Source of the DNA: Aquisphaera giovannonii
Lineage (GTDB): Bacteria; Planctomycetota; Planctomycetia; Isosphaerales; Isosphaeraceae
Assembly: GCF_008087625.1 (NCBI RefSeq)
Contig: NZ_CP042997.1
Location: 2,604,001 to 2,668,000, forward strand
Direction: 5' to 3'
DNA length: 64,000 nt
In this document: piece by piece, positions 1 to 64,000 of the stretch
How positions within the stretch are numbered: position 1 is the stretch's first letter
Layout: each line of letters starts with the position of its first letter
Program-made: the position numbers and the translations under genes
The notes under the pieces: model-generated
Told to the model about the DNA's origin: nothing
The model's input: the letters and a program-made list of their open reading frames with translations, nothing else
Databases searched by the model: none

Positions 1-628
1 CGGACGGATAGAAGTACTGCTTGCCCTCCTTGGGGCCCTTCACGCCCAGCGTCCGCGGGTCCTGGAAGTGGAGCAGCCCCATCGCGGCGACGAAGCCGAC
101 GACGGGGATCGCGAACCGGCGTGCCCAGTGCCAGCGGATGAGCGGCCCGGCCAGCCTGTGCTTGACGTAGAGGGCCACCGCGGCGAACGGCGCGACCACG
201 TGGAACCAGTACCCCACGTTGCGGACCCGCGTGTCCCGGACCTCGAACCCGCCGATCCGGACGAGGATGAACCCGGAAACCAGCGTGATCACGCCCGCGG
301 CCAGCAGGACGAGCCCGTAGTTGACCGCCGCCTTGTTGGGACGCTTCCACGACGTGAAGAGGTGCGCGAATCCGAAGACGAGGAACGGGATGACGAGGAC
401 CAGTCCCAGGAACAGGTGGAGCGCCACCATCAGCATGTAGAAGAACGTCTGCTGGGTCGTGCCCAGGTACCAGGTGAGTGCCGTCACGCTGGACAGGTAG
501 AACCCGTTGGCCGCCAGGAGGGCGAAGCCGACGAGGATGATCCACAGCAGCGGGCGCAGGCCCTTGCCGATGGCGGGCTTGTAGACCCGCCCGGCGCGGT
601 CGCGCGTGGGCAGGACGGGGGTGGACAT
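1..628 (-). CDS. Multi-span membrane protein, N-terminal part only
   Basis: The frame opens at an ATG preceded by a good AGGAG ribosome site and runs off the left edge after 209 codons. The visible part holds about four hydrophobic helices: roughly residues 18-40, 52-78, 90-112 and a segment after 135. Several histidines lie in or near helices (for example in MVALHLFLGL and VGYWFHVVAPF), which resembles the di-haem cytochrome b-type membrane domains of planctomycete respiratory proteins. The last visible residues (EGKQYFYPS) lead into a domain that lies outside the window, possibly a periplasmic multihaem or TPR region. Haem binding is inference only; no CxxCH motif is visible in the part seen. 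A lipoprotein gene lies upstream on the same strand. Confidence 0.72.
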   Translation of the reverse strand, partial: MSTPVLPTRDRAGRVYKPAIGKGLRPLLWIILVGFALLAANGFYLSSVTALTWYLGTTQQTFFYMLMVALHLFLGLVLVIPFLVFGFAHLFTSWKRPNKAAVNYGLVLLAAGVITLVSGFILVRIGGFEVRDTRVRNVGYWFHVVAPFAAVALYVKHRLAGPLIRWHWARRFAIPVVGFVAAMGLLHFQDPRTLGVKGPKEGKQYFYPS

Positions 629-742
629 CGGCGAGCTCCTTGCCGGCCCGGCCCCGAGGCCGCCGGCGTGAATGGTCCGGATCGATGGAGGATGATGGAG
701 ACGGGATGACGATTCGCGTCGCGGGATCGGCGACGGACGGGA

Positions 743-1330
743 TCAATAACCCTGCGACGATCGACGGCGGTCGGGGCCGATGGCCAGGCCCTTGAGCGTG
801 GCCTCCACGTCCTGCAACAGCCGGGCGCTCGAGCTCTCCGGCGCATGCCAGGCGAGGAAGACCGGGCCGTCCGAGCGTGGGAATCCGACCACGACGCGGT
901 GCGTGGGGATGAGGGTTTCGCCGGAGGCCGCGACGGGCTTGCCGATGCCGCTGGGCGCGAACGCGGCGCCCGACCCCGGGGCGACCGCCTCCACCCTCGA
1001 CGCGGCCTGGCCGGCGATGGTCTCCGTGCGCTTCGCGGTCAGGGTCAGCTCCGGGAGGTTCATCAGCCGGTTGGCCATCGCCTCGGCCAGCACCTCCGCG
1101 GTGTCCGACGGGGCGGGCAGGGTCTGGTACACGACCAGCGAGGAATTATCCGGGCCGGCCCAGGCCGCCAGCGGCGTCCCGGGCGCGAGCCATCGCGACC
1201 GCTCCACGGCCTTCCAGCCGTCCGGCGGCTTGACCTGGAATCCCGCCTTCTCGATCGGCTCGATCACTCCGCATCCCGATAGCGTCATCGCCATCGCGCA
1301 CGCCGCCCCCGCTCTCAGGAGCGCGCTCAT
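743..1330 (-). CDS. Putative lipoprotein, PsbP-like fold possible
   Basis: I chose the internal ATG because it gives a classic lipoprotein signal: MSALLRAGAACAM, a hydrophobic stretch, then the lipobox LSGC. A longer frame extends 33 codons upstream without signal character. The mature part of about 170 residues begins GFQVKPPDGWKAVERSRW, a pattern seen in PsbP-like and similar small beta-rich domains that start with a modified Pro-Gly-Trp motif. It is probably anchored to a membrane facing the periplasm. It lies 114 bases upstream of the left-edge membrane protein on the same strand, so the two may be co-transcribed. The function is unknown and the PsbP comparison is weak. Confidence 0.7.
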   Translation of the reverse strand: MSALLRAGAACAMAMTLSGCGVIEPIEKAGFQVKPPDGWKAVERSRWLAPGTPLAAWAGPDNSSLVVYQTLPAPSDTAEVLAEAMANRLMNLPELTLTAKRTETIAGQAASRVEAVAPGSGAAFAPSGIGKPVAASGETLIPTHRVVVGFPRSDGPVFLAWHAPESSSARLLQDVEATLKGLAIGPDRRRSSQGY

Positions 1331-1442
1331 TCGCCCTGCCAGAACCACAGGCCAAGCCCTCGCCAGGATGATCCGATCCGACGCGCCACCACCGGCCCGC
1401 CCCGCGAAAGCAGGGAGGGCCGCCCACAAGTGAAAGTCGCGA

Positions 1443-1856
1443 TCAGGAGGCGCGAGGAGGGCGATCGAGGGGGGCCGGAGCGGGCCCGGATGATACGACC
1501 AGGGACGGGACGCGCAGGATCTCGCGAGGCCTCGGCGCCTCGATCCGACCGAGGGAGCTCAACCCGGCCCCGAGGGGATCGCTCGCGGGCTGGGAAGTCG
1601 TGGAGACGTCCTTGTGGCAGGGGATCGCCGCATAGGCGGGCAGGGGAGGCGCCGGCAGCCGGACCGCGGCGGGCTTCTGCCTCTCACTCTCCACGCCCTG
1701 CCAGTGGTCCCAGGAGAGGCCGGAGAAGAGAGCGGGGCGATCCGAGACGTGGCAGCCCGCGGCGCGCACCGGCGTCTGGCCGAACAGCAAGGACGCTGCC
1801 CAGGCCAGTGCGAACAGTCGGAGGATGTCTCCGCGCCAGGTGGCCCGCTTCCGCAC
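1443..1856 (-). CDS. Secreted hypothetical protein
   Basis: The 137-residue product begins MRKRATWRGDILRLFALAW, with a basic start, a hydrophobic core and a VRAAG cleavage-like site near residue 32, so it is probably exported. The mature part is proline-rich with two cysteines and no domain I recognise. A frame with a signal peptide at exactly its start is better than chance in such GC-rich DNA, but antisense frames overlap the same segment, so the call is moderate. The neighbours on the same strand are a lipoprotein downstream and a sigma factor upstream. Confidence 0.5.
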   Translation of the reverse strand: MRKRATWRGDILRLFALAWAASLLFGQTPVRAAGCHVSDRPALFSGLSWDHWQGVESERQKPAAVRLPAPPLPAYAAIPCHKDVSTTSQPASDPLGAGLSSLGRIEAPRPREILRVPSLVVSSGPAPAPLDRPPRAS

Positions 1857-2037
1857 GACCGACGATCTCCCGTCCTCAGAGGCGATCCGACACGATGGGG
1901 AGTTAGCATCATTTAAGGTGGTTGCTGCGGCGTTGTCAATGGACGCTCATGGGCCGCACGGCCGGGCCGGCGATGGATGCTGACCCGGCCATGCGACATC
2001 CCGTCCCGCCCCCAGCGGCTTCGCGGCGGGCGAGAGG

Positions 2038-3069
2038 TCACGGGGCGGGCCAGGAGATGGCCGTCGGCCCCGTCGGTGAAGCCGATCCGCTCGAGGACTC
2101 GAGCGTGACTTTCAGGGCGCCCGGCGGCGCCGCGAGGTGCGGCCCCTCGCTGATGAGCAGGGCATGCCCCTCGGTGTCGAGCACTGCGGTCCCGAGCCGA
2201 TGCCAGCGGCCGTCGAACAGGCCCCACGCGCAATACGCGTAACCCTCGGGCGCGGGGGGCAGCTTGGAGAGGGTCAGCACCGCGATCTCGGCACCCCGGC
2301 GGCCTCGGTAATTGCCGTGCGCCTCCGGGGGCGCCGCTGAGCCCGGCGTGGGCGCGAGGCGGAGCGGGACGACGTCGCTCGAGGTCACCAGGCGGAGGGC
2401 GGCCTCCTGCCGGCGGATCGCGGCCCTCGACGTCGCCTCGCGTACCAGCGCCACCGAGAGCGTCACCAGCACGGCGAGCCCCGCCGCCACCAGCGGGGCC
2501 AGCCGGACGCGAAGGGCCTGCATGCCGGACCGGATCCGGGACTTGGCGGTCCCGAGCGGCAGGCCCAGCGACCTGGCGACCTCCTCATGAGTCAGCTCGC
2601 CCGCGAAGGCGAGGGCCAGGGCCTGGCGTTGCGTGGGGGGCAGGGCGGCGACCGCGTCCCGGACGAAGGCGGTGCGATGGGCGTGCCAGGCCGCTTCCTC
2701 CGGGCCGGGGCGGTGCTCGGGCGCGTTCCCGAGATGGGACTCGTCGGCGTCCCTGGCGATCCGCGGGCGTCTGCCTCGGCGCCGGAGCTCGTTGAGGACG
2801 CGGTGGTGCGCGATCCGGAGGATCCACGTCCGGAACGTGCCGCGTGCGGGGTCGAACGACGCGGCCTTCCTCCACGCCGCGACGAAGACATCCTGGACGA
2901 TCTCCTCGGCCGCCTCGCGGCCGAGCGAACGGCGGACGATGGCCTCGATGAGCGAGGCGTGGCGCCGATGCAGCTCGGCGACGGACTCGCGACAGCCCCC
3001 CGCGATGCGGGCCATGAGCTCCTCATCGGCCGGGGAAGCGGCCGCCGGGTCGTCGCGTCGTCCGAGCAT
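2038..3069 (-). CDS. ECF sigma factor fused to a membrane anti-sigma-like domain
   Basis: Residues about 24-95 are a sigma-70 region 2 (EEIVQDVFVAAWRKAASFDP, then TFRTWILRIAHHRVLNELRR) and residues about 135-187 a region 4 helix-turn-helix (LPPTQRQALALAF, LTHEEVARSLGLPLGTAKSR). A single membrane helix follows at about 190-209. Residues about 225-340 match the C-terminal domain of RskA-type anti-sigma factors, with the end pattern KVTLESSSGSASPTGPTAIS. Normally sigma and anti-sigma are separate proteins. Here promoter recognition and the extracytoplasmic sensor part sit in one polypeptide, which would tether the sigma factor to the membrane. The zinc-binding anti-sigma N-domain is absent. The gene starts 55 bases after the metallophosphoesterase and is probably in its operon. 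Confidence 0.88.
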   Translation of the reverse strand: MLGRRDDPAAASPADEELMARIAGGCRESVAELHRRHASLIEAIVRRSLGREAAEEIVQDVFVAAWRKAASFDPARGTFRTWILRIAHHRVLNELRRRGRRPRIARDADESHLGNAPEHRPGPEEAAWHAHRTAFVRDAVAALPPTQRQALALAFAGELTHEEVARSLGLPLGTAKSRIRSGMQALRVRLAPLVAAGLAVLVTLSVALVREATSRAAIRRQEAALRLVTSSDVVPLRLAPTPGSAAPPEAHGNYRGRRGAEIAVLTLSKLPPAPEGYAYCAWGLFDGRWHRLGTAVLDTEGHALLISEGPHLAAPPGALKVTLESSSGSASPTGPTAISWPAP

Positions 3070-3124
3070 GCTGGGTCCTCGTCGCCAAGATGCCGTCTGT
3101 GTTGCCGTGGCTCGCCGGCCAGTC

Positions 3125-4084
3125 TCAGCCGAGCGAGGAGTCCACGATCGCGAGGGGGGAACGCTCTTCCCGATAGGTCACGCTCGTCAGCCCGAGCAGG
3201 GAGCGGAGCTTCTCCGCGGGCACGTCCTTCCTCGGCCCCGGCGACGGCGCGGAGCCGGGCGCCGGCTGCGGGAAGGCCGTCGATCGGGCCGTGTGGAACA
3301 TCATGTTGCCCTCGACCTTCTGGAGCGTCTGGTGGACGTGGCCGTTGAGGACCGTGACCGATCCGAATCGCCGGAGCAGTTCGATGGCACGCAGGCCATC
3401 TTCCGTGCCCCAGCCCCACTCCGGATAGACCGACCAGAGGGGCACGTGGGCGAAGACGACGATCGGCGTGCTCGCCCGCCGGCCGGCCAGGTCGCGGGCG
3501 AGCCAGTCGAGCTGCTCCGCGCCGAGCGTGCCGAGGGTCTTCTCGGATCCCGCGACGTTCACGAGCCCGACGAAGTGGACCCCGCCGTGATCAAAGCTGT
3601 ACCAGCCGTCGCCCGCGGTCTCCTTGCCGAACCGCTTCAGGTATTCGGCCGAGTCGGGGATCACGTCGTGCTCGCCCGGGACGTAGAAGATCCGCCCGAC
3701 CTTGGCCTCGCGCAGGATCTGATCCACCGCGTCGAATTCCTGGGCCGTGGAGAGGTGAGTCAGGTCGCCGGTGTGGATGAGGAAGTCCGGCCTCCGGGGC
3801 AGGGCGTTGATCTTCGCGACCGTCTCGCGGAGGGTCGCGGTCACGGTCTTCCGGTACGGCTCCTTGCCGAAGCCGATGTGGCTGTCGCTGATCTGGGCGA
3901 AGGTGAAGCCGGCCTCCCGGGCTCGAGTGCCCTCCTGACCGAAGGCCCGCGACCTCGCCAATCCGCCGCCGATCGTCCAGAGCAGTCCGGTGCCGGCCCA
4001 GGCCATGCACTCGAGGAATCCGCGGCGATCGATGCCGTCGCCGCCGCCGTCGCCGCCGGGGGCGGGGGTGCTGGAATCGCTCAT
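3125..4084 (-). CDS. Tat-exported calcineurin-like metallophosphoesterase
   Basis: The start at 4084 gives a Tat signal (DRRGFLECMAWAGTGLLW, residues about 19-36). The metallophosphoesterase motifs follow in order: DSH at about residue 67, GDLTH at about 106, GEHD at about 137 (family consensus GNHD, here Asn replaced by Glu), FAHVPLWS, and GHVH near the C terminus. It should be a two-metal phosphoesterase acting outside the cytoplasmic membrane; the substrate is not apparent. The product of 319 residues is normal for the family. The sigma/anti-sigma fusion gene follows at a 55-base gap on the same strand. The N-to-E change in the third motif is conservative for metal binding but worth noting. 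Confidence 0.9.
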   Translation of the reverse strand: MSDSSTPAPGGDGGGDGIDRRGFLECMAWAGTGLLWTIGGGLARSRAFGQEGTRAREAGFTFAQISDSHIGFGKEPYRKTVTATLRETVAKINALPRRPDFLIHTGDLTHLSTAQEFDAVDQILREAKVGRIFYVPGEHDVIPDSAEYLKRFGKETAGDGWYSFDHGGVHFVGLVNVAGSEKTLGTLGAEQLDWLARDLAGRRASTPIVVFAHVPLWSVYPEWGWGTEDGLRAIELLRRFGSVTVLNGHVHQTLQKVEGNMMFHTARSTAFPQPAPGSAPSPGPRKDVPAEKLRSLLGLTSVTYREERSPLAIVDSSLG

Positions 4085-4240
4085 GTGTCGCTTCCCGATT
4101 TCTGGCCCGCCGCGGGACGGGCCCTCCCGGCCGCGGCGTCGTCTCGAGGGCGTCCGGACGCGACGGCCATCCCGCCTCGCCCGCCCCACAGCCACCAGTA
4201 CACCGGCCCGGCGACTACGGATCGGGGATTCCGGTCGCGA

Positions 4241-5011
4241 TCAGGAATTCCGGCCGCGGACGAACGCGACCAGGTCGTCCAGCCCCCGCCCCGCGCCGTC
4301 CGGCTCCTCCCCGAGCTCCTCCATCGGGGCCCCCAGTCGGTTGACCCAGAAGACCGGGTAGCCGAACCACTTCGCCCCGGCCACGTCCCACCCGGCGAAG
4401 GCCGCGAAGAGGACCTCCTCCCGCGGCAGCCGGAACGCATCCTGGGCCATCCGATACGCCCTAGGATCGGGCTTGTAGGAGCGGATCGCGTCGGTGCTGA
4501 GGACGTGCTCGAAGACCCCGGCGAGCCCCGATTTCTCGACGCCCGCGCGGAGGATTGCCGGCGTTGCGTTGGACAGGAAGGCGAGGCGGACTCCGTCTTC
4601 CCGGAGCGCCTTCAACGCACCGGCCGCGTCGGGCCAGGCCCGGAGCTCGAGGAAGGCCCCGGTCAGCCGCCGCCGCTTCTCTCCCGTCAGGACGAGGCCC
4701 AGCGATCGGGCGGCGAAGGCAAGGGAGGCGTCGGTCGCCTTCAGGAAGTCCTCGTACTTCCCCCCGATGAGCCGCAGCCACTGGTACTCGAACTGCCGGA
4801 TCCGCCAGGCGGCCGAGAGTGCCTCGCCTCGGCCGGGGAAAAGGGATTCCGCGAGTGCGGAGACCGGGCGCGGGTCCAGCACGGGGAAGGCGTCGAACGC
4901 GATGGCCTTGATCCGGCCACGCTCCCTCCGGCCGAAGGCCGGGCCGTCGAGTGTCCCGGCGGCCAGCCCGCCCGCCATCCGCTGGATGCATACACGACGA
5001 TGGATCGACAT
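4241..5011 (-). CDS. Haloacid dehalogenase type II family hydrolase, probably Tat-exported
   Basis: This HAD-superfamily protein of 256 residues has the nucleophile motif AFDAFPVLDP (Asp about residue 40), motif II LSNA and motif III YKPDPRAY. The length and the order of motifs match type II 2-haloacid dehalogenases, although many relatives act on phosphate esters instead. The N terminus HRRVCIQRMAGGLAAGTL looks like a Tat signal, so it probably works outside the cytoplasm like its metallophosphoesterase neighbour. It is separated from that gene by 156 bases on the same strand. Real substrate unknown. Confidence 0.85.
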   Translation of the reverse strand: MSIHRRVCIQRMAGGLAAGTLDGPAFGRRERGRIKAIAFDAFPVLDPRPVSALAESLFPGRGEALSAAWRIRQFEYQWLRLIGGKYEDFLKATDASLAFAARSLGLVLTGEKRRRLTGAFLELRAWPDAAGALKALREDGVRLAFLSNATPAILRAGVEKSGLAGVFEHVLSTDAIRSYKPDPRAYRMAQDAFRLPREEVLFAAFAGWDVAGAKWFGYPVFWVNRLGAPMEELGEEPDGAGRGLDDLVAFVRGRNS

Positions 5012-5494
5012 CGAGCCCTCCGAATGGTTCGTCGAACGGAATCCGCCTCGGACGCGGTGGAGGCGTTCGGCCGGGGCCCGGGACTGCGTCGCTCTCCCGA
5101 TGGACCTGGCCTGGTTGGATGTCCCTTGAACACGCCCTCATCCCTGGGAGACGGATTCCATCCGGCACGGCGACATCCGATCATGGCACGGGGCGTCTTC
5201 GCGGGCGGCGAGACGCGGCGGCAGCGGCCGCCGGGATGTCCCAGGGCGTCAGCCACGCGCGGCCCGTCGGGCCGCGACGAGGAGCCGACGACGGCAAGCG
5301 AACGCTCCGTCCCCACGCCCGAACATCGGGACGTCAGCCCCGGCAGCAAGGCCGACGAGTGCGGCAAGGACGGGATCGGCAAGAAGCCGCCGACCCTCTT
5401 CACGCGGAGGACACCGCCCGGTGCAAGGCCAGCGACCGCGGACGACTTCCTGGGCATCACCGGGGCTTCGGCCATGCTGACGCGGCCCCAGCGG
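5012..5494. other. Intergenic region, 483 bases
   Basis: Open frames cross this stretch on both strands but have arginine/proline-rich, low-information translations and no start context, so I regard it as non-coding. It contains the promoter side of the HAD gene and lies downstream of the efflux operon. I see no convincing terminator or promoter. Confidence 0.5.
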
Positions 5495-7138
5495 TCACCG
5501 TGGGCGTTCGCGGACATCGACCGATGGATCCGGGCCGGCCGCCACTCGGGCCGGGGGCGGGCCGGCCGCGACGGGGGCGGCCTGGACGCCGGGCGGCCGG
5601 CCGACGGCCCGGGTGAGGCGGAACTCGGACCGGTTGTAGGCGAGGACGGCGGCCAGGTAATCGGTGCGGGCCAGGGCCAGGGCCTGGATCGGCTGGAGGA
5701 CCTCGATGGGGCGCGTCGCCCCCGGCAGGCCCGCCCCGCGGCGGATGTTCGTCAGGTTGAGGTCCAGCGACTCCAGCGCCTCCGGCACCGCGCGGGCCGC
5801 CTCCTGCATGCGGCGGGAGGCGGCGATCCGGCCCTTCACGGCCTGCACGACCTCGGCGGCGACGCGGTCCTGGACCTTCAGCTTCTCCAGGCAGGCCGTC
5901 CGGCTCTGGGCCGCCCGCTGCCGCGCGATGGCCTTGTCCGCGAAGCCCAGGTTCTGGATCTCCCAGTAGAGGTTCACGTCGGCGTCGCTCCGGCTGGCGA
6001 AGTCCCCGAAGAAGCTATTGGTCCCGCCGCCGAACCCGCCGCCCGAGTAGCGGAACGCCAGGCTGGGGATGTACGGCCGGAGCTTCGCCTGCTTGAGGCG
6101 GACGAGCGTGGCCTGGACGAGCGCCTGGGCCTCGGCAAGCTCCGGCCGGTTGCGTAAACCCGTGGTGATGAGCTCGTCGAGGGAGAATCCCTGGGGGACC
6201 ATCCGCAGGACCGACTCCGGCGGCTCCACCGGCGCCACGACGAGGCGAGGGTCGAGGCGCGTCCGGCGGACCAGCTCCGCCGAGGCCGCCTCCAGGTCGC
6301 CCACGGCGGCCTCCACATTCTTGCGCTGCCGGTCGCGTTCGGTGACCGCCCGGCGGTAGTCCGCATCGAGCCCGGCGCCCGTGCGTGCGTAGGATGAGGT
6401 CAGCTTCGCCAGCGTCTCGGCATTCGCCGCGGCCTCGCGGGCGATGGCGAGGGTGCCGGCGGCCAGCTGGAGGTCCATGTACGCCTCGGCGACGCCGAGC
6501 AGGGCGTCATTCGTCGCCCGGTCGATCGCGGCCCTGCGCGCCGCCGCGACCTGGCGGGCGGCGAGCGGCTCGAAGATGGCGTCGGAGAAGCGGAGGATCG
6601 AGGTCAGGCCGGAGACCTGCGCCGGGCCGCCCGCCGGGACCGGCCCGCTCACGCTCGAGCCGGCCGCCGCGGTCGCCCCCAGGAAGAGGGAGCTCTTGCT
6701 GATGCTCTGGACCGGGCCCTGCACGGTCTGGGCCTGGCCGTCGTGGCGGATCCAGTTGGGCCCGAGGTACAGGCTCGGCAGCCACATCACCCGGGCCTGC
6801 TGAAGTTCGGCCATCGCCTGGGCCACCCCCTCGCGGGCAATCGCGATGTCCAGGTCATTCGCGCCCGCCAGCCGCAGCGCGCAGGGCAGGTCGATGGGTC
6901 GGATGACCTGCTCGGGGATGAGCGGCATCCCGACGCCGGAGAGCGCCGGAGTCGCCTCCGCCGTCGTCATGGGCCGCGGGGCCGCGACGGGCAGCGCGTT
7001 GGGCAGGTTGCCGGACACCGCAGCGATCGACGCCCTCGCGGGAAGCGGCGTGGCCGGCGTCGTCCCCGGGGGGTCGGCCGCGCCGAGTGCGAGCGGCAAC
7101 CCCAGGATCGCGATCCTCGCGATGGAGTTGGATTTCAT
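5495..7138 (-). CDS. TolC-family outer-membrane efflux channel
   Basis: The start at 7138 (MKSNSIARIAILGLPLALG) gives a signal peptide; a longer frame upstream has no signal character. The 547-residue product has two outer-membrane efflux (OEP) repeats rich in long alpha-helical Ala/Gln/Arg stretches. The first spans about residues 100-280 and the second about 310-510, with the typical TGLRNRPELAEAQALV segment between them. It forms the outer-membrane part of the tripartite pump encoded by the two genes immediately upstream on the same strand. A 115-base gap separates it from the adaptor gene. An Ala/Pro-rich tail of about 30 residues ends the protein. Confidence 0.9.
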   Translation of the reverse strand: MKSNSIARIAILGLPLALGAADPPGTTPATPLPARASIAAVSGNLPNALPVAAPRPMTTAEATPALSGVGMPLIPEQVIRPIDLPCALRLAGANDLDIAIAREGVAQAMAELQQARVMWLPSLYLGPNWIRHDGQAQTVQGPVQSISKSSLFLGATAAAGSSVSGPVPAGGPAQVSGLTSILRFSDAIFEPLAARQVAAARRAAIDRATNDALLGVAEAYMDLQLAAGTLAIAREAAANAETLAKLTSSYARTGAGLDADYRRAVTERDRQRKNVEAAVGDLEAASAELVRRTRLDPRLVVAPVEPPESVLRMVPQGFSLDELITTGLRNRPELAEAQALVQATLVRLKQAKLRPYIPSLAFRYSGGGFGGGTNSFFGDFASRSDADVNLYWEIQNLGFADKAIARQRAAQSRTACLEKLKVQDRVAAEVVQAVKGRIAASRRMQEAARAVPEALESLDLNLTNIRRGAGLPGATRPIEVLQPIQALALARTDYLAAVLAYNRSEFRLTRAVGRPPGVQAAPVAAGPPPARVAAGPDPSVDVRERPR

Positions 7139-7253
7139 CGGGCCCTCCCTGGCCGCGGTTCCGAGCGTACCGTCTATCTCGTTCCCGCCGGTCCTGACTC
7201 GTGACCGGATCTCGACGGGGATCCGTCCCGGGAGGCATCCTCTGTCGGTTGGG

Positions 7254-8633
7254 TCAAGTTTTCGGCCTCGACGAGGCGGCCGCCGGGGGCTCCGCGACCT
7301 CGACGGGCTGGCCGTCGGCGAGAGACGCGGCGTTGGCCTCGACGACCCGGTCGCCCTCGCCGAGGCCGGAGAGGATCTCGACGCGCTTGCCGTCATTGAG
7401 GCCCGTCTTCACCTCCCTCCGCGCCGCCTTGCGGTCCGCGACCGTGACGCAGTAGGCCTTGCCCCCCTCCTTCACCACGGAGGTCGCCGGGACGGTGAGC
7501 GCCGCCTTGTGCTCCTCGACGACGATCGTCGCATAGGCGTAGAGGCCAGGGCGCAGCACGCCCTCGGGGTCCGGGATGTCGATCTCCGCGGCCAGCGTCC
7601 GCGTGGACGGCTCGAGGGCCCACGACGTCCGGGTCACCTTGCCCTGGAACTTGCGGTCCTCCAGGGCGAGGAGGCGGATGACGGCCTCGTCGCCGACCTC
7701 GACGCGCGGGGCGTCCGCCTCGGGGACCCCCACGGAGATCGTCGCGATGCCCGTGCGGGCGACGATGAAGAGCGGCTCGGCGGCCGACCCCGGCGTCGTC
7801 AGCTGGCCGGTGTCGGTCCGGCGGCGGGTCACCACGCCGTCATAGGGGGCCACGATCCGCGTGTAGGTCTCCATCGCCTGGGCGCGCTCGGCCTCGAATC
7901 GGGCGACCTCGACGTGCGTGGCCGCGGAGCGGGCGTCGGCGCGGGCCTTCTCGAGCAGGGCTTTCGCCTCGGCGACCGCCGCCACCGAGGAGCGCACCTT
8001 GGCCTTCACCTCGTCGCGGCCCGCCTCCGCCGCCTCGAGCTTGCTCCGCGTCTCGTCCAGGAGCGTCCCCGTGAGGGCTCGCTCCTGCGCGAGCTGCTCG
8101 ACGCGGGCGAACTCCGCGTGCCAGCGGGCGACCTCGGACTCCGCGCGACGGACGCCGGCCTGCATCTCCATCGCCTTCGCCTCGGCCGCCTCGACGCCCG
8201 CGAGGGCCACGCCGACGGCCGCCTCCGCCTGCTTCACCTCCGCCTCGGACTCCTGCACCAGGGCACGCTTCTGCTTGAGGTCGGCCTCGATCTCGGGGAC
8301 GCGGATCTCGGCCATGAGCTGGCCCTTCTTCAGGCGATCGCCGATGTCCACGGCGACGGAGGCCACGTACCCGGAGACCTTCGCGTGGATGGGCGTGACC
8401 TCCACCGCCTCGATCTGCCCGGGCTGCTCCGACAGGCGCCTCATCGCCCGCCGCTCGGGCGCGACCGTCACCACCCGGGCGATCGCCGGCGTGTTCGCCG
8501 TCGCGGCGGAGAGCGCGGGCTCGCCGCCCGGTCGGCCGCAGCCGGGGCCGAGGAGGAGTATCGGGCCGATCGCGGCGAGGAGACGCATCAACGACATCGA
8601 TCGGTCACATTTACCGTTTAGATACGTGATCAT
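7254..8633 (-). CDS. RND efflux periplasmic adaptor (HlyD/AcrA family)
   Basis: The start codon at 8633 overlaps the pump stop as ATGA, which implies coupled translation; a second possible start is at 8597. The N terminus [18 protein letters not shown] is a lipoprotein signal with lipobox LGPGC. Then come the barrel-sandwich half-motif [20 protein letters not shown], a long coiled-coil hairpin (about residues 110-230), the second lipoyl half around [19 protein letters not shown], the beta-barrel and a membrane-proximal domain. It links the inner-membrane RND pump to the TolC channel. It is the middle gene of a complete tripartite operon. Confidence 0.92.
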
Positions 8634-11600
8634 GAGCGATTCATCCCGTCGCCGAGCCCGGCATCCGGGCCGCCCGCCGCCGCGCCGATCGCGGCCGCCT
8701 CGCGCAGGTCGCCGTTGTTCGGGGGAGGAACGGAGCCGTTGAAAGCATGATCGTAGTAGCGGCTCTCCGGGTCGTCCGGATCCACCGAGGCGGATCGCCG
8801 CGGGGCCTTGCCCTGGGCGAGCGCGAAGACGGAGGGAAGCACGAGGAGCGTCGCCGCGGTCGCCGCGACGAGGCCCCCGATGACGGCCCGGCCCAGGGGG
8901 GCGGTCTGCTCCCCGCCTTCGCCCCAGCCGAGTGCCAGGGGCACCATGCCGGCCGTCATGGCGCAGCTCGTCATCAGGATGGGCCGCAGCCGCCCCATCG
9001 CGCCGAGGACCGCGGCGCGGGCCGCGTCCGCCGTGCCCTCGAGGCGATTCCGCTCGGCGAACGTGACCAGGAGGATGGCGTTCGCCACGGCCACGCCGAT
9101 CGCCATGATGGCCCCCATGAACGACTCGATGTTGATCGTCGTCCGCGTGAGCCACAGCGCCAGGACCACCCCGCAGACCACGGCCGGCGCGGTGGAGACG
9201 GCGACGATAGCGAGCCTGAGGGACTGGAAGTTCGCGGTGAGGAGAAGCAGGATCACCACCACGGAGGCCGCGAGCCCGATCGAGAGGCCGGTGAGCATCT
9301 CGCGCATCGGCGCGAGCTGCCCGCGGACGTCCACGGTCACCCCCTTCGGCGGAGTGCCGGCACGCGACAGGGCCTCGGCGACGCGGCCGGAGACCCGCCC
9401 CAGGTCCTCGCCCGCGACGTTGGCCGTGAGGCTGACGATCCGCTTCATGTTGTACCGGTCGTACTCGCCCGCCATCGTCCCACGCCGCACGTCGGCCACG
9501 TCGCGGAGCAACAGCGACGGACCTCCCGGCCGCTGGACGGGGATCGTCTCCACCTGCTTCACCGAGTCCATGAGCGCGACCGGGATCTCGACCTGGACCT
9601 GATAGCCGATGCCGGTCTTCGGGTCGGGCCAGTAGAGGGGCGCGACGAACCGGCTGGAGGACGTGGCCGTGACGAGCGACCGGGCCACCTCCTCGGCGGA
9701 GACGCCGCTCAGGCCCGCACGCTCTCGGTCGATCTCCACGCTCACCGTGGGGTAGCTCAGCGTCTGCGCGTACTGGAGGTCGCGGAGCGTGGGGACCTTG
9801 GCCAGCTCGTCCCGGATCTTCGCCGCGTGGGCCAGCACGTCCGGGTAGCTGGGCCCGCTCACGGCGACCTCGACGGGGGTGGGCGAGCCGAAGCTCATCA
9901 CGTCGCTCACGATGTCCGCCGGCTCGAACGAGAAGTGGACGTCGGGATACGCAACCGAGAGTTTCTCGCGGAGCCGCCTCTTCAGCGCCTCGACGTCCAG
10001 CCCCGCCCGCTCGTGGAGGGCGACCCGCAGCAGGGCCTCCTCCGGGCCGGCGGTCCATTGGTAGATCGCGTTGATCGGGTAGCTCGACGGGATCAGCCCG
10101 ACGTAGCCGACGGAGATCTCCACGCCGTGCTCGCCGGCCTCGTCACGGACGGCGTCCAGGGCCGCCCTGGCGACCTGCTCCGTCTTCTCGATCCGCGTGC
10201 CGGCCGGCGCCTTGAGGCGGAGCTGGAACCGCCCGGCGTCGACCCGCGGGAAGATCTCCAGCCCGAGCCGCCGGCCGACGCCGTAGGTGATCAGCACCGC
10301 GAGGGCCAGGTAGGCCGGGACCACCAGCCATCGCAGCCGCACGACCGTCCCGAGCCGGCGGCCGTAGGCCTCGCGGGCGCGGTCGAACGCCGATTCGCCG
10401 GTGCCGCGGCCGGTGCCGCCGGGACGATGCTCGAGGAGCCAGACGGAGAGGACCGGCACGAACGTGCTCGACAGCAGGTAGGAGGAGACCATGGCGAAGC
10501 CGACGGCCAGCGAGAGCGGCACGAACAGGGCCTGCGCCGAGCCCTGCATGAAGAACGACGGGATGAAGACCGCCAGGATGCAGAGCATCGCCAGGAGCCT
10601 CGGCACGGCCGTGTCGAGGTTCCCCTGCCGCACGGCGCGGGCGATGTTCTCGGAGTGGTCCATCTTCGAGTGGATGTTCTCCACCTCCACGGTCGCCTCG
10701 TCCACGAGGATCCCGATCGCCAGCGCGAGCCCGCCGAGCGTCATGAGGTTCACCGTCTGGCCGGTCAGCCAGAGGGCCACGACCGCCCCGCACACCGCGA
10801 AGGGGATGTTCAGGACGACGACGATCACGCTCCGCAGGTCGCGCAGGAAGACCAGGACCATCAGCCCCGTCAGCGCGGCGCCGAGTGCCCCTTCCACGGC
10901 CAGGCTCTTGAGCGCGTTCGTGACGGTGGGCGACTGGTCGAACTCGAAGCTGACCTTGATGTCGTCGGGGAGGACGGCCTGCATCGAGGGCAGGGCGGCG
11001 CGGACGTTGTTGACGACCGAGAGCGTCGAGGCGTCGGCCCGCTTGGTGACGAGGATGTAGACGGCCCTGCGTCCGTTGACGAGGGCGTATCCCGTGGTGA
11101 TGTCGGAGGCGTCCTGGACCGTCGCCACGTCGCGGAGGTAGACCGTCGGGCTGGCCCCGGGGCGGATCGGGATCGTCTTCAGGTCGTCCACCTGCCGGGC
11201 CAGCGAATTCACCGGGACGATCGGCATCTCGTCGCCGATGCGGACGTTGCCCGACGGGCTGATGGCGTTGCCGGCGGCCAGGGCCTTCATCACCTCGTCC
11301 GGCGACATCCGGTACGACCGGAGGCGGTCCGGGTCCACCCGGACGACGACCGTCCGCTGGCTGCCGCCGAACGGCGGCGGCGCGGACACGCCGGGGAGGC
11401 TCGCGAACATCGGACGGACCTTGAAGAGGGCCTGGTCCTGGATCTCGCCGACGCCCTTCGTCTCGCTCGAGAGCACGAGGTAGCCGACCGGGACGCTGCC
11501 GGCGTCGAACCGGGTGATGAACGGGGAGACCGTCCCCGGAGGCATGAAGGCCCGCGACCGGGTGACGTAGCCGATCGTCTCGGCCATCGCCTGGGCCATG

Positions 11601-11899
11601 TTGGTCCCGGGGTGGAAGAAGAGCTTCATCAGGGCCATGCCCTGGATATTCCTCGACTCCACGTGGTGGATCCCGCCGATGTAGAGGAAGTGGTACTCGT
11701 AATAGTTCGTGAGCAGCCCTTCCATCTGCGCGGGGTCCATGCCGCCGTACGGCTGCGCGACGTAGATGACCGGCAAGTTCAGGTTCGGGAAGATGTCGAT
11801 CGGCGTCCTCAGGAGCGCGAGGCCGCTCAGCAGGACGACGGCCACGACGGCCACCATCACGGTCAGCGGCCGCCTCATGGCGAAGACGATCGGATTCAT
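8630..11899 (-). CDS. RND-family efflux transporter permease
   Basis: The product of 1089 residues has the usual RND length and layout: an N-terminal helix ([18 protein letters not shown]), a large periplasmic loop, a block of six helices, a second loop and a final helical block. The helix-4 proton-relay segment reads [15 protein letters not shown], where drug pumps usually have an Asp-Asp pair and this has Asp-Glu. Sequence features suit the hydrophobe/amphiphile class rather than the metal class, but the substrate cannot be read from sequence. It is the first gene of an operon followed by the adaptor (4-base overlap) and a TolC-type channel. A long open frame on the opposite strand is a composition artefact. 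Confidence 0.93.
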
Positions 11900-12069
11900 G
11901 GCTCGGGCTTCCTCGCGGGATCCGCGGGCGGCCGCATGCGGCTCGGGACCATGGGGCCGGGGGGGGGCGGCGCGGCCGCCGGGGCGATCTTCCTACCGGC
12001 CGGGCCCGCCCCCGTATCGTAGGCCGCTGCCGACCCGCGACGCAACACGGCGATCGGATCGACGAGCGG

Positions 12070-15000
12070 CTATCCCAGGGTGACCTCGACTCGGGCCATC
12101 TCGTTGGGGGAGAGGTCCACCAGGACGCCGTCGCCCTCGAAGGACAGGTCGAGGACCGTGTCGCCCTGGAAATCGACCTGGCGGGCCCACGTCGGGTTGC
12201 GGAAGAAGCGGACGCGGCAGCGAGACGAGTGGCCGGCGGTCTCGATCAGGTGCACGACCAGGCCCCACGGCCTGTCCTCGCCGGTGGTCTCCGCGAACGA
12301 GACGTGGGTCACGGCCACGGACCTCTGATCGAGGAAGATCAGCCAGCCGCGAGGCCCCTGCGGCGGCGGCCCGGTCGTCGTGCGGACGACCGGCGCGGGC
12401 GTCAGCATGTCCGCGGACGCCTGGAAGGGGAATTCCAGGTCGAGCACGACGCCCAGGCGGAACGAACGCTCCTCCTCCATCCCGGCGACGAGCAGGGTGT
12501 CCAGCATCCGCGTCCCGTGGCGGCGATGATGAGGGAGGCCGCCGAAGACGATCGCGGTCCTCTGACTCCGGGTGGAGACGTCCACGCAACCGGGCGTAGA
12601 CACCTGCTCCAGCTCGGTCAGCTCCGCCGCCTCGAAGACGGTGCGGCGGATCATCGAGCCGGGATCGGGCCAGGCCCAGCGGCAGGCCAGGGCGTATTTC
12701 CAGGGCTCGCGGAGGGCCGCGGGGCCCTGCATCCGGTCGATGGCCGCGCGGTGGATGTCGTGGATCGTCACGTCCAGCTCAAGCATGGGACGGCCGGTCC
12801 AGAGGCGATATCGCTGGGTGAAGCCCGCCAGGCGGAGGCCGCCGCGGGGATCGACGAGCGACCCCTTCGACGTCGCCTGCACGAGCGCGGGGCCGTCGTG
12901 ATCGACCTGGAAGCTCTCGGCCTTCATCTGGCTGATCGCCGGCTTGTCGTCGTCCTTGCCCAGGCCGTTCAGGACGAGTTGCTGGCCGAGCCGGGCCGTG
13001 GACTCGCCGACGGCCATGACGGCGCGGATGCCGCCGGTGGACTCGTCGATTTCGACCTCGATCGACTCGTTCCTGAGGATCCGCCCGGCGGCGGACACGC
13101 CCGGCTCCGGGGCGGGGGATGGCTCGGCGCCCGCGGCCGCCGGGATCCAGGCGAAGCCGAAGGCCGGCACGTCCACCACGGCCGCGACGCCGCCGTCGAT
13201 CGCCTGCGAGGCGCGGAGGGGCCCCTCCGGATGGAGGCCCGGAGGGGCGTCCGCCAGCATCACGGCCACGCGGCGGGGCACGCCGGCCGGGTTAAGGACC
13301 AGGTATCCCGGCCTCGCCTCGGCCGACTCCCGCGCCCCCGCGCCGGCAATGGCCACGGCGAGTCGGCCGGCCCAGGCCACCTGGAGGGCCTCGATCTCTC
13401 GGCCGGCCGAGGGGTGGTCGCCGGCCTCGAGCGTCGCCTCGGCGGCGTCGGTCGAGGGCAATCCCTCTGCGGCCTCGTTCCCGCCCGCCGGCGCGGGCAC
13501 TCCCGGGATGGCCAGGGCCATGGCGCGGAGCCACGCGGTCGCGTCCAGGCCCGCCCGCAGGCGATGGTGGCGGGCCGACCTCGAGATGGGCCGGCGGTCC
13601 CGGTTCGCAAGGGCCTGCGTGAGGTAAGGGTCGATGTAGGAATCGGGGTCGGGGCGGAACGTCTCGTAGGGCCGATCCGTCAGGTGGAAGTAGTCGTTGA
13701 GCGTGACCCAGCGGCCCAGGACGGGCGAGTAGCCGGCCGAGCGGCGGACGTCCAGGTACCACGAGGCCACCGGCGTGGGCCAGTGGGCGAGGGGCAGCGT
13801 GGCCACGTGGTCGTTCCGCATGGTCGCCGCGAGCCGCCAGGGGAGCAGCATACCCTGCGACGGCCTGTCGGCGGCCATCGGCGGGCGGAGGATGCTCTCC
13901 AGGTTGGAGCCGTCGGGGCTCTCCCAGAGCCGCTTGGGTTCCGGACGGACCGGGAACCGGCCGGCGTCGAAGCCCAGGTGGACCGCGTACCGCAGCCCGA
14001 ATCGCTTGGCGACCTGGGGCACGTGCGGGTGCAGGCCGAATCGCCTGCGCGCATACGTCTCCACGCTGCGGTCGTCGAGGTGGGCGCGGTAGACCTCGGC
14101 CCCGCGGCGGAACTGCCAGAGGACCGATTCCAGCGGCAGCAGCAGGTCCTCCGGCTCCGCATACGTCCCGCCCGCCACGTCCGCCCAGCCCTCGTCGATC
14201 GCCGCGCGGAGCCGCTCCAGGCCCGCCGGGTCGCCGGCGGCCTGGGCCTCGATCGCCCGGGCGGGGGCGATGAACGAGATCGCGAGATGGGCGTCGAGCG
14301 GGCCCGCGAGCGAGCCCGGAGGCAGCTCCGGGTCGAGCAGGCAGAGGTCCACGATGTAGGCGTCGACGGGGTAGAACTTCTCCCGGGCCTGGGTGAGGAC
14401 CTCGAAGGCCGCCCGCAGCCGATTGACGGCCGTCGGCCGGTCGCAGGCCTGCCACGCGTCGGCGCCGGCGAGGACCTCGCGCGAGAGGGCCTCCTCGTTG
14501 ACGGCCGCCTCGTGGCCCATGGCCGAGGCCAGGTCGCGGACCATCCACCGCGCGGTGCCCAGCGCCAGGAAGTCGTCCGCGGCGGCGATCATGCCGGGGT
14601 CGTCGGAGGTCTCCGGCGTGCCCACGGCGCCCAGCAGCTCCTGGATCTTGGAGACCAGCGCGGCGCGGTCGCCGCCGGCCTCCAGGACCACGGCGCCGGC
14701 GTCCTCCGCCTGCGTCATGTAGCCGGACGGCAGCCGTTGGAGGTGCCCCTCGGGCACGATCCGGATCTCGCGGGGCGCCGGAGGGACCGGGCTGTCGAGC
14801 GACTCGATCCGGGGGACGGCCGCGGATCGCGAGAGCAGCGACGGATGCCAGGGCGCCGACACCGTGGCCCAGGTCGCCTGCGCCAGGTCGTCGGCGAGCG
14901 AGGCCGGCGGCTCCTTGCAGTCGTGCGGGATGAGGCTCACGGCCTTCCAGCCCGAGCGCGGCGAGGGCGGCACCTCCGCGGAGGCGGGCTCGGGCTCACG

Positions 15001-15114
15001 GCCGGGCTCGGGGCCGAGGTCGGGGGTGCGGTCCAACGGCGCGGGCGCCCCGACCGCCGAGGCCGTGTCGTCGCCGGCTCCGGGCCCGTCGGGCTCCTGG
15101 GATGGCATGCTCAT
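12070..15114 (-). CDS. Divergent GH38-like (alpha-mannosidase-related) protein
   Basis: The product is a 1014-residue cytoplasmic-looking protein with a Pro/Ala-rich disordered start. The middle region has patterns of the GH38 N-terminal domain, such as DEGWADVAGGTYAEPEDLL followed by an LESVLWQFRRG helix. Residues about 690-1010 look like the GH38 C-terminal beta domain (LRNESIEVEIDESTGGIRAV). I do not see the standard HxHxD zinc motif at the expected N-terminal place, so hydrolase activity is uncertain. The gene starts 4 bases after the yceH stop and is probably co-transcribed with it. An alternative ATG lies two codons in. Confidence 0.75.
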   Translation of the reverse strand: MSMPSQEPDGPGAGDDTASAVGAPAPLDRTPDLGPEPGREPEPASAEVPPSPRSGWKAVSLIPHDCKEPPASLADDLAQATWATVSAPWHPSLLSRSAAVPRIESLDSPVPPAPREIRIVPEGHLQRLPSGYMTQAEDAGAVVLEAGGDRAALVSKIQELLGAVGTPETSDDPGMIAAADDFLALGTARWMVRDLASAMGHEAAVNEEALSREVLAGADAWQACDRPTAVNRLRAAFEVLTQAREKFYPVDAYIVDLCLLDPELPPGSLAGPLDAHLAISFIAPARAIEAQAAGDPAGLERLRAAIDEGWADVAGGTYAEPEDLLLPLESVLWQFRRGAEVYRAHLDDRSVETYARRRFGLHPHVPQVAKRFGLRYAVHLGFDAGRFPVRPEPKRLWESPDGSNLESILRPPMAADRPSQGMLLPWRLAATMRNDHVATLPLAHWPTPVASWYLDVRRSAGYSPVLGRWVTLNDYFHLTDRPYETFRPDPDSYIDPYLTQALANRDRRPISRSARHHRLRAGLDATAWLRAMALAIPGVPAPAGGNEAAEGLPSTDAAEATLEAGDHPSAGREIEALQVAWAGRLAVAIAGAGARESAEARPGYLVLNPAGVPRRVAVMLADAPPGLHPEGPLRASQAIDGGVAAVVDVPAFGFAWIPAAAGAEPSPAPEPGVSAAGRILRNESIEVEIDESTGGIRAVMAVGESTARLGQQLVLNGLGKDDDKPAISQMKAESFQVDHDGPALVQATSKGSLVDPRGGLRLAGFTQRYRLWTGRPMLELDVTIHDIHRAAIDRMQGPAALREPWKYALACRWAWPDPGSMIRRTVFEAAELTELEQVSTPGCVDVSTRSQRTAIVFGGLPHHRRHGTRMLDTLLVAGMEEERSFRLGVVLDLEFPFQASADMLTPAPVVRTTTGPPPQGPRGWLIFLDQRSVAVTHVSFAETTGEDRPWGLVVHLIETAGHSSRCRVRFFRNPTWARQVDFQGDTVLDLSFEGDGVLVDLSPNEMARVEVTLG

Positions 15115-15118
15115 GCGA

Positions 15119-15892
15119 TCAGACTCCGAGCGCGGATTTGAGGTCGCGGAGCTCGGCCGCCAGGGCGTCGAGCCGGCCGCGGAGCTCGCCGACTTCCGCC
15201 CTCGCCACGGCGAGCTCGGCCCGCACCGCGGCGAGCTCGGCCTGGACGGTGACGAGCTCGGCCGTCGTCGCCGTCGCCGCGACGGGACGCCTGGCGGGCC
15301 CCTCGTCGGCGTCGGGGACGGCCAGCCCGCCCGAGGCCGCGAAGGCCTGCCGGACCTTCTCCAGCTCCGCGGGCGGATAGAGGCCGTGCGTGACGACGAC
15401 CCCGCGCTTCTGCTCCTTGGGGGAGAGCTGCACGACCAGGCCGCGGTCCTCCAGTCCCGCCAGGATCATCTCGAGCGCCGGCAGCTCGTGGATCGGCTCC
15501 ATGCGGCTGGCGCGGCCGCGCAGCTCGCCGGTCGTCTGGGGCCCGCGGAGCAGCAGCTCGACGATCACCGCGAGCTCGGTCTTCTTCGCCGGGAACCAGG
15601 TGTACAGGGTGTGCTTCCAGCGCGTCACCCGGCCGCCCGCGGTCTCGACGAGGATCGCCGCCCCCTTCTTCCGGAGGTCGTGGAGCGTCTCCTCGACGTC
15701 GTCCTGATCGTAATTGGTGATCGGGTCGCGGTTCGACTTCTGGTTGCAGCCGGCGACCGCCGCCAGCACCGAGAGCGGGTACTGGTCCGGCGTGGTCATC
15801 CCCTTCTCCGCCAGCACCCCCACGACCCGGCGCTCGATGGGGCTCAGCGGCACCCAGCACGGGGCGCCGGCGGACGATTCGGTCGCAGTCAT
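15119..15892 (-). CDS. yceH: YceH/DUF480 family protein
   Basis: The start at 15892 (MTATESSAGAPCWVPLSPIE) is chosen over a frame nine codons longer. Residues about 15-185 match the DUF480 tandem winged-helix family: LSPIERRVVGVLAEKGMTTP, the NQKSNRDP motif, then LRGPQTTGELRGRASRM. After an Ala/Pro linker, the last 45 residues form a heptad coiled coil (VQAELAAVRAELAVARAEV). The family function is unknown; the fold suggests DNA or protein binding. The next gene, the GH38-like protein, starts 4 bases after the stop. Confidence 0.9.
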   Translation of the reverse strand: MTATESSAGAPCWVPLSPIERRVVGVLAEKGMTTPDQYPLSVLAAVAGCNQKSNRDPITNYDQDDVEETLHDLRKKGAAILVETAGGRVTRWKHTLYTWFPAKKTELAVIVELLLRGPQTTGELRGRASRMEPIHELPALEMILAGLEDRGLVVQLSPKEQKRGVVVTHGLYPPAELEKVRQAFAASGGLAVPDADEGPARRPVAATATTAELVTVQAELAAVRAELAVARAEVGELRGRLDALAAELRDLKSALGV

Positions 15893-15916
15893 CGCGTGCG
15901 TATCCTCGTGTGCGAT

Positions 15917-15960
15917 CATGGGGGCCGGCGCCGCGATGCCCGCGTCCCCGGCCCCCCATG
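15917..15960. other. GC-rich hairpin between two minus-strand genes
   Basis: CATGGGGGCCGG (15917-15928) pairs with CCGGCCCCCCATG (15948-15960), with one bulged C, across a 19-base loop. It lies between the AhpD-like gene and yceH on the same strand. No T-run follows in the minus direction, so it is more likely a pause, mRNA-stability or weak terminator structure than a strong intrinsic terminator. Confidence 0.45.
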
Positions 15961-15967
15961 GGGCCGG

Positions 15968-16486
15968 TCAGGGCAGGTCGAGCTGGAGCGTCTCGCTGAT
16001 CCGGTTGGTGAAGTTGGCCATCGCCACGGCCACCGCGAGCTCGACGATCTGGCGATTGGTGAGGCCGGCCTTGAGCCGCTCGACCATCTCGTCGGAGAGG
16101 ACGACGTTCCGGGTCGCCTCCTCGGCGTACTCGATCGCGAGCCGCTGGAGGTCGTCGTACAGGCCGTCGTCGTCCGGCCCCTCGGTCTCGTTCACCTGAC
16201 GCTCGGTGAGCCCGGCCTGTAGTCCGGCCTTGCGGTGGTGGTCGAGGCAGTATCCGCAGGCGTTGATCTCGGAGGCCCGGATGTAGGCGAGCTCGCGGAG
16301 CTTCGGATCCAGCTCCATGCCGCCGAGGGCCTTGTTCATCCCGAGGAAGGCCTCGAAGATCCCCGGGCTGTGGGCCAGCGTGCGGAGAAAGTTCGAGACG
16401 TCCTGCCCCCGGGCTTCGAGCTTCTCGAAGAGCGTGCGGACGCCCTCGGGGGCATCCGAGGTCGGGACATAATCGACGATAGCCAT
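15968..16486 (-). CDS. AhpD-like/carboxymuconolactone decarboxylase family (peroxidase-related) protein
   Basis: The start at 16486 is chosen because a GGGAG ribosome site lies 9 bases upstream; the longer frame has no such site. The 172-residue product carries the AhpD-type redox motif INACGYCLDHH (CxxC followed by His) at about residue 80. After it comes the helical QRLAIEYAEEATRN segment typical of uncharacterised peroxidase-related enzymes of this superfamily. It is expected to be an all-helical oligomeric thiol protein that reduces peroxides or handles reactive substrates. It stands alone between a large conserved protein and yceH on the same strand. Confidence 0.9.
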   Translation of the reverse strand: MAIVDYVPTSDAPEGVRTLFEKLEARGQDVSNFLRTLAHSPGIFEAFLGMNKALGGMELDPKLRELAYIRASEINACGYCLDHHRKAGLQAGLTERQVNETEGPDDDGLYDDLQRLAIEYAEEATRNVVLSDEMVERLKAGLTNRQIVELAVAVAMANFTNRISETLQLDLP

Positions 16487-16646
16487 GAGCCGTTCTCCCT
16501 GCTGGAGCCGCGTCGCGTGCGGGCCGTTGACATCGTAGCCGTCGCGCCGACGGGCGTACAAGGAGCCTCCCTCCGCACACCGCGTGCCCGTACGCGGGCC
16601 GCGCGGAAGGTCCTCCGGCCATGCTCGGAGATCCGGATCGACCCGG

Positions 16647-18260
16647 TCAGCTTCCCGGCGGCGGAGGATTCTCCTGGTCCTTGCGCTGCTGCTCCTCGTT
16701 CGCCTTCTGTCGCTGCTTCGCCCGGCGGCGCTCGTACTTGTCGTAGTCCGGGGCGCGGCCCATGGGGGTGTCCAGGGCGATGGACAGCATCTCGGCGAAC
16801 TTCCGCTTCTCCCGGTCCGCCAGGGTCTCCCCTTGGGTTCGCTCGTCGGGCACGCGCGCCGCCTTCGCCTCCAGGAACCACCGCTCGAACGCCTCCCACG
16901 TCCCGGGCGCCGGCGGGTCGCCGGGCGGCGGAGCCTGCTCGTCCTCGTCGTCCAGCGGCGGCGGCGGCTCCGGATCGTCCTCGGCGATCACGACCGGGGC
17001 GGGCTCCCAGCGGTCGGCCTCGGCGGTCGGCGCGGGCTCGGGCTCCCCGTGGAAGCCGCCTCCGTGCGGCGGCCGGGTGGGACCCGGCTCATCGCATCCG
17101 CCTCCATCGGGGATGGTGAGGGCGGGCCTCGGCTGGTCGGATCCGCCTCCATCAGCAAGGGCGTCCGCGGGCGACGGCTCGCCCGGTCGCCGCACGGAGG
17201 CGGCTCCCACGGCTTCGTCCGCGGGCGAGGGCTCGTCCGGCTCCGCGAGGGGGACGGTCGATGCGGCGGCCCCGCGGTCCTTGCGGAGCTTCCGGAGCTG
17301 CTCCAGCACCTGCATCAGCTCCCGCGTCCTCGCCGCGGCGGCGCGCCGGTGGCCGGCCAGCTCCAGCTCGGCCTCGAACGCCGCGGCGTCCGGGTCGACC
17401 TCCTCGCCGTCGCCCTCGCACAGCAGGGCGGCCAGGCGGGCCATCTGGGACTCGGCGTCGCGCAGGAGGACCGCCACCGCCTCCTCCGGCGTCGCCGGCA
17501 ACGGCGCGAAGGTCCGCCACTGCCGCTGCTGCTCGAAGAGCCGCCAGTCCTCCGCGTGCAGCTCGGCCAGGAAGCGGCCGTAGATCAGCCGGCCGCAGCC
17601 CGGCCAGGCGACCTCCGCCGCCGCCATCGCGGCGTTGAGGTCCAGGTCCCAGGCCAGGTCGGTGACGTGCCGGCCGTGCAGGCGGATGTAGCGGTAGAAG
17701 TCGCCGATGGCCGGCTCCAGCCCGGCGACGAAGTAGGCGCGGATCGATCGCCACTGCTCCAGCAGCCAGCGGCGGCCCTCGGCGGTCTCCTCCAGGCCGG
17801 CGAGGGCCGCGGCCGGGTCGTCGCGCCAGTCGGCGTCGCGGAACTCGTGGGGCGAGAGCGGGTGGAAGAGCTCGGCGGCCAGGCGGGTGACGCGGCGGCT
17901 GCGCTCCTCGGCGGCGCCTTCGCGGCCGGCCGGCGGGGCGGAGGCGCGGCGGGCGGCGTCGGCGAGGTAGGCGGACTCGGCGCGGTCGGAGCGCTCGATG
18001 GCCCAGGTGAGCCGCGCGGCTCGCTCCAGCAGCGAGCGCTCGAGGGAGTCGCCCGGCCGGCCCTCGCGGACGAAGCGGTCGATGAGGCGGGCGAGCGCCT
18101 TGGGGTCCTCCCGCGGGAGCACCGGCATGCCGAGGATCTCGGAGCGGCCGCCGTACACCAGGCCGTTGAGGCGGGACTCGGCCTTGCCCTCGGGGGTGCG
18201 CGGCCCGGTGGACTTCCGGGCGTTGCGGCGGTTCGCGGCGAGCCTGGCGTCGGAGATCAT
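16647..18260 (-). CDS. Conserved protein with NRRNARKSTGPRTPEGK motif, function unknown
   Basis: The N-terminal NRRNARKSTGPRTPEGKA followed by SRLNGLVYGG is a recurrent signature of a family found in several copies in planctomycete and acidobacterial genomes; its function is unknown. The first 330 residues are helical and Ala/Arg/Glu-rich. Residues about 350-405 are a low-complexity insert with repeated DGGGSD, DGGGCD and HGGGFH units. At DNA level this insert is an inverted-repeat element, annotated separately. The C terminus (about 440-537) is again charged and helical, ending in RRRAKQRQKANEEQQRKDQE. The ATG at 18260 is the first one before the signature. Confidence 0.75.
   Translation of the reverse strand: MISDARLAANRRNARKSTGPRTPEGKAESRLNGLVYGGRSEILGMPVLPREDPKALARLIDRFVREGRPGDSLERSLLERAARLTWAIERSDRAESAYLADAARRASAPPAGREGAAEERSRRVTRLAAELFHPLSPHEFRDADWRDDPAAALAGLEETAEGRRWLLEQWRSIRAYFVAGLEPAIGDFYRYIRLHGRHVTDLAWDLDLNAAMAAAEVAWPGCGRLIYGRFLAELHAEDWRLFEQQRQWRTFAPLPATPEEAVAVLLRDAESQMARLAALLCEGDGEEVDPDAAAFEAELELAGHRRAAAARTRELMQVLEQLRKLRKDRGAAASTVPLAEPDEPSPADEAVGAASVRRPGEPSPADALADGGGSDQPRPALTIPDGGGCDEPGPTRPPHGGGFHGEPEPAPTAEADRWEPAPVVIAEDDPEPPPPLDDEDEQAPPPGDPPAPGTWEAFERWFLEAKAARVPDERTQGETLADREKRKFAEMLSIALDTPMGRAPDYDKYERRRAKQRQKANEEQQRKDQENPPPPGS
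17047..17212. repeat. Palindromic repeat element inside a coding sequence
   Basis: The 26-base arms 17047-17072 and 17187-17212 are inverted copies of each other with 24 of 26 matches by eye. Between them are two direct copies of ATCCGCCTCCATC (17095-17107 and 17140-17152), and the left arm carries a related CCGCCTCCGT. A separate short direct repeat, CGTCCGCGGGCGA, occurs near 17161 and again near 17216. The whole element is read through in frame by the host gene as a Gly/Pro/Asp-rich segment. It resembles, in principle, palindromic elements that insert into genes in frame, as known in Rickettsia. Confidence 0.7.
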
Positions 18261-18426
18261 GGGGCGGGCCTCCGGATGTCGGGTGGCTGGCGGGGCCGCC
18301 GCAGACGCGGGATTGCGCCGGGGCGGACCTCGCAGCTTTTACCCAAGACGATCCGCGGCCTTGGCGGTGGGATTTCACGGGACCGGCAGAAAGCCGGCAG
18401 CCCGTCGGGCGGCCGGGAGAGGGCGC

Positions 18427-18604
18427 GTGACCACGATCGTCCAATCGTGGTTCGGACGGGGCGCAGCCCTCCGGCCTCGCACGTCCGTGCGATCCGAGCC
18501 TGGGCGGCGTGGGTTGCGGGCCGGCATCGCCGCATGCCGGTCGGGCTCACGCCCGAGGCTGGGGGCTTCGCCCGTCCGAACCACCCGCTCACGCGGGTGG
18601 TCAC
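18427..18604. repeat. 178-bp multi-hairpin element bounded by inverted GTGACCAC/GTGGTCAC
   Basis: The outer ends GTGACCAC (18427-18434) and GTGGTCAC (18597-18604) are exact inverted copies. Segments 18448-18478 and 18555-18584 form a long imperfect inverted pair (GGTTCGGACGGGC-type arms). Inside are further perfect hairpins: CCACGAT/ATCGTGG (18431-18450), GCACG/CGTGC (18479-18490), CCGGCAT/ATGCCGG (18521-18540), TCGGGC/GCCCGA (18541-18556) and a 9-bp stem ACCACCCGC/GCGGGTGGT (18580-18601). No coding capacity is evident. It sits about 240 bases upstream of a tRNA gene. It looks like a REP/MITE-type non-autonomous repeat or a structured RNA. Confidence 0.75.
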
Positions 18605-18796
18605 ATGTTCAGAAAAGCGGAGGAGAGGTGGGTAGACATCGCCGCTAGGTCGAGCGGGTGACCGATGCGATCTCGGCCTTGATCTCCGGCCACGCACTGT
18701 GATTTTGAGGCCGGGAAGGGGCGACCTCGGACCTCCGGAAATCCGCCGCGTCGAGGATCGACGGGCCTCGGCGGAGCAGCAAGGGTCGCCGGGTGG

Positions 18797-18824
18797 TTGA
18801 CTTGTCCCCGGGCCCTGATAGAAT
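18797..18824 (+). promoter_or_regulatory. Sigma-70-type promoter of tRNA-Ile
   Basis: A -35 box TTGACT (18797-18802) is followed after 16 bases by a -10 box TAGAAT (18819-18824). The -10 box ends 19 bases before the mature tRNA, a suitable distance for a short leader. Confidence 0.75.
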
Positions 18825-18843
18825 CCTTTCTCATGACTCGCCA

Positions 18844-18917
18844 GGGCGCATAGCTCAGTAGGCTAGAGCGCGTCGCTGATAACGACGAGGTCTCAGGTTC
18901 GAATCCTGATGCGCCCA
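18844..18917 (+). tRNA. tRNA-Ile(GAU)
   Basis: This is a complete cloverleaf of 74 bases. The acceptor GGGCGCA pairs with TGCGCCC plus an A discriminator. The anticodon stem CGTCG/CGACG encloses loop CTGATAA, which presents anticodon GAT. The T arm TCAGG-TTCGAAT-CCTGA is perfect. CCA is not encoded. GAT decodes AUC/AUU isoleucine codons. It is not next to 16S or 23S rRNA genes, unlike the tRNA-Ile of many rRNA operons. Confidence 0.97.
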
Positions 18918-18971
18918 CTCGCGAAGTCTCTGGGAAGGATGAACCGTCCCTCCCGTTGACGCCGAAATGCG

Positions 18972-19018
18972 ACGAGCCGGGCTCGATCCATTCCGATCGA
19001 GCCCGGCTCGTTTGTTTT
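18972..19018 (+). terminator. Strong intrinsic terminator after tRNA-Ile
   Basis: A perfect 16-bp stem (18973-18988 with 18995-19010) closes a six-base loop and is followed by TTTGTTTT. It ends the tRNA transcript about 55 bases past the mature 3' end. It also lies just beyond the end of the convergent gene at 19044 and may block read-through from that side. Confidence 0.92.
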
Positions 19019-19043
19019 GCGAGGGCTTTCGCCCGGGCGAGGG

Positions 19044-19562
19044 TCACTCGTCGTCGTCGTCGGGCTCGTCGTCGATCTCGACTTCCTCTTCCTCTTCCTC
19101 GATGTCCTCTTCCTCCTCGATCGCGGCCTCCACCTCCTTGACCGCGGCCTTCTTCGCGGCGGGCTCGGGGCGGGGGATGATGGCACCCAGGCCGGGGGCG
19201 TCGTCGGGCATGGCCTCCTTGGTGCGCTGGACGAAGTGCGTCCCGCGGCCCTTGGCCGTGAGCTCGGCGGCCCGCGTCTCGGCGGCCTCCTTCTGCGAAT
19301 AGTCGAAGGTGGCCACCGGCTTGAAGGCGTCGTTCATCACGACCCAGACGATCCGCATCCGCGCGGCGGGCTTGGCGGGGCGGCTGGACTTGGACTTGGA
19401 CTTGGCCGGCGCCTTGGCCTTCTTCTTGGGCTTCTTCTCTACGGCCTCGTCTTCCTCGACGTCCGGCGCGACCTCGTCGGTCTCGTCCTCCATGGGATCC
19501 GGCGGCTCCGCCGCTTCGTACTGGCGCCTCAGCTCAAGCCGGTTCTGCGGTTTCCCAGCCAT
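19044..19562 (-). CDS. Small acidic/basic low-complexity protein, function unknown
   Basis: The 172-residue product has three parts: an acidic then Lys/Ala-rich head (VEKKPKKKAKAPAKSKSKSS), a compact middle (RMRIVWVVMNDAFKPVATFD and AETRAAELTAKGRGTHFVQR, about residues 68-112), and a long acidic tail of Glu and Asp. The middle looks like a small conserved domain, perhaps nucleic-acid or protein binding; the charged tails are probably disordered. The ATG follows a GGTGAGAGG-like ribosome site. I do not recognise the family. The convergent tRNA terminator lies just downstream. Confidence 0.75.
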   Translation of the reverse strand: MAGKPQNRLELRRQYEAAEPPDPMEDETDEVAPDVEEDEAVEKKPKKKAKAPAKSKSKSSRPAKPAARMRIVWVVMNDAFKPVATFDYSQKEAAETRAAELTAKGRGTHFVQRTKEAMPDDAPGLGAIIPRPEPAAKKAAVKEVEAAIEEEEDIEEEEEEVEIDDEPDDDDE

Positions 19563-19679
19563 GAAACCGTCCCTCTCACCTTGGAACGTGAACTCGCGTG
19601 ATCCGGACCGATGGTCGGATCTCCCTGCGGCGCAGCCCGTTCCGCCCGGGGAACGGGCCTGCCCGCCCGACTCGCGATT

Positions 19680-20159
19680 CTAATCGATCGCGTCGCGGTT
19701 GGATAGTACGTGCGACGCCGCGCGGGGCCGCCTGAGGGAGTGGGGCGTCCGATGCGGGGGGGCGGCGCCCGGGGCCCGGTCGGGGCCGTCCAGGAGGACG
19801 CTGATCCTCCGGAGCAGCTCTTCGGGGTGATAGGGCTTGGTCAGGAACTGCTGCACCCCGAGCGCGGTGAGCGACTCGACGTGGGAGTCCAGGATCGCCG
19901 CGCTGCAGATCATGACCGGCTGGGACGGCTCGACCTTCCGAATCCGTCGGCAGACCTCCACCCCGGGCAGCCCGGGGAGGTTCAGGTCCAGGAGGACCAT
20001 GTCGAAGGGGCCCTCCGACTCGAACAGCTCGACGGCGAGGAGCCCGTCGGCGGCCTCGACCACGTCGAAGCCGTCGCCCCGGAGGAACTGGGCGACGAGC
20101 CTGCGGAGCAGGGCCTCGTCCTCCACGAGCAGGATGCGGGGGGGCGGACCGAATTCCAT
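19680..20159 (-). CDS. Single-domain (CheY-like) response regulator
   Basis: The ATG at 20159 is followed by a complete receiver domain of about 125 residues. It shows the acidic pair in LLVEDEALLRR (about residues 13-15), the phosphoacceptor Asp58 in MVLLDLNLPGLPGVEV, and the conserved Lys in LTKPYHPEEL. A 35-residue basic tail follows and there is no output domain, so it would act by protein contact. No histidine kinase gene is adjacent; its partner must be elsewhere. A longer frame upstream is arginine-rich and not supported. Confidence 0.88.
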   Translation of the reverse strand: MEFGPPPRILLVEDEALLRRLVAQFLRGDGFDVVEAADGLLAVELFESEGPFDMVLLDLNLPGLPGVEVCRRIRKVEPSQPVMICSAAILDSHVESLTALGVQQFLTKPYHPEELLRRISVLLDGPDRAPGAAPPHRTPHSLRRPRAASHVLSNRDAID

Positions 20160-20272
20160 CGGCTCCTCCTTGAGTCGAGGACTCGCTGCGGGACGGGCGG
20201 GGGATTCGATCCGTGAATGCGCCCCGGGCCGGGCGGATCGTATCCGATGGCGCCCCCGGGGTCCACGCGAGT

Positions 20273-20503
20273 TCAGGGGGCGTCCGGCAGGGTCAGCGGG
20301 GGCGGGGAGGGGTCGGCGGCGGGCTCGCCGGGCCGGTCGACGCCCAGGCCCTGGCAGAGGATGGCGATGACCACGTGCTTGCTGACGCTGAGGCCCAGGA
20401 TGCCCCAGAGGACGCCGAGCCGGAACAGCCAGAAGTTGAACGCCACGCACGCGACGAGGCCCAGGAGGGCGGCCATCGACATCTGGGGGCGGTTGGTATC
20501 CAT
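20273..20503 (-). CDS. Small two-helix membrane protein
   Basis: The 76-residue product [20 protein letters not shown] has two adjoining hydrophobic helices (about residues 8-30 and 31-52) and a proline-rich cytoplasmic or periplasmic tail. Such short proteins with [11 protein letters not shown]-type starts are common in planctomycetes and have no known function. It is read on the minus strand and shares an upstream region with the divergent nuoBCD gene. Confidence 0.7.
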
Positions 20504-20838
20504 GGTCGCGGGGATCTCGGCGGCGGGCGGGAGTCGGGAAGGGCTCGCCCGCGGCGACCCTCGGCCTCATTGTAGGCGCAGGGCAAAGGGTGTGCCGGAT
20601 TCCGATTCGCCCGGCCGCGAGTCGCCGCGCGGGCCGGCGGCGAAGCGGCCCGGGTGCCCCCTGGCGTGAGGCCGACCGCCCGCATAGGATGTCTGCTTCG
20701 GGCGGGGTCCGCCGATGCACAAATCTTCCTCCGGCCCCGCCTGAACGCGGCGCCGGCCGGCTCCCGTCGGTGGCGGGTCGTGCCGCTGCCGAGAAGCCGA
20801 CTCGTGGACTCGGTCCCCGGTACCCGTCCCAGGCAGCG
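20504..20838. other. Divergent intergenic region upstream of nuoBCD
   Basis: This region of 335 bases lies between the minus-strand small membrane protein and the plus-strand complex I block and must carry both promoters. I could not pick a convincing -35/-10 pair. The nuoBCD frame stays open upstream through this region, but the translation before 20839 is not complex I-like. Confidence 0.5.
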
Positions 20839-23550
20839 ATGAATCGAATCATGGCGAATACGACGATCGTCCGCCCGGAGTGGAGCACGGTCATCGACCC
20901 GGTGCTCCAGAAGGAGCTCGAGCAGCACGTCCTCGTCACGACGTGGGACAGGCTGCTGGGCCTGATCGACCCGATCTACAACTGGGGGCGGCGGTCCAGC
21001 CTCTGGCCCCTGGGCTTCGGCCTGGCCTGCTGCGCGATCGAGATGATCTGCACGGCGTCGAGCCGCTTCGACATCGCCCGCTTCGGCGCGGAGGTGTTCC
21101 GCGGGTCGCCCCGCCAGGCGGACCTGATGATCGTCTCGGGCACCGTCACCAAGACCATGATGCCCATGATCGCCCGGCTCTACGACCAGATGCCGGAGCC
21201 GAAGTACGTGATCTCGATGGGCGCCTGCGCCAGCGGCGGCGGCCCGTTCAAGGAGGGCTACAACGTCGTCTCGGGCATCGACAAGTACCTCCCGGTGGAC
21301 GTGTACATCCCGGGCTGCCCGCCGACCCCGCAGGCGCTGCTGAACGGCCTGATCGTGCTCCAGAAGAAGATCGACGGCGAGAAGATCGTCAACGCGCCGT
21401 GGTACCGGGGCGACGTCGAGCGGGACATCCCGATCCCGGTCCTGGGCCCGGACCTGATCGACCTGCGGACGGTCGAGATCGCCGCCGAGAAGACGGCCCA
21501 GGGGGCCTTCGAGGCCCGCGAGGCCGAGCTGCCGAAGCCCCCCAAGATCCCGGCCCCCCAGCCCGAGGCGGAAGCCGCCCCGGCGGCGCCCTCCGCCAAC
21601 GGCCCGGCCGCCGCCGCCCCGGCGGCGAAGCCGATGAGCAAGATCGAGATGATCCGCGCCAAGGCCCGCGGCGAGGCCGTCCCCGCCGCCGCGACCGACG
21701 GCGCCGCGGCGCCCGCCGCGCCCGCCGAGACGCCCGCGCCGGCGGCGAAGCCCGCCAAGAAGGCGAAGAAGGCCGAGGAGCGGCCGAGCCTCGTCTGGCT
21801 CGGCGTGGAGAAGCTGAAGGCGCTGGCCGCACGCCTGAACGGGGAGCTCGGCGAGGGGACGGCCACCATCGTCCAGGCCGGCCTGCTCATCCCCGCGGGG
21901 AAGCTCGTCGAGGCCGCGCTCTACCTGAGGGACCGCAACGAGGTCCGGTACGATTACCTGGCCAGCCTCCAGAGCGTCCACTACGAGGACTGCATCGAGG
22001 TCAACTATCAGCTCGACAGCACGAGCTCCCCGGGCTCGCTGATCGCGCTCCGGGTCCGGACGGCCGAGGCCGAGGGGGAGGGCGAGGTCCCGTCCCTGTA
22101 CGCGGTCTATCGCGGGGCCGACTTCCAGGAGCGGGAGGTCTACGACATGATGGGCGTCCGGTTCGCCGGGCACCCGGAGCTGAAGCGGATCCTCATGTGG
22201 GACGGCTTCGCCTACTATCCCCTCCGCAAGGACTACCTGGAGCCCTACTACGAGGCGCCCGCGAAGGTCCTGCCCAGCCGCGTCGAGGACGGTTTCGGCC
22301 AGCACACCCGGGCCGAGGAGGTCCACCCGCTGGGGACCAACGTCAAGATCCCCCGCGACTTCAAGGACTGGGCCAGCCTCTCCAGCGGCTCGGATCCCAA
22401 GGGCAAGCCCCTCCTCCCGGCCGGCGTGGAGGTGGAGGAGCTGGGCACCGACCAGTACATGATCAGCATGGGGCCCCAGCACCCGAGCACCCACGGCGTC
22501 TTCCGCCTCAACCTCCGGGTCGACGGCGAGACGATCATCGGCCTCAAGCCGGTCATGGGGTACATGCACCGGAACCACGAGAAGATCGGCGAGCGGAACA
22601 CGTTCCTGATGAACTTCCCGTTCACCGACCGGCTCGACTACCTCACCAGCATGGGGAACAACTTCGGCTACGCCCTCGCGATCGAGCAGCTCATGGGCGA
22701 CGACGCGAGGCCGCCGGAGCGGGCCGAGTACATCCGCGTGATCATGGCGGAGCTGACCCGGATCGCCAGCCACATGTGGTCGATCGGCTTCCTCCTGAAT
22801 GACCTGGGCGCGTTCTTCACCCCGGCGCTCTACGCGATCGAGGAGCGGGAGCTGATCCTGGACCTCTTCGAGTGGGCCTCCGGCAGCCGGATGATGTGCA
22901 ACTACTTCCGCTTCGGCGGCGTGGCCTTCGACCTGCCGAAGGGGTGGATCGAGCGTTGCCGGGGGATCGTCAACGACCGCATCGACCGCAAGATCGACGA
23001 GCTGGACCGGTACCTCTCGGGCAACGAGATCGTGCTGGATCGCTGCAAGGGGGTGGGCGTCCTCTCCGCCGAGCAGGCGATCAACTACTCCGCGGCCGGC
23101 CCCGTGCTGCGGGCCTCGAACGTCCCCTACGACATCCGCCGCGCGGCGCCCTACAGCATCTACGACCGGTTCGACTTCGAGGTCATCACCGGGGCCAACG
23201 GCGACCTCTACGACAGGTACTACGTCCGGCTGCTGGAGATGCGGGAGAGCGCGAAGATCCTCAAGCAGGCCGTCCGCGACATCCCGGAAGGGCCCATCCT
23301 GCCGGGCAAGAAGACCTACCAGATCAAGGTGCCGGCGGGCGAGGCCTACTCGCGGGTCGAGAACCCCAAGGGCGAACTCGGCTACTACGTCCTGGCCGAC
23401 GGCTCGGGGACGGCGTACCGGTATCACGTCCGCAGCCCGAGCTTCATCAACCTGACGGCGCTCGAGGCCATGTGCCTGGGCCACACCGTGGCCGACGTCG
23501 TCGGCATCCTCGGCAGCATCGACATCGTCCTGGGCGAGGTGGACCGCTAG
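20839..23550 (+). CDS. nuoBCD: NADH-quinone oxidoreductase subunits B, C and D fused in one protein
   Basis: The single 903-residue reading frame contains three complex I subunits. NuoB is residues about 30-200 with the N2 cluster ligands Cys64/Cys65 (GLACCAIEM), Cys130 (GACASGGG) and Cys160 (PGCPPTPQ). An Ala/Pro/Lys linker spans about 225-315. NuoC is about 315-490 ([31 protein letters not shown]). NuoD is about 530-903 ([31 protein letters not shown]). These form the Q-module connecting the iron-sulphur chain to quinone. NuoCD fusions are well known; the addition of NuoB is much less common. I prefer the ATG at 20839; a second is at 20851. No frameshift or stop interrupts the junctions. 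Confidence 0.95.
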
Positions 23551-23630
23551 CCCGGGCAAGAGGCGTTCCTCCAACCACGACCACGACCGCCGGATTCCGG
23601 CGTCTTTCTCGCAAGGCGGGGCTGGCTTCC

Positions 23631-24338
23631 ATGGGCATGGGAACGGGCGTCATCCGCGGCCACGCGATCACCCTCCGCCGCTTCCTCCTCACCTTCTGGC
23701 GCGACGCACGCCAGGGCAGGGGGCTGAAGCGACGCGGCGGGGGGCACGGCCTCCTGGACTTCTTCCGCAAGCCGGAGCGGGGCAGCGAGCCGACGATCAC
23801 CCAGGACTTCCGGACCGACGGCCTGTTCACCGTCGAGTACCCCGACGAGCGGCTCCCCGTCTACGAGCGATTCCGCGTCCTGCCCGTGCTCGTCTACGAC
23901 ACCGAGGACGGTAACGTCCGGTGCACCTCGTGCAACATCTGCGCGCGGGTCTGCCCGCCCCAGTGCATCTGGATGACGCAGGCCCGGAGCCCCAAGGGGA
24001 CCGTCGTCCCGCTGCCCGAAGACTTCTACATCGACATGGACGTCTGCATGAACTGCGGGCTCTGCTCCGAATACTGCCCGTTCGACGCCATCAAGATGGA
24101 CCAGAACTTCGAGCTGTCGAACTACGAGCGGCACCAGTCGCACATCTACGGCCTCCAGGACCTGCTCGTCTCCAGCGAGTACTACGCCAAGACCCACCCC
24201 GAGGCGTGGTCCAGCAGCGAGGAGGCGACCGAGCGCGGCAAGGTGGCCAAGAAGAAGGACCAGCGCCTCCAGAAGGCCCTGGCCGCCGGCCGCTCGACTC
24301 CCGCCGCCAAGCCCGCCCCCCAGCCCGCCAAGGCCTGA
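23631..24338 (+). CDS. nuoI: NADH-quinone oxidoreductase subunit I
   Basis: The 235-residue peripheral subunit carries two [4Fe-4S] sites: CTSCNICARVCPPQC at about residue 101 and CMNCGLCSEYCP at about residue 140. These are the N6a/N6b clusters that pass electrons to NuoB. The N-terminal stretch GHAITLRRFLLTFWRD is the usual amphipathic helix at the membrane. A Lys/Ala/Pro-rich tail of about 45 residues extends past the usual end. It lies 80 bases after nuoBCD and closes the first complex I block. The ATG at 23631 is followed by a second in-frame ATG two codons later. Confidence 0.95.
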   Translation: MGMGTGVIRGHAITLRRFLLTFWRDARQGRGLKRRGGGHGLLDFFRKPERGSEPTITQDFRTDGLFTVEYPDERLPVYERFRVLPVLVYDTEDGNVRCTSCNICARVCPPQCIWMTQARSPKGTVVPLPEDFYIDMDVCMNCGLCSEYCPFDAIKMDQNFELSNYERHQSHIYGLQDLLVSSEYYAKTHPEAWSSSEEATERGKVAKKKDQRLQKALAAGRSTPAAKPAPQPAKA

Positions 24339-24621
24339 TCCCCGGGTGCGACGCCGTCCCGAGCGGCCCCGGATCCGAGGGACCTCACTCCGACGCGCCT
24401 CGCCGCGTCCGCCCCCCCCGGCGGGCCGGCCTCGCATCCCGCCGAACGTCCGCCCGCGATAAGGCCCGGCGTCAGGTCCGCCGGGCCCGGGCCGCCGCGC
24501 GAAATCCGCCGCCCGGCCGCGTGGGGTGTGGCGGAGTGCGGCATAATTGGTAAAATGGGGAAGAAGCGGGATCTGGAATGACTGGCATTCCGATTTCACG
24601 GCCTCTCTGACGAGCTAGCTC

Positions 24622-26187
24622 ATGATCAACATCATCCGGCAATTTCGGGCCTCGGGTCGCATCGCCGTCATGGAAGGCCGCGTCGTCGGGGCGGTGACCC
24701 GGGCCAGGCCGAGGCGGGCTCGCGGGCTCGTCGAGATGGAGGTGCTGGAGGATCGCCGGCTGCTGTCCACGGTGCAGACCTTCGACGGCGGCGGGACGCC
24801 GTACGCGGCCGGGCAGATCGGCGGCCCGCCGCCGGCGACGGTCACCCCGGGGGGGCCGAGCGGGAGCTTCATGCGCCTGGCGACGACGCCGACCAACGCG
24901 ATCGCGGGGAACAACAATTCCATCTCGTTCGCGACGTCCGACCCCGGCACCTTCAACAGCGTGACGGCGCAGTGGGACTTCCGGGTGACGCAGACGATCC
25001 CGGGCCAGCGGGGGACCGGGATGTCGTTCGCCCTGCTGAATACGACGAACTATGGCACGTCGGGGACGGCGGCGAGCGTGACGCCGCAGCAGGGGCTGTA
25101 CGACGGGTCGTTCGGCTTCGGCTTCGACACGACGAATAACACCGTGTACGCGAGCCAGAACAGCGGGATCGTGACCGCGGTGAGCGTCCCCTCGGGGTTG
25201 GACCTCGCCAGCGGCCAGTTCATCCACGCGACGGCCACGATCGACTTCCAGCATGCGACGGTCTCGCTCACGCTGACGCCGTCGAGCACCGGGACGGCCG
25301 TGACGATCTTCGACGCCCAGGAGATCCCGAACCTGGGCCCCTACCAGGCCCGCGTCGGGTTCCAGGCCGCCAACACCGCGGCGAACTACGCCGACTTCGA
25401 CGTGGATAACATCAACGTCCAGTTCACCGGCCAGCGGCTCGCGGGCACCCTCTCCTTCGGGTCGGTGAACTTCGTGGCCAACGAGTCCGACGGGGTGGCC
25501 TTCATCACGATCAACCGGACGGGCGGATCGTCCGGCTCGGTGACGATCGGCTTCGTGTCGGCGGACGGCACCGCGCGCAACGGCGTGAATTACACCTCGG
25601 TGGCGGGCGCGATCACCTTCGCCGAGGGCGTGACGCAGCAGGTGGTCGCGATCCCGCTGATCGACGACGGCGTGGCCGACGGCAACAAGACGGTCAACCT
25701 GTACCTGAGCAACCCGACCCTGACCGCGCCCCTGTCGCCGCCGATCGTCTCCACGCTGACGATCGTGAACACCGACCCGGTCCCGCCGACGGTCTCGCCG
25801 ACCGTGACGAAGGTGTACCGGGCCGGCACCAGGCGGGTGGCCGCCTTCCGGCTGACGTTCAGCCAGCCGCTGGACCGGGCGAGCGCGCAGGACACCTCGA
25901 ATTACGAGCTGATCTTCCCGTCCGCGAGCCGGGCCGCTCGGACGGCGGCCCGGGGCGCCTCGGGCTCGGCGTCGAGGGCGTACGCGTTCGCCTCCGCGGT
26001 GCTGGATCCGACCGGCACGGTGGTGACGCTGAGCCGCGGCGTGCTGGGGCGGATGCATCTGCCGAAGCTCGTGCAGATCCTGGTGCGGGGGACGCCGCCC
26101 GCGGGCGTGAGGAACGCGAGCGGCACCTTCCTGGCCGGGACGGGAGGGGTGTCGGGGACGGACGCCCTGCTGACCGTCCGGGTCTGA
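24622..26187 (+). CDS. Exported surface protein with LEPR-XLL-like motif, lectin-like and Calx-beta domains
   Basis: The N terminus contains VEMEVLEDRRLLS (about residues 37-49), a variant of the LEPR-XLL motif of planctomycete surface proteins. Residues about 50-270 resemble a legume-lectin-like beta-sandwich (FDTTNNTVYASQN, ATATIDFQHATVSLTL). Residues about 275-385 are a Calx-beta domain (LSFGSVNFVANESDGVAFIT, DGTARNGVNYTSVAG, DDGVADGNKTVNLYLSNP). The last 130 residues look like a bacterial Ig-like domain (FRLTFSQPLDRASAQDTSNY). It probably sits on the cell surface and may bind calcium or glycans. It is placed between two blocks of complex I genes on the same strand with no obvious link to respiration. 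Confidence 0.85.
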   Translation: MINIIRQFRASGRIAVMEGRVVGAVTRARPRRARGLVEMEVLEDRRLLSTVQTFDGGGTPYAAGQIGGPPPATVTPGGPSGSFMRLATTPTNAIAGNNNSISFATSDPGTFNSVTAQWDFRVTQTIPGQRGTGMSFALLNTTNYGTSGTAASVTPQQGLYDGSFGFGFDTTNNTVYASQNSGIVTAVSVPSGLDLASGQFIHATATIDFQHATVSLTLTPSSTGTAVTIFDAQEIPNLGPYQARVGFQAANTAANYADFDVDNINVQFTGQRLAGTLSFGSVNFVANESDGVAFITINRTGGSSGSVTIGFVSADGTARNGVNYTSVAGAITFAEGVTQQVVAIPLIDDGVADGNKTVNLYLSNPTLTAPLSPPIVSTLTIVNTDPVPPTVSPTVTKVYRAGTRRVAAFRLTFSQPLDRASAQDTSNYELIFPSASRAARTAARGASGSASRAYAFASAVLDPTGTVVTLSRGVLGRMHLPKLVQILVRGTPPAGVRNASGTFLAGTGGVSGTDALLTVRV

Positions 26188-26378
26188 GCGGATCGCGCGG
26201 GGCCGTCGGCCGCGGCGGGCGAAAAAGGCCCTGGAGTGGGGGCTTGCTCCGCCGCGACCGGCTCCTTAAGATCACACTCCATGGGCACAGTCGGGCGTCC
26301 CCTTCGCGCCGATCCCGGTCTCGGGGAAGCGTTTCTCGCCGGTCGGCCGCCCCGCAGCGCCGCCACGCGACACTCAGC

Positions 26379-26651
26379 ATGATACCCACACCGCCGCAGC
26401 CGAAGTACGCGCCCGGGACCCGCCTCCGCATCACCCAGTTCGTCCGGGTGGGCCATCGCCGCTGGCTGACGCGGGTCGAAGGGCGGGTGGAAGGGGAGGG
26501 CCGTCGGCCCGTCGGCGGGATCGAGATGGGGGGAAAGGCCTCGTTCTGCCAGCAGGCCACGCTGCGCCTCCGCCGCGACGACGGCGAGGTGATCGAGGTC
26601 GCCCTGGACGAGGAGACGCAGGTGGAGGCCCTGCCGGCTTCCGCCGTCTGA
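26379..26651 (+). CDS. Small beta-rich conserved hypothetical protein
   Basis: The 90-residue product starts MIPTPPQPKYAPGTRLRITQ. It has alternating hydrophobic/charged strands (FVRVGHRRWLTRVEGRVEG, ATLRLRRDDGEVIEVALDEE) that suggest a small beta barrel. A 45-codon upstream extension is arginine/serine-rich and not credible as protein. It lies between the Calx-beta gene and nuoA on the same strand. I do not recognise the family. Confidence 0.65.
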   Translation: MIPTPPQPKYAPGTRLRITQFVRVGHRRWLTRVEGRVEGEGRRPVGGIEMGGKASFCQQATLRLRRDDGEVIEVALDEETQVEALPASAV

Positions 26652-26769
26652 CCGAGCCGCGGACGCCGCGAACCCGCCGCGGCGGTCCGCCTCCCCGCGA
26701 GGACGAGCGAAAGACGAGGCCCCTCGGCGAGGACGGGCTCCCTCGCCGCAGCACTCCACGGGTACCGCG

Positions 26770-27129
26770 ATGGTCCTCTACAACTACGTCTTCATCGGGC
26801 TGCTCCTCCTCCTGGCCGTGACCTTCGGCCTGCTGCCGCTGATCGTGGTCGCCGTGGTCGCGCCCCGCAAGCGCTCCCTCGCCAAGTCGGACACGTACGA
26901 GTGCGGGGTGCGCACCTACGGCGAGACCTGGATCCGGTTCCGGATCCAGTATTTCATCTACGCCCTGATGTTCGTCGTCTTCGACATCGAGACGGTGTTC
27001 CTGTATCCCTGGGCCGTGGCCTACGGCGAGCTCGGCACGTTCGCCCTGGTGGAGATGATCGTCTTCCTGGTCATCCTTTCTATCGGCCTGGCCTACGCCT
27101 GGGCCAAGGGGGTCCTGCGGTGGGTTTGA
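26770..27129 (+). CDS. nuoA: NADH-quinone oxidoreductase subunit A
   Basis: The 119-residue product has three membrane helices and the conserved loop SDTYECGVRTYGETWIRFRI, followed by QYFIYALMFVVFDIETVFLYPW. This is the typical NuoA/ND3 signature whose Cys loop lies near the quinone channel. It starts the second complex I block and overlaps nuoH by 10 bases. Confidence 0.96.
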   Translation: MVLYNYVFIGLLLLLAVTFGLLPLIVVAVVAPRKRSLAKSDTYECGVRTYGETWIRFRIQYFIYALMFVVFDIETVFLYPWAVAYGELGTFALVEMIVFLVILSIGLAYAWAKGVLRWV

Positions 27130-28415
27130 CATGGCTCTCGGCCGGGGCCGCCCAGGCCCCGACCCTCCTCGCCCAGCAGCCGCTCGTCGAGCTCGACAGG
27201 TTCACCATCGTCCGCTGGCTCCTGTGGCTCCTCGTCGGCTTCTTCGGCGTCTTCCCGGGCATCGTGGCCTACATGGTCTGGCTCGAGCGGAAGGTCGCGG
27301 CCCGGTTCCAGGACCGGATCGGCCCCAACCGGGTCGGCCCGCTGGGCCTGCTCCAGCCGATCGCCGACGCCATCAAGCTGATCACCAAGGAGGACATCGT
27401 CCCCCGGAGCGCAGACCGCTGGGCGCACCTGGCGGCGCCGGTGCTGGTGATCATGTCCGCGTTCCTCGTGATGGCGGTGATCCCCTTCGCGGTCGGCCTG
27501 GCCCCGGTGGACCTGCCCTCGGGCATGGCCTACCTGATCGCCGTCTCGAGCATCAGCCCGCTCGGCATCTTCCTGGCCGGCTGGTCGAGCCGGAACAAGT
27601 ACTCGCTCCTGGGCGCGATGAGGGCCGTGGCGCAGCTCGTCTCGTACGAGGTCCCGCAGGTGCTCTCCACGATCCCGATCGTCCTCTGGGCCGGCAGCCT
27701 GAGCCTGGTGACGATCTTCGACCGGCAGGTCGAGTACGGCTGGTTCCTCCTCTCCCCGCCGGGCTTCCTGGCCTTCATGATCCTCCTGATCGCGAGCATC
27801 GCCGAGGTGAACCGGACGCCGTTCGACCTGCCGGAGGCCGAGTCCGAGATCATCGCCGGCTATCACACCGAGTACTCGAGCATGCGGTTCGGGCTCTTCT
27901 TCCTGGCCGAGTACCTGAGCGTGTTCGCGGTGAGCTGCCTGGCGACGGTGCTCTTCCTGGGCGGCGGCACGCCGCTGCCGTTCGTCTCGTTCCCGGTGGG
28001 GGCGATCAGCCCCGGCTCGACGCCGTCGCTGATCCTGGCGGACTCGATCCTGGTGGCGATCTTCCTGTCCAAGGTGCTGTTCTTCATCTTCGTGATGTTC
28101 TGGGTGCGGGCGACCCTGCCGCGGATGCGGGTGGATCGGCTCATGAACTTCTCGTGGAAATACCTGGTGCCGCTCAGCATCGCCAACGTGCTGATCGCCG
28201 CGGTCTGGTACGAGATGGTGATCCGCCCCGGCGAATTGACGCTCGCCAACTGGCTCAAGGGCGTGGGCGTGACCGGGCTGATGACCGCGTTCCTCGTCTC
28301 GCTGGTCTTCACCGTCAACCGCCGGATCGCCGCGAGCGAGCCCCTGGGGGCGGACTGGCCGACGGTCCGGACGGTGCCCCAGGCCGGCGGGGCGATCCCT
28401 ACGGCCCGCCCGTGA
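27120..28415 (+). CDS. nuoH: NADH-quinone oxidoreductase subunit H
   Basis: The 431-residue product has eight helices and the hallmark NuoH segments WLERKVAARFQDRIGPNRVG, IADAIKLITKEDIVP, EVNRTPFDLPEAESEIIAGY and YSSMRFGLFFLAEY. It forms much of the quinone-binding chamber at the foot of the Q-module. I place the start at a GTG (27120) because AAGGGGG ends 7 bases upstream; a TTG at 27126 overlapping the nuoA stop as TTGA is an alternative. The short C-terminal tail GGAIPTARP is extra. Overlap with nuoA suggests coupled translation. Confidence 0.95.
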   Translation: MGLTWLSAGAAQAPTLLAQQPLVELDRFTIVRWLLWLLVGFFGVFPGIVAYMVWLERKVAARFQDRIGPNRVGPLGLLQPIADAIKLITKEDIVPRSADRWAHLAAPVLVIMSAFLVMAVIPFAVGLAPVDLPSGMAYLIAVSSISPLGIFLAGWSSRNKYSLLGAMRAVAQLVSYEVPQVLSTIPIVLWAGSLSLVTIFDRQVEYGWFLLSPPGFLAFMILLIASIAEVNRTPFDLPEAESEIIAGYHTEYSSMRFGLFFLAEYLSVFAVSCLATVLFLGGGTPLPFVSFPVGAISPGSTPSLILADSILVAIFLSKVLFFIFVMFWVRATLPRMRVDRLMNFSWKYLVPLSIANVLIAAVWYEMVIRPGELTLANWLKGVGVTGLMTAFLVSLVFTVNRRIAASEPLGADWPTVRTVPQAGGAIPTARP

Positions 28416-28490
28416 TGCCGCGTCTCTGAAGCAAGTGTCCCGCACCCGAATGTAGTGAGCCCGGAGACCGGGCGGACCGGAGGGGTGGCC

Positions 28491-29159
28491 GTGTTCCAGA
28501 TCCTCTTCCTCGTGATCGCCGGCCTGGGCCTGCTCGCCGCGCTGGGGTGCGTGCTGGCGCGGAACCTCGTGCACGCGGGGCTGTTCCTCGTCGGATACTT
28601 CTTCGTCGTGGCCGCGGTGTTCGTGATGCTGGAGGCCGAATTCCTGGCGGCGATCCAGGTGCTGGTGTACATCGGCGCGGTGGCGATCATCCTGATGTTC
28701 GGCATCATGCTGACGCGCAACGTCCAGGGGGACGACACGACGATCGTGGTGGGCCCCTGGCGCGTGCCGGCGATGCTCGCGGGCGTGCTCCTGCTGGCCG
28801 TGCTCGTCTTCGGGATCAACAACGCCGTGGCCCCGGCGGGGCAGGCGGCGTGGACGGGCCGGGCGGAGCGGCCGCCGATCACCGACGACCCGGCCAACCC
28901 CCCCGGCACCGCCGTCCGCCGGGAGGCGATCAACAACATGGGCCGCATGGTCGGCCTCGAGTTGATGAAGCGGTACGCGGTGGCCTTCGAGGTCGCCGGC
29001 CTGCTCCTGACGGCCGCCCTGGTGGGCGCGATCGCGCTGGCCCACCGGGATGAGGAGGAGCCCGTCGTCCCCTCGGCCTCGGGCGAGGGCGCGAGACGGG
29101 CCGAGCCCGCCGGCCCGGAGGCGGGGCTCGCCGCCAGCGGCGGCCGGACGTCGCCCTGA
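28491..29159 (+). CDS. nuoJ: NADH-quinone oxidoreductase subunit J
   Basis: The 222-residue product has the NuoJ/ND6 pattern of five helices with ARNLVHAGLFLVGYFFVVAA and EFLAAIQVLVYIGAVAIILM. The latter contains the pi-bulge helix that changes shape during coupling. The GTG start at 28491 has GGAGGGG five bases upstream and gives the standard MFQILFLVI beginning; the upstream GTG at 28455 would add 12 non-conserved residues. The C-terminal 40 residues are hydrophilic and Ala/Gly-rich. Confidence 0.94.
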   Translation: MFQILFLVIAGLGLLAALGCVLARNLVHAGLFLVGYFFVVAAVFVMLEAEFLAAIQVLVYIGAVAIILMFGIMLTRNVQGDDTTIVVGPWRVPAMLAGVLLLAVLVFGINNAVAPAGQAAWTGRAERPPITDDPANPPGTAVRREAINNMGRMVGLELMKRYAVAFEVAGLLLTAALVGAIALAHRDEEEPVVPSASGEGARRAEPAGPEAGLAASGGRTSP

Positions 29160-29253
29160 CGTCGGATCATCGAGGCCGGGGCCGGGACGCCGCGGGGCGC
29201 CCCGGGGGACGTCCGGGCCGGGTCGACCAGTCCATTCCGAATCGAGCCCCTCC

Positions 29254-29589
29254 ATGACGAACGACATCCCCCTCGCCTGGTTCCTGTACTTCGCCGCCGC
29301 CTCGTTCGCGATCGGCCTGACCGGCGTGCTGCTGCGGCGGAACGCCATCGCCGTCCTCATGGCGATCGAGATCATGCTCAACGCCGCGAACGTCAACCTG
29401 GTGGCCTTCTGGCGGTACGGCCCGCCGTCCTCGGCGCAGGCGGCCGGGGCCATGCCCGGCGTGATCCTGGCCATCTTCGTGATCACCGTGGCCGCGGCCG
29501 AGGTGGCCGTGGGCATCGGCCTGATCCTGCTCTGCTATCGCCGCTGGCACGCGGCCGACGTGGACCAGTACGACACGATGTCCGGCTGA
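29254..29589 (+). CDS. nuoK: NADH-quinone oxidoreductase subunit K
   Basis: This is a three-helix protein of 111 residues. Typical NuoK/ND4L features are GVLLRRNAIAVLMAIEIMLN, with the key Glu in MAIEIMLNAANVN, and VITVAAAEVAVGIGLIL, with the second conserved Glu. These buried glutamates are part of the proton path. The ATG at 29254 lacks a clear ribosome site. It lies 94 bases after nuoJ and about 100 before nuoN. Confidence 0.95.
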   Translation: MTNDIPLAWFLYFAAASFAIGLTGVLLRRNAIAVLMAIEIMLNAANVNLVAFWRYGPPSSAQAAGAMPGVILAIFVITVAAAEVAVGIGLILLCYRRWHAADVDQYDTMSG

Positions 29590-29692
29590 ACGGCCGGCCC
29601 CGACCGCACCCAGGCGGCCCGCCCGGCGACGCTCGCCGGGCCCGCCGCACGAGGCCCTCCCAACCACCGCAGAACGCCCGGGTGACGCCCCC

Positions 29693-31660
29693 ATGGAACC
29701 CTCCCTGCCGACGATCGACTTCCGCGACTTCTGGTTCCTGTCGCCGGCCATCGTGCTCTCGGCGTGGGGCCTGGTGGTCCTGATGGTGGACCTCGTGCTG
29801 GCCCGCCGGCTCTCGGCGGACGCGCGCCGCGAGCGGGTCGGCTGGCTGGCGATGGCCGGCGTGCTCCTCGCCCTGGTCGCCCAGCTCGGCCTCTCGTACG
29901 TCCAGTCTCGGGTGCAGGCCGACTCGCCGCCGGGCTGGATGAACTCGTCGATGGCGGCCTATTTCCAGGGCGCCGGCGGGGTCGTCTTCCTGGGCTCGAT
30001 CGCGGTGGACCCGCAGACGACGATCATCAGCATCCTGTTCCTCGTCCTGCTGGGGCTGGTGGCCTGGCTGTCGACGTCCTGGACGTTCACCGAGAACTGG
30101 GGCGAGTATTACGCCCTCCTGATGTGGGCGACGGTGGGCATGATGCTCCTGGCCGCGTCGGAGGAGCTTATCACGCTCTTCCTGACGCTCGAGACGATGA
30201 CCATCTGCCTCTACCTGCTGACCGCCTTCGAGAAGACGAGGCGACGCTCGGCGGAGGGGGGGCTGAAGTACTTCGTCTACGGCTCGGTCTCCTCGGCGCT
30301 CTTCCTGTTCGGCCTGAGCCTGCTGTACGGGCTGACCGGGACGACCCAGTTCGAGGCCATCCGCCTGGCGCTCGACAGCGCCGGGCCGTCGGCCAGGGGG
30401 CTCTCCCACAACGTCGCCGGCGCGACCGCGCTGCTGCTGATGCTCGTGGGCTTCGGCTTCAAGGTCGCGGCGGTCCCGTTCCACCAGTGGGCGCCGGACG
30501 CGTATGAGGGGGCACCCGCCGCCGTCACGGCGTGGGTGGCGACCGGGTCCAAGCTGGCCAGCTTCATCGCCCTGATGAAGGTCTTCCTGCACGCCCTCCA
30601 GCCGTGGTCGTACCCGTCGTCCGGGGTGATGGGCCCGGGCTGGCTGGGCGTCATCGCGGTCGTGGCCGGGGTCACGATGACCTACGGCAACTTCGCGGCG
30701 CTCGCCCAGACCAACCTCAAGCGGATGCTCGCCTACTCGTCGATCGCCCACGCCGGGTACATGCTCGTGGGGGTGGCCGCGGCCAGCGTCTCGACCCGCG
30801 GGGCGGAGGCCGCCGGCTCGGTCCTCTTCTACCTCGTCATCTACGCGTTCACGAACATCGGCGCCTTCGCAGTGGCGGCCTGGCTGGTCCGGGACCGGAA
30901 GACGGACGAGATCGACGACCTGAACGGGCTGGCGTACCAATCGCCGGTGCTGGCGGTCGCGATCCTCGTGCTGATGCTGTCTCTGATCGGCATGCCGCCG
31001 TTCGCGGGCTTCTTCGGCAAGCTCTACATGTTCATGGAGGCGCTCAATCAGCAGCCGTCGTCGAGCCGGCTGACCTTGATCTCGCTGGTGGCCCTGGGCC
31101 TGATGAACTCCGTGGTCTCGGCGTTCTACTACGTCCGCGTGCTCAAGGCGATGTTCCTGCGGCCGACGGCCGAGGGCGCCCGGCTCCGGCCGGCGGGGCT
31201 GTCCATCCAGGTCCCGATCCTCCTCGGCGCCGCCGTGGCGACCTTCTTCGGCCTCTACCCGGACGCGGTCGGGGACATCGTGCCGAACGGCCTGGTCTCC
31301 ATGATGCGGACCGCCTCCATCCCGATGCTGACCGCCACAGGCGGCGGCAACGTCGCCGCGGTCTCCACGCCGACCGGCACGGCCTACAAGCCGCTCAAGG
31401 AGGACCGGCGAGGGTTCGTGACCGGGCGCGACCAGGAGGAGATCCGCAGGCGACTCCGGGAGTCGGCCATCAAGATGCCGGGTTACGGCGAGGCCTTCAA
31501 GAAGGGCCAGGAGCACGACAGCGGCGTCCCGAAGCAGGCCCCGCCCGGCGGCGCGGGCGGCCCGCCGGGAGGCCGTCCGCCGGGAGGCCCGCCGCGGGGC
31601 GCGGGCGGCCCGCCCCCCGGGGCGGCCAAGAAGGCGGCCCAGCCCGGCAACGCGTCCTGA
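29693..31660 (+). CDS. nuoN: NADH-quinone oxidoreductase subunit N with long C-terminal tail
   Basis: The antiporter-like subunit has about 14 helices. Segments ETMTICLYLLTAFEKTRRRS and FKVAAVPFHQWAPDAYEGAP hold the conserved charged residues of the proton channel. At 655 residues it is well over the usual 480-500. The extra is mainly a hydrophilic C-terminal tail from about residue 550 that includes FVTGRDQEEIRRRLRESAIK and ends in a Gly/Pro-rich run (GGPPGGRPPGGPPRG). The tail is part of the same continuous frame. It is the only antiporter-like subunit encoded in this cluster; NuoL and NuoM are missing. Confidence 0.94.
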   Translation: MEPSLPTIDFRDFWFLSPAIVLSAWGLVVLMVDLVLARRLSADARRERVGWLAMAGVLLALVAQLGLSYVQSRVQADSPPGWMNSSMAAYFQGAGGVVFLGSIAVDPQTTIISILFLVLLGLVAWLSTSWTFTENWGEYYALLMWATVGMMLLAASEELITLFLTLETMTICLYLLTAFEKTRRRSAEGGLKYFVYGSVSSALFLFGLSLLYGLTGTTQFEAIRLALDSAGPSARGLSHNVAGATALLLMLVGFGFKVAAVPFHQWAPDAYEGAPAAVTAWVATGSKLASFIALMKVFLHALQPWSYPSSGVMGPGWLGVIAVVAGVTMTYGNFAALAQTNLKRMLAYSSIAHAGYMLVGVAAASVSTRGAEAAGSVLFYLVIYAFTNIGAFAVAAWLVRDRKTDEIDDLNGLAYQSPVLAVAILVLMLSLIGMPPFAGFFGKLYMFMEALNQQPSSSRLTLISLVALGLMNSVVSAFYYVRVLKAMFLRPTAEGARLRPAGLSIQVPILLGAAVATFFGLYPDAVGDIVPNGLVSMMRTASIPMLTATGGGNVAAVSTPTGTAYKPLKEDRRGFVTGRDQEEIRRRLRESAIKMPGYGEAFKKGQEHDSGVPKQAPPGGAGGPPGGRPPGGPPRGAGGPPPGAAKKAAQPGNAS

Positions 31661-31761
31661 TCGGAGCCCGGGAGGTCGTCCGCACCCGGCTCATGGCGGC
31701 GGAAGCGAACACAGCGGCCGGGCCACCGGCCCCTCGCGAGGCGAAACCCGCAGGGACAGAC

Positions 31762-32169
31762 ATGGCGATCATCAACACGTTCCAGAAGTGCCTGGAGAGC
31801 CCCTACCTCGTCGAGGACGGGGACGCACCGTCGAAGATCGGCGGCCTCCTCGCCAAGGCGGGCGACCGGCTCGAAGGGGCCGTGAATATCCAGACGAGCG
31901 GCCAGGGCGACCCCGCCGACGTGATCTTCCTCTCCTACGAGGCGATGTTCTGCTGCCTCCGCGCCCTCGTGTACGACAAGGGCTATCGCGAGTGCGGCCT
32001 CCGCTGCCTGATCCTCGCCTGCGAGTCCCTCTACATCAAGACCGGCAGGCTCGACCCCGAGCATCTGCGCAAGTTCGACCTGGCCCAGCGACTCAAGCTG
32101 ACGCCGGAGGATGCCGTCGCCTCGGCCTCCGCCTTCGTCAAGCGGACGCTCGAGCTGCTGGGGCAATAG
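31762..32169 (+). CDS. HEPN-like helical protein
   Basis: The 135-residue helical protein starts MAIINTFQKCLESPYLVEDG, with AGGGA seven bases upstream; a longer start at 31693 is possible. The pattern IFLSYEAMFCCLRALVYDKG, then YRECGLRCLILACESLYI, resembles the helical pair of HEPN domains (Y-x-A-x(3)-x(3)-RALL). The usual RxxxxH nuclease motif is not visible: the expected Ser-His after the second turn reads Cys-Gly. So it may be a non-catalytic HEPN relative. No MNT nucleotidyltransferase lies beside it. It follows nuoN on the same strand, about 100 bases later. Confidence 0.6.
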   Translation: MAIINTFQKCLESPYLVEDGDAPSKIGGLLAKAGDRLEGAVNIQTSGQGDPADVIFLSYEAMFCCLRALVYDKGYRECGLRCLILACESLYIKTGRLDPEHLRKFDLAQRLKLTPEDAVASASAFVKRTLELLGQ

Positions 32170-32239
32170 CCCCCACGGGCCGGTCGACGCGCGAGGGGCG
32201 TATGCGTCCGGCGACCGCGCGGATCGGCGGGTCACCTCG

Positions 32240-32623
32240 TCATCCCGGATCGGTCTCCTGCGGAGTCCTGGCGGCGAGACGCGCGGCCCCGGCCCGCTCG
32301 TAGACCAGCCGGATCACCGTCACCGGGCGTTCGCGGTAGATCTCGAGCAGTCGGCGGATCCTCCGTTCGAGCTCGGGCGGCTTCCTGCCGTACCGACACG
32401 AGACGTCCAGGGCGAGCCCCGTCATCTCGACGAGGCCCCGCTCGCACATCGCCGCCAGGTGGCCGCGCACGGAGCGGGGGGCGGCCTGGACGACGCGGGC
32501 CAGGCTGTTGAGGTCCCACCGACGCCGGGGATCCTCCGCGAGGACGCGGAGGATCTCGAGCTGCTCGATCGACTCCACGTTGCCGTCCAGGAACTGGATG
32601 ACGGATTCGGGGATCGTCTCCAC
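32240..32623 (-). CDS. Winged-helix regulatory protein
   Basis: The 127-residue product begins at a GTG whose ribosome site (CGGAG) overlaps the stop region of the antiporter gene. Residues about 15-70 form a winged helix (SIEQLEILRVLAEDPRRRWD, ARVVQAAPRSVRGHLAAMCE, RGLVEMTG). A helical C-terminal part with PELERRIRRLLEIYRE could mediate dimerisation. It is the last gene of a likely operon with otsAB-like and antiporter genes and may regulate them. The ligand is unknown. Confidence 0.75.
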   Translation of the reverse strand: METIPESVIQFLDGNVESIEQLEILRVLAEDPRRRWDLNSLARVVQAAPRSVRGHLAAMCERGLVEMTGLALDVSCRYGRKPPELERRIRRLLEIYRERPVTVIRLVYERAGAARLAARTPQETDPG

Positions 32624-32629
32624 GGGCGC

Positions 32630-33949
32630 TCACTCCGATGGCGAGGCTGGGGAGGCGGGAGGAGCCGCCTCGGATTTCGGGAGCGACGCGTGCGCCGAGG
32701 GCCCGAGCCAACGCCTCGCGAGCGGGCCGATCGACAGTCCCTGGACGAGCGTGGAGAACGCCACGACGATGTAGGTGACCGCCAGCAGGATGTCGCGGAC
32801 CGGCGGGTCGGAGCCGCCGTAGGAGCCGGGCAGCGACAGCGCCAGTGCCACCGAGATCCCGCCGCGGAGGCCGCCCCAGGTGAGGACGGCGACGCTCCCC
32901 GGGTCGAGGGCCCTCCACACCCCGACGACGCGGGCCGAGACGACGACCGACAGCCAGCGCGCCGCCAGGACCGCCGGGACGGCCAGGGCGCCGGCCGAGA
33001 GGTACTTCGCGGAGAAATCCAGGACCAGGACCTCCAGGCCGATCAGGACGAACAGGGAGGCATTGAGGAATTCGTCGATCAGCTCCCAGAACTCGTCGAG
33101 CCGCTGATTGGTCGTATCCGACATGGCGAAGGTGCGCCCGTGGTTCCCCACGAGGAGCCCGGCGACGACCATGGCGATGGGCCCGGACAGGTGGAGGGCG
33201 TCGGCCGCGGCGTAGCCCCCGGCCACCAGCGCCAGGGAGAGGAGGATCTCGACCTGGTAATGGTCCACCGATCGCATCATCAGGTAGACGATGCCTCCGA
33301 TCGCGAGGCCGAACGCGGCGCCGCCGAGGGCCTCGCGGAGGAAGATCCACGCCATCCCCTGGCCCTCCGCCCCGTGTACGACGCCCGCGTGCTCGAGCAG
33401 GCCGAGGAAGAGGACGACGCCGACGCCGTCATTGAACAGCGACTCGCCCGCGATCTGGACCTTCAGGGGCTCCGGGGCGCCGAGCCGCTTCAGCAGGCCG
33501 ATGACGGCGATCGGATCGGTGGGAGAGATGAGGGCGCCGAAGACGAGGCAATCGATCGGGCGGAGCCCGAGGCCGAGCAGGCCGGAGATCCACCACATGA
33601 GCCCGCCGACCGTCGCCGCCGAGATCAGGACCCCGAGCGTCGCCAGGGCGGCGACGGCCAGCTTGTGCCTCCTGAACCGCCCGATATCGACGTGGAGCGC
33701 GCCCGCGAACAGAAGGAACCCGAGCATGCCGTGGAGGAGGGCCTCGCCGAGGTCGACCCGGGCGAGGAGCGACCGCGTCCAGGAGCCGACCTGAGGTGCG
33801 ATCGTCCCGGCCGCGGCGATGCCCGCGGACAGGAGCAGCGAGAGCGCCATCAGGCCGGCGGTCGGCGGGAGCCGGAGGGCCTTGAGGTTCAGGTAGCTGA
33901 GCACCGCGACGAGGACGATCAGCGTCGCGACCAGGTCGAACGGCCTCAT
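32630..33949 (-). CDS. CPA1-family sodium/proton antiporter
   Basis: The 439-residue membrane protein has about 12 helices. It shows CPA1 signatures: LISPTDPIAVIGLLKRLG (about residue 145), IAGESLFNDGVGVVLFLG with the ion-binding Asn-Asp pair (about 168), and GGLRGGISVALALSLP (about 370). It exchanges Na+ or another cation for H+ across the inner membrane. It follows the trehalose synthase/phosphatase gene after 40 bases and precedes the winged-helix gene by 6 bases, so these three are likely one osmotic-stress operon. Confidence 0.92.
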   Translation of the reverse strand: MRPFDLVATLIVLVAVLSYLNLKALRLPPTAGLMALSLLLSAGIAAAGTIAPQVGSWTRSLLARVDLGEALLHGMLGFLLFAGALHVDIGRFRRHKLAVAALATLGVLISAATVGGLMWWISGLLGLGLRPIDCLVFGALISPTDPIAVIGLLKRLGAPEPLKVQIAGESLFNDGVGVVLFLGLLEHAGVVHGAEGQGMAWIFLREALGGAAFGLAIGGIVYLMMRSVDHYQVEILLSLALVAGGYAAADALHLSGPIAMVVAGLLVGNHGRTFAMSDTTNQRLDEFWELIDEFLNASLFVLIGLEVLVLDFSAKYLSAGALAVPAVLAARWLSVVVSARVVGVWRALDPGSVAVLTWGGLRGGISVALALSLPGSYGGSDPPVRDILLAVTYIVVAFSTLVQGLSIGPLARRWLGPSAHASLPKSEAAPPASPASPSE

Positions 33950-33989
33950 CGCGGGGCCCTCCGGATGCGGGGCCGGGTTCGCATCGGGC

Positions 33990-36326
33990 TCATCCCCTGG
34001 CCGGCTCGGGCACGACCGCCGGACGCGCGGACCGGGACAGCCAGGAGAGGAATTCGGCGACCTCGGCCGTGTCCGCGACCCGGAAGCCGGCCCGCGTCGG
34101 CGCGGGCGGGCCCACCCGGGCGGAGACGAATCGCCCGACCTCGGCGAAGGCGTCCTCGTCCGTGCGGTCGTCGCCCAGGTAGAACGTGACCGCCGAGGGT
34201 ATGCCCAGGCGCTCGCGGAGCCAGCGCACGGCCTTGCCCTTGTTCCACAGGACCCTTGGCCGGACCTCCCAGACCATCTTCCCGGGCATGACGACGAACT
34301 GCGGGTGGTCCTCGGGGACCGCCTCGCGGACGACCCGCTCCACCTGCATCCGGTGCTCCGGCCGGACGAGCCGGTAGTGGACCGACGCGGAGAGCCCCTT
34401 GTCCTCGACCAGGATCCCGGCGATGTCCTTGAGGAGGACGGCCAGCGTGCAGACGACGGACTCGACCCCGTCCCGGCGGCTCACCGCGGTCTCCTCGGCG
34501 AACCGGAGTCCGACGCCGGAGATCTCCAGGCCGTGGTTGCCGGCGTAGATCAGGCCCTCGATCCCGACGCGGGCGCGGACGTCTTCGAGGGATCGCCCGC
34601 TCACGATGCCGACGGTGCAGTCCTCCCGCCGGGCGAGCTGCCGCAGGATGTCCCGCGTCGTCGACGGCAATAGGGCCATTTCCGGCCGCTCCGCGATCGG
34701 AGCGAGCGTGCCGTCGTAGTCGAGCAGGATGAGCCGATGCGGCGCGGCCTCCACGACCTCGCCCACCTCGTCCAGGGAGGCCAGGAGGCTCGCGGGCTCG
34801 TCCGTCTCCCGACTCGCCGGATGAGCGGTCGCGTCCGGAGCCCGGGGCGGCACGTCGTCGGGATCGAGCCGGAGGAGCGTCGAGACGATCTTGCCGGCCC
34901 ACCGGTAGACGTTGTTCTCGGCGACGACTTCCCGCATCCGCCGCATCCTCCGGCCGCGCTCGTCGCGGGGCATCGTCAGGGCCTCGTGCATGGCCCCGGA
35001 GAGCTCCTCCACGGAGAACGGATTGATGAGCAGGGCGTCGGTCAGCTCCCGCGCCGCCCCGGTGAAGCGGCTCAACACGAGCACCCCGTCCTCGTCCACG
35101 CGGCTGGCGACGAACTCCTTGGCGACGAGGTTCATCCCGTCGTGCAGCGAGCTGACGACGCAGAAGCTCGCCAGGCGGTGCAGGGCGGTCATCTCCGCCG
35201 GGTTGGAATGGCGCTTCTCGTAGCAGATCGGCCGCCAGGAGCCGTTGCCCCATTTCCAGTTGATGCCCTCGACGAGGTCGTCGATCTCGTCGTCGAGCTG
35301 CTGGTAGGCGCGGATGTGGCCGCGGCTGGGCACGCCGCACTGGGCGTACACCAGGCGGCCGCGGAACTCCGGGTGGTTCTCCAGCAGGTGATCGATCGCC
35401 CTGAGCCGCTCCGGGATGCCCTTCGTGTAGTCGATACGCTCGATGCCCAGGCCCAGCAGCTTCCCATCCAGCTTCAGCCGGTGCCGCCAGCGGGCCATCT
35501 CCCGCTCGACCTCGGGTCCGGCCGCCGCGGCCGAATGGCGCTCGAAGTCGATGCTGATCGGGAAGGCGCGGATCCGCGTCGCGTGGCCCCCGCGCACGAC
35601 CTCGGACTGCTCCCGGTCGGTCCTCGCCTCGAGGTTGCGGTCCACCGTCTCCAGGAAGTTCTGGCAGTGATACCCCAGGTGGAACCCCAGGAGGTCGTTG
35701 CCGAGGAGGCCGTCGAGCAGCTCCTCCTTCCACGGCAGGGCCCGGAACGTCTCGGGATTCGGCCAGGGTATGTGCCAGAACTGGGCCACGGTCAGCTCCG
35801 GATTGCGCCGCTTGAGGATCCGCGGAAGGAGCCCGAAGTGGTAATCCTGGATGAAGACGAACGCGGGCCGGTCGCCGGCCTCCTGGAGGACTGCGTCGGC
35901 GAACAGCTCGTTGACCTCGCGGTAGGTCTGCCAGTGGCGGGAATCGAAGATGGGGCGGGTGAACGCGACGTGGCAGAGGGGCCAGAGCCCGCTGTTGGCC
36001 ACGCCGTGGTAATAGCCCTCCTCCTGCTCCTTGCTGAGCCAGACCCGGCGCAGGGTGTAGCGCGGCGAGTCCGGCGGGACGCGGATCCGGTCGTGGGCGT
36101 CGACCGTCAGGCGGTCGGCGTCGCCCGACCCGTGGCCCACCCAGGTGCCCCCGCAGGCGAGCATCATGGGGTCGAGCGCCGAGGCCATGCCGCTCGCCGG
36201 CTGGATGCACTCGACGACGTCGCCGACGTAACGATGGATGTAAGGCTCGCGATTGGCGACGACGATCAGGAGCTGGTCGCGCAACCGCGCCTGGATCAGC
36301 TCGTGCAGGGCGTTCCTGTCCCACAT
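33990..36326 (-). CDS. Trehalose-6-phosphate synthase/phosphatase fusion (GT20 + HAD)
   Basis: The start at 36326 is favoured by GGGAGG eight bases upstream. Residues about 15-480 are a GT20 glycosyltransferase (VVANREPYIHRYVGD, GGTWVGHGSGDADR, LGIERIDYTKGIPERL, LHDGMNLVAKEFVASR). Residues about 510-765 are a HAD phosphatase (LILLDYDGTLAPIAERPE, GIVSGRSLEDV, YLGDDRTDEDAF). Together they would make trehalose-6-phosphate from UDP- or GDP-glucose and then dephosphorylate it. The GT20 part belongs to a subgroup starting with NREPYIH rather than the E. coli OtsA type, so a different acceptor sugar cannot be ruled out. It heads the operon with the Na+/H+ antiporter. Confidence 0.9.
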   Translation of the reverse strand: MWDRNALHELIQARLRDQLLIVVANREPYIHRYVGDVVECIQPASGMASALDPMMLACGGTWVGHGSGDADRLTVDAHDRIRVPPDSPRYTLRRVWLSKEQEEGYYHGVANSGLWPLCHVAFTRPIFDSRHWQTYREVNELFADAVLQEAGDRPAFVFIQDYHFGLLPRILKRRNPELTVAQFWHIPWPNPETFRALPWKEELLDGLLGNDLLGFHLGYHCQNFLETVDRNLEARTDREQSEVVRGGHATRIRAFPISIDFERHSAAAAGPEVEREMARWRHRLKLDGKLLGLGIERIDYTKGIPERLRAIDHLLENHPEFRGRLVYAQCGVPSRGHIRAYQQLDDEIDDLVEGINWKWGNGSWRPICYEKRHSNPAEMTALHRLASFCVVSSLHDGMNLVAKEFVASRVDEDGVLVLSRFTGAARELTDALLINPFSVEELSGAMHEALTMPRDERGRRMRRMREVVAENNVYRWAGKIVSTLLRLDPDDVPPRAPDATAHPASRETDEPASLLASLDEVGEVVEAAPHRLILLDYDGTLAPIAERPEMALLPSTTRDILRQLARREDCTVGIVSGRSLEDVRARVGIEGLIYAGNHGLEISGVGLRFAEETAVSRRDGVESVVCTLAVLLKDIAGILVEDKGLSASVHYRLVRPEHRMQVERVVREAVPEDHPQFVVMPGKMVWEVRPRVLWNKGKAVRWLRERLGIPSAVTFYLGDDRTDEDAFAEVGRFVSARVGPPAPTRAGFRVADTAEVAEFLSWLSRSARPAVVPEPARG

Positions 36327-36778
36327 GACTGCGCCTCCCGATGGAGCCCCGAGGGACCCGGCCGGACTCGAGGTAGGGCCGACATCGTCTTCCTGCCTCA
36401 AGCCTCGATCCTGGACGATACGGCCCCCGACACGCCCTCGGGGTGATCGAGGCCGCGACCGGGGGTGAACGGGCGATCCGTCGGGCGATCTATGGCCCTC
36501 GTGGCCCCCCGCCCTCCGATCTCATGGGAGACGCGGCGGCGGGGAGGAGCCACGGGGCGTTAAAGGAGGCCGGGATGGCCTCCGTCCATTCAACGCGTCG
36601 GCTGGCGGGTTGATGTCGCCGGTGGATTATCGGCCGGCCCGGCCGGCCCGCCAATCGGCGCGGTCCGAGAAATCGGTCAGGACTCCGTCTCATGGAGGCG
36701 GCCGGAAAGCCGACGTGGGATCGGGGGATTCCCTGATGTACGGAGGACTCAGTCGGGTCGGGCCGCGGCCGTCGGCCG
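36327..36778. other. Intergenic region with a small hairpin
   Basis: This 452-base stretch lies downstream of the NarL-type regulator and upstream of the trehalose operon. A hairpin GGAGGCC-gggat-GGCCTCC occupies 36565-36583. Read on the minus strand it is followed by TTTAA, so it may be a weak terminator for the two-component operon. I see no other convincing signal. Confidence 0.45.
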
Positions 36779-37432
36779 TTAATCCGAGGCGAGCCAGCCT
36801 TCGCGGAGTGCGTGCTGCACGACGTCGGCCCGGCCCCGGAGTCCGAGCTTCTCCATGGCCCGGAGCTTGTGCGTCTCCACGGTCTTGACGCTGATGTCCA
36901 GCTGGGCCGCGATTTCCTTGTTGCTGAAGCCGCGGGCGACCTGGAGCAGGACCTGGCCCTCGCGGTCGGTGAGCGGGGATCGTCGCGTGCCCTCCGCGCC
37001 CTGCCCGTCGCGGACGAGCTCGCCGGCGAGCTTGCCGGCGAGCAGGGGGTCGAGGTAGGCGGCTCCCGCGGCGACGACCCGGAGGGCGCGGAGCAGCTCC
37101 TCGCCGGTCGCGAGCTTGAGGATGTATCCGGACGCGCCCGCCTGGAGCATGCGGCGCAGGTGCCCCTTGTCCTCGTGGAGGGTGAGGGCCAGGATCCGGA
37201 GTTCCGGCCGGGATTGCCTGAGGCGCTCGGTCGCCTCGACGCCCGACATCCGGGGCATGGAGACGTCCATCACCAGGACGTCCGGCCGCAGCTCCTCGGC
37301 CTTGCGGCAGGCGGTCTCGCCGTCGGCGGCCTCGCCGACCACCTCCAGGTCCGGCTGGGCGTCGATGAGGGCCTTCAGCCCCTCGCGGACGACCGCGTGG
37401 TCGTCCGCGAGCACCACGCGGAGCTTACCCAT
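36779..37432 (-). CDS. NarL/FixJ-type response regulator
   Basis: The 217-residue product starts at 37432 (MGKLRVVLADDHAVVREGLK). The receiver domain has Asp10/Asp11 and phosphoacceptor Asp56 (VLVMDVSMPRMSGVEATERL). The C-terminal LuxR-type helix-turn-helix is clear (LTDREGQVLLQVARGFSNKE, then SVKTVETHKLRAMEKLGL). The gene overlaps the end of the histidine kinase gene by 8 bases, so the pair is translationally coupled and almost certainly a cognate two-component system. A longer frame upstream is arginine-rich and lies inside the kinase gene. Confidence 0.94.
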   Translation of the reverse strand: MGKLRVVLADDHAVVREGLKALIDAQPDLEVVGEAADGETACRKAEELRPDVLVMDVSMPRMSGVEATERLRQSRPELRILALTLHEDKGHLRRMLQAGASGYILKLATGEELLRALRVVAAGAAYLDPLLAGKLAGELVRDGQGAEGTRRSPLTDREGQVLLQVARGFSNKEIAAQLDISVKTVETHKLRAMEKLGLRGRADVVQHALREGWLASD

Positions 37433-39089
37433 GGACCGGCCTCCCGTCTCGTCCTCGCAGCGGGACCCGGACGAACAGGGTCGTCCCGCCGCCCGGGATC
37501 GACTCGATCTGGAGGGCACCGCCGACCGACCCGACGCGCTCCTTCATCCCGGCCAGCCCCAGCCGACGCCTGGGCTGGGCCGGGTCGGTCGCGTGCTCGG
37601 CGTCGAATCCCACCCCATCATCCTCGACGATGACGAGCACGTCATCGGCATTGCGGTTCAGGATCAGGCCCACGCGCGAGGCGTTCGCGTATTTCGCCAC
37701 GTTCGTGAGCGCCTCCTGGACGACGCGATAGAGGCTCGTCTCCACCTGGGACGGGAGGCGGGATTCCCAGGGGCCGGTGGCCTGGACCTGCACGGGGACG
37801 CCCGAATGTCCGGACCATTCCTCCGCGTAGTTGGACAGGGCCTCCGGCAGGCCGAGCTCTCCCAGGACCGCCGGGCCGAGCTCCCAGGCGATCCGGTGCA
37901 TGTCGTGGCCGATCTGTCGCGTCAGCTTGAGCAGCCGAGACAGCCGGTCGTGCCCGCCCCCCTCGCCCGGCAGCGACGCGGCGAGGGCCTCGAGGCCCAG
38001 CTTGAGCGCCGTGAGCTGCTGCCCCATCTGGTCGTGCAGCTCGCGGGCGATGCGGACGCGCTCTTCCTCCTGGACGGCGACGAGCCGGCGGAGCAGCTCG
38101 TTGCGCGTCTGCTCCGCCCGCCGGCGTTCCGCCACCTCGGCCCGCAACGACTCGTTCGCCCGGGCGAGGTCGGCGGTCCGGCCGGCCACGCGGCGTTCCA
38201 GCTCCTCCCGGGCCTGGAGCAGGGCCTCCTCGGCGCGCTTCCTCGCGGTGATGTCGTCGAGGATGGCGACCGCCGCGACGACCCCGCCGGCCTGGTCGCG
38301 GATCGGCACGGAGCTGACGGTCATCGTGCCCCACTCGCCGTCGTCCCGAGGGAAGAGGATCTCCTCCCCTTTGACCACCTCGCCCGCGTGGAGCGATCGC
38401 GCGAGCGGCCATTCGTGGGGCAGGTAGCCGCGGCCGTCCTTGCCCTTCAGGCGCCCGGGGTCCCATTCGGGGGGCTCGCTCCCCGCCTGCGGCAAGGTCC
38501 CCCAGATGCCGCGCGATTGCTCGTTCGCGAGCACGATCCGCCCCGAGGGGGCCTCGGCGATCACCACGCCGGCCGGCATCTGACGCAGCACGGCCTCGAG
38601 CCGCCCGCGCGCGGTGCTCAGCTCTCCGAACAGGTGCTCCCGCTCGGTCTCGACGCGCCTCCGCTCGGCGATCTCGTGCTCGAGCTCGCCCTGCCTGTCG
38701 CGGAGCTCCGCTGCATTCGCCTCGGCGCGGGCCTGGGCGGCGTGCAGCATCTGGGTGAAGAAGGCGATCGCGAAGCCCACGAAGAAATAGGTGCCGGTGT
38801 TGGCCAGGTTCAGGGCGGAGAAGGTGTTCTGCGGGCGGACGAAGAACCAGTCCCCCGCGAGGTAGCCGAGCGCGAGGGCCAGGAACGTCGGCCCCAACCC
38901 GCCCCACCAGGCGGCGGCCGTCACCGACACGTAGAAGGTCGGGAACGCCTGGCGATCCTCCAGGATCGGCTCGAGCAGCCAGCGGGCCAGCACCGCCAGG
39001 GCGACGAAGACGACGGCGGCCGCGTACCTCACCAGGAGCGGCCGCCTCCGGGCGTTCCAGTCTGCCGAATTGATCGCTCCAGGGATCAT
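37425..39089 (-). CDS. Membrane histidine kinase (DUF4118-like, PAS, HisKA_3, HATPase)
   Basis: Four helices at about residues 20-115 form a DUF4118-like membrane module (KdpD-type). A coiled coil follows at about 117-165, then a PAS domain at about 165-290 (MPAGVVIAEAPSGRIVLANE, ending TARKRAEEALLQ) and a second coiled coil. The NarX-type dimerisation domain has the phosphoacceptor His352 in ERVRIARELHDQMGQQLTAL. The ATPase has VVQEALTNVAKYANAS, EDDGVGFD and GLAGMKERVGSVGG. It senses an unknown signal and phosphorylates the adjoining NarL-type regulator. Confidence 0.94.
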   Translation of the reverse strand: MIPGAINSADWNARRRPLLVRYAAAVVFVALAVLARWLLEPILEDRQAFPTFYVSVTAAAWWGGLGPTFLALALGYLAGDWFFVRPQNTFSALNLANTGTYFFVGFAIAFFTQMLHAAQARAEANAAELRDRQGELEHEIAERRRVETEREHLFGELSTARGRLEAVLRQMPAGVVIAEAPSGRIVLANEQSRGIWGTLPQAGSEPPEWDPGRLKGKDGRGYLPHEWPLARSLHAGEVVKGEEILFPRDDGEWGTMTVSSVPIRDQAGGVVAAVAILDDITARKRAEEALLQAREELERRVAGRTADLARANESLRAEVAERRRAEQTRNELLRRLVAVQEEERVRIARELHDQMGQQLTALKLGLEALAASLPGEGGGHDRLSRLLKLTRQIGHDMHRIAWELGPAVLGELGLPEALSNYAEEWSGHSGVPVQVQATGPWESRLPSQVETSLYRVVQEALTNVAKYANASRVGLILNRNADDVLVIVEDDGVGFDAEHATDPAQPRRRLGLAGMKERVGSVGGALQIESIPGGGTTLFVRVPLRGRDGRPVHG

Positions 39090-39202
39090 GCCCGGGCCGG
39101 CTCCGATGAGGGTTCCTCCGATACGCGACGGGGACGTCCGTCACCGCGGCGCGTCGCGACGAGGACGACGACCCGACCGGCCGGCCCGGCCCTCGCCGCG
39201 GC

Positions 39203-39718
39203 TCATGCCGGCCCTTGCCCGGCCCTCGCGGCCATGACGCGGACGAACTCCGCGTGCTCCGGGCCGGCGAGGCCCGCTACCAACCTGGCCCTCATCCTCG
39301 CCATGTACGCGCTCGCGAGGGCCTTCGCGTCGAGCCGGAGGCCGGGAAACGTCGCGCTGCGGCTGACCTCGGCGACCCGTTCCGGGGGACCTTCCACGTC
39401 ATCGTCGGCGGATACAACGGCCTGGCCGCCGTGGTCCGGGGCGAACATCAGGAGGGCGTCCTGTTGGGGCTCGTTGTCGAGGTCCAGCCGCAAACCGGGA
39501 CTGAGGGCGGACACGAGGCCCGGCGTGGCGATCCGATAGTTTGCGAGCCAGCAGTTGATGGCGCTAGCGGGCAACCCATGACGATTCGGGCGGACGGGCG
39601 AGTGGATGTCGACGATCCTTTCGAACTGCACGCGGGAGAGACGCTCGCCGTTCTCGAGGGGGGGCGTCGAATCCTGGGACGCCACCTCCCGTTTCCTGCC
39701 CTGCTCGACGGTCGCCAT
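39203..39718 (-). pseudogene. Uma2-family nuclease remnant with internal deletions
   Basis: The 171-codon frame aligns piecewise to the Uma2 (DUF820) nuclease family. Recognisable pieces are PPLENGERLSRVQFERI, SPVRPNRHGLPASAINCWLA, YRIATPGLVSALSPGLRLDL, DNEPQQDALLMFAPDHGGQ and EGPPERVAEVS. Between FERI and SPVR the usual helix and substrate-loop segment of some 18 residues is missing. After AEVS the sequence jumps directly to ATFPGLRLDAKAL, which in intact members lies some 60 residues later. This removes the PD-(D/E)xK catalytic core. So the reading frame survives but the enzyme should be dead. Judged from family memory, not an alignment program. Confidence 0.65.
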
Positions 39719-39767
39719 GGGGGGACGCTCCGTTGGTTCGAATCAATCCGCTCCCACGGAGGGATTT

Positions 39768-40931
39768 TCACGCCCCGGCCGTGCCGTCCAGGATCTCCTC
39801 CATCGTCACGGGCCGGCGCTCATCCACGGCCTTGCGGACGAGGAGTCCGGTGAGGGTCGCGTCGCGCGCCTCGGCCAGGGTGACGGGGGGGGGCAGGCGG
39901 CGTTCGGAGCGGATCGAGGCCAGGAAGTCCCGGAGGGCGAGGCGGGTGTCGTTCTGGGGGCCCGGGTGGATGGCCTGGCGTGGCCTCTGGCGGTCGCGGA
40001 ACGAGAGCGAGCCGGTGGACAGGTCGAGGCCGCCGTCCTCGCCGAGGATCCGCAGGGAGGAGCCGGTGAATCCGTCGTCGGCGGGCGCGACCCAGCTCTG
40101 GAGGAACGACGCGCGGAAGCCGTCGGGCCATTCCAGCTCGACGGCGTAATGGTCCGTCACGTCACGGCCAGGGTCCTGGCGGGCGAACAGGCGCCTGCGG
40201 CCCCAACCTTCGGCCTTCGCGGGAGGTCCGCCCTGGAGCCAGTGCAGGACGTCCCAGATGTGCACGGCCTGCTCGATCATGAAATCGCCCGACCGCTCCC
40301 GACGCCCGAGCCAGCCGCCGTGGCCGGACAGCGGGCCGTTGCTGCTGGTCCAGGTGGCCCGGGCCTCGATGAGCGGGCCGATCTCGCCGCCGCGGATGCG
40401 CTCCAGGCCCTCGCGGAACCTCGGGTTCGACCGGCGCTGGAATCCGACGTGGACGGCCAGATCGGGTCGGCGGGCGGACTCGTGGATCAGCCGGTCGCAG
40501 CCCGGGACGCTCAGGGCGAGCGGCTTCTCCGCGTACAGGTGCTTGCCCGCGCGGATCGCGTCGCTGCCGATCGCCTCGTGCAGGTCGCAAGGGACGGCGA
40601 CGACCACGGCGTCCACGTCGTCGCGGTCGATGAGGTGTCGCGGATCGCCGACCGCGTCCGGCCTGCGGCCGAGGGCCTTCTCCGCGATCCCCTGGCCGCG
40701 GAGCCGGTGCTTCGGCTCGGCGTCGCAGACGACGGGCACCGCGACGCCGGGGAGCTCGAGCAGGGCGCGGAGCAGCCCGGTCCCGCGGTTGCCGACGCCG
40801 ACGAGGCCGACGCGGACCGTCGCGCCCGACCCGTCGGTCGCGGCGGCCTCCGCCGCGGCCTGCGAGATCGCCAGGCTCGCCGCGGCCGAGCAGCCCAGGA
40901 AGCGACGGCGGTTCACGCTGATCGGGGGCAT
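39768..40931 (-). CDS. Tat-exported Gfo/Idh/MocA-family oxidoreductase
   Basis: The start at 40931 places a Tat signal at the beginning (PISVNRRRFLGCSAAASLA). The 387-residue product has a Rossmann domain (VRVGLVGVGNRGTGLLRALL), the EKPLALSVPGCDRLI motif around the conserved Lys, and a C-terminal alpha/beta substrate domain. Members oxidise or rearrange sugars and inositols with bound NAD(P). Planctomycetes have many such exported paralogues whose substrates are mostly unknown. The divergent neighbour is a cupin gene 200 bases away. Confidence 0.88.
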   Translation of the reverse strand: MPPISVNRRRFLGCSAAASLAISQAAAEAAATDGSGATVRVGLVGVGNRGTGLLRALLELPGVAVPVVCDAEPKHRLRGQGIAEKALGRRPDAVGDPRHLIDRDDVDAVVVAVPCDLHEAIGSDAIRAGKHLYAEKPLALSVPGCDRLIHESARRPDLAVHVGFQRRSNPRFREGLERIRGGEIGPLIEARATWTSSNGPLSGHGGWLGRRERSGDFMIEQAVHIWDVLHWLQGGPPAKAEGWGRRRLFARQDPGRDVTDHYAVELEWPDGFRASFLQSWVAPADDGFTGSSLRILGEDGGLDLSTGSLSFRDRQRPRQAIHPGPQNDTRLALRDFLASIRSERRLPPPVTLAEARDATLTGLLVRKAVDERRPVTMEEILDGTAGA

Positions 40932-41131
40932 CGGCACGCGCTCCGAAGGATGAGGCACTCGCTCTGCGGGATGCTCAACGTCCCGCATATCCATCTTAGC
41001 GGGAAACCGGCCCCGGATCGAGGACGGCCCAGGCTTTCCGCGCCCGCCGGGGGCCTTGACCCCCCGCCCCGAGGGCCATAGCATCGCTCCGGATTTGCGG
41101 CCGTCTCCACGGTTTCCCCACGGGAGGACCC

Positions 41132-41512
41132 ATGCCCACCCTGATCGCATCCCCGAGCCGCGTCGAGGCCGCCGGGACGAAGCCCAAGCTCATCGACGAG
41201 TATGTCGGCGTCGTGAACTCCGGCGAGGCCGGCGTCAGCGTGGCCCACATGCGCAGCCCCGGCGGCTGGGTGGAGCCGGGCCAGACGCCGGAGTTCGACG
41301 AATACACCGTGGTCCTCCGCGGTCTGCTCCGCGTCGAGCACGAGGCCGGGACGCTCGACGTCCGGGGCGGCCAGGGCGTCGTCGTCCGCCGAGGGGAGTG
41401 GGTCCGCTACAGCACCCCCGAACCCGAGGGCGCGGAGTACGTGGCGATCTGCCTCCCCGCCTTCACCCTCGCCGCGGCCCACCGCGACGCGGACGACGCC
41501 AAGGGGGCCTGA
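41132..41512 (+). CDS. Small cupin-domain protein
   Basis: The 126-residue product has a double-stranded beta-helix pattern: AHMRSPGGWVEPGQTPEFDE, VLRGLLRVEHEAGTLDVRGG and VVRRGEWVRYSTPEPEGAEY. The metal-binding histidines of classical cupins are largely replaced (Glu, Asp and Tyr at those places), so metal binding is uncertain. It ends directly at the start codon of the SDR gene (TGA followed at once by ATG), so the two are co-translated. Confidence 0.85.
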   Translation: MPTLIASPSRVEAAGTKPKLIDEYVGVVNSGEAGVSVAHMRSPGGWVEPGQTPEFDEYTVVLRGLLRVEHEAGTLDVRGGQGVVVRRGEWVRYSTPEPEGAEYVAICLPAFTLAAAHRDADDAKGA

Positions 41513-42379
41513 ATGAGCGGCAAGGTCTGCGTCGTCACCGGCGCCAGCACCGGCATCGGCTACGTCACCGCCCGCGAGCTCGTCCGAGACGGGGCCAGGG
41601 TGATCGGCGTCGGCCGGTCTCCCGAGCGCTGCGAGTCCGCGGCGCGGAGGATTCGGGAGGAGACGGGCTCCGGGGCGATCGATTTCCTGATCGCCGACCT
41701 CTCTTCCCAGGCGGAGATCCGCCGCCTGGTGCCCGAGATCCTCGCGAAGGCGCCGAGGCTCGACGTCCTGGTCAACAACGCCGGGGGCATCTTCCTGTCC
41801 AGGGAGACGACCGCCGACGGCCTCGAGATGACCTTCGCCCTCAACCACCTGGCCTACTTCCTGCTCACGAACCTGCTGATCGATCACCTGAAGGGGAGTG
41901 CCCCGGCGCGGATCGTCTGCGTGGCCTCCGCCGCCCACCAAGGGGTGACGCTCCCGTTCGACAACCTGAACGGCGAGAAGTCGTTCAGCCCGTGGCGGGC
42001 GTACCAGAGGTCGAAGCTGGCCAACATCCTGTTCGTCCGCGAGCTGGCGAGGCGGCTGGAGGGGACGGGCGTGACGGTGAACGCGCTCCATCCGGGCTAT
42101 GTCCGGACCGAGATCTTCCGGGCCAGGGGCCCGGCCGGCTGGCTCATGCGACGGTTCGCGGACGCCTTCGCGATCACTCCGGAACGCGGTGCAGAGACCT
42201 CGGTCTACCTGGCCGCGTCGCCGGAGGTCGAGGGGGTCAGCGGGCAGTATTTCTACCGCAAGAAGCCGATCGCCCCGTCCCGGGCCGCGCTCGACGATGA
42301 GGCCGCCAAACGGCTCTGGCAGGTCAGCGAGGAGCTGACCGCGTCCTCAGGATCAGCGTCCGGATCTGGAATGGCCTGA
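41513..42379 (+). CDS. Short-chain dehydrogenase/reductase
   Basis: This is a classical-to-extended SDR of 288 residues: cofactor motif VVTGASTGIGYVTARELV, DVLVNNAGGIFLS, the active-site Ser in IVCVASAAH, and the YxxxK motif as AYQRSKLAN. The arrangement resembles the retinol dehydrogenase-like/WWOX-like SDR group, which often accepts lipophilic alcohols or aldehydes, but the substrate is open. It pairs with the cupin gene. Its last 56 bases overlap the end of the convergent GH38 gene. Confidence 0.9.
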   Translation: MSGKVCVVTGASTGIGYVTARELVRDGARVIGVGRSPERCESAARRIREETGSGAIDFLIADLSSQAEIRRLVPEILAKAPRLDVLVNNAGGIFLSRETTADGLEMTFALNHLAYFLLTNLLIDHLKGSAPARIVCVASAAHQGVTLPFDNLNGEKSFSPWRAYQRSKLANILFVRELARRLEGTGVTVNALHPGYVRTEIFRARGPAGWLMRRFADAFAITPERGAETSVYLAASPEVEGVSGQYFYRKKPIAPSRAALDDEAAKRLWQVSEELTASSGSASGSGMA

Positions 42380-44927
42380 AGTCGATGCTGAGGGCGCCGT
42401 CGGCCACGGCGATCGGCTCCCTCGGATTCTCCAGCAGGTCCGCGTCGGCCGCGTCGGCAACGAACGCCGAGAGGCGGATCCGGGTCCCCGGCGCGGGGCG
42501 GCCCGTCGATTCGTAGAGGCGCACGGCGATCGCCTCGTCGCGCATCGGCCTGACCGAGGTGACGATCACGGACGGCGAGCAGACCTCGAGGAAGCCCTTG
42601 CTCGGGGGCAGGTCGCCCGCGTGGGCCCCGACCGGCCGGGCGATCAGCGGGTGATTGAACTCGAGCCCCGCGCGGGCGAGCCCGGCGTCGCGCCAGTCGC
42701 CCGCGTGCGGCAAGAGCGCGTAGCGGGCCGTCCTCTCCTTGCCGATCTGGAAGGCCCCCTCGGAGCTCATCCCCGGCTCATACCCGCCGCCGAAGCCGTA
42801 GGCCCCGAGGTTGTGCGACCGGAGGACGGAAACCATGATCGTCCCGTCGGCGACCGTGTGCCCGGGGAGGCCGGCGTTGAGGACGGCCAGGCCGTGCTCG
42901 CCGTCGGCGAGGTCGGACCAGTTCTGCGCCGGGAACTCGATCCCCTCGGGCCGCTCCATCGCGCCGAAAGGGATCTCGTCGAGATGCTTCCCGCCGCGGA
43001 TCGACGTCGGGAAGAGGAGCTGGTAGCGGACGTATTTCTCGTTGTTCACCAGGGTCGTGGTGCAGTCGATGCGGGGTAGGTCGGCGTAAAGCCGCACGGT
43101 CGTCGCGTACTGGCCGCCGGCGAAGGGGTGGGCGACGCGATACTCGCTGTAGACCGGCCCGGTGACGACCGTCGCCGGTGTGCCCTTCTCGTCGTCGCTG
43201 TACTTCGCCTCGCCCCGCGGCGGCACGGGCTGCTTGTTGCTCAAGGCGACGTTGCTTCCGCCGTCAAGCCCGCGATAAAGCTCCCAGACGTCTCCCCGGT
43301 CCTGGTGCCGGGCGACGACGTTCGCGGGCGCCCGGAGGACTTCCCAGTCGCCGGACTTTACGCGAAGCGACGTGATGGCACCGGTGCGGTCGTCGATCGC
43401 GAGCCTATGGGAGGCGTTCTCGAGATGGCCCGGGGCAGGGGACGGGAGCCTGGAGGGCTCCGCCGAGGTCCGCACGTGATAGGTGCGATAACCCAGGGCG
43501 GGCACCTCCGCCGCGACGAAGGCGACGCGTGCCGCGCAGAGGCCGCCGTCCGGATAGGAGGTCGCGGAGACGAGCTGCGACGGCCGGACGACGCCGCGAT
43601 CATCGACGACGGAGACCCCGGCGACGCCCGGGACCGCGAAGCCGACGTCCACTTCCGTGACGTCGGATCGGGTCCAGCTCATCGGGTTGAAGACGACGAC
43701 CGGGATGCCCTCGCCCCGCGTGTCGATGCGTGAGGCCAGGGCGTTCCAGCCGGCGTCGATCAGCTCGCCGGCCAGGCGGTCCGAGGACTCGTAACCGCGG
43801 ATCGCGTCCTCGTAGACGTGGTCGGTCATCACCCCGGAGGCCTGGTCGTGCGTCTCGTTGAAGAGGACCGGCTCCCAGGCCCGCCACAGGCCCGCGTCGC
43901 TGACCTCACCGCCGAGGATCCGGGATAGTGCGGTGAGCTTCTCGGCCGTGACTAGTCGCGCCTCCATCCGTCGCATCCACGATTTCAATTCGATCCGGCT
44001 GCTGTAGGTGCCCTGGAAGATCGGGTTCATCTCGCCACGGAAGACGGGACGATCCGTGCGCGGGGCGACGACCTTCTCGAATTCGGCAGGGGTCGCGATC
44101 CGGAGGTTGAACGGCCGGTCGGGGTCCTTGTTGAAGGCCTCCACCATGGGCGCGAGCTGCGGCTCGGGCAGGCCCACGTCCACGCCGGCGGGCCCCGCGC
44201 GGTCCTTGCCCGGGGCGTTGGCATCGAGGCTGCGGAAGCGGGCGATCACGAATTCCCGGAACTTCGACGGGTCGGCGGGCGAGCCGTACATGACCGCGTA
44301 GCTGGCCGGCATGTAGAAGACCGGCAGGCGGGTCCCGTCGATCCCTTCCCAGAGGAACTCCGCCGGATGCGTGCGGAACGGCACGCCGCGCTGCGTCCAG
44401 TACGACCGGAAGCCGGCGAGGGTCATGAGCTGCGGGATCTGCGCGTGATGCCCGAACGTGTCGATGAGCCAGCCGGTCGTCACGTCGATGCCGAGCTTCT
44501 CCCGGTAGTACCCCTTGCCATACTGGACCTGCCGCACGAAGCTCTCCCCGCCCGGCATGTTGACGTCGGGCATGACGTCCAGCCCGCCGGCGATCTGGAG
44601 CCGCCCCTCCGCGAGGTACTTCCGGAACGCCGGCTCCTGGTCCGGGTAGCGCTCCAGGAACGGCTTGACGTAGGCGGCCTGGTCGAGCACGAACCGATAA
44701 TCCGGCTGCTCGCCGAGGAGGCGTAGGGCCCGGAGGATGTTCGGCAGCCCCATCTCCAGGTACTCCTCCCGCGTCTTGAAGACGGCCCCTTCCCAGTGCG
44801 TGTGCGGGATGACCCAGAACGTCGGCCGGTCACCGGAGGCGGGCGGCTCCGCGGCGTCGAGGGAGGCCGCGAGGAGCAGGGCCGCGAGGGTCGCGACGGA
44901 CGGGCGGAGGGGGATCCGGTTCGTCAT
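42324..44927 (-). CDS. Exported GH38 alpha-mannosidase
   Basis: The start at 44927 (MTNRIPLRPSVATLAALLLA) gives a signal peptide, so the enzyme acts outside the cytoplasm. The 867-residue product has the GH38 zinc and catalytic motifs in order: PHTHWEGAVFKTREEY (the usual Asp of HxHxD is Glu), GWLIDTFGHHAQIPQLM with the nucleophile Asp, then NETHDQASGVM. The C-terminal half is the GH38 beta-sandwich. It should hydrolyse alpha-mannosides. It is the last gene of a six-gene run with a 2-oxoacid dehydrogenase. Its end overlaps the convergent SDR gene by 56 bases. Confidence 0.9.
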   Translation of the reverse strand: MTNRIPLRPSVATLAALLLAASLDAAEPPASGDRPTFWVIPHTHWEGAVFKTREEYLEMGLPNILRALRLLGEQPDYRFVLDQAAYVKPFLERYPDQEPAFRKYLAEGRLQIAGGLDVMPDVNMPGGESFVRQVQYGKGYYREKLGIDVTTGWLIDTFGHHAQIPQLMTLAGFRSYWTQRGVPFRTHPAEFLWEGIDGTRLPVFYMPASYAVMYGSPADPSKFREFVIARFRSLDANAPGKDRAGPAGVDVGLPEPQLAPMVEAFNKDPDRPFNLRIATPAEFEKVVAPRTDRPVFRGEMNPIFQGTYSSRIELKSWMRRMEARLVTAEKLTALSRILGGEVSDAGLWRAWEPVLFNETHDQASGVMTDHVYEDAIRGYESSDRLAGELIDAGWNALASRIDTRGEGIPVVVFNPMSWTRSDVTEVDVGFAVPGVAGVSVVDDRGVVRPSQLVSATSYPDGGLCAARVAFVAAEVPALGYRTYHVRTSAEPSRLPSPAPGHLENASHRLAIDDRTGAITSLRVKSGDWEVLRAPANVVARHQDRGDVWELYRGLDGGSNVALSNKQPVPPRGEAKYSDDEKGTPATVVTGPVYSEYRVAHPFAGGQYATTVRLYADLPRIDCTTTLVNNEKYVRYQLLFPTSIRGGKHLDEIPFGAMERPEGIEFPAQNWSDLADGEHGLAVLNAGLPGHTVADGTIMVSVLRSHNLGAYGFGGGYEPGMSSEGAFQIGKERTARYALLPHAGDWRDAGLARAGLEFNHPLIARPVGAHAGDLPPSKGFLEVCSPSVIVTSVRPMRDEAIAVRLYESTGRPAPGTRIRLSAFVADAADADLLENPREPIAVADGALSIDFRPFQIRTLILRTRSAPR

Positions 44928-44965
44928 GGTGCGAAGTCCCGGGAGAGGGGATGCGGGCAGCGAGT

Positions 44966-47059
44966 TCATTCCGTCGTGGCCGTCGTGGATTCGAAGTGCA
45001 GGTCGAGGCGCGACCTCGCCGCGAAGCTCCCTCGGAGCCAGAGCGTCCGACCGTCCCAGGCGAGATCGGCCTCGGGCACGGGGACGCCGTCGCGGCGGAC
45101 CGAAAGGGCCCCGCGCGGGGCGTCGTCCAGCTCGAAGATCGGGTCGACGCAGGCGACGGACGGCTCGAGGGCGATCGTCACGTCGGGACGCCTCACCCGG
45201 AGGCACAGGGCGCGTCGCTCGATCGCGTAGCCCTCGGACGCGGGCTCCGCGCCCTCCAGCTTCAGAGAAGGCGGATTCGCGAAGGCGCGGGCTCGCCGCA
45301 GGAGGTGCTCGTCGTCGTCCCGGGTCATCCCGATCAGCCAGGCCCAGCGGCGGACGACCATCGTCCGGGCCTCGCCGAGCGTATCAACCATGATGCCCCG
45401 GCGCTCGGAGATCGGCTCGGGCCGGTCCGAGGCCCAGCTCATCACGCTGTTGTGGCACGGCGTCAGGGCGATGCGGTCGTCGATCCTCGAGCCCGTCGCG
45501 TTGCCCCGCGCGAGCGGCCAGTGGCTGCCCCAATAGCAGGGGGTGACGAGCCGGCCCCCGTCCTCGAAGGGGCCGAAGACGACCTTGGGGAACGCCCGAT
45601 CGCCCGGGTTGAAGGCGATCGCCGCGGGCCCCGACGAGCGATCCGGCCGCAGCCGGTAGACGGCCGGCGGGGCCCCGCCCCGCGGCGTGTCGGCCTCGCC
45701 GCGGATCGGGAACCGATACGACCGCTTCGAGCCGTCCAGGGAGAGGGCGTCGACGAGGTTCTCCGGCAGGGCGTCGAACGGATAGGCCCCCTGGGGGGTC
45801 AGGATGATGAACTCGCAGAGCTCGTAATCGGTCGTCGGGTCGGTCTTCAAAGTGACGACGCGCGTGCCGTAGCCGTCGGGGTGGAAGTAGTAATCCTCGA
45901 CGGCCTGGTCGCCCCAGACCTTGTAATTCAGGTCGGTCGATTCGTACGTCCAGCGGACGTGGACCAGCGCCGGCGTGGCCTCGACGATCTCCACCCGGCC
46001 GTATCGGAGTTCCTTGTCCATGAGCGGCTCGACGCAGTCCACCGCGCCCGGTCGGCGGGTGATGACCTCCGCCCATTCGTAGCAGGCGCCCGTATTGTGC
46101 AGCCCGGCCCAGAAGGGGATGTAGCTCGAACCCCGCCAGAAGACGAACCGGCCGCCGCCGGGGAGGGAGACGACGACATCGCGGAGCGAGGGCTCCCAGC
46201 CCCGGTCGTAGTCCAGCGAGGAGAAGGCCCCGGTGGCCGGGTCGCGGACGGAGATCGGCGCGTCGTAGCGGAGCTTCGTGTAGGTCGCGCCGAAGCGAGG
46301 GAGATCCGGCGGGCGGCGGACGATCATCACCGGGATGTCCTTGCCCCAGAGCCGCGTGCCGTCCTCGCCGACCAGCTCGACCCGGAGCGTGTCGCGGTCC
46401 GATTGGCCCGGGGGCATGGCCATGCGGACCTCCGCCCGGGCACGCTTGCCGCGGATCAGCGGGAGGGCGGCGGCCTGGGCGGCGGAGCCGGAGGCGAACC
46501 GTGCCCGGACCGAGGCGTGCGGGCGGTCGGCCACGCGGGACAGCGCCGCGACCTCGAGGATGCCGGCCTGCCCGGGGCCGAGGAGCAGCCATCCGGCCGG
46601 GACGAGGATCGTGCCCAGGTCCACCGGGTTCACCACGCGGTCGGGGCGGGCGGCGGCCTCGGCCTCGAGCGGCGGCCTCTCGATGGCCGTCCGAGCGGCT
46701 CCGGCAGGGGTGCCGTCCTCCTCCACCAGGACCGCGGCCTCGGTGGTGTCCGGTGCCACCGCCGCGGTGGCGACGAACGGGGCCTTGCCGGGGAAGCGGA
46801 TCTCGCGGCGGGCCGTCTCCCGTCCCCGCTCGCGCTCGGCCAGCCAGATTCGGCCCCCGGGCGGGGCGGCGGCCTCGACCCGGACCGTGGTCGGGGCGCC
46901 GACGCGGTCGAGGCCGAACGGGGGACGCCAGGCGTGTGGCTTCTCGACGACGATGGAGAACGACGGGACCGGCCGGGCGTCGCCCGCATGGCACGAGGCC
47001 GAGGGGCCCGGCGGCAGCCAGTTCACGACGCAGATCAGGATCGCCGCTCGCGTCTTCAA
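44966..47059 (-). CDS. Large exported protein of unknown function
   Basis: I place the start at a TTG (47059) because GGAGG lies 7 bases upstream and the product then begins with a signal peptide (MKTRAAILICVVNWLPPGPS). Frames further upstream run into the E1-beta gene. The 697-residue protein seems largely beta-rich. Conspicuous segments are FVFWRGSSYIPFWAGLHNTG, ALVHVRWTYESTDLNYKVWG and EDYYFHPDGYGTRVVTLKTD, reminiscent of beta-sandwich carbohydrate-active folds, but I cannot assign a family. It lies between E1-beta (31 bases) and the GH38 mannosidase (38 bases) in one transcription run, suggesting a role in handling an extracellular glycan. Confidence 0.8.
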   Translation of the reverse strand: MKTRAAILICVVNWLPPGPSASCHAGDARPVPSFSIVVEKPHAWRPPFGLDRVGAPTTVRVEAAAPPGGRIWLAERERGRETARREIRFPGKAPFVATAAVAPDTTEAAVLVEEDGTPAGAARTAIERPPLEAEAAARPDRVVNPVDLGTILVPAGWLLLGPGQAGILEVAALSRVADRPHASVRARFASGSAAQAAALPLIRGKRARAEVRMAMPPGQSDRDTLRVELVGEDGTRLWGKDIPVMIVRRPPDLPRFGATYTKLRYDAPISVRDPATGAFSSLDYDRGWEPSLRDVVVSLPGGGRFVFWRGSSYIPFWAGLHNTGACYEWAEVITRRPGAVDCVEPLMDKELRYGRVEIVEATPALVHVRWTYESTDLNYKVWGDQAVEDYYFHPDGYGTRVVTLKTDPTTDYELCEFIILTPQGAYPFDALPENLVDALSLDGSKRSYRFPIRGEADTPRGGAPPAVYRLRPDRSSGPAAIAFNPGDRAFPKVVFGPFEDGGRLVTPCYWGSHWPLARGNATGSRIDDRIALTPCHNSVMSWASDRPEPISERRGIMVDTLGEARTMVVRRWAWLIGMTRDDDEHLLRRARAFANPPSLKLEGAEPASEGYAIERRALCLRVRRPDVTIALEPSVACVDPIFELDDAPRGALSVRRDGVPVPEADLAWDGRTLWLRGSFAARSRLDLHFESTTATTE

Positions 47060-47090
47060 GGCTGGTCCTCCAGGGCCCGGGGCCGTCACC

Positions 47091-48107
47091 TCAATCGCGG
47101 AGCACCCGCCGGACGCCCTCGACGATCCGCGCGACGTCGGGTCGGTACGCCTCTTCCAGCACCGGCGTGAAGGGGACCGGAACATCGGGCGAGGCGACGC
47201 GGACGACGGGCGCCAGCAGGTCATTGCCGCAGTGCTCCATCAGGCCCGCGGCGATCTCCGCCGAGACGCCGCCGCTCCTCGGGCCCTCCTCGACGAGGAC
47301 GACGCGGCCGGTCTTGCGGACGGACGCGCCGATGGTCTCGTAGTCGATGGGAGAGAGGCTGCGGACGTCGATGACCTCCGCCTCGATCCCCTCCGCGGAC
47401 AGCCGCTCCGCGGCCTGGCTAGCCAGGTGGGCCATCAGGAGCCAGGCGAGGATCGTGACCTGCGAGCCCTCGCGGCGGACCGCGGCGCGGTGGAGCGGGA
47501 CCGTGTAGTCCTCGTCCGGGACCTCGCTCGTGGCGTCCACCGCGCCCGGCTCGGTCCGGGCCCCCTTGGACCCGTAGAGGAGCTTGTGCTCGAAGATGAG
47601 GACCGGGTTGTCGTCCCGCACGGCCGATTTCAAGACGCCCTTGGCGTCGTAGGCGTTGGAGACGGCGACGACCTTCATGCCGGGGACGCCGGTGAAGTAG
47701 CGTTCCATGCTCTGGGCGTGCTGAGAGCCGCGGCCGGTCGCGCCGACGGGCGCCCGCATGACGAGCGGGACCGAGACCGTGCCGCCGGACATGTAGCGGA
47801 GCTTGGCGGCGTTGTTGACGATCTGGTCCATGGCCAGGAAGAGGAAGTCGCCGTACTGGACGTCGGCGATCGGCCGCATGCCCGCGACCGCCGCGCCGAC
47901 CGCGGCGCCGAAGAAGCCGAGCTCCGCGATCGGCGTGTTGAGCATCCGGTCGGGGAATTCCTCCTCCAGGCCGAGCGTCACCGTGAAGGCCCCGCCCCAG
48001 CCGCCGGGGACGGCGATGTCCTCGCCCAGGCAGAAGACGGACGGGTCGCGCCTCATCTCCTCGGCGATGCCCTCCCGGAGCGCTTCGGCGATGCTCAGGC
48101 GTCTCAT
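47091..48107 (-). CDS. 2-Oxoacid dehydrogenase E1 component, beta subunit
   Basis: The 338-residue transketolase-like beta subunit starts MRRLSIAEALREGIAEEMRR, with FCLGEDIAVPGGWGGAFTVT, the Glu for thiamine activation in NTPIAELGFFG, and DPSVF/VLVEEGPRSGG blocks. It forms an alpha2-beta2 decarboxylase with the product of the gene just upstream. Pyruvate, acetoin and branched-chain oxoacid enzymes all share these features, so the substrate cannot be fixed. It lies 49 bases after E1-alpha. Confidence 0.93.
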   Translation of the reverse strand: MRRLSIAEALREGIAEEMRRDPSVFCLGEDIAVPGGWGGAFTVTLGLEEEFPDRMLNTPIAELGFFGAAVGAAVAGMRPIADVQYGDFLFLAMDQIVNNAAKLRYMSGGTVSVPLVMRAPVGATGRGSQHAQSMERYFTGVPGMKVVAVSNAYDAKGVLKSAVRDDNPVLIFEHKLLYGSKGARTEPGAVDATSEVPDEDYTVPLHRAAVRREGSQVTILAWLLMAHLASQAAERLSAEGIEAEVIDVRSLSPIDYETIGASVRKTGRVVLVEEGPRSGGVSAEIAAGLMEHCGNDLLAPVVRVASPDVPVPFTPVLEEAYRPDVARIVEGVRRVLRD

Positions 48108-48156
48108 GTGCGGCGGGTCCTGGTGCGGGTTCGTGGGAGGGAGTCTCGTGCGGGGA

Positions 48157-49164
48157 TCAGGCGAGGACGTCGTCGGCGATGTCCCCCGGCGCGGGCATGG
48201 GCTGGCGGCGGGCCTCCTCGACGGCCCTCTGGAAGTGGGCCTGGACCTCGCGGCGGATCTCCTGGAGCCTCGCGGCGTCGGCCGCGCCGGCTTCGATGAG
48301 GCGGGCCCCCAGCCGCTCGATCGGGTCGCGTCGGGCCCACGCCTCGCGCTCGTCCTGGGGCTGGTAATGGCAGGCGTCGCGGCGGGAATGGCCGGTGCGG
48401 CGGTAGGTCAGCAGCTCCAGGAGGACCGGGCCCTTGCCGGCCCGGCAGTCGGCGGCGGCGGCGAGCGTGGCCTCGTGGACGGCCAGGACGTCGTTGCCGT
48501 CCACGGTCTCGGCGCGGATGCCGTAGGTGGCGGCCCGCTCGGCGATCCGCGCGTTCCGCATGACGAGGTCCACGCGGGTGGAGGCCCCGTACAGGTTGTT
48601 CTCGCAGGCGAAGATCACCGGGAGGTCCCAGATCGCGGCGAGGTTGACGCCCTCGTGGAAGGCCCCCTCGGCGACCGCCCCGTCGCCGAAGAAGCAGGCG
48701 ACGACCCTGGGCTCCTTCCGCATCTTGTAGGCGAGCGCCATGCCCGCCGCCAGGGGGATGCCGCCGCCCACGATGGCGATGCCCGGGACCATCCCCTTGC
48801 TCATGTCGCCCACGTGCATCGAGCCGCCCTTGCCCTTGCAGCAGCCCGTGGAGGCCCCGAAGAGCTCGAAGAGGAGCGACTCGACGGTGAGCCCCTTCGC
48901 CAGCGCATGGCCGTGGCCGCGGAAGGTCGAGGTGATGAAGTCGTCCTCGCGGAGCGCGGAGCAGACGCCAACGGCCGTCGCCTCCTGCCCCTGACACTGG
49001 TGGATCGTGCCGGGCATCGAGCCCTCGAGGAAGAGGAACTTCACGCCGTCCTCGAACTCGCGGATCGTGACCATCCGCTCGTACAGGCCGAGCAGGAACG
49101 AGTCTTCATATGCCCCCGGCTTGAGGGGCGTCGGCCAGTCGGCGGTCTCGGTGAGCTGGGGCAT
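48157..49164 (-). CDS. 2-Oxoacid dehydrogenase E1 component, alpha subunit
   Basis: The 335-residue subunit has the thiamine diphosphate motif GDGAVAEGAFHEGVNLAAIW ending in FACENN, the KGKGGSMHVGDMSKGMVPG segment, and the phosphorylation-loop relative YRRTGHSRRDACHY. In length and these motifs it is closest to pyruvate/acetoin-type E1-alpha. It decarboxylates a 2-oxo acid (or cleaves acetoin) with E1-beta and passes the acyl group to the lipoyl domain of the E2 encoded 27 bases upstream. No E3 gene is present. Confidence 0.93.
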   Translation of the reverse strand: MPQLTETADWPTPLKPGAYEDSFLLGLYERMVTIREFEDGVKFLFLEGSMPGTIHQCQGQEATAVGVCSALREDDFITSTFRGHGHALAKGLTVESLLFELFGASTGCCKGKGGSMHVGDMSKGMVPGIAIVGGGIPLAAGMALAYKMRKEPRVVACFFGDGAVAEGAFHEGVNLAAIWDLPVIFACENNLYGASTRVDLVMRNARIAERAATYGIRAETVDGNDVLAVHEATLAAAADCRAGKGPVLLELLTYRRTGHSRRDACHYQPQDEREAWARRDPIERLGARLIEAGAADAARLQEIRREVQAHFQRAVEEARRQPMPAPGDIADDVLA

Positions 49165-49191
49165 GCGTGACCTCTCGACGCGGAGGAGACC

Positions 49192-50250
49192 TCAGAACGA
49201 TTCGAGCCCGCGGACGATGGCGTGGAGGAAGGCGGCCGCCGCCTTGCCGCCGGCGACCCGGTGATCGACGGAGAGGGTCAGCCTGACCCGGTCCTGGACG
49301 AAGATGCCGCCGGATTCCACGACCGCCGCGGGGAGGACGCTGCCGACGGCCAGGATCGAGGCCTCGGGCGCGTTGACGATCGCGGCGAACGACTCCACGC
49401 CCGAGCCGCCCAGGTTGGACACCGTCATGCTCGCCGGCCTCGGCTGGCGGGCCTTCGGGTCCCCGGACCGCAGCTGATCGACCTGCTCGCGGATCTCGGC
49501 GGAGACGCGCTCGACCTCCTTGGCGGCGGGGTCGTCCACGGTGATCGTGTAGAGGTCGTCGTCCAGGTCCACCGCCACCCCGATGGCCCCGCCCCCGTGG
49601 GGGACCAGTTTCTCCTGATCGTAGCGATGGGCGAACCGCGGATGCTCCCTCAACGCCCGGGCCGCGGCCACGACGAAGAACGCGTCCCAGGCGGGCCTGG
49701 GCCCCTCGGCGGCGTCCCGCCGACGGACCATCCCGCCGGCATTCGCCGAGGCCTGCACGTAGAAGTGCGGGACCGTCCTCTTGATCTCCTGCATCCGACG
49801 CGCGACGACCCGGCCCGCCAGGCTGAGGGCCAGCGAGGCACGCTTGCTTGAGGTCGGTTGGACCGATCGCCGCGCCCTGTTCCGGGCGAAGAATGAGGGG
49901 CGGTCCGACGCCGGCGATGCCGCGGCGCTCGCCCTCGCGGTCCGGTCTTCGGCCGGCGCGGGGTGGGACGGGGCCAGCTTGGCCGCCGGGGCGACCCAGG
50001 CCGCGCCGGCCGACTCCACCGCGAAGGTCGCGATGAGCTGGCCCGCGAGGACCTCGTCGTCCACCTCCACGGCGATCGCCACGAGCCGGCCGGCCACCGT
50101 CGATTCGACCTCCATGGTGGCCTTGTCGGTCTCGACCTCGAGGATGGGCTGGCCGCGCGCGACCTCATCGCCGGCCGCCGCGAGGAGCCGGACGACCCTC
50201 ATCGGCGACCCGGTCGTCGCCAGGTCGGGCATCCTCATGGAAGCGTCCAA
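49192..50250 (-). CDS. E2-like lipoyl acyltransferase with altered active site
   Basis: The N-terminal lipoyl domain is clear (ILEVETDKATMEVESTVAGR, lipoyl Lys in ETDKATM). The linker has no recognisable peripheral-subunit-binding domain. The C-terminal catalytic domain is recognisable (VPHFYVQASANAGGMVRRRD, MTVSNLGGSGVESFAAIVNA). Its active-site end reads SVDHRVAGGKAAAAF, where the family has HRxxDG: the catalytic His is kept and the Asp is Gly. I favour a TTG at 50250 since GGGAGG lies 6 bases upstream; ATGs at 50256 and 50238 are alternatives. Co-transcribed with E1-alpha/beta and the aldolase-like gene. Confidence 0.87.
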   Translation of the reverse strand: MDASMRMPDLATTGSPMRVVRLLAAAGDEVARGQPILEVETDKATMEVESTVAGRLVAIAVEVDDEVLAGQLIATFAVESAGAAWVAPAAKLAPSHPAPAEDRTARASAAASPASDRPSFFARNRARRSVQPTSSKRASLALSLAGRVVARRMQEIKRTVPHFYVQASANAGGMVRRRDAAEGPRPAWDAFFVVAAARALREHPRFAHRYDQEKLVPHGGGAIGVAVDLDDDLYTITVDDPAAKEVERVSAEIREQVDQLRSGDPKARQPRPASMTVSNLGGSGVESFAAIVNAPEASILAVGSVLPAAVVESGGIFVQDRVRLTLSVDHRVAGGKAAAAFLHAIVRGLESF

Positions 50251-50272
50251 GGGCATCCTCCCGAAGCCTCGA

Positions 50273-51169
50273 TCACGTCGCCCTGCCGGCACACCCGAGC
50301 GTGCCGATCCGCTCGAGCACGGCGTCGCGGACCGCGATCCGGCCGGCCGTCATCACGTCCTCATCGCCGCCGATGCCGAGGAGCCGGTGCGGATCCGGGC
50401 AATCGCTCCGGAGGGCCGAGCGGATGGCGGCGAGGTAGCGCTGCTTCAGGTACGTGCCGAAGTTGACCTTCACCACGCCGAGCCCGACGGCCAGGCGGAG
50501 CGACTCCGGCTCGATCCCCGTCCCGCCGTGGAGGACCAGGCCGCACGGCACCCGGCCGGCGATCCGACCGAGCCGCTCCAGGTCCAGCCCGCCCCGGCCC
50601 TCCAGGCGGATGTGGACGTTGCCCACGCTCACGGCCAGCAGGTCCACGCCGGTCTCCTCGACGAACCGCGCGGCGAGGTCCGGGTCGGTCAGCGATGCCT
50701 CGTGCCCGTGATCGTCCGCTCCTCCGGTCCCGCAGGGGAGGACTCCCAGCTCCGCCTCCACGGCCACGCCGTGCTCGTGGGCGAACTGCGTCAGGAAGGC
50801 GACCCTCCGCACGGACTCCTCGAAGGGGGCCGACGGGTCTGCGGGCATGACGAGGTTGAACCCGGAGAGCACGGCCTTCCGGACCCAGCCGTCGTCCGGG
50901 CATTCGTTGAAGATGAACCCGCAGGGCACCGAGGCCTCCGAGGCGGCCGCCCGCCCGAGGGCGCCGTAGAGTCCCAGCCGCTCCGCCGCGAGCCGGCCCG
51001 GCCTCGCCAGGAAGTCCCCGTTGAAGCCCACGATGATCGGCGACCGCGACGACTCGGCCGCGTCCAGGACCCCCTGGAGCGATTCGAGATTCCAGCTCTC
51101 GAAGTAGCCGATCGCGTACCCCCCCGCGCGGGCCTGGGAGACCATCTGGCTGATGAGCTGGAGGGGCAT
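50273..51169 (-). CDS. Class II aldolase-like protein with altered metal site
   Basis: The 298-residue TIM-barrel protein follows the class II fructose-bisphosphate/tagatose-bisphosphate aldolase pattern: LEAAESSRSPIIV-like start, VEAELGVLPCGTGGADDHG, FVEETGVDLLAVSVGNVHI and LVLHGGTGIEPESLRLAVGL. The zinc ligands His186 and His214 are present. The segment that should read H-L-D-H-G, with the catalytic Asp and first zinc His, reads FIFNECPDD, giving Asn88 and Glu89 instead. So standard aldolase chemistry is doubtful. It is the first gene of the run and is read 22 bases before the E2 gene, divergently from a LarA-like gene. Confidence 0.85.
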   Translation of the reverse strand: MPLQLISQMVSQARAGGYAIGYFESWNLESLQGVLDAAESSRSPIIVGFNGDFLARPGRLAAERLGLYGALGRAAASEASVPCGFIFNECPDDGWVRKAVLSGFNLVMPADPSAPFEESVRRVAFLTQFAHEHGVAVEAELGVLPCGTGGADDHGHEASLTDPDLAARFVEETGVDLLAVSVGNVHIRLEGRGGLDLERLGRIAGRVPCGLVLHGGTGIEPESLRLAVGLGVVKVNFGTYLKQRYLAAIRSALRSDCPDPHRLLGIGGDEDVMTAGRIAVRDAVLERIGTLGCAGRAT

Positions 51170-51452
51170 GGAGGGCGACTCGAATCGCGGGGTAGGCGGG
51201 GCTGGGGCGAGGCGACGGGCCGTCGGCGCTTGCCTCCCGGCCCGTCGCGCGATGCCATGCTACTACCTCCCCCGGCGCGGGGCAACAACCTGGAAGCCGT
51301 CCCCGCGGCGCCGTCCGGACGCGTCGCCCCCGGCGCTTGACCATCTTCCGGAACCGCCCCTATCATGAGGATGTCCCGCCCGGATGGCCCGGATCGCGCG
51401 TGCTTCCGCTCGCGCGAATTGCGGGATCCACGGGGTAGGGGCCACCATCGCG

Positions 51453-52670
51453 ATGCACGTCTCCGTCGAATTCGAGGACCAGAGGCTCGACCTGGACCTT
51501 CCGGAGGACCGCGTCGTCGGATCCTGGCAAGGCCCGAGGGGCCTCGCCGGCGCGGACGCCGCGGAGGCGGAGCGGAGGGCCCTGGATGAACCCCTCGACT
51601 TCCCGCCGGTCGGCCAGATGGTCGTGCCGGGCGACCACGTGGTGATCGCCTGGGACTCCTCGCTCGACCATGCGGGCGGGCTCCTCGGCGGCCTGATCGA
51701 CCGCCTCCGCGACTCGGGCGTCCTGGCCGAGGACATCGTCGTCGTCGCCACGCCGGGGCCGGCCGACGAGCAGGCCCGGGCCGCGGTCGCGTCGCGGGGG
51801 GGCGCCTGGGAGGTGCACGACCCGGCGGATCAGGAGCAGCTGGCGTATCTGGCCACCACGAAGGATGGGCGGCGCATCTACCTGAACCGTCGGCTCACGG
51901 ACGCCGACGCGGTCATCCCCGTCGGCCGGGTCGGCCACGATCCCATCCTGGGCTACAGAGGGCCGTGGAGCCTGCTCTTCCCCGCCCTCGCCGACGCCGA
52001 GGCGCTGCGGTCGTATCGCCACCACCTGGCCGAGGATCCCGCCGACGAGCCGGCGCCTCGCGTGCGATGGGACGAGTCGATCGAGGTGGACTGGCTCCTC
52101 GGGTCGCAGTACCAGGTCGGCGTCGTCCCGGGCGGGGACGGCCCCGCCGCGATCGTCGCCGGGCTCGGGGAGTCCGTCCGGGCTCGCGCGGTGGCGGAGC
52201 TGGAGCGGCTCTGGAGCTTCCGGCCGGAATACGGTGCCGAGTGCGTGGTCGTCGGGGTCGGGTCGCCGGGGCGGGCCGCGGGGATCGACGAGCTGGTGGA
52301 GGGCCTCGTCACGGCCTCCCGCCTCGTCAATCACGGCGGCAAGATCCTGGCGCTCTCCCGGGCCGGCGGGGAGCCCGGCCCCTCCCTGCGGCGGCTCACC
52401 GCCGTGGACGACATGAGGAAGGCGTCCGGCGCCCTCCGCGGGCACGACGACGACGCGGACTCGGTCAGCGGCCGTCGGCTGGCGCGGGTGCTCTCATGGG
52501 CCGACGTCTACCTCCTCAGCGCCCTGGACCGCGGCGTCGTGGAGGACCTGTCCATGGTCCCGGTGGACCACGCCGACGAGGCCCGCAGGCTGCTATCGCG
52601 GTCCGGAGCCTGCCTCGCGGTGAGCCACGCCGAGCTGACCCGCGCCACCGTCGTGGAGGCCAAGCCGTGA
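51453..52670 (+). CDS. LarA-like (lactate racemase-family) protein
   Basis: The start at 51453 (MHVSVEFEDQRLDLDLPEDR) matches the conserved beginning of the LarA/DUF2088 family; a frame 23 codons longer is not conserved. Typical blocks are DFPPVGQMVVPGDHVVIAWD, ADAVIPVGRVGHDPILGYRG and VGVGSPGRAAGIDELVEGLV. Relatives are nickel-pincer cofactor racemases or epimerases of hydroxy acids; the nickel-pincer biosynthesis genes (larB, larC, larE) are not in the window. The gene stop overlaps the ygfZ-like start as GTGA, so the two are coupled. Confidence 0.85.
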   Translation: MHVSVEFEDQRLDLDLPEDRVVGSWQGPRGLAGADAAEAERRALDEPLDFPPVGQMVVPGDHVVIAWDSSLDHAGGLLGGLIDRLRDSGVLAEDIVVVATPGPADEQARAAVASRGGAWEVHDPADQEQLAYLATTKDGRRIYLNRRLTDADAVIPVGRVGHDPILGYRGPWSLLFPALADAEALRSYRHHLAEDPADEPAPRVRWDESIEVDWLLGSQYQVGVVPGGDGPAAIVAGLGESVRARAVAELERLWSFRPEYGAECVVVGVGSPGRAAGIDELVEGLVTASRLVNHGGKILALSRAGGEPGPSLRRLTAVDDMRKASGALRGHDDDADSVSGRRLARVLSWADVYLLSALDRGVVEDLSMVPVDHADEARRLLSRSGACLAVSHAELTRATVVEAKP

Positions 52671-53722
52671 CGACCGAGACGAGCAAGCCCGCCCTCGACC
52701 TGGACGCCTATCGCGCCGCCGGCGAATCGGCGGCGTGGTGCGACCGCTCCTCCCGCGCCCGCCTGGAGATCGGCGGGCCGGACCGGGCCAAGTTCCTGCA
52801 CAACCTCACGACCAACGACGTCAAGCGCCTGCCGGCGGGGCGCGGGCGCGAGGCCTTCGTCACCAGCCCGCAGGGGAAGACGATCGGCTTCGTGAACATC
52901 CTGGCATGCCCGGACGCCATCCTCGTCGTCGCGGATCCGGGCGGGCTGGACCTGGCGCTGCCGCACTTCACCAAGTACGGCGTGTTCGACGACATCACCC
53001 TGACCGACCTCAGCGGGTCCACGTTCGAGTACCACGTCGTCGGGCCTCGTTCGGGGGAGGTCGTCTCGGCCGCGGGCGCGAGCCTGCCGGATGCGGACGA
53101 CCTCGCCGTGGCGACCGCGGCCATCGCCGGGCACGCGGTGACGATCGTCCGCGAGGCGCCCGCGGGACGCCCGGGGCTGACGATCCTCGGCCAACGGGAG
53201 GGCGCCGACGACGTGCGCCGGGCCCTGCTCGAGGCGGGCGGGCCGGCGGGGCTGGTCGAGCTCGATCCCGGGACGTTCGAGGCGATGCGGATCGAGGCCG
53301 GCACGCCGGCGTTCGGGCGCGACCTCGACGCCAAGAACCTGCCCCAGGAGGCCGGCCGCGACCGTCGCGCGATCAACTTCGTGAAGGGCTGCTACCTGGG
53401 CCAGGAGACCGTCGCCCGGATCGACGCCCTCGGCCACGTCAACCAGCACCTCCTCGGCCTCCGGCTCGATCCGGAGGCGGCCGTCCCCCCCCCGGGGTCG
53501 GTCGTCGAGGCGGAGGGCAAGGCCGTCGGCCGCGTGACTTCCGCGGCCTTCTCCCCGGGCTGGGGCGTGCCGATCGCGCTGGCCCTGATCCGGAGCTCGC
53601 ACGCGAAGGACGGCGCGGTCGTGGCGGTGAAGGCGGCCGAGGGGCCGGCCGGGGCGGCGGCCCGTGCCGTCGTCAGCGCCCTGCCGATGATCCCCGACGC
53701 CGCGGACGCCTCGACCGCCTGA
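52667..53722 (+). CDS. ygfZ: YgfZ/GcvT-family folate-binding protein
   Basis: The start is a GTG at 52667 with GGAGG seven bases upstream, overlapping the LarA-like stop as GTGA. The 351-residue protein has the GcvT-like fold opening (LEIGGPDRAKFLHNLTTNDV) and the signature KGCYLGQETVARI, whose Cys is the key YgfZ residue. This family helps to repair or assemble some [4Fe-4S] enzymes in a tetrahydrofolate-dependent way. Coupling to a LarA-like gene may be incidental. Confidence 0.9.
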   Translation: MTTETSKPALDLDAYRAAGESAAWCDRSSRARLEIGGPDRAKFLHNLTTNDVKRLPAGRGREAFVTSPQGKTIGFVNILACPDAILVVADPGGLDLALPHFTKYGVFDDITLTDLSGSTFEYHVVGPRSGEVVSAAGASLPDADDLAVATAAIAGHAVTIVREAPAGRPGLTILGQREGADDVRRALLEAGGPAGLVELDPGTFEAMRIEAGTPAFGRDLDAKNLPQEAGRDRRAINFVKGCYLGQETVARIDALGHVNQHLLGLRLDPEAAVPPPGSVVEAEGKAVGRVTSAAFSPGWGVPIALALIRSSHAKDGAVVAVKAAEGPAGAAARAVVSALPMIPDAADASTA

Positions 53723-53810
53723 ACGCCCCCCGATCCGAACGCCCGACGCGCAACGACGGCAAGAGCGGCGCCCCTCATGCCGCGCGTCCCCTCCATGGTG
53801 AGACCCTCGC

Positions 53811-56243
53811 ATGCGGCACCCGCGCTACATCTGCATCCACGGCCATTTCTACCAGCCCCCGCGCGAGAATCCCTGGCTCGGCACGGTCGAGATCCAGGAC
53901 TCCGCGGCGCCGTTCCACGACTGGAACGAGCGGATCACCCGCGAGTGCTACGGCCCGAACACCCGGGCCAGGCTGGTGGACGGGCAGGGGCGGATCATCA
54001 ACCTGCTGAACAACTACGCCTGGATGAGCTTCAACTTCGGGCCGACGCTCCTCTCCTGGATGGCCGAGGCCGCCCCGGAGACGCTGGCGGGCATCGTGGA
54101 GGCGGATCGTCTCAGCCAGGAGCGGCGGGGGGGCCACGGGAACGCCCTGGCCCAGGTCTACAACCACATGATCCTGCCGCTGGCCTCGCCCCGCGACAAG
54201 GTCACCCAGGTGCGCTGGGGGATCGCCGACTTCCGCCGCCGGTTCGGCCGGGATCCGGAGGGCATGTGGCTGGCCGAGACCGCCGCGGACGTCCCGTCGC
54301 TGGAGGCCCTGGCGGAGGCCGGGGTCCGGTTCACGGTCCTGGCGCCGAGCCAGGCGAAGCGATGGCGACGGCTCGGCGAGAAGTCCTGGCCGGAGGCCTC
54401 CGGCGGGATCGACCCCTCGCGGGCCTACCTGGCCAGGCTGCCGTCCGGCCGGTCCATCACGCTCTTCTTCTACGACGGGATCATCTCCCAGCAGGTCGCC
54501 TTCGAGCGCCTGCTGGACCACGGCGAGCGGTTCCTGTCCCGGCTCTACCAGGGGTTCGACGACCGCCGCGACCACGCCCAGCTCATGCACATCGCGACCG
54601 ACGGCGAATCCTACGGCCATCACCACCCCCACGGCGACATGGCCCTGGCGTACGTCCTGGAGCGCCTCTCCCGCGACGGCGACGTCCGGCTGACGAATTA
54701 CGGCGAATTCCTGAAGCTGCACCCGCCCGAGTGGGAGGTCGAGATCCACGAGAATAGCTCTTGGAGCTGCGTCCACGGCGTGGAGCGATGGCGGTCGGAC
54801 TGCGGCTGCAAGACCCGGGGCGACTGGCACCAGCGCTGGCGCGGACCCCTCCGCGACGCCCTGAACCGCCTCAAGGAGCAGCTCGACCACCTCTTCAGCA
54901 CCCGCGGCCGCGAGTGCTTCCCCAACCCGTGGGCGGCGCGCGACGCCTACATCGAGGTCATCCTGGACCGCGAGGATCCCGAGGCCCTGGGCCGATTCCT
55001 GGCCCGTTTCGGCCACTCGGACCTCGACGACGGCCAGGCGTCCGACGCCCTCCGGCTCCTGGAGATGCAGAAGGACGCGATGCTGATGTTCACGTCCTGC
55101 GGATGGTTCTTCGACGAGATCAGCGGCATCGAGACGGTGCAGTGCCTGAACTACGCCGCCCGTGCGATCGACATCGCGAGGCTCTTCCAGCGCGACTTCG
55201 AGCACGAGTTCGTCCAGGGGCTGGAGGCGGCCCCGAGCAACATCCACCGGATCCGCGACGGGGCGGGGGTCTGGAACCAGATGGTCCGGCCGGCGAACGT
55301 GGACCTGGAACGGGTCTTCGCCCACCACGCCATCAGCATGATCTTCGCGCCGGACGGCGCGGCGGCCAGCCGGGTCTTCTCCTTCGACGTGGAGAACCTG
55401 GACGTCGAGACCAGGACCCGCGGGAAGGGCCACCTCGCGGTCGGCCGGCTCCGCGCCCGGTCGCGGCGGACGAGGACCCACGCCGAGACGTATTTCCTCG
55501 TCGTCCACTTCGGCGGGCTGGACTTCCACGCCGTGCTGAACAACGCGATCGATCCGGACGACTTCGAAAGCTTCAAGGTCCGCCTGCTGGCCGCCTACCG
55601 CACCGGGTCGCTGGCCGACGTGATGGCGCTCGTGACCGAGGAATTCCCGGGGCGTGCGCACCGCCTCGACGACCTCTTCCGCGACGAGCAGCGGCGGATC
55701 ATCGGCATCGTCCTGGCCGACCGGTTCGAGGACTACCAGCGGTCCTTCGAGCACCTGGCGGACCAGGATGAGGAGATCCTGAATCGCCTGGGTAACCTGA
55801 ATTACCCGGTCCCCAGGCCCCTGCGGGCCGCGGCGTCGGCCTACATCGATCGCCACCTGGAGGAGCAGATCGTCCGCATCGAGCGCGGGGAGGAGTCCAG
55901 CCTGGACCGGCTAGAGTCCCTGCACGAGCGGGGCCGGGCGTGGGGCTACCAGCCGCAGAAGGAGGCGCTGGAGAAGATCCTGGCCGAGGCCCTGGAGCGG
56001 ACGCTCCGGGGGCTGGGCCCGGACGCCGACCCGTCGGCCGTCGCAGCCCGCGCGGGGCTGCTGCTGGACGCGTCACGATTGATGGACGTCCGGCCACTGT
56101 ACTGGCAGGCCCAGAACATCCTGCTCGACCGCTTCCTGGACCTCAGGCGGTCGACGGCCGTCGACCCGGAGCTCGGGACGGTCGTCGCGGACCTGGCCGG
56201 GCGTCTGGGGCTCAACCCGAGCCTGCTCGGCTGGCGGCCCTGA
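53811..56243 (+). CDS. GH57 glycoside hydrolase with DUF3536
   Basis: The 810-residue protein starts RYICIHGHFYQPPRENPWLG, the opening of GH57 catalytic barrels, with MWLAETAADVPSLEALAEAG and IATDGESYGHHHPHGDMALA as further family motifs (the last includes the Asp-Gly-Glu triad region). From about residue 320 to the end runs a DUF3536-type helical region. There is no signal peptide, so it is cytoplasmic. GH57 enzymes act on alpha-glucans, including amylase and branching activities; the exact reaction is open. It stands 88 bases after the ygfZ-like gene. Confidence 0.9.
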   Translation: MRHPRYICIHGHFYQPPRENPWLGTVEIQDSAAPFHDWNERITRECYGPNTRARLVDGQGRIINLLNNYAWMSFNFGPTLLSWMAEAAPETLAGIVEADRLSQERRGGHGNALAQVYNHMILPLASPRDKVTQVRWGIADFRRRFGRDPEGMWLAETAADVPSLEALAEAGVRFTVLAPSQAKRWRRLGEKSWPEASGGIDPSRAYLARLPSGRSITLFFYDGIISQQVAFERLLDHGERFLSRLYQGFDDRRDHAQLMHIATDGESYGHHHPHGDMALAYVLERLSRDGDVRLTNYGEFLKLHPPEWEVEIHENSSWSCVHGVERWRSDCGCKTRGDWHQRWRGPLRDALNRLKEQLDHLFSTRGRECFPNPWAARDAYIEVILDREDPEALGRFLARFGHSDLDDGQASDALRLLEMQKDAMLMFTSCGWFFDEISGIETVQCLNYAARAIDIARLFQRDFEHEFVQGLEAAPSNIHRIRDGAGVWNQMVRPANVDLERVFAHHAISMIFAPDGAAASRVFSFDVENLDVETRTRGKGHLAVGRLRARSRRTRTHAETYFLVVHFGGLDFHAVLNNAIDPDDFESFKVRLLAAYRTGSLADVMALVTEEFPGRAHRLDDLFRDEQRRIIGIVLADRFEDYQRSFEHLADQDEEILNRLGNLNYPVPRPLRAAASAYIDRHLEEQIVRIERGEESSLDRLESLHERGRAWGYQPQKEALEKILAEALERTLRGLGPDADPSAVAARAGLLLDASRLMDVRPLYWQAQNILLDRFLDLRRSTAVDPELGTVVADLAGRLGLNPSLLGWRP

Positions 56244-56248
56244 CTTCG

Positions 56249-56286
56249 AAACGAAACGAGGCGCCCTGGTGACCCGGGGTGCCTCG
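56249..56286 (-). terminator. Intrinsic terminator between convergent genes
   Basis: GAGGCGCCC (56259-56267) pairs with GGGTGCCTC (56278-56286) with one G-T wobble. Read on the minus strand the stem is followed by GTTTCGTTTCG. It ends transcription of the small minus-strand gene at 56321 and lies just past the GH57 stop. Confidence 0.7.
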
Positions 56287-56320
56287 CCTATCGAGAGCGC
56301 GGGTGGTCTGCGGGCGGGCG

Positions 56321-56638
56321 TCAGGACGCCGCGCCGACGAGGAGCTCATGCCGGCTGGAGGCGTCGGCATGGTCATCCGCGAGGAGCCCGAGGAGGCCGC
56401 CGCTGGGGATGCTGGCGATCTGGATGAAGTTCAGCGGGCCGGGGAAGAGGCCCGGCTGCTGGAGGACCAGCAGGCCGAAGGGCGAATCCTGGTTGGGGCG
56501 GGCGGGGCGATCGCTGTCGGACCGCAGCACCCGGCCCCGGAGGATCGCCCCGGAGCAGGTCACCTGGACGAGCGGATGATCGGTCCCCTGATGCTGGCGG
56601 ATCTCACTCAGGACCGCCTGGCATTGTTCGAAAGTCAT
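56321..56638 (-). CDS. Small hypothetical protein
   Basis: The 105-residue product starts MTFEQCQAVLSEIRQHQGTD at an ATG with AGGAAGG about 6 bases upstream. Residues about 25-75 may form a small beta domain (VTCSGAILRGRVLRSDSDRP, FGLLVLQQPGLFPGPLNFIQ). The family is not known to me. A good ribosome site and a terminator just downstream support it as a real single-gene unit. Confidence 0.65.
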   Translation of the reverse strand: MTFEQCQAVLSEIRQHQGTDHPLVQVTCSGAILRGRVLRSDSDRPARPNQDSPFGLLVLQQPGLFPGPLNFIQIASIPSGGLLGLLADDHADASSRHELLVGAAS

Positions 56639-56967
56639 GGTCTACCTTCCTGGCGAGCGACGGACCTGAGGCGATGAGCCCGTCTCGTACGGGCGTCGAC
56701 GACTCGCCACGCGGCGGCCGAACCATCATGGCTCGGCTGGAGGAGAGGTCGCGTGGCATGGTCCATGTCAGCGGGCCTATTCTGAAGATCGGAGTTGGGG
56801 CGTCAAGATCGACAGATTTGCCCGGCGGTTTGTCCGCGTTGACCACGCGGCGGTTTTATGCCACAACTCCGAGCAGCCGGGTGTCGATATTTATATTGTA
56901 CGCTTCCCGGCGAGGATCGTTTGCCGGTCTGATGCAGAAAATCACGCCTCCGGATGAGGAGCCACGG
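56639..56967. other. Intergenic region with an AT-rich patch
   Basis: This divergent region of 329 bases lies between the small hypothetical gene and the FAD oxidoreductase. The stretch around 56886-56905 (GATATTTATATTGTAC) is markedly AT-rich for this genome and contains a possible -10 box TATATT at 56892, but I see no matching -35 box. It is a candidate promoter zone for the plus-strand gene. Confidence 0.45.
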
Positions 56968-58551
56968 ATGGGCATGGATTCGCCCCAGTCGCAGAAGGTT
57001 CGCGGCGGTTCCCTGCCCCACCAGTGGACCCGCGTCGAGGATCCGGGGGCCGAGTCCGTCGTCGCCGCGTACGAGACCGTCATCGCCGGCGGCGGCCCCG
57101 CGGGGCTCACCGCCGCCTACGAGCTGGCCAAGCACGGCCGGGCCGCCGTGGTCCTGGAGGCCGACCGGCGGATGGTCGGGGGCATCAGCCGGACCGACGA
57201 GTACAAGGGCTATCGGTTCGACATCGGCGGCCACCGGTTCTTCTCCAAGAGCGGCGAGGTCAACGCCCTCTGGAGGGAGATCCTGGGCGGCGAGTTCGTC
57301 ACGCGCTCGCGGCTGAGCCGTATCTACTACCGCCGCAAGTTCTACTACTATCCGCTGCGGCCCGTGGACGCGCTCTGGAAGCTCGGCCCGTGGCGCGCGG
57401 CCCGCATCCTGATCAGCTACCTCAAGGCGCGGATGCGCCCGATCACGCCGGAACGCTCCTTCGAAGACTGGGTCGTCAACCGCTTCGGCCGGGAGCTGTT
57501 CTCGATCTTCTTCAAGTCCTACACGGAGAAGGTCTGGGGGACGCCGACCAGCGAGATCTCCGCGGACTGGGCCGCCCAGCGGATCAAGGGCCTCAGCCTG
57601 ACGAAGGCGGTCCTCGGGGCGCTCTTCGGCGGGCGCAAGTCGAGGCGGGGCGAGGTCATCAAGACGCTCATCGAGGAGTTCCAGTACCCCCGGCTGGGCC
57701 CCGGGCAGATGTGGGAGACCGCCCGCGACCGGATCCGGGAACTGGGCGGGGCGGTGCACATGGACCGCCGGGTGGACCGCATCGAGCACGACGGCTCCCG
57801 CGTCAACGCCTTCCTCGTCACCGATTCCGCCGGCCGCCGCTCCCGCTACACCGGCCAGCATTTCCTCTCCACGATGCCCGTCCGCGACCTGATCCGCGCC
57901 ATGGACCCGCCCGCACCGCCCGAGGTGCGACGGGCGGCGGAATCGCTCCGCTACCGCGACTTCCTCAGCGTGGTCCTCATCGTGGACCGGGCGGAGACCT
58001 TCCCGGATACCTGGATCTACATCCACGAGCCGGACGTCCTCGTCGGCCGCATCCAGAACTTCAAGAACTGGTCCCCCGACATGGTGCCGGACCAATCCCG
58101 GTCCAGCCTGGGGATGGAATACTTCTGCTTCGAGGGGGACGACCTCTGGACGAGGTCCGACGCCGACCTCGTCGAGCTGGGCCGCCGCGAGATCGACCTC
58201 ATCGGGCTGGCCAGGGCCGAGGACGTGGTGGACGGCTGCGTCGTCCGGATGCCCAAGGCCTATCCGGTCTATGACGACGCCTACCAGGAGCACCTGGCCG
58301 TCATCAGGCGTTGGCTGTCGGGCCTCGGCAACCTGGAGCTGGCGGGCCGGAACGGGATGCACAAGTACAACAACCAGGACCACTCCATGATGACGGCGCT
58401 CCTCGCGGCGCGGAACATCCTGGGCCTGGGGCGGTACGACACCTGGAAGGTCAACACGGACGCGGAATACCACGAGGACGGCGAAGGCCCCGGCTCCGAC
58501 CGGACCGGCAGGCTCGTCCCTCGCCGCGTCGCCGCGGCCGACCTCGCCTGA
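56968..58551 (+). CDS. FAD-dependent oxidoreductase of the protoporphyrinogen oxidase/UDP-galactopyranose mutase-like group
   Basis: The ATG at 56968 has GAGGAG seven bases upstream. The 527-residue protein starts its FAD domain with VIAGGGPAGLTAAYELAKHG and continues VLEADRRMVGGISRTDEYKG and FDIGGHRFFSKSGEVNALWR, the hallmarks of amine oxidase-like flavoproteins related to UDP-galactopyranose mutase and glycosyl-lipid enzymes. The C-terminal AGRNGMHKYNNQDHSMMTAL is typical of this subgroup. It has no signal peptide. A role in cell-envelope sugar or lipid biosynthesis is possible, but not shown. A STAS gene converges from the other strand 25 bases later. Confidence 0.86.
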   Translation: MGMDSPQSQKVRGGSLPHQWTRVEDPGAESVVAAYETVIAGGGPAGLTAAYELAKHGRAAVVLEADRRMVGGISRTDEYKGYRFDIGGHRFFSKSGEVNALWREILGGEFVTRSRLSRIYYRRKFYYYPLRPVDALWKLGPWRAARILISYLKARMRPITPERSFEDWVVNRFGRELFSIFFKSYTEKVWGTPTSEISADWAAQRIKGLSLTKAVLGALFGGRKSRRGEVIKTLIEEFQYPRLGPGQMWETARDRIRELGGAVHMDRRVDRIEHDGSRVNAFLVTDSAGRRSRYTGQHFLSTMPVRDLIRAMDPPAPPEVRRAAESLRYRDFLSVVLIVDRAETFPDTWIYIHEPDVLVGRIQNFKNWSPDMVPDQSRSSLGMEYFCFEGDDLWTRSDADLVELGRREIDLIGLARAEDVVDGCVVRMPKAYPVYDDAYQEHLAVIRRWLSGLGNLELAGRNGMHKYNNQDHSMMTALLAARNILGLGRYDTWKVNTDAEYHEDGEGPGSDRTGRLVPRRVAAADLA

Positions 58552-58576
58552 GTCCACCCGCGGGACGCGCCCCCGG

Positions 58577-58945
58577 TCAGAACTTCTTCAGCGCAGAGGG
58601 CTCGTCGGGATAGACCTCGAAGAGCTTGTCGAACTGGCTGATCTTGAAGGCCTCCATGACCGGCGGGCGGAGGCAGCAGAGGCGGACCTTGCCCTTGCTC
58701 TCCTGCATCTTGCGGTTCAGCCGGACGAGCTGGGCGAGCATCGCGCTCGACATGTAGCCGGCATTGTAGAGGTTCAGGACGACCTTCCTGTACTTCTTCG
58801 CCTCCAACAGGCCGAGCAGCTCCCCGGCGAGGCTCTCCACCTTGTCGCCCTCGATCATCGACGCGGACTCGAGGAAGGTGATGACGGCGACGCCGTCCAC
58901 CTCCTTCACCGACAGATATTGGAAGCCAGGGCGTCCCGCGGGCAT
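58577..58945 (-). CDS. STAS-domain anti-sigma-antagonist-like protein
   Basis: The start at 58945 (MPAGRPGFQYLSVKEVDGVA) gives a single-domain STAS protein of 122 residues, the usual size. The pattern AVITFLESASMIEGDKVESL, then KVVLNLYNAGYMSSAMLAQL, carries the conserved serine pair that is phosphorylated in SpoIIAA-like antagonists. It would regulate a partner-switching kinase and a sigma factor or other output. No such kinase is adjacent. A 34-codon upstream extension is not conserved. Confidence 0.85.
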   Translation of the reverse strand: MPAGRPGFQYLSVKEVDGVAVITFLESASMIEGDKVESLAGELLGLLEAKKYRKVVLNLYNAGYMSSAMLAQLVRLNRKMQESKGKVRLCCLRPPVMEAFKISQFDKLFEVYPDEPSALKKF

Positions 58946-59260
58946 GGTCGTGACTCCGTCGCCGTGGAGGGCATCGGGCGCCTCCGGGCCGTCGACCGTC
59001 GGCCCGACCGCGCCTCGACGCAACGAAGCGAGATAGCCAGTTGACATCGATGATACGCCAGCCCATAGGGCGGTTGCTACCGCGCGCTTGTTTTATGGTT
59101 GACGAGGAGGAGAGAATTACCGAAGGCCAGGTCATGCGCATGGTTACGCCCGACTCGCAAGCATGAGGCCCGGCAGGGCGGCTTCAAGTTTGCGGACCGA
59201 ACTTCGGGCGGCACTGTCGGCCCCGACGAACCCTCCTGAAGCCGGAACGAGGCCCAGCCC
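58946..59260. other. Divergent intergenic region
   Basis: This region of 315 bases lies between the STAS gene and the RND adaptor gene, and both promoters must lie here. A TTGACATCGATGATAC segment (59041-59056) and an AT-richer stretch at 59089-59120 stand out, but no spaced -35/-10 pair is convincing. Confidence 0.4.
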
Positions 59261-60712
59261 ATGAGCGTCGAGACGCTGTACGATCGGAAGAGTGCGGCCC
59301 AGCCCGCGAAGGGCGTTCGCCGAGGGACGCGGCCATGGCGATGGGCGCTCGGGTCGCTGGCCCTCGCGGCGATTGCGGGCGGGATCTACGTGGCCTCGCG
59401 GGGCAGGGAAGGGCAGGCGGCGCCGGCCGCCGGCCAGGAGCATGGCAGGGCGGGCGAGCCGTCGGGCCGCGTCGTCAAGGTCGCCACGCCGCGACACGGC
59501 GGGCTCGAACGGTCGTCGGACCAGCCCGGGACGATCCGCGGGTTCGACTTCGCGCCACTCTATGCGAAGGTGTCCGGATACCTCAAGGCGATGAACGTCG
59601 ACCGCGGCGACCGCGTCAAGGCCGGGCAGGTGCTGGCCGAGATCTACGACCCCGAGCTCGATGTGGCCGTGCTCCAGGCCCAGGCGCAGCTCCAGCATGC
59701 CGAGGCGCAGGTGAGGCAGTCCGAGGCGAAGTTGAAGACGGCCAGGGCCGGCGTGGATGCCGCCAACGCGAAGCTCGAGCAGTCCCATTCCATGCTGGAA
59801 GAGGCCGTCGCGCAGCGGACGTACCGCAAGAAGGCCCTGGACCGGCTGACGGAGCTCGCGAGGCGGAACGCGGTCGAGCAGCGGCTCGTGGACGAGGCCG
59901 AGGACCAGTACATGGCCTCGATGGCGTCCGAGCACGGCGCCCAGTCCGGGATCACCACGGCGCAGGCCCAGGTGCTGGAGGCGAACGCGGACGTCGACCT
60001 CGCCCAGGCGGACCTGGTCACCGCAAAGGCCCAGGTCGCCGTCGCCGAGGCGAACGTGAAGAAGGCCAAGGTGTTCGTCGAGTACGAGAAGGTGACCGCC
60101 CCATTCGACGGCGTCATCACCACCCGCGGCGACGGCGTTCACGTCGGGGCCTTCATCCGGGCGGCGAATGAAGGGGGCATGACGGAGCCCCTGCTCACCG
60201 TCTCGCGGACGGACAAGATGAGGACGATCGTGGAGCTGCCGGACACGGATGCCCCGCACTGCAACGTCGGCGACCCCGCGTCGGTGCGGATCGCGACCCT
60301 CGCCGGGCGCGTCTTCAAGGCCTCGATCAGCCGGATCTCCGAGTCCGAGGACCTGAAGACCCGGACCATGCGGGTCGAGGTGGACCTGGACAACAAGGAG
60401 GGCGTGCTCCGGGACGGCATGTTCGGCCGCGTGCTCATCGAGCTGGAGCCGCCGACCAAGAATCTGACGATCCCGTCGACGTGCCTGCTGGAACGTGGCG
60501 AGGGCGGCAAGGGGGCCGTGTTCGTCGTCCAGGACGGCAAGGTCAAGCGGAAGCAGGTCCGCGCGGGCATGGACAACGGTCGGCTGGTCGAGATCCTGGA
60601 CGGGCTGTCCGAGAAGGATGAAGTCGTCGCGGAGGTCACGGCCTCCCTCACCGAAGGCCTGCCGGTCAAGCCGGAGCCCGTGAAGGTCGCCGGGGGGGGT
60701 CCTGCGGAATGA
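59261..60712 (+). CDS. RND efflux periplasmic adaptor (HlyD family), orphan
   Basis: The 483-residue adaptor has a membrane anchor at about residues 28-47 (ALGSLALAAIAGGIYVASRG), lipoyl halves YAKVSGYLKAMNVDRGDRVK and FDGVITTRGDGVHVGAFIRA, and a coiled-coil hairpin at about 125-255. The beta-barrel and MP domain end KRKQVRAGMDNGRLVEILDG. It differs from the adaptor at 7254-8633 in having an uncleaved anchor instead of a lipoprotein signal. No pump or channel gene is next to it, so it must serve a transporter encoded elsewhere or form a new module with the surface protein that follows. Confidence 0.88.
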   Translation: MSVETLYDRKSAAQPAKGVRRGTRPWRWALGSLALAAIAGGIYVASRGREGQAAPAAGQEHGRAGEPSGRVVKVATPRHGGLERSSDQPGTIRGFDFAPLYAKVSGYLKAMNVDRGDRVKAGQVLAEIYDPELDVAVLQAQAQLQHAEAQVRQSEAKLKTARAGVDAANAKLEQSHSMLEEAVAQRTYRKKALDRLTELARRNAVEQRLVDEAEDQYMASMASEHGAQSGITTAQAQVLEANADVDLAQADLVTAKAQVAVAEANVKKAKVFVEYEKVTAPFDGVITTRGDGVHVGAFIRAANEGGMTEPLLTVSRTDKMRTIVELPDTDAPHCNVGDPASVRIATLAGRVFKASISRISESEDLKTRTMRVEVDLDNKEGVLRDGMFGRVLIELEPPTKNLTIPSTCLLERGEGGKGAVFVVQDGKVKRKQVRAGMDNGRLVEILDGLSEKDEVVAEVTASLTEGLPVKPEPVKVAGGGPAE

Positions 60713-60824
60713 TCCGGGGGCGGCCCGCCCGGCGGCCGGACTCGTGGCGGAATCGCTCGCCGCGGACGCCGATATCCGGGGTGGACCCTGTCTCCGTCCC
60801 GGTTCGTCGTCGCGGAGTTCTCGC

Positions 60825-61787
60825 ATGGATCGCGTCCGGAAGGCCAGCCGTCGTCGTTGCTCGTTCGAGGCCCTCGAGACCCGTCTCGCCCTGAGCACGA
60901 CGCCGGCGAATGTCATCGGCGAGGCCGCGGGGACGATTGCCCGCCCCGGGGCGGTCGGCCGTACGACGGCGGCCGTGAGTCCGGCCAACCTGAATGCCCA
61001 TAGGAAGTCGACCCTGTTCGGGCTGTTCGTCAGCCCCAACCCCGGGACCGGCCTTCGGCCGCGGATTGTGGCCGCGACCGGTGCCGCGGGGCATGCCCGC
61101 CCGATCGCACACGGCCGGGTCTATGGATTCCGCGGCTCGGCGACGACGGTCGCCTTCACGACGGCCTCGGCCCCCGGCTCGCTCACGACCGAGACCACCG
61201 GGGCGGGCGGGACTTCCGGGGGATACCAGGCCCAGACCACCCTGATCGGCGACGTCAACGGAGACGGCAGGGTCGATTACTCGGACCTGCAAGCGTTCGC
61301 GCCGACCTACATGGCCAAGGCCGGCTCGGCGAATTACGACGCGGCCGCGGACTTCAACCACAACGGGATCATCAACCTGTACGACGCCAAGGTCCTCCTG
61401 CGGAACATGGCCCCGCTGACGAGGCGGGTGCCGCTGAACGTGAGCATGGCCATCGCTCCCCAGTTCGCCGCGCATTACCCGACTTCGCAGATCTCCGGCG
61501 GCGCGACGATGTACCGGGACTTCGAGATCGTCGGCCGTACCACCCCGGGCAGCCTCGTGATCCAGGATAATCACAAGGCGCGGCTCCCCGGCGGGACGCA
61601 GGCGTACAAGTTCACCGGGCCGGCGACGGCCGTGGGGGCGGACGGCACGTTCACCATCCGCGCCGAGAACAGCGAGGGGCTGAACAACAACGACTTCCTG
61701 ATCCTCGACCCGTTCGGGGGCCGGACCATCTTCGACTTCCCGGTCCTCTGGATCCCCTACGCGTCGGGACGCGTCGGGCGGGCCTGA
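60825..61787 (+). CDS. Surface protein with LEPR-XLL-like motif and type I dockerin-like domain
   Basis: The start at 60825 places the motif FEALETRLALS about 16 residues in, the planctomycete surface-protein type. Residues about 140-195 form a dockerin-like module with two EF-hand-like loops: GDVNGDGRVDYSDLQAF and DFNHNGIINLYDAKVLL. The C-terminal part (about 210-320) is a beta-rich domain of unknown type (YKFTGPATAVGADGTFTIRA). In planctomycetes such dockerins occur without cellulosomes, so a calcium-dependent surface assembly role is only inference. The last 31 bases overlap the end of the convergent TPR gene. Confidence 0.8.
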   Translation: MDRVRKASRRRCSFEALETRLALSTTPANVIGEAAGTIARPGAVGRTTAAVSPANLNAHRKSTLFGLFVSPNPGTGLRPRIVAATGAAGHARPIAHGRVYGFRGSATTVAFTTASAPGSLTTETTGAGGTSGGYQAQTTLIGDVNGDGRVDYSDLQAFAPTYMAKAGSANYDAAADFNHNGIINLYDAKVLLRNMAPLTRRVPLNVSMAIAPQFAAHYPTSQISGGATMYRDFEIVGRTTPGSLVIQDNHKARLPGGTQAYKFTGPATAVGADGTFTIRAENSEGLNNNDFLILDPFGGRTIFDFPVLWIPYASGRVGRA

Positions 61788-63418
61788 GCCTCCGCCAGGC
61801 CGAGCCGGCGGAGCTCCTGGACGGCCAGCGGATAGAGGGCATCCGTGGAAAGTCCGTGATCCCGGACCCACCGCAGGTCTTCCAGCCCGTCTTCCCGCCG
61901 CGACGACAAGGACTTCTTGAGCCCGATCATCAGGCGGGCCTGCGTCTGCTGGGCGGGCCCGTCGGCGGCGGCGAGCAGGCCCCGTTCGTCGGCCCGGTCC
62001 TTCAGGTAGTCGACGAGGTGGCCTTGCCACGCCCTGCCGCCGGCGAGCTTCTCCCCCATCTCGATGAAGCGGGCCGCATCGTCCTTGCGCCCGGACTTGC
62101 GAGCACCGAGGTAGCCCAGGATGGCCGTGTAGACGCCCAGCTCGTCCCGCGGGCCCACCTCACCGAGCAGGCGGGCGGCGTTGTCGCAGGCGGCGGCCGG
62201 GTCGGTCATCAGGGTGGCGATCAGCTTGTTGTAGCGGAGCCAGCGGTCGTTGGGCGCAAGCTCGATGGCGCGGTCGAAGTCGGCGCCGGCCCGCGTCACC
62301 TCACCCTTGATCAGGTGGACGATGCCGCGATTCAGATGGGCCCTGGGTCGATCCGGGGCGATGGCGATCGATCGATCCAGGTCCCTGAGGGCCCCGTCGA
62401 AGTCCTTCCTCCCGGCCCGCGCGATCCCGCGGTTGGTGTAGGCTCGGGCGAAGCGGGGGTTGCGCTCGATCGCCCGGTCGAAGTCCTGGATGGCGCGGTC
62501 GTATTCGTGCTTGGCGGACAACGCCCAGCCCCTGGCGTTGAACGCGAAGGGATCTTCGGGCGACAGGCGCAGGGCCTCGGTCTCGTCGGCGATGGTCTTG
62601 TCGTACTCCCCCTCGGCGAACCAGGCGATGCCGCGGTCGACGTACGCATCCTCGAAGTCGGGCTGGAGCTGGATCGCCTTGCTGCAATACTCGACGGCGC
62701 GATCGGCCTGCCCCTTGGAATAGAAGGCCCAGCCCAGGCGGTCGTAGGCCTGGGCGTCGTCGGGGCGGAGCCTCAGGCATGCCTCCAGGTCGGCGATGGC
62801 GTCGTCGAACCGCCCGCGGTCCAGGTAGCAGAGGGCGCGATCGAGGTAGGAGGCCGGCCTACCGGGCTCCACGGCCACCGCCCGCGAATGGTCGTCGATC
62901 GCGGCGTCGTATTCCTTGCGAGCGCGATGGAAGAGTCCCCGCCAGTTGTACGCCCAGGCATGCGACGGGTCGAGCCTGACGGCCTCGTCGTAATCCTGGA
63001 GCGCCTGATCGGGTTTGCCGAGGGCCTCGTACGCCTTCGCCCGCTTGATGTGGAGCAGGGGGTCGGCCGGCGAGGCGTGGATTTCGCCGGAGAAGAAGGG
63101 GACCGCCTCGTCCAGCCTCACGAGCTCGTCGGCCTTGGCCCACCCTCTCGCCCTGCCCGATTCGGCTTCGATCCACGTCCAACGGCCCTCGGTCGGGCCT
63201 TCCTTGTAGGTTTCGAGCTGTGTCGTCGGGACGATCGTCGAGCCGACGCGGAGAAGAAGCTCGGCATTCTTCTGCATCACCCGATGCTTCGAGTCCTCGC
63301 GACCATCGGCCGCGGCGGTCGAGACCGGAAGCAGGTTCGGCAAGACGTACGCCAGCATCGCCAAGGCAAGCCGCATCGGCCTCTTCAGCCCAATCATCAT
63401 CGTGCCCAATCGCTCCAT
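61757..63418 (-). CDS. Exported eight-TPR protein with SH3-like N-terminal domain
   Basis: The N terminus (GLKRPMRLALAMLAYVLPNL) is a signal peptide; the first ATG at 63418 is used. Residues about 45-105 resemble a bacterial SH3-like domain (LLRVGSTIVPTTQLETYKEG, ESGRARGWAKADELVRLDE). Eight TPR units of 34 residues run from about 118 to 390, followed by a non-repeat helical C-terminal part. The protein probably works in the periplasm as a scaffold. TPRs are of the most canonical type (A-Y-x-x-R-G-x-A). Its end overlaps the convergent dockerin gene by 31 bases. Confidence 0.88.
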   Translation of the reverse strand: MERLGTMMIGLKRPMRLALAMLAYVLPNLLPVSTAAADGREDSKHRVMQKNAELLLRVGSTIVPTTQLETYKEGPTEGRWTWIEAESGRARGWAKADELVRLDEAVPFFSGEIHASPADPLLHIKRAKAYEALGKPDQALQDYDEAVRLDPSHAWAYNWRGLFHRARKEYDAAIDDHSRAVAVEPGRPASYLDRALCYLDRGRFDDAIADLEACLRLRPDDAQAYDRLGWAFYSKGQADRAVEYCSKAIQLQPDFEDAYVDRGIAWFAEGEYDKTIADETEALRLSPEDPFAFNARGWALSAKHEYDRAIQDFDRAIERNPRFARAYTNRGIARAGRKDFDGALRDLDRSIAIAPDRPRAHLNRGIVHLIKGEVTRAGADFDRAIELAPNDRWLRYNKLIATLMTDPAAACDNAARLLGEVGPRDELGVYTAILGYLGARKSGRKDDAARFIEMGEKLAGGRAWQGHLVDYLKDRADERGLLAAADGPAQQTQARLMIGLKKSLSSRREDGLEDLRWVRDHGLSTDALYPLAVQELRRLGLAEAQARPTRPDA

Positions 63419-63732
63419 CTGGTGAGAGCGACTCTCCTGGGTTCAAGCCGCCGGACGACGGCGATCTCGACGCGGGGAAGGCGACCGCCGGGGCCCGGCG
63501 GCGGTGTCAGCGGGATATCCCCTCGCCGGGTCGTATGTTCGATCGAGGATGCTCGGATTATAGACCTCGGAACTCCTGTTTCTTTCAGGATTCCCTCACC
63601 GTCCGAACTCTTATCGTCGATACGATCAGGGGCACGCGAAAACTCGCGCCACATTTCCGGGCTTCCCTCGGGAGCCTCCAGGGGCCGCCGGCCCGGGACG
63701 TTTCGAGTCCCGGCCAACTCGGTGAGGGATGG
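63419..63732. other. Divergent intergenic region
   Basis: This region of 314 bases lies between the TPR gene and the partial gene at the right edge. It holds small inverted pieces (for example CCTGTTTCTTTCAGG around 63569) but no element or promoter I can support. Composition is less GC-extreme than in genes. Confidence 0.4.
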
Positions 63733-64000
63733 ATGCCGACGCGAGCTCGTCCATGCTGGCTGATCATATTGACACGCCGGACCCGGGTTAGCTTGGTCGC
63801 GGTCGCCTTGATGATTCTGAGCACGTCGCGTGCCGCAAGGGCGGACGAACCCATCGCCGGGCACGCTGAATCGAAGGCCTCCGATGAGAAGTCCGATCCC
63901 TCGACGGCCGCGGGCGGCCCGGCGCTCGAGGATCGACTGCGGCGGATGGAAGAGGCCTACCGGGCGATGGAGGAGTCCAATCGCAGGATCCAGCGGCAGT
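63733..64000 (+). CDS. Exported coiled-coil protein, N-terminal part only
   Basis: The reading frame starts at an ATG with GAGGG four bases upstream and runs out of the window. Residues 1-37 form a signal peptide (VSLVAVALMILSTSRAARAD). They are followed by a Gly/Ser linker and a charged helix (LEDRLRRMEEAYRAMEESNR, then RIQRQ). An alternative start is a TTG at 63769. N-terminal coiled coils of this kind precede OprO/OprP-type porin barrels in many planctomycete outer-membrane proteins. The barrel itself, if present, lies outside the window. Confidence 0.6.
   Translation, partial: MPTRARPCWLIILTRRTRVSLVAVALMILSTSRAARADEPIAGHAESKASDEKSDPSTAAGGPALEDRLRRMEEAYRAMEESNRRIQRQ

Follow-up and report, generated by a model that had tools for sequence, protein, structure and literature searches.

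A hairpin-rich dimeric repeat upstream of a tRNA-Ile gene in Aquisphaera giovannonii is a probable non-autonomous member of a Y1 (HUH) element family

We analysed a stretch of 64,000 nucleotides from Aquisphaera giovannonii (contig NZ_CP042997.1, positions 2,604,001–2,668,000), hereafter the window. At gathering scores, the window has a single Rfam match, a tRNA-Ile gene at 18844, which is directly followed by a strong terminator-like hairpin of 18 pairs (18971–19012, plus strand). Farther downstream, a 986-aa ORF (20590–23550, plus strand) appears, judging by its motifs, to fuse NADH dehydrogenase subunits B, C and D in one frame. On the other side of the tRNA, a gene for a 537-aa protein that starts MISDARLAANRRNARKSTGPRTPEGK lies on the minus strand (16647–18260) and has no Pfam or NCBIfam match. 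Its family has 21 matches in the genome. Between this gene and the tRNA is a 178-base element (18427–18604), to which no strand is assigned and which likely contains no gene, although mechanical ORFs of 146–683 aa span it. From its anatomy and its other copies, the element is a dimer of two inverted modules with their GTGA tags outermost.

The element has exact 8-nt inverted ends, GTGACCAC (18427–18434) and GTGGTCAC (18597–18604), and an inner inverted repeat of 34 nt that is imperfect (18427–18460 and 18571–18604, 74% complementary). Five perfect hairpins are found at 18430–18451 (8 bp), 18477–18492 (6 bp), 18521–18540 (7 bp), 18541–18556 (6 bp) and 18580–18601 (9 bp). The original prediction had described exact terminal inverted repeats, a long imperfect inner repeat and five perfect smaller hairpins, all of which we located, the stems being 6–9 bp long. 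It had also held that this nested structure was not expected by chance even in GC-rich DNA, and folding bears this out. As RNA, the plus strand of the element folds at −120.7 kcal/mol (z −5.85) and the minus strand at −111.9 kcal/mol (z −6.82); none of 200 dinucleotide shuffles folded as well on either strand, so the structure exceeds chance despite the high GC content. Side-by-side alignment of copies and module counts define a left end module (18427–18493, plus strand), composed of the GTGA foot, hairpin 1 (18430–18451, plus strand, ACCACGAT / ATCGTGGT), a conserved linker beginning with GGTTCGGACGGG (18449–18476, plus strand) and hairpin 2 (18477–18492, plus strand, TCGCAC / GTGCGA with loop GTCC), the last seen in this copy and in others. 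The linker is mostly complementary to its inverted counterpart in the right module. In the window copy the hairpin-1 loop is CGTCCA, deviating from the usual C-GTSA-G. A variable middle without assigned strand (18493–18540), recognised from the variation between copies and from a copy with a transposase gene (tnpA), contains the hairpin at 18521–18540 and corresponds to the tnpA position in the sister-species element. The inverted right end module (18541–18604, minus strand) comprises hairpin 3 (18541–18556), the linker (18571–18582 and inwards), hairpin 4 (18580–18601) and the GTCAC end.

Comparison of the copies gives a common module plan, namely a GTGA foot, hairpin 1, a linker running from GGTTCGGACGGG to CCTCCAGCC and a second hairpin, and each full copy consists of two inverted modules of about 64 nt. 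Hairpin 1 has a loop of 4 bases and, in most copies, a stem of 8 bp. For covariation we kept 144 of 163 candidate modules from three genomes; at least two of the 19 left out (L010 and L117) look real but decayed. The hairpin-1 loops of the 144 modules are GTGA in 69, GTCA in 42 and GTCG in 16. Hairpin 2 is present in 136 of the 144 (loops GTCA in 73 and GTGA in 24), a count that is no independent test because this hairpin was located by best-stem search. Pairs were counted with a purpose-written script. In the 58 distinct sequences, 90.5% of the hairpin-1 cells are paired, against a mean of 71.6% and a maximum of 75.4% in 500 shuffles, a shuffle count that is not a probability because the sequences are related. 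Pairing drops to 28–39% when slid by 1–2 bases, and one inner stem position takes all four Watson–Crick types among the 58 sequences. Such a spread of pair types would be hard to obtain without a pairing constraint. Compensatory changes, which the original prediction had proposed as a check, are thus present in the hairpin-1 stem across three genomes.

When the 10.5-Mb genome that carries the element was searched for it by BLAST, at least 70 matches at no fewer than 41 places were obtained, a lower bound, as 40 of 152 candidates were scored. The 14-nt linker motif with at most one mismatch had 103 matches, versus 0 for a reversed control; four of the fetched matches (L108, L118, L124 and L125) lie outside the repeat. 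A full copy, that is, a paired dimer, is present at 52 of the 64 places fetched from this genome, giving 54 rows with two loci counted twice. We rely on this number rather than on a looser count of 65 dimers, about ten of which were judged spurious by position. The copies sit in unrelated flanks. The absence of other copies had been named as grounds for rejecting the original prediction; instead, dozens with conserved ends were found. Three of 40 genomes match the element: its own, that of Aquisphaera insulae (G002) and one of another genus in the family (G006), which has ten repeat loci. This 40-genome search gave no match in G001, the second of the two other members of the genus Aquisphaera. 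A stricter linker pattern matched two of 45 family genomes, its own and that of A. insulae, and plasmid records gave no match.

We found the tnpA-bearing form in A. insulae JC669 (contig C244, locus L051, 1695–2523). In this 829-bp element, the same two modules stand about 690 bases apart and enclose a single open, minus-strand ORF 224 aa long, whose true start is possibly about 40 codons further in. The product scores 96.9 bits against Y1_Tnp (PF01797, cut-off 23), 101.2 bits against the NCBIfam IS200/IS605 transposase model NF033573 (cut-off 55) and 29.9 bits against the RAYT model, under the cut-off of 80. Its motifs are DHVH, the tyrosine motif YIGKQDDHH and the W motif WG. Related solved structures are the hypothetical transposase 2ec2 (E 3.5e-16) and the ISHp608 transposase (E 2e-12); the top-listed structure, SAKe6AC, has no stretch that passes alone. 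A genome search for an L051-type transposase in the window genome gave none. In the 45 family genomes, a close-identity L051 transposase occurs only in A. insulae, and one further genome (G040) matches at 28–31%. Among 397 genomes of the class, 15 match at E ≤1e-20, the 14 others at 30–37% identity. We inspected 19 loci of these relatives out of 27 matches, and 17 have an open HuH-to-Y frame. None of the 17 has the Q--HH motif, and none has flanking inverted repeats in a short BLAST, a coarse search that reported just 14-base pieces in A. insulae itself. A scan of named genomes, which may omit records near the genome of the window, found the A. insulae locus only. A tnpA gene between these arms was observed in a single copy. 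The shared ends are the one argument for movement by the L051 enzyme, since its gene was found once and close relatives were found neither in the other family genomes nor in the window genome.

In the window genome, at least 29 copies extend by a further 60–70 bases on each side and have sharp ends at GGSATCGTCCC. The 26 that could be anchored (L008, L014 and L105 gave no anchor) are 305–323 bp long, and 19 of them show an 8-bp target duplication matching at 7 or more positions; 12 are exact, and 1.6 are expected from unpaired flanks. Other duplication lengths from 4 to 11 occurred in 0 or 1. Matches to this ~320-bp form outside the 29 are L133, three truncated copies (L038, L040 and L114) and an incomplete copy on contig C2. 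The end motif with at most two mismatches had 106 matches, versus 8 in the reversed control, and by eye neither a full-length partner IS nor a leftover pair of ends at IS-like spacing was seen among the matches listed (100 of the 106). Independent insertions of this carrier number fewer than 19, because L032 and L033 have common flanks and L107, L115, L116 and L121 share one target. These four have the same duplicated target GCTTCGCC (mismatched in one of them) beside genes of the 537-aa family, and may be co-duplicated rather than independently inserted. L027 also carries GCTTCGCC. Besides the window pair, five matches of the 537-aa family have 320-bp copies no more than about 1 kb away, judged from coordinates. 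The outer ends of the A. insulae copies are related to these: 7 of 10 loci gave weak to fair profile matches (best E 3e-4), and L059 of that species has an exact 8-bp duplication. The ~320-bp unit bears the signature of a DDE-type MITE.

Could the 178-base element then be nothing but the core of this ~320-bp DDE-type MITE? Copies like that in the window would be old MITEs whose outer 60–70 bases have been lost or mutated, and no HUH enzyme would be at work here. The carrier copies with their 8-bp duplications and the related outer ends in A. insulae, L059 included, speak for this explanation, and traces of decayed outer flanks found by alignment (L011, L016, L024 and L035) and weak outer-end profile matches (L012, L017, L025 and L123) fit it as well. 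Nevertheless, we consider it unlikely. The arms of the non-carrier copies remain 78–100% identical to the consensus, whereas both outer flanks are at background in 21 of 25 non-carrier dimer rows (z <2.5 against 60 shuffles; 25 loci were taken, L019 contributing no row and L012 two rows, with L020, L109 and L133 left out), so frequent loss precisely to GTGAC / GTCAC is not expected. The window copy is among the 21 and lacks the carrier outer ends. The explanation also leaves the tnpA copy with the same ends unaccounted for, as it does the ten G006 loci, in which the outer-end profiles matched nothing at E <1.

We then compared the inner ends, using 24 dimer rows obtained from 26 loci; an end is misplaced in at least one row (L010), and a few more rows are ragged. 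At zero offset, three or more matching bases were found in none of the 24 rows, which is what Y1 enzymes should leave, though chance would also give almost none. With offsets of up to 8, a 6-base direct repeat was seen in two of the 24 rows against about 0.6 expected (6 bases or more), which leaves room for a small target duplication at shifted ends. A weak shared tail, or weak base preferences, just outside GTCAC makes the end position uncertain by a few bases, and the true end of the element may be a few bases further out.

The window copy lies at one edge of a 1.94-kb duplication (16671–18610, no strand assigned) with 95.3% identity to a locus at about 9.33 Mb on the same contig. The match includes nearly all of the gene at 16647–18260 together with the element and ends 6 nt past the element. 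The neighbouring gene has a third copy (L129, 96.3%), whose match stops at 18355, 72 bases short of the element, and this locus has no element match; for the more distant gene copies L130 and L131, the matches stop at 18378 and 18382. In A. insulae, synteny with the window begins only at 18819, beside the tRNA, and the 8.6 kb upstream of the tRNA has no element match. Upstream of the tRNA, no homology was seen in the corresponding stretches of A. insulae, G001 and G006. No precise empty site was found in L129–L131 or in the tRNA regions of these three genomes. The element came to its present place with, or before, the 1.94-kb duplication. The window copy is not recognisably a passenger of the carrier, and it shares the 1.94-kb duplication with one other copy.

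Taken together, the ends, the hairpin code and the tnpA copy suggest that the 178-base unit is probably a non-autonomous member of a Y1 (HUH) element family with long hairpin-bearing inverted ends. As far as sequence can tell, a REPIN/TIRtron-like derivative of an L051-type element is the best reading of the window copy, in which only the two ends are left, about 50 bases apart, in a REPIN- or BIME-like arrangement. By inference from IS608 and the REP enzymes, a Y1 transposase dimer would bind the hairpins in single-stranded DNA, and the 5′ GTGA foot would set cleavage near GTGAC / GTCAC. Y1 enzymes insert without duplicating their target, and the unit would do likewise. Present-day movement in the window genome is unproven because the L051-type tnpA was not found there. 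The ~320-bp form suggests a second, separate route of spread, in which a DDE-type transposase would have spread at least 29 copies as passengers inside that unit. More tentatively, the family may have spread in two modes, alone as a HUH (Y1) element and as a passenger in a DDE-type MITE, the HUH transposase having been lost here and passengers making up about half of the copies.

Another Y1 explanation, which we regard as highly improbable, is a REP/BIME family served by resident REP-associated transposases (RAYTs). The genome has six Y1 domain matches, five of which were scanned with the RAYT model (the sixth, L046, being outside the scan); two pass the RAYT cut-off and three miss it. A pair of Y1 genes is found about 1.7 kb from one of the 320-bp copies, and the paired inverted palindromes resemble REP dimers. 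Against this, the linker motif with at most two mismatches is absent from about 1.5 kb on each side of the six Y1 loci, the foot is GTGA rather than GT[AG]G, and the transposase found between the same ends is of IS200 type by its scores, with 29.9 against the RAYT cut-off of 80. The linker motif is likewise absent from L068–L070 of G006 and L071–L072 of G040, and RAYTs were rejected as the mover. The pair mentioned above (L041 and L042, G000:C1:8353160–8355076) consists of two REP-type Y1 genes 1.2 kb apart in opposite orientation. The least credible proposal, that the element encodes a structured RNA or serves as a leader for the tRNA-Ile, draws on the very stable fold of both strands and on covarying stems, which are expected of DNA and RNA hairpins alike, but was rejected, as the gathering-threshold Rfam scan of the window gives the tRNA alone, the copies are dispersed among unrelated flanks, the sole promoter found in 18200–19100 (sigma-70-like, the one type searched) lies beyond the element on its downstream side, directly ahead of the tRNA, and the 8.6 kb upstream of the tRNA in A. 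insulae has no match to the element.

For the Y1 (HUH) family member that we favour, the closest published kind, as far as the available part of the source goes, is the TIRtrons, or TIRYT repeats, in which tyrosine transposases stand between inverted repeats whose copies make up dispersed families, many of them as dimers and some partly self-complementary (Di Nocera and colleagues 2013, PMC3733652). The A. insulae copy likewise has a tyrosine transposase between inverted repeats of a dispersed family. However, the transposases of PMC3733652 are described there as RAYT-like, whereas ours is of IS200 type (RAYT model 29.9 versus 80), and neither the double-hairpin GTSA module nor a ~320-bp carrier with 8-bp duplications is among the features given in that part of the source. 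We do not file the unit as a TIRtron because of its IS200-type enzyme, its double-hairpin GTSA module and its DDE-like carrier. REPINs and BIMEs with RAYTs (PMC2817692, PMC3116915 and PMC6006769) share the two inverted palindromes, the tetranucleotide at the hairpin foot and the Y1 association. They differ in the foot, which is GTGA here and not GT[AG]G, in the hairpins per module, of which there are two here, and in the RAYT gene flanked by repeats, which is lacking at the six Y1 loci here (linker, at most two mismatches). By analogy, the unit would work like a REPIN moved by a Y1 enzyme. TnpA subclass 1.2 has the signature Y---Q--HH and the W motif WQ (Table 1 of PMC6006769); according to that paper, its members generally lack terminal IS200 structures and come mostly from Cyanobacteria and Bacteroidetes. 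YIGKQDDHH of L051 fits this signature, but the WG motif, the elaborate hairpin ends and the planctomycete host set it apart from that description. Among the papers listed by a literature search, none is on repeats of the genus Aquisphaera.

The unit shares with the IS200/IS605 elements the HUH Y1 transposase, in the sister-species copy only, and subterminal hairpins at both ends. Terminal inverted repeats or long inverted ends are not a known feature of IS200/IS605 elements, whereas the arms here are long inverted repeats. IS200/IS605 elements insert beside a fixed target tetranucleotide; outside the ends of the present unit, base preferences are weak. As in MITEs, a short unit with terminal inverted repeats occurs in many copies, and a longer relative, the single-copy L051, has a transposase gene between the same ends; unlike in MITEs, no target duplication is seen at the unit's own ends (0 of 24 at zero offset). 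The ~320-bp carrier resembles bacterial DDE MITEs in its inverted end motif and 8-bp duplications, both of which the window copy lacks. The original prediction had left the choice between a REP- or MITE-like mobile element and a folded RNA. The mobile repeat is supported by dozens of copies, conserved ends and hairpin-1 covariation, but strictly it qualifies neither as a REP, which calls for GT[AG]G, nor as a MITE, which calls for target duplications, and the folded RNA gained no support. Target duplications, also suggested for checking, were seen flanking the ~320-bp carrier (19 of 26) and not at the ends of the 178-base unit.

An IS200-type transposase with Y---Q--HH thereby gains a candidate substrate, with a GTGA foot, a GTSA loop and a variable, covarying stem. 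Should the two-route reading be true, one small repeat would travel with two unrelated transposition systems, and this could account for the survival of such palindromes once their own transposase has gone. Two copies are themselves rearranged. In L120 (about 1460–1700), the middle is inverted relative to the ends, as though the arms had recombined with each other and turned the segment around, and the copy in L037 (about 1500–1850) is split by another insert of roughly 200 bases.
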